A stretch of 5,065 nt of DNA from assembly GCA_021820825.1 (NCBI GenBank), contig JAKADD010000223.1, forward strand, positions 1 through 5,065, read 5' to 3'. A model generated the notes under the pieces. That model saw nothing but the letters and a program-made list of their open reading frames with translations, searched no databases and was not told the DNA's origin. A program made the translations under genes and the position numbers. Source of the stretch: Bacillota bacterium (GTDB taxonomy: Bacteria; Bacillota; Bacilli; Alicyclobacillales; SLC66). Of the stretch, positions 1 to 5,065 are shown piece by piece (within the stretch, counting starts at the first letter, position 1; each line of letters starts with the position of its first letter).

Positions 1-1
1 T

Positions 2-1009
2 CTGGTGGGAGAACAGGCGGCCAATATCGGGCGTAATGCGTGGCTGTCTGCTGGATTGCCGGAATCCGTGCCGGCGGTGACGATCGACCGTCAGTGCGGA
101 TCCAGTTTGCAAGCGCTTAACTTCGCGGCGCAGGGAATCATGGCGGGGGCGTATGATATCGCCATCGCCGCCGGCGTGGAATCGATGACGCGCGTGCCCA
201 TGCTCAGCACCATAGGAATTCACGGTACGCCCATGACGGAAGATTTACAGCGGCGGTATCAGCTGGATCGCTTTAACCGGACGTTTTTCGATCAGGCGCT
301 GGGGGCGGAGATGATCGCGAAACAGTGGGGATTCACCCGCGAGGATCTGGACCGTTTCGGGTTGCGCAGCCATCAGTTGGCGGCGGCGGCGCGCCAGGCA
401 GGACAGTTCCAGGCAGAGATTGTGCCTGTGCCCGTTCACACAGCGGGTGATAAGAAAGAGTTCTTTGAAGACGAGGGCATCCGAGCGGATACCACTCTGG
501 CAAAAATGGCGATGCTGGCGCCGGCGTTTCCCGATCTTGAAGTGATCACCGCCGGGAATGCCAGCCAGATTTCCGACGGTGCAAGCGCGGTTCTTGTGAC
601 TACGCCAGCGACGGCGAAACGGTTGGGGCTGCGTCCGCGGGCGCGGTTCGCGTCGTTCGCAGTAACCGGTGTCGATCCGGTGACCATGTTGACTGGCCCC
701 ATCCCGGCTACGCGCAAGGCGCTGGAGCGGGCGGGGCTTACCGTGGACGACATTGATCTGTTTGAAGTCAACGAAGCGTTTGCTTCTGTCGTCCTAGCCT
801 GGCAAAAGGAAATTGGCGCATCATGGGACAGAGTCAATGTCCACGGCGGCGCGATTGCGCTCGGTCATCCGCTTGGCGCCACTGGAACGCGGATCACGGC
901 GAGTCTGCTGAGCGCTCTTGAGCAACGCAAGGGGCGCTATGGACTGATGGCGATTTGCGAAGGGGGAGGCATGGCCAACGCGACCGTCATCGAGCGGCTT
1001 GGACAATAA
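2..1009 (+). CDS. Thiolase (acetyl-CoA C-acyltransferase), 5' end cut off by window
   Basis: Degradative thiolase, predicted to cleave 3-ketoacyl-CoA with CoA into acetyl-CoA and a shortened acyl-CoA in the cytoplasm, the last step of beta-oxidation or branched-chain amino acid breakdown. The frame is open to the left edge. The GTG at 5 is only the first possible codon, not the real start: the nucleophilic cysteine (DRQCGSS, TGC at 95-97) is the 31st residue from there, whereas in the family it sits near residue 90, so roughly 55-60 residues are missing. The other thiolase motifs are all present: NEAFA (770-784), the GHPLG histidine (CAT 866-868) and the C-terminal CEGGG cysteine (TGC 956-958). 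The Cys-His-Cys catalytic set is therefore complete. It ends 35 nt before the SDR gene, presumably in the same operon. The exact substrate (fatty acid, acetoacetyl or 2-methylacetoacetyl) cannot be read from the sequence. Confidence 0.95.
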   Translation: MVGEQAANIGRNAWLSAGLPESVPAVTIDRQCGSSLQALNFAAQGIMAGAYDIAIAAGVESMTRVPMLSTIGIHGTPMTEDLQRRYQLDRFNRTFFDQALGAEMIAKQWGFTREDLDRFGLRSHQLAAAARQAGQFQAEIVPVPVHTAGDKKEFFEDEGIRADTTLAKMAMLAPAFPDLEVITAGNASQISDGASAVLVTTPATAKRLGLRPRARFASFAVTGVDPVTMLTGPIPATRKALERAGLTVDDIDLFEVNEAFASVVLAWQKEIGASWDRVNVHGGAIALGHPLGATGTRITASLLSALEQRKGRYGLMAICEGGGMANATVIERLGQ

Positions 1010-1020
1010 TTGGACAATAA
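999..1020 (+). repeat. Perfect tandem 11-bp duplication at thiolase stop
   Basis: TTGGACAATAA occurs twice back to back (999-1009 and 1010-1020). The first copy encodes the last residues and the TAA stop of the thiolase, and the second lies in the short gap before the SDR ribosome binding site. It looks like a small slippage duplication. No function is evident. Confidence 0.85.
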
Positions 1021-1044
1021 ACGGAAAAACAGGAGGCCCAGACA

Positions 1045-1803
1045 ATGGATCTGCAGGGCAAAACATTCATCGTCACAGGCGGCGGATCGGGGTTGGGGGC
1101 GGGTACAGCCAGAGTGTTTGCGGAGGCTGGCGCGCATGTCGCTGTATTTGATGTGAACGAAGCGGCCGGCGAACGGGTGGCGCAGGAAACAGGCGGGCGT
1201 TTTGTGCGGACGGATGTCACCGACAGCGAGAGCGTGCAAAACGCGGTGGCTATGGTGGCTGAGTCTGGCCCGGTGCACGGGGCGGTCCACTGCGCGGGTG
1301 TCGGAATCGCGGTGAAGGTGCTGGGCAAAAATGGCCCTCATCCCCTGGATCAGTTCGCCCGCGTGATCGAGGTGAATGTAATCGGAACGTTCAATGTCAT
1401 TCGCTGGGTGGCGGCCGCTGTTCGCGACACGGAACCCGACGTAGGCGGAGAGCGGGGCGTTATCGTCACAACCGCTTCGGTGGCGGCCTTTGACGGTCAG
1501 ATTGGTCAGGCGGCGTATTCGGCTTCCAAAGGCGGCGTGGTGGGCACGACTTTACCCATTGCCCGAGAGTTGGCCCAATACGGCATCCGCGTTGTCAGTA
1601 TTGCGCCGGGTATCTTTGACACTCCGATGCTGGGGCAGTTGTCAGAAGAGGCGCGCCGTTCCCTCGGTGCGCAGGTTCCCTTCCCGCAGCGCCTGGGGCA
1701 GCCCAGGGAGTACGGGATGCTGGCCAGGCATATTGTGGAGAATTCGATGTTAAACGGGGAAGTCATCCGTCTTGACGGCGCCATTCGCATGGCGCCGCGT
1801 TGA
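1045..1803 (+). CDS. SDR 3-hydroxyacyl-CoA dehydrogenase, type 2 (HSD17B10-like)
   Basis: Short-chain dehydrogenase/reductase of 252 aa, a normal length for a classical SDR. It is predicted to oxidise 3-hydroxyacyl-CoA (or 2-methyl-3-hydroxybutyryl-CoA) to the 3-keto form with NAD+. Visible features are the Rossmann motif TGGGSGLG (residues 11-18), an acidic residue at the end of beta-2 (D36, favouring NAD over NADP), D57 in DVTD, a CAG motif at 83-85 in place of NAG, and the catalytic tetrad N111, S145, Y158, K162 (YSASK). The stretches around [26 protein letters not shown] and the C-terminal [13 protein letters not shown] closely match what I recall of human type-2 3-hydroxyacyl-CoA dehydrogenase, which is why I choose this subgroup over a generic SDR. 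The start is ATG 1045, with AGGAGG at 1031-1036 and an 8-nt spacer. It sits between a thiolase and an acyl-CoA dehydrogenase, which supports a beta-oxidation role. Substrate range is inferred. Confidence 0.92.
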
Positions 1804-1809
1804 AGGAGA
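1804..1809 (+). promoter_or_regulatory. Ribosome binding site that decides the acyl-CoA dehydrogenase start
   Basis: AGGAGA lies immediately after the SDR stop codon. It is directly against the GTG at 1810, which is too close for initiation, but 9-10 nt before the TTG at 1819, which is a workable spacing. This favours TTG 1819 as the start. Confidence 0.6.
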
Positions 1810-1818
1810 GTGGATTCA

Positions 1819-2964
1819 TTGCGACACCTGTATCTTACAGAAGAGCATGATATTTTCCGGCGATCGGTGCGCCGATTTTTGGAAAAGGAAGCAATTCCCC
1901 ATTTTGATCAATGGGAACAGGAACGTTTGATTCCAAAAGCATTTTGGCTGAAGATGGGGAAACAGGGATTCTTGTGTCCGATGGTGTCTGCGCAATACGG
2001 AGGAGCTGATGCGGATTTCGGATTCTCCGTGGTGATCAATGAAGAACTTGAACGGGTTGGCTCAGGCATGTTGGGAATCGGACTGCACAACGATATTGTG
2101 ACGCCCTACCTGGTCAGTTATGGCACAGAGGAACAAAAGCGCCGCTGGCTGCCCGGTTGCGTGAGCGGCGAGCACATCACCGCGATCGCCATGACGGAAC
2201 CGGGAGCGGGTTCGGATCTGGCAGGCATCCGCACCACGGCGGCGCGCCACGGCGCTTCTTATGTCATCAACGGACAAAAAACGTTCATCACCAACGGCGT
2301 CCAGGCGGACCTGGTGGTGGTGGCGTGCAAAACGGATACGCAGGCGAGTCCAGGCCAGAATGCCCTCAGCCTGTTCGTGGTGGAGGAGGGAGCGCATGGA
2401 TTCACCCGCGGTCGCAAGTTGAACAAAATAGGCCAACACAGTCAGGACACCGCTGAACTGTTTTTCGAGGATTGCCTGGTTCCGGCGGACAGTTTGCTGG
2501 GTCAGGAAGGGGAAGGGTTTCGTTACCTGACGGAAAAACTTCAGCAGGAACGATTGCTGGTGGCCATCAGTGCGCAGATCGCGATGGAGGAGGCGCTGGG
2601 CGTCACCGCCGAGTATGTGAAGCAGCGTAAGGCCTTTGGCCAATCCATCAGCAAATTTCAGAACACCCGCTTCAAAATGGCGGAAATGGCCACTCAGATT
2701 AAAATCAGCCGCGTCTTCCTGGATCAGCTGATTGCCCGGCACATGGACGGAGAGAGTATTGTTGCAGAGGTTTCCATGGCCAAATGGTGGTCAACCGATA
2801 CGGCTCAGCAGGTGATCGCCGAATGTCTGCAACTGCATGGTGGTTACGGATACATGGAGGATTATGTGATTGCCCGCCGTTACCGGGACATCGCCGTGAT
2901 GTCCATCTACGCAGGCACAAATGAGATTATGAAAACCATCATCGCCAAGCACTTGGGTCTATAA
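1819..2964 (+). CDS. Acyl-CoA dehydrogenase (long-chain/isovaleryl-type active site)
   Basis: FAD-dependent acyl-CoA dehydrogenase, 381 aa (384 if GTG 1810 is used), the normal size for the family. It introduces the alpha-beta double bond into acyl-CoA and passes electrons to ETF. The N-terminal helical domain begins LTEEHDIFRRSVRRF. The middle domain carries the flavin/substrate signature AMTEPGAGSDLAG (about residues 124-136, TTG numbering). The C-terminal domain carries QLHGGYGYMEDY and ends in IYAGTNEIM. At the position of the medium/short-chain catalytic Glu (IYEGT) this protein has Ala (A365). The Glu in LQQERLL (E244) matches the base of long-chain and isovaleryl-CoA dehydrogenases. 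KLQQERLLVA and YVKQRKAFG also resemble mammalian LCAD. TTG 1819 is chosen on ribosome binding site spacing. It lies 15 nt after the SDR stop, so is surely co-transcribed, and is the last gene of the operon. Chain-length or branched specificity cannot be settled here. Confidence 0.94.
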   Translation: MRHLYLTEEHDIFRRSVRRFLEKEAIPHFDQWEQERLIPKAFWLKMGKQGFLCPMVSAQYGGADADFGFSVVINEELERVGSGMLGIGLHNDIVTPYLVSYGTEEQKRRWLPGCVSGEHITAIAMTEPGAGSDLAGIRTTAARHGASYVINGQKTFITNGVQADLVVVACKTDTQASPGQNALSLFVVEEGAHGFTRGRKLNKIGQHSQDTAELFFEDCLVPADSLLGQEGEGFRYLTEKLQQERLLVAISAQIAMEEALGVTAEYVKQRKAFGQSISKFQNTRFKMAEMATQIKISRVFLDQLIARHMDGESIVAEVSMAKWWSTDTAQQVIAECLQLHGGYGYMEDYVIARRYRDIAVMSIYAGTNEIMKTIIAKHLGL

Positions 2965-2965
2965 C

Positions 2966-3036
2966 GGAGAGACTGACAGGTCCGCCTTGTTCCGGATCAG
3001 TCCGACCTGACCGGGCGGCGGACCTGTCAGTCTCCT
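2966..3036 (+). terminator. Very strong hairpin after the acyl-CoA dehydrogenase, without a U-tract
   Basis: An 18-bp perfect inverted repeat (2969-2986 with 3017-3034, arms from GAGACTGACAGG to CCTGTCAGTCTC) begins 4 nt after the stop codon. Its 30-nt interior folds further: CCGG-A-TCAG (2992-3000) pairs with CTGACCGG (3007-3014) apart from one bulged A, around a 6-nt loop. The position suggests an operon terminator or an mRNA 3'-end barrier. Neither strand has a run of T after the stem, so it is not a textbook intrinsic terminator. It could be a dispersed palindromic repeat, but only one copy is in view. Confidence 0.5.
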
Positions 3037-3057
3037 GATGATCCCACGCAATATAGT

Positions 3058-3072
3058 GTCATATAATATGAC
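3058..3072. promoter_or_regulatory. AT-rich palindrome containing a -10-like TATAAT (operator candidate)
   Basis: GTCATATAATATGAC is a perfect inverted repeat with 7-bp arms around a central A. It includes TATAAT at 3062-3067, but no convincing -35 lies 16-18 nt upstream (TGATCC or similar). It lies 80-90 nt upstream of the clear mtlD leader promoter. It may be a repressor site, a weak promoter, or chance in AT-rich DNA. The rest of 3037-3150 shows only a short CTTGT-CGT-ACAAG repeat (3104-3116). Confidence 0.3.
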
Positions 3073-3150
3073 GCAATGTGTGATATATGAACGACCGATA
3101 ACGCTTGTCGTACAAGTTTCACTTCTTCGCGTTCGGCTTGGGGAGTAAAC

Positions 3151-3181
3151 TTGACATACGAACACTTTTTAGTGCTATAAT
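3151..3181 (+). promoter_or_regulatory. SigA-type promoter for the c-di-AMP riboswitch/mtlD transcript
   Basis: A consensus -35 TTGACA (3151-3156) and a consensus -10 TATAAT (3176-3181) are separated by 19 nt. The -10 is preceded by TGC, giving an extended -10 that can offset the long spacer. Transcription would start near 3188, about 70 nt before the riboswitch aptamer. Between the boxes is a small inverted repeat, CACT-TTTT-AGTG (3163-3174), which could be an operator. Confidence 0.8.
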
Positions 3182-3259
3182 ATATACACAGCTAAGGAAA
3201 TCAACGTAAAAACAAGCCTTCTTCAACCACAAGACAGTCGAAGAACGGGCCTAATTTCT

Positions 3260-3415
3260 GATCCGGTAGTGCGGAACGAAAACGGGGGAACCACATTTTG
3301 GGGTGAATTATCAATTTGCGCCCGCAAGTTGATATAGGCATCGTCGTTACTTTGGATGACGCCGAATCCGTCAGCTAACCTCGTAGGCGAATACTGATGA
3401 TTGTTCGCTATCCTC
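3260..3415 (+). promoter_or_regulatory. c-di-AMP riboswitch aptamer (ydaO/yuaA leader)
   Basis: Recognised from the two conserved blocks of the ydaO-yuaA class: GGGGGAACCA followed by GGGGTGAAT (3284-3308), and GCCGAATCCGTCAGCTAACC followed by TCGTAGGCG (3361-3389). Between them is an 11-bp variable hairpin (3309-3319 with 3324-3334, loop GCCC, one T-G pair), then a partly paired arm (GGCATCGTC 3338-3346 with GGATGACGCC 3354-3363). A closing stem can be drawn between GGTAGTG (3265-3271) and CGCTATCC (3407-3414), with one bulge. In known members, c-di-AMP binding favours termination and lowers expression of potassium-transport, osmolyte and cell-wall genes. Here the aptamer precedes an intrinsic terminator and mtlD on the same strand. 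Aptamer identity is firm; the exact ends are approximate. Confidence 0.92.
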
Positions 3416-3525
3416 CTGATACAGTGCATCTGGATGCGCTGCCCATTGGATTCCGTTCAAACAGACACCGCAGCAGTGAATGTGATGTAAGTGCTGAGTC
3501 GGCAGTATAAACGGCACAGCAAAGC
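3416..3525 (+). other. Leader linker between aptamer and terminator, with hairpins
   Basis: About 110 nt of transcribed leader without an open reading frame. CAGTGCAT (3422-3429) and ATGCGCTG (3434-3441) form an 8-bp hairpin with a CTGG loop and one T-G pair. Further on, TGCTG (3492-3496) can pair with CAGCA at 3471-3475 or with CAGCA at 3517-3521, two mutually exclusive folds, the second ending just before the terminator. This may be the switching part of the expression platform. That is inference from hand pairing. Confidence 0.4.
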
Positions 3526-3550
3526 AACACCGTCTTTGACGGGGTTTTTT
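3526..3550 (+). terminator. Intrinsic terminator in the mtlD leader (riboswitch output)
   Basis: CCGTC (3530-3534), loop TTT and GACGG (3538-3542), extended past an A-G mismatch by AAC (3526-3528) with GTT (3544-3546), followed by six T (3545-3550). This is a standard Rho-independent terminator. It lies between the c-di-AMP aptamer and mtlD, so it is the likely point at which the riboswitch stops or allows transcription. Confidence 0.85.
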
Positions 3551-3628
3551 CTTTCATACAAAGGTCTCAAGATTGGCCTTGCCTCAAGTTCGGAATCGTC
3601 ATAGCAACATGAAAGGGAGTCTTCGCTT

Positions 3629-4798
3629 GTGAAAGCCGTTCATTTCGGTGCGGGTAACATCGGTCGGGGTTTTATCGGGATGTTGTTGTCCCAAGCGGGC
3701 TATGAGATCCGCTTTATCGTGCGCAATTCGGAAAAGATATCGCTGCTTCAGCAACGGCGTCATTACACTGTGACGCTGGCCAACGACGCGGCTGACTCTA
3801 TCACTGTAAGAAACGTGACCGGTATAAGTGTGAAAAATCGGGAGGCGGTGATACGAGCCGTTGCCGAGGCAGACCTGGTGACAACCGCGGTTGGCGTCAA
3901 CGCCCTCAAAAGCATTGCAGAAGTGATCGCGAAAGGCATCGAGAGGCGTATGATACAAGACCCGAAGTCATTGAACGTTATTGCGTGTGAAAATGCCATT
4001 CGAGCCAGTTCCAGACTCAAGACATTCGTTTATCCACATATTGATAGTGAATTGCGCGCGGAAGTGAATCAATACATCGGTTTCCCAAACTCTGTTGTCG
4101 ATCGGATTGTTCCTGTGCAGCAATACAAAGACCCGTTGATGGTCAAAGTGGAACCTTTTTATGAATGGATTATCGATCGCTCTGACTTGCGTGAAACGAT
4201 TCCGGAAATTGCCGGAGTCCGTTACGTGGATTCGCTTGATCCGTATATCGAGCGCAAGATCTTCACGGTCAACACCGGTCACTGTAGTGCGGCCTACCTG
4301 GGTTATATTGAGGGCTGTCAAACCATCCAGGAAGTCATGAAAAACCAGCGGATGAGGGAAAAGATTCGACTTATTTTGGAAGAAACAGGGGAGCTGCTCA
4401 TTAAGAAATACCATTTTGACAGAGAGCAGCACAGGGGTTATATTCGGCGAACTTTGCAACGCTTTTCAAATCCACACTTGATCGACAAAATCGTACGGGT
4501 TGGACGATCTCCCATTCGCAAACTTTCTGCCGACGAGCGGCTGGTTGGACCTGCAATGCAAGCTTATGAAAACGGGTTGGACACTCCCAATCTAACGTCA
4601 GCCTTGGCGGCGGCGTTCATGTTTGATTACGACAAAGACGACCAGGCCATGACACTGCAGACCACCATCAAGCAAAACGGGGTGCAGCCAACCATCACGA
4701 AATACACGGGCATCCCGAATGAACATCCCATTTATCAAAGTATCTTGTCAAATTATCAACATTTTACGAGCTCTCAGGCGTATTCAAAACAGTCCTAA
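3629..4798 (+). CDS. mtlD: Mannitol-1-phosphate 5-dehydrogenase
   Basis: Cytoplasmic enzyme interconverting mannitol 1-phosphate and fructose 6-phosphate with NAD(H). At 389 aa it is full length. The N-terminal Rossmann motif is GAGNIGRG (residues 7-14), ACEN is at 119-122, and FPNSVVDRIVP (152-162) is typical of the polyol-specific long-chain dehydrogenases. KIFTVNTGH supplies K210, N215 and H218, with the K-x4-N-x2-H spacing of that family's catalytic residues; N154 probably joins them. It starts at GTG 3629, with AAAGGGAG (3612-3619) and a 9-nt spacer; the family N-terminus MKAVHFGAGNIGRGF confirms this start. It is a lone gene: no mtlA, mtlF or mtlR is visible. It lies behind a promoter, a c-di-AMP riboswitch and a terminator, suggesting expression when c-di-AMP is low. 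Its direction in vivo (mannitol synthesis as osmolyte, or catabolism) is open. Base composition looks less GC-rich than the upstream operon. Confidence 0.95.
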   Translation: MKAVHFGAGNIGRGFIGMLLSQAGYEIRFIVRNSEKISLLQQRRHYTVTLANDAADSITVRNVTGISVKNREAVIRAVAEADLVTTAVGVNALKSIAEVIAKGIERRMIQDPKSLNVIACENAIRASSRLKTFVYPHIDSELRAEVNQYIGFPNSVVDRIVPVQQYKDPLMVKVEPFYEWIIDRSDLRETIPEIAGVRYVDSLDPYIERKIFTVNTGHCSAAYLGYIEGCQTIQEVMKNQRMREKIRLILEETGELLIKKYHFDREQHRGYIRRTLQRFSNPHLIDKIVRVGRSPIRKLSADERLVGPAMQAYENGLDTPNLTSALAAAFMFDYDKDDQAMTLQTTIKQNGVQPTITKYTGIPNEHPIYQSILSNYQHFTSSQAYSKQS

Positions 4799-4802
4799 CC
4801 CA

Positions 4803-4831
4803 TTGACAACGGCTGCGAATGATGATACAGT
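4803..4831 (+). promoter_or_regulatory. SigA-type promoter for the M-box transcript
   Basis: A perfect -35 TTGACA (4803-4808), a 17-nt spacer and -10 TACAGT (4826-4831, 4 of 6 matches to TATAAT), preceded by TGA (an extended -10 TGn). The predicted start is near 4838, about 40 nt before the M-box. It begins only 4 nt after the mtlD stop codon. No terminator separates mtlD from it. Confidence 0.75.
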
Positions 4832-4878
4832 GCATTTAGGAAAAAGGCATTTTGAGTTTCCCGTTAATTGCATATGAC

Positions 4879-5039
4879 CAATCCTCGTTAGGCGAGGCTT
4901 CTATACGAATACATGCCACTGCCCGGAAACGTCGAAAGACGCCAATGGGTTGAACAGGTACTGCCGGCTTAAGGCTTTACTTAATGTGGCTGAGCATCGC
5001 TCAAAGTCGTATAGTGCCAAAGCTCAACCAGGGGGATTG
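4879..5039 (+). promoter_or_regulatory. M-box magnesium riboswitch (ykoK leader)
   Basis: An essentially complete M-box aptamer. The conserved signatures are TCGTTAGGCGAGGCTTC (4885-4901), CTGCCC (4920-4924 region), the hairpin CGTC-GAAA-GACG with a GNRA loop (4930-4941), GCCAATGGGT (4941-4950) with AACAG (4953-4957), and GTGCCAAAGCTCAAC (5014-5028). CTATACGA (4901-4908) pairs perfectly with TCGTATAG (5007-5014). GAGGCTT (4894-4900) pairs with AAGCTC (5020-5025) apart from one bulged base. The closing stem is CAATCC (4879-4884) with GGATTG (5034-5039). This class folds on binding Mg2+ and turns down Mg2+ transporter genes (mgtE, corA, P-type ATPases). The regulated gene and most of the expression platform lie beyond the right edge. 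Confidence 0.93.
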
Positions 5040-5065
5040 TAAAAGCTGTGCACCTTGTTTTCGGT

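Follow-up and report, generated by a model that had tools for sequence, protein, structure and literature searches.

A c-di-AMP riboswitch predicted to control a mannitol-1-phosphate 5-dehydrogenase gene in a lineage of Bacillota

Described systems and the mtlD locus

The second messenger c-di-AMP is best known for the control of potassium and osmolyte transport, and the targets of its riboswitch class are reportedly treated in primary papers by Block in 2010 and Nelson in 2013. Excerpts of PMC9960051 describe c-di-AMP riboswitches as OFF switches that are often found ahead of transporter genes, including those for osmoprotectant transporters. In Dehalobacter, a c-di-AMP riboswitch in tandem with a Na+ riboswitch lies before ablA, a gene for an osmolyte precursor, and controls it (PMC9337991, in part). 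Under salt, Acinetobacter baumannii uses a fused MtlD to produce the compatible solute mannitol (PMC6291793, in part). The mtl genes of Staphylococcus aureus lie within the cdaA region, where the riboswitch discussed, in the portion of PMC8537086 consulted, is glmS. In the literature searched, mostly as listed entries together with passages of PMC4448311, PMC4342826 and PMC8537086, no pairing of the RF00379 class with mannitol or mtlD was met, and an earlier report is possible.

The locus considered here lies in a 5,065-nt stretch of Bacillota DNA (the window), and the best reading of it is a known riboswitch class with a target, mannitol synthesis, that was not met in that literature. It resembles described c-di-AMP (ydaO/yuaA) riboswitches of family RF00379 in its full-length match, in having a promoter before and a terminator after, and in its predicted OFF direction, but differs in that the gene controlled would be mtlD. 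As at Dehalobacter ablA, a c-di-AMP riboswitch would act on a gene for synthesis of an osmolyte precursor, whereas no Na+ riboswitch was reported by the Rfam search of the window and the product would be mannitol. With the fused MtlD (NF046057) the comparison is one of a HAD phosphatase and a mannitol-1-phosphate dehydrogenase acting as one working unit: HAD proteins of relatives match its first part and the window MtlD its later part, and the phosphatase-dehydrogenase order of the A. baumannii fusion is the order of the HAD and mtlD genes. The differences are that the genes are separate in two related loci (L091 and L093, below), that the window has no adjacent phosphatase, and that the fused gene has its own salt-responsive promoter rather than the riboswitch of L091, L093 and the window. 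The mannitol PTS operon mtlA-mtlR-mtlF-mtlD (as in L030) encodes a homologous MtlD, but the window mtlD has no PTS genes beside it and its product falls elsewhere in the MtlD tree.

In order along its plus strand, the window carries a thiolase gene (end only), an SDR gene, an acyl-CoA dehydrogenase gene, a promoter, the c-di-AMP riboswitch, a terminator, mtlD, a promoter-like site and an M-box. The original prediction had placed promoter, ydaO-type aptamer, terminator and mtlD consecutively on one strand, and this order was confirmed by the sequence, the RF00379 match and the NF002652 match. The Sigma-70-type promoter (3151..3181, plus strand) comprises TTGACA (3151-3156), a 19-nt spacer and an extended -10 TATAAT (3176-3181) with TG one base ahead of the -10. 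It was recognized by sequence reading and by alignment with the L091 leader, in which both hexamer regions are conserved, and is missing from our consensus-scan list because that scan was limited to spacers of 16-18 nt. The same scan, over 2900-5065, listed only 4416 and 4803 as plus-strand promoter-like sites and none between 3550 and 3629, in agreement with the earlier claim that no promoter separates the terminator from mtlD. The intrinsic terminator (3526..3550, plus strand; core stem 3530-3534/3538-3542, T run 3545-3550) was found by sequence, scan and folding. Since the region 2900-5065 holds six terminator-like sites on both strands, compared with a mean of 2.3 in shuffles, the terminator match by itself is little evidence.

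The gene mtlD (3629..4798, plus strand; GTG start) encodes a 389-aa mannitol-1-phosphate 5-dehydrogenase, which scores 462.6 bits against NF002652 (curated NCBIfam cut-off, 356), carries PF01232 and PF08125, and whose residues 1-372 align with 3h2z, a mannitol-1-phosphate 5-dehydrogenase of solved structure. A protein 95% identical to the window MtlD (P0001) is encoded on a 58-kb metagenome contig. The proposal that mtlD diverts fructose 6-phosphate to mannitol held as regards the identity of MtlD, but MtlD alone yields mannitol 1-phosphate, so that a phosphatase is required and none adjoins: we found no HAD match in the 5-kb window and no HAD gene next to mtlD. No mannitol PTS gene (mtlA, mtlF or mtlR) was found beside mtlD across the window either.

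Several other elements were observed in the window. An M-box (magnesium) riboswitch, RF00380, absent from the original prediction, lies at 4877-5041 on the plus strand (156.6 bits), preceded by a promoter-like site at 4803-4831 and with its gene beyond the window end; mtlD is thus flanked by two riboswitches. A perfect 18-bp inverted repeat with a 30-nt loop (2969-3034), 3′ of the acyl-CoA dehydrogenase gene, is perhaps a terminator or a repeat element. An exact 13-nt repeat, TGATACAGTGCAT, occurs at 3417-3429 in the c-di-AMP leader and at 4823-4835 at the promoter-like site ahead of the M-box; we found no role for it, and its exact form is not kept in L091.

Aptamer and predicted expression platform

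A covariance-model search, proposed with the original prediction, matched RF00379 to positions 3238..3404 of the plus strand with 71.6 bits, above the gathering score of 38 (E 9.7e-16, model positions 1-134 of 134). The conserved positions of the aptamer core are intact in the alignment. An elongated hairpin (3310-3333) is closed by GCGCCCGC. This hairpin was present in all three mtlD-linked aptamers and in none of the 22 others that could be placed in related genomes; the motif missed four further loci, near-copies occur among the 22, and L161 comes close. Three of its base pairs are changed on both sides between the window and L091, a comparison of two sequences only. A second aptamer between the first and the terminator was considered and rejected: a relaxed Rfam search across 3390-3640 yielded just one match, at chance level (15.2 bits against a gathering score of 114), and folding accounts for that stretch as an expression platform.

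ViennaRNA predicts three structures in and around that stretch, all on the plus strand. A ligand-free hairpin (3386..3409) would pair the P1 3′ strand (3386-3393) with 3402-3409, and this pairing is kept in L091. An anti-antiterminator stem-loop (3398..3463), absent from the original prediction, has parts kept in L091. An antiterminator (3449..3546) would pair 3449-3463 with 3535-3546; the latter segment is not conserved in L091. We propose that the leader (about 3188-3560) acts on mtlD as a c-di-AMP OFF riboswitch working by transcription termination. When c-di-AMP is high, P1 would close and the 3398-3463 stem-loop would form and sequester the 5′ strand of the antiterminator, and the terminator (3526-3550) would then end transcription. 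At low c-di-AMP, the P1 3′ strand would pair with 3402-3409, the antiterminator would form and mtlD would be transcribed.

Folding from position 3385, with the P1 3′ strand free, gave pairing probabilities of 0.064 for the terminator and about 0.9 for the antiterminator, compared with 0.787 and 0.04 from position 3390, without that strand; the terminator difference (0.064 vs. 0.787) was matched by 7 of 500 dinucleotide shuffles of approximately 3391-3524. For the full leader, the terminator reached 0.50 when folded freely, 0.67 with P1 forced and 0.64 with 3372-3389 blocked, and the antiterminator 0.44, 0.09 and 0.27, respectively. An unconstrained start at 3238 already gave 0.81 for the terminator, a start at 3372 gave a third fold with 0.07 for terminator and antiterminator alike, and starts at 3405 and 3408 favoured the antiterminator again. 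In these models the leader can work as an OFF switch, with an effect size that varies with the treatment of the aptamer. Its overall stability is ordinary (z -0.66 for the whole leader and 0.03 for 3405-3560), so stability alone is no evidence. The L091 leader retains the two upstream hairpins, and a scan found no terminator in it. In L093, a 9-bp hairpin followed by CAACUUUUU comes right after the aptamer and is missing from the terminator scan list because the scan was limited to short loops.

Riboswitches and mtlD loci in related genomes

A c-di-AMP cyclase domain was found in all six relatives, and copies of RF00379 numbered nine in G044, seven each in G056 and G043, six in G006 and four in G001. 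Scores in relatives reach 108.2 bits, and the window copy, with 71.6 bits, sits toward the lower end of that range. Taking the longest ORF 3′ of the aptamer as the downstream protein in 26 loci, we scanned 10 of these proteins. Five fit known targets, namely KdpA (L157), an ABC ATPase with CBS domains (L159), NlpC/P60 proteins (L163 and L087) and a LysM-transglycosylase (L164). The other five, which are not obvious potassium, osmolyte or cell-wall proteins, were creatininase-like, radical-SAM-like (below the cut-off), an MFS transporter, sulfatase-like and a glycosyltransferase.

Our first contig scan confirmed 572 mtlD loci and retained 80, of which the top one had 62% identity. A search of 59 genomes from the order of G001 with MtlD yielded 28 matches, of which those in G044 (68%), G001 (62%) and G056 (56%) were close, one in G043 was partial (52% over residues 152-383) and the remaining 24 had 35-41% identity. 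Two of these genomes carry the riboswitch, a HAD gene and mtlD as a same-strand set. In L091 (G044) they occupy 294-492, 806-1501 and 1501-2658, all on the plus strand; in L093 (G056) they occupy 2328-2478, 1473-2135 and 246-1463, all on the minus strand. L001 (G001), a close relative, has HAD-mtlD without RF00379, and L097 (G043) begins inside its HAD gene. The leaders of the window and L091 align from the -35 element and extended -10 through the aptamer to about 65 nt beyond it, excluding the terminator region; promoter and leader are thus conserved though the MtlDs are only 68% identical. The shared leader, the GCGCCCGC hairpin and its compensated pairs suggest that the riboswitch-mtlD link arose once. 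The window acyl-CoA dehydrogenase is closest to that of G001 (68%, with matches in one of seven genomes), which means that the window genome is not simply sister to G044 in every gene.

Of 23 HAD-linked loci scanned with Rfam, 2 had a same-strand RF00379 upstream; in this set L092 repeats L001 and was not counted, L097 is cut so that 22 are informative, and the MtlDs of L064 and L140 are identical. Inspection of orthologous mtlD loci for the leader, a check proposed with the original prediction, thus gave L091 and L093 but not L001, and we rejected the riboswitch as a general regulator of HAD-mtlD. None was detected at the 24 PTS-linked loci scanned, at L080, or at the eight scanned HAD loci without an adjoining mtlD. 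A motif scan of the 80 mtlD contig loci, a weaker tool than the Rfam model, gave nothing convincing upstream of mtlD; the same scan recovered the aptamers of L091, L093 and L125. The L125 copy (910-1049, minus strand; 82.7 bits) is on the strand opposite to its HAD-mtlD unit and apparently serves a divergent gene.

Of 20 HAD-linked upstream regions examined, 14 (L003, L004, L006, L008, L010, L011, L012, L016, L019, L022, L025, L026, L035 and L054) have a conserved block of TTGAC, 17 nt and TACGGT ahead of the HAD gene, often trailed by TTTTGTTA or a similar sequence. At loci with this promoter-like block, the HAD-mtlD unit seems to be regulated differently, so it came under different controls in evolution.

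Among 114 mtlD loci, 38 had a HAD gene directly upstream (six of which had to carry one, because they were fetched with a HAD protein as query), 74 had mtlA or mtlF, none had both, and two, the window and L080, had neither; the first 80 loci included 29 HAD-linked and 50 PTS-linked. Loci fetched by genome search have flanks of only about 1.5 kb. In an MtlD tree of 113 sequences (109 different, L097 excluded), built by a quick method and with some long branches, the 37 HAD-linked rows fell on one side of a single branch (SH-aLRT 99). The window MtlD was placed among them, beside that of L091 (SH-aLRT 94) and apart from the PTS-linked MtlDs. This grouping and the 5 kb without PTS genes agree with the earlier view that the absence of adjacent mannitol PTS genes fits a biosynthetic role. 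A full mannitol PTS operon elsewhere in the genome, together with an mtlD unresponsive to salt or c-di-AMP, had been named as evidence against that view; sought in relatives, MtlA was found in none of four (G044, G056, G001 and G004; completeness unstated), while the control genome G423 was positive.

A HAD gene adjoining mtlD is not the rule: of 30 HAD loci fetched, mtlD was inside the fetched flank in 20 and not in 10. L121 (G006) has a HAD gene at about 1507-2154 on the minus strand, 63% identical to the L091 HAD at the protein level, with no mtlD in the fetched flank and no RF00379 at the locus. Hexitol phosphatase HxpB was the top-scoring model for the L001 and L060 HAD proteins, though below its cut-off (123 and 118.6 vs. 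191 bits), and both proteins also match the bifunctional MtlD model in its phosphatase portion. Residues 12-223 of the L001 protein match solved MtlD dehydrogenase/phosphatase chains, and it scores higher with CbbY, TM_1254 and a putative beta-phosphoglucomutase than with those chains.

Alternative explanations and biological meaning

We consider it likely that a transcription-terminating c-di-AMP OFF riboswitch governs mtlD for the production of mannitol as a compatible solute. The riboswitch could instead control an MtlD that serves redox balance, carbon storage or the use of mannitol 1-phosphate from elsewhere, which we regard as unlikely. The window mtlD does lack an adjoining phosphatase gene, and 5 of 10 proteins downstream of RF00379 are not obvious potassium, osmolyte or cell-wall proteins, but the window MtlD groups with HAD-linked MtlDs, and the fused phosphatase-dehydrogenase MtlD of A. 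baumannii makes mannitol as a compatible solute (PMC6291793, excerpts). The RNA might also act on mtlD through translation, through transcript stability or as an ON switch, as the lack of a terminator by scan in L091 and the shifting of the fold with the start point may indicate. Such a mode of action seems rather improbable given that the Bacillus subtilis prototype is OFF by termination (PMC9960051, excerpts), that the window has a terminator and L093 its 9-bp hairpin and CAACUUUUU, and that the antiterminator drops from 0.44 to 0.09 once P1 is forced. That the match reflects chance or a decayed aptamer, with mtlD expressed independently of c-di-AMP, we find very hard to credit: its 71.6 bits are low in the range of relatives (best 108.2) and L001 has HAD-mtlD without RF00379, but the match extends across the full model at E 9.7e-16 with an intact core, and promoter and leader are kept in L091, with compensated pairs, despite 68% MtlD identity.

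With the proposed OFF riboswitch, a putative fall of c-di-AMP under stress would raise mtlD expression, and MtlD would convert fructose 6-phosphate to mannitol 1-phosphate, towards mannitol that would accumulate and may be osmoprotective. L091 and L093 probably show the ancestral arrangement of riboswitch, HAD phosphatase and mtlD. In the window lineage the phosphatase gene would no longer be beside mtlD, and its role would have to be met elsewhere. More broadly, it is somewhat probable that in a lineage of Bacillota a c-di-AMP riboswitch acts on a dedicated mannitol-synthesis unit, comprising a HAD mannitol-1-phosphatase and mannitol-1-phosphate dehydrogenase, and that the same two-gene unit in Paenibacillus is under a different conserved promoter. 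A riboswitch governing such a unit would mean that c-di-AMP controls the synthesis of a polyol compatible solute besides the uptake of potassium and osmolytes. If the conserved link to mannitol synthesis is true, c-di-AMP would directly control the making of a carbon-based osmolyte, these bacteria would be predicted to use mannitol as a compatible solute, and a function would be suggested for the HAD phosphatase encoded beside mtlD in many Paenibacillus genomes and in some other Bacillota.
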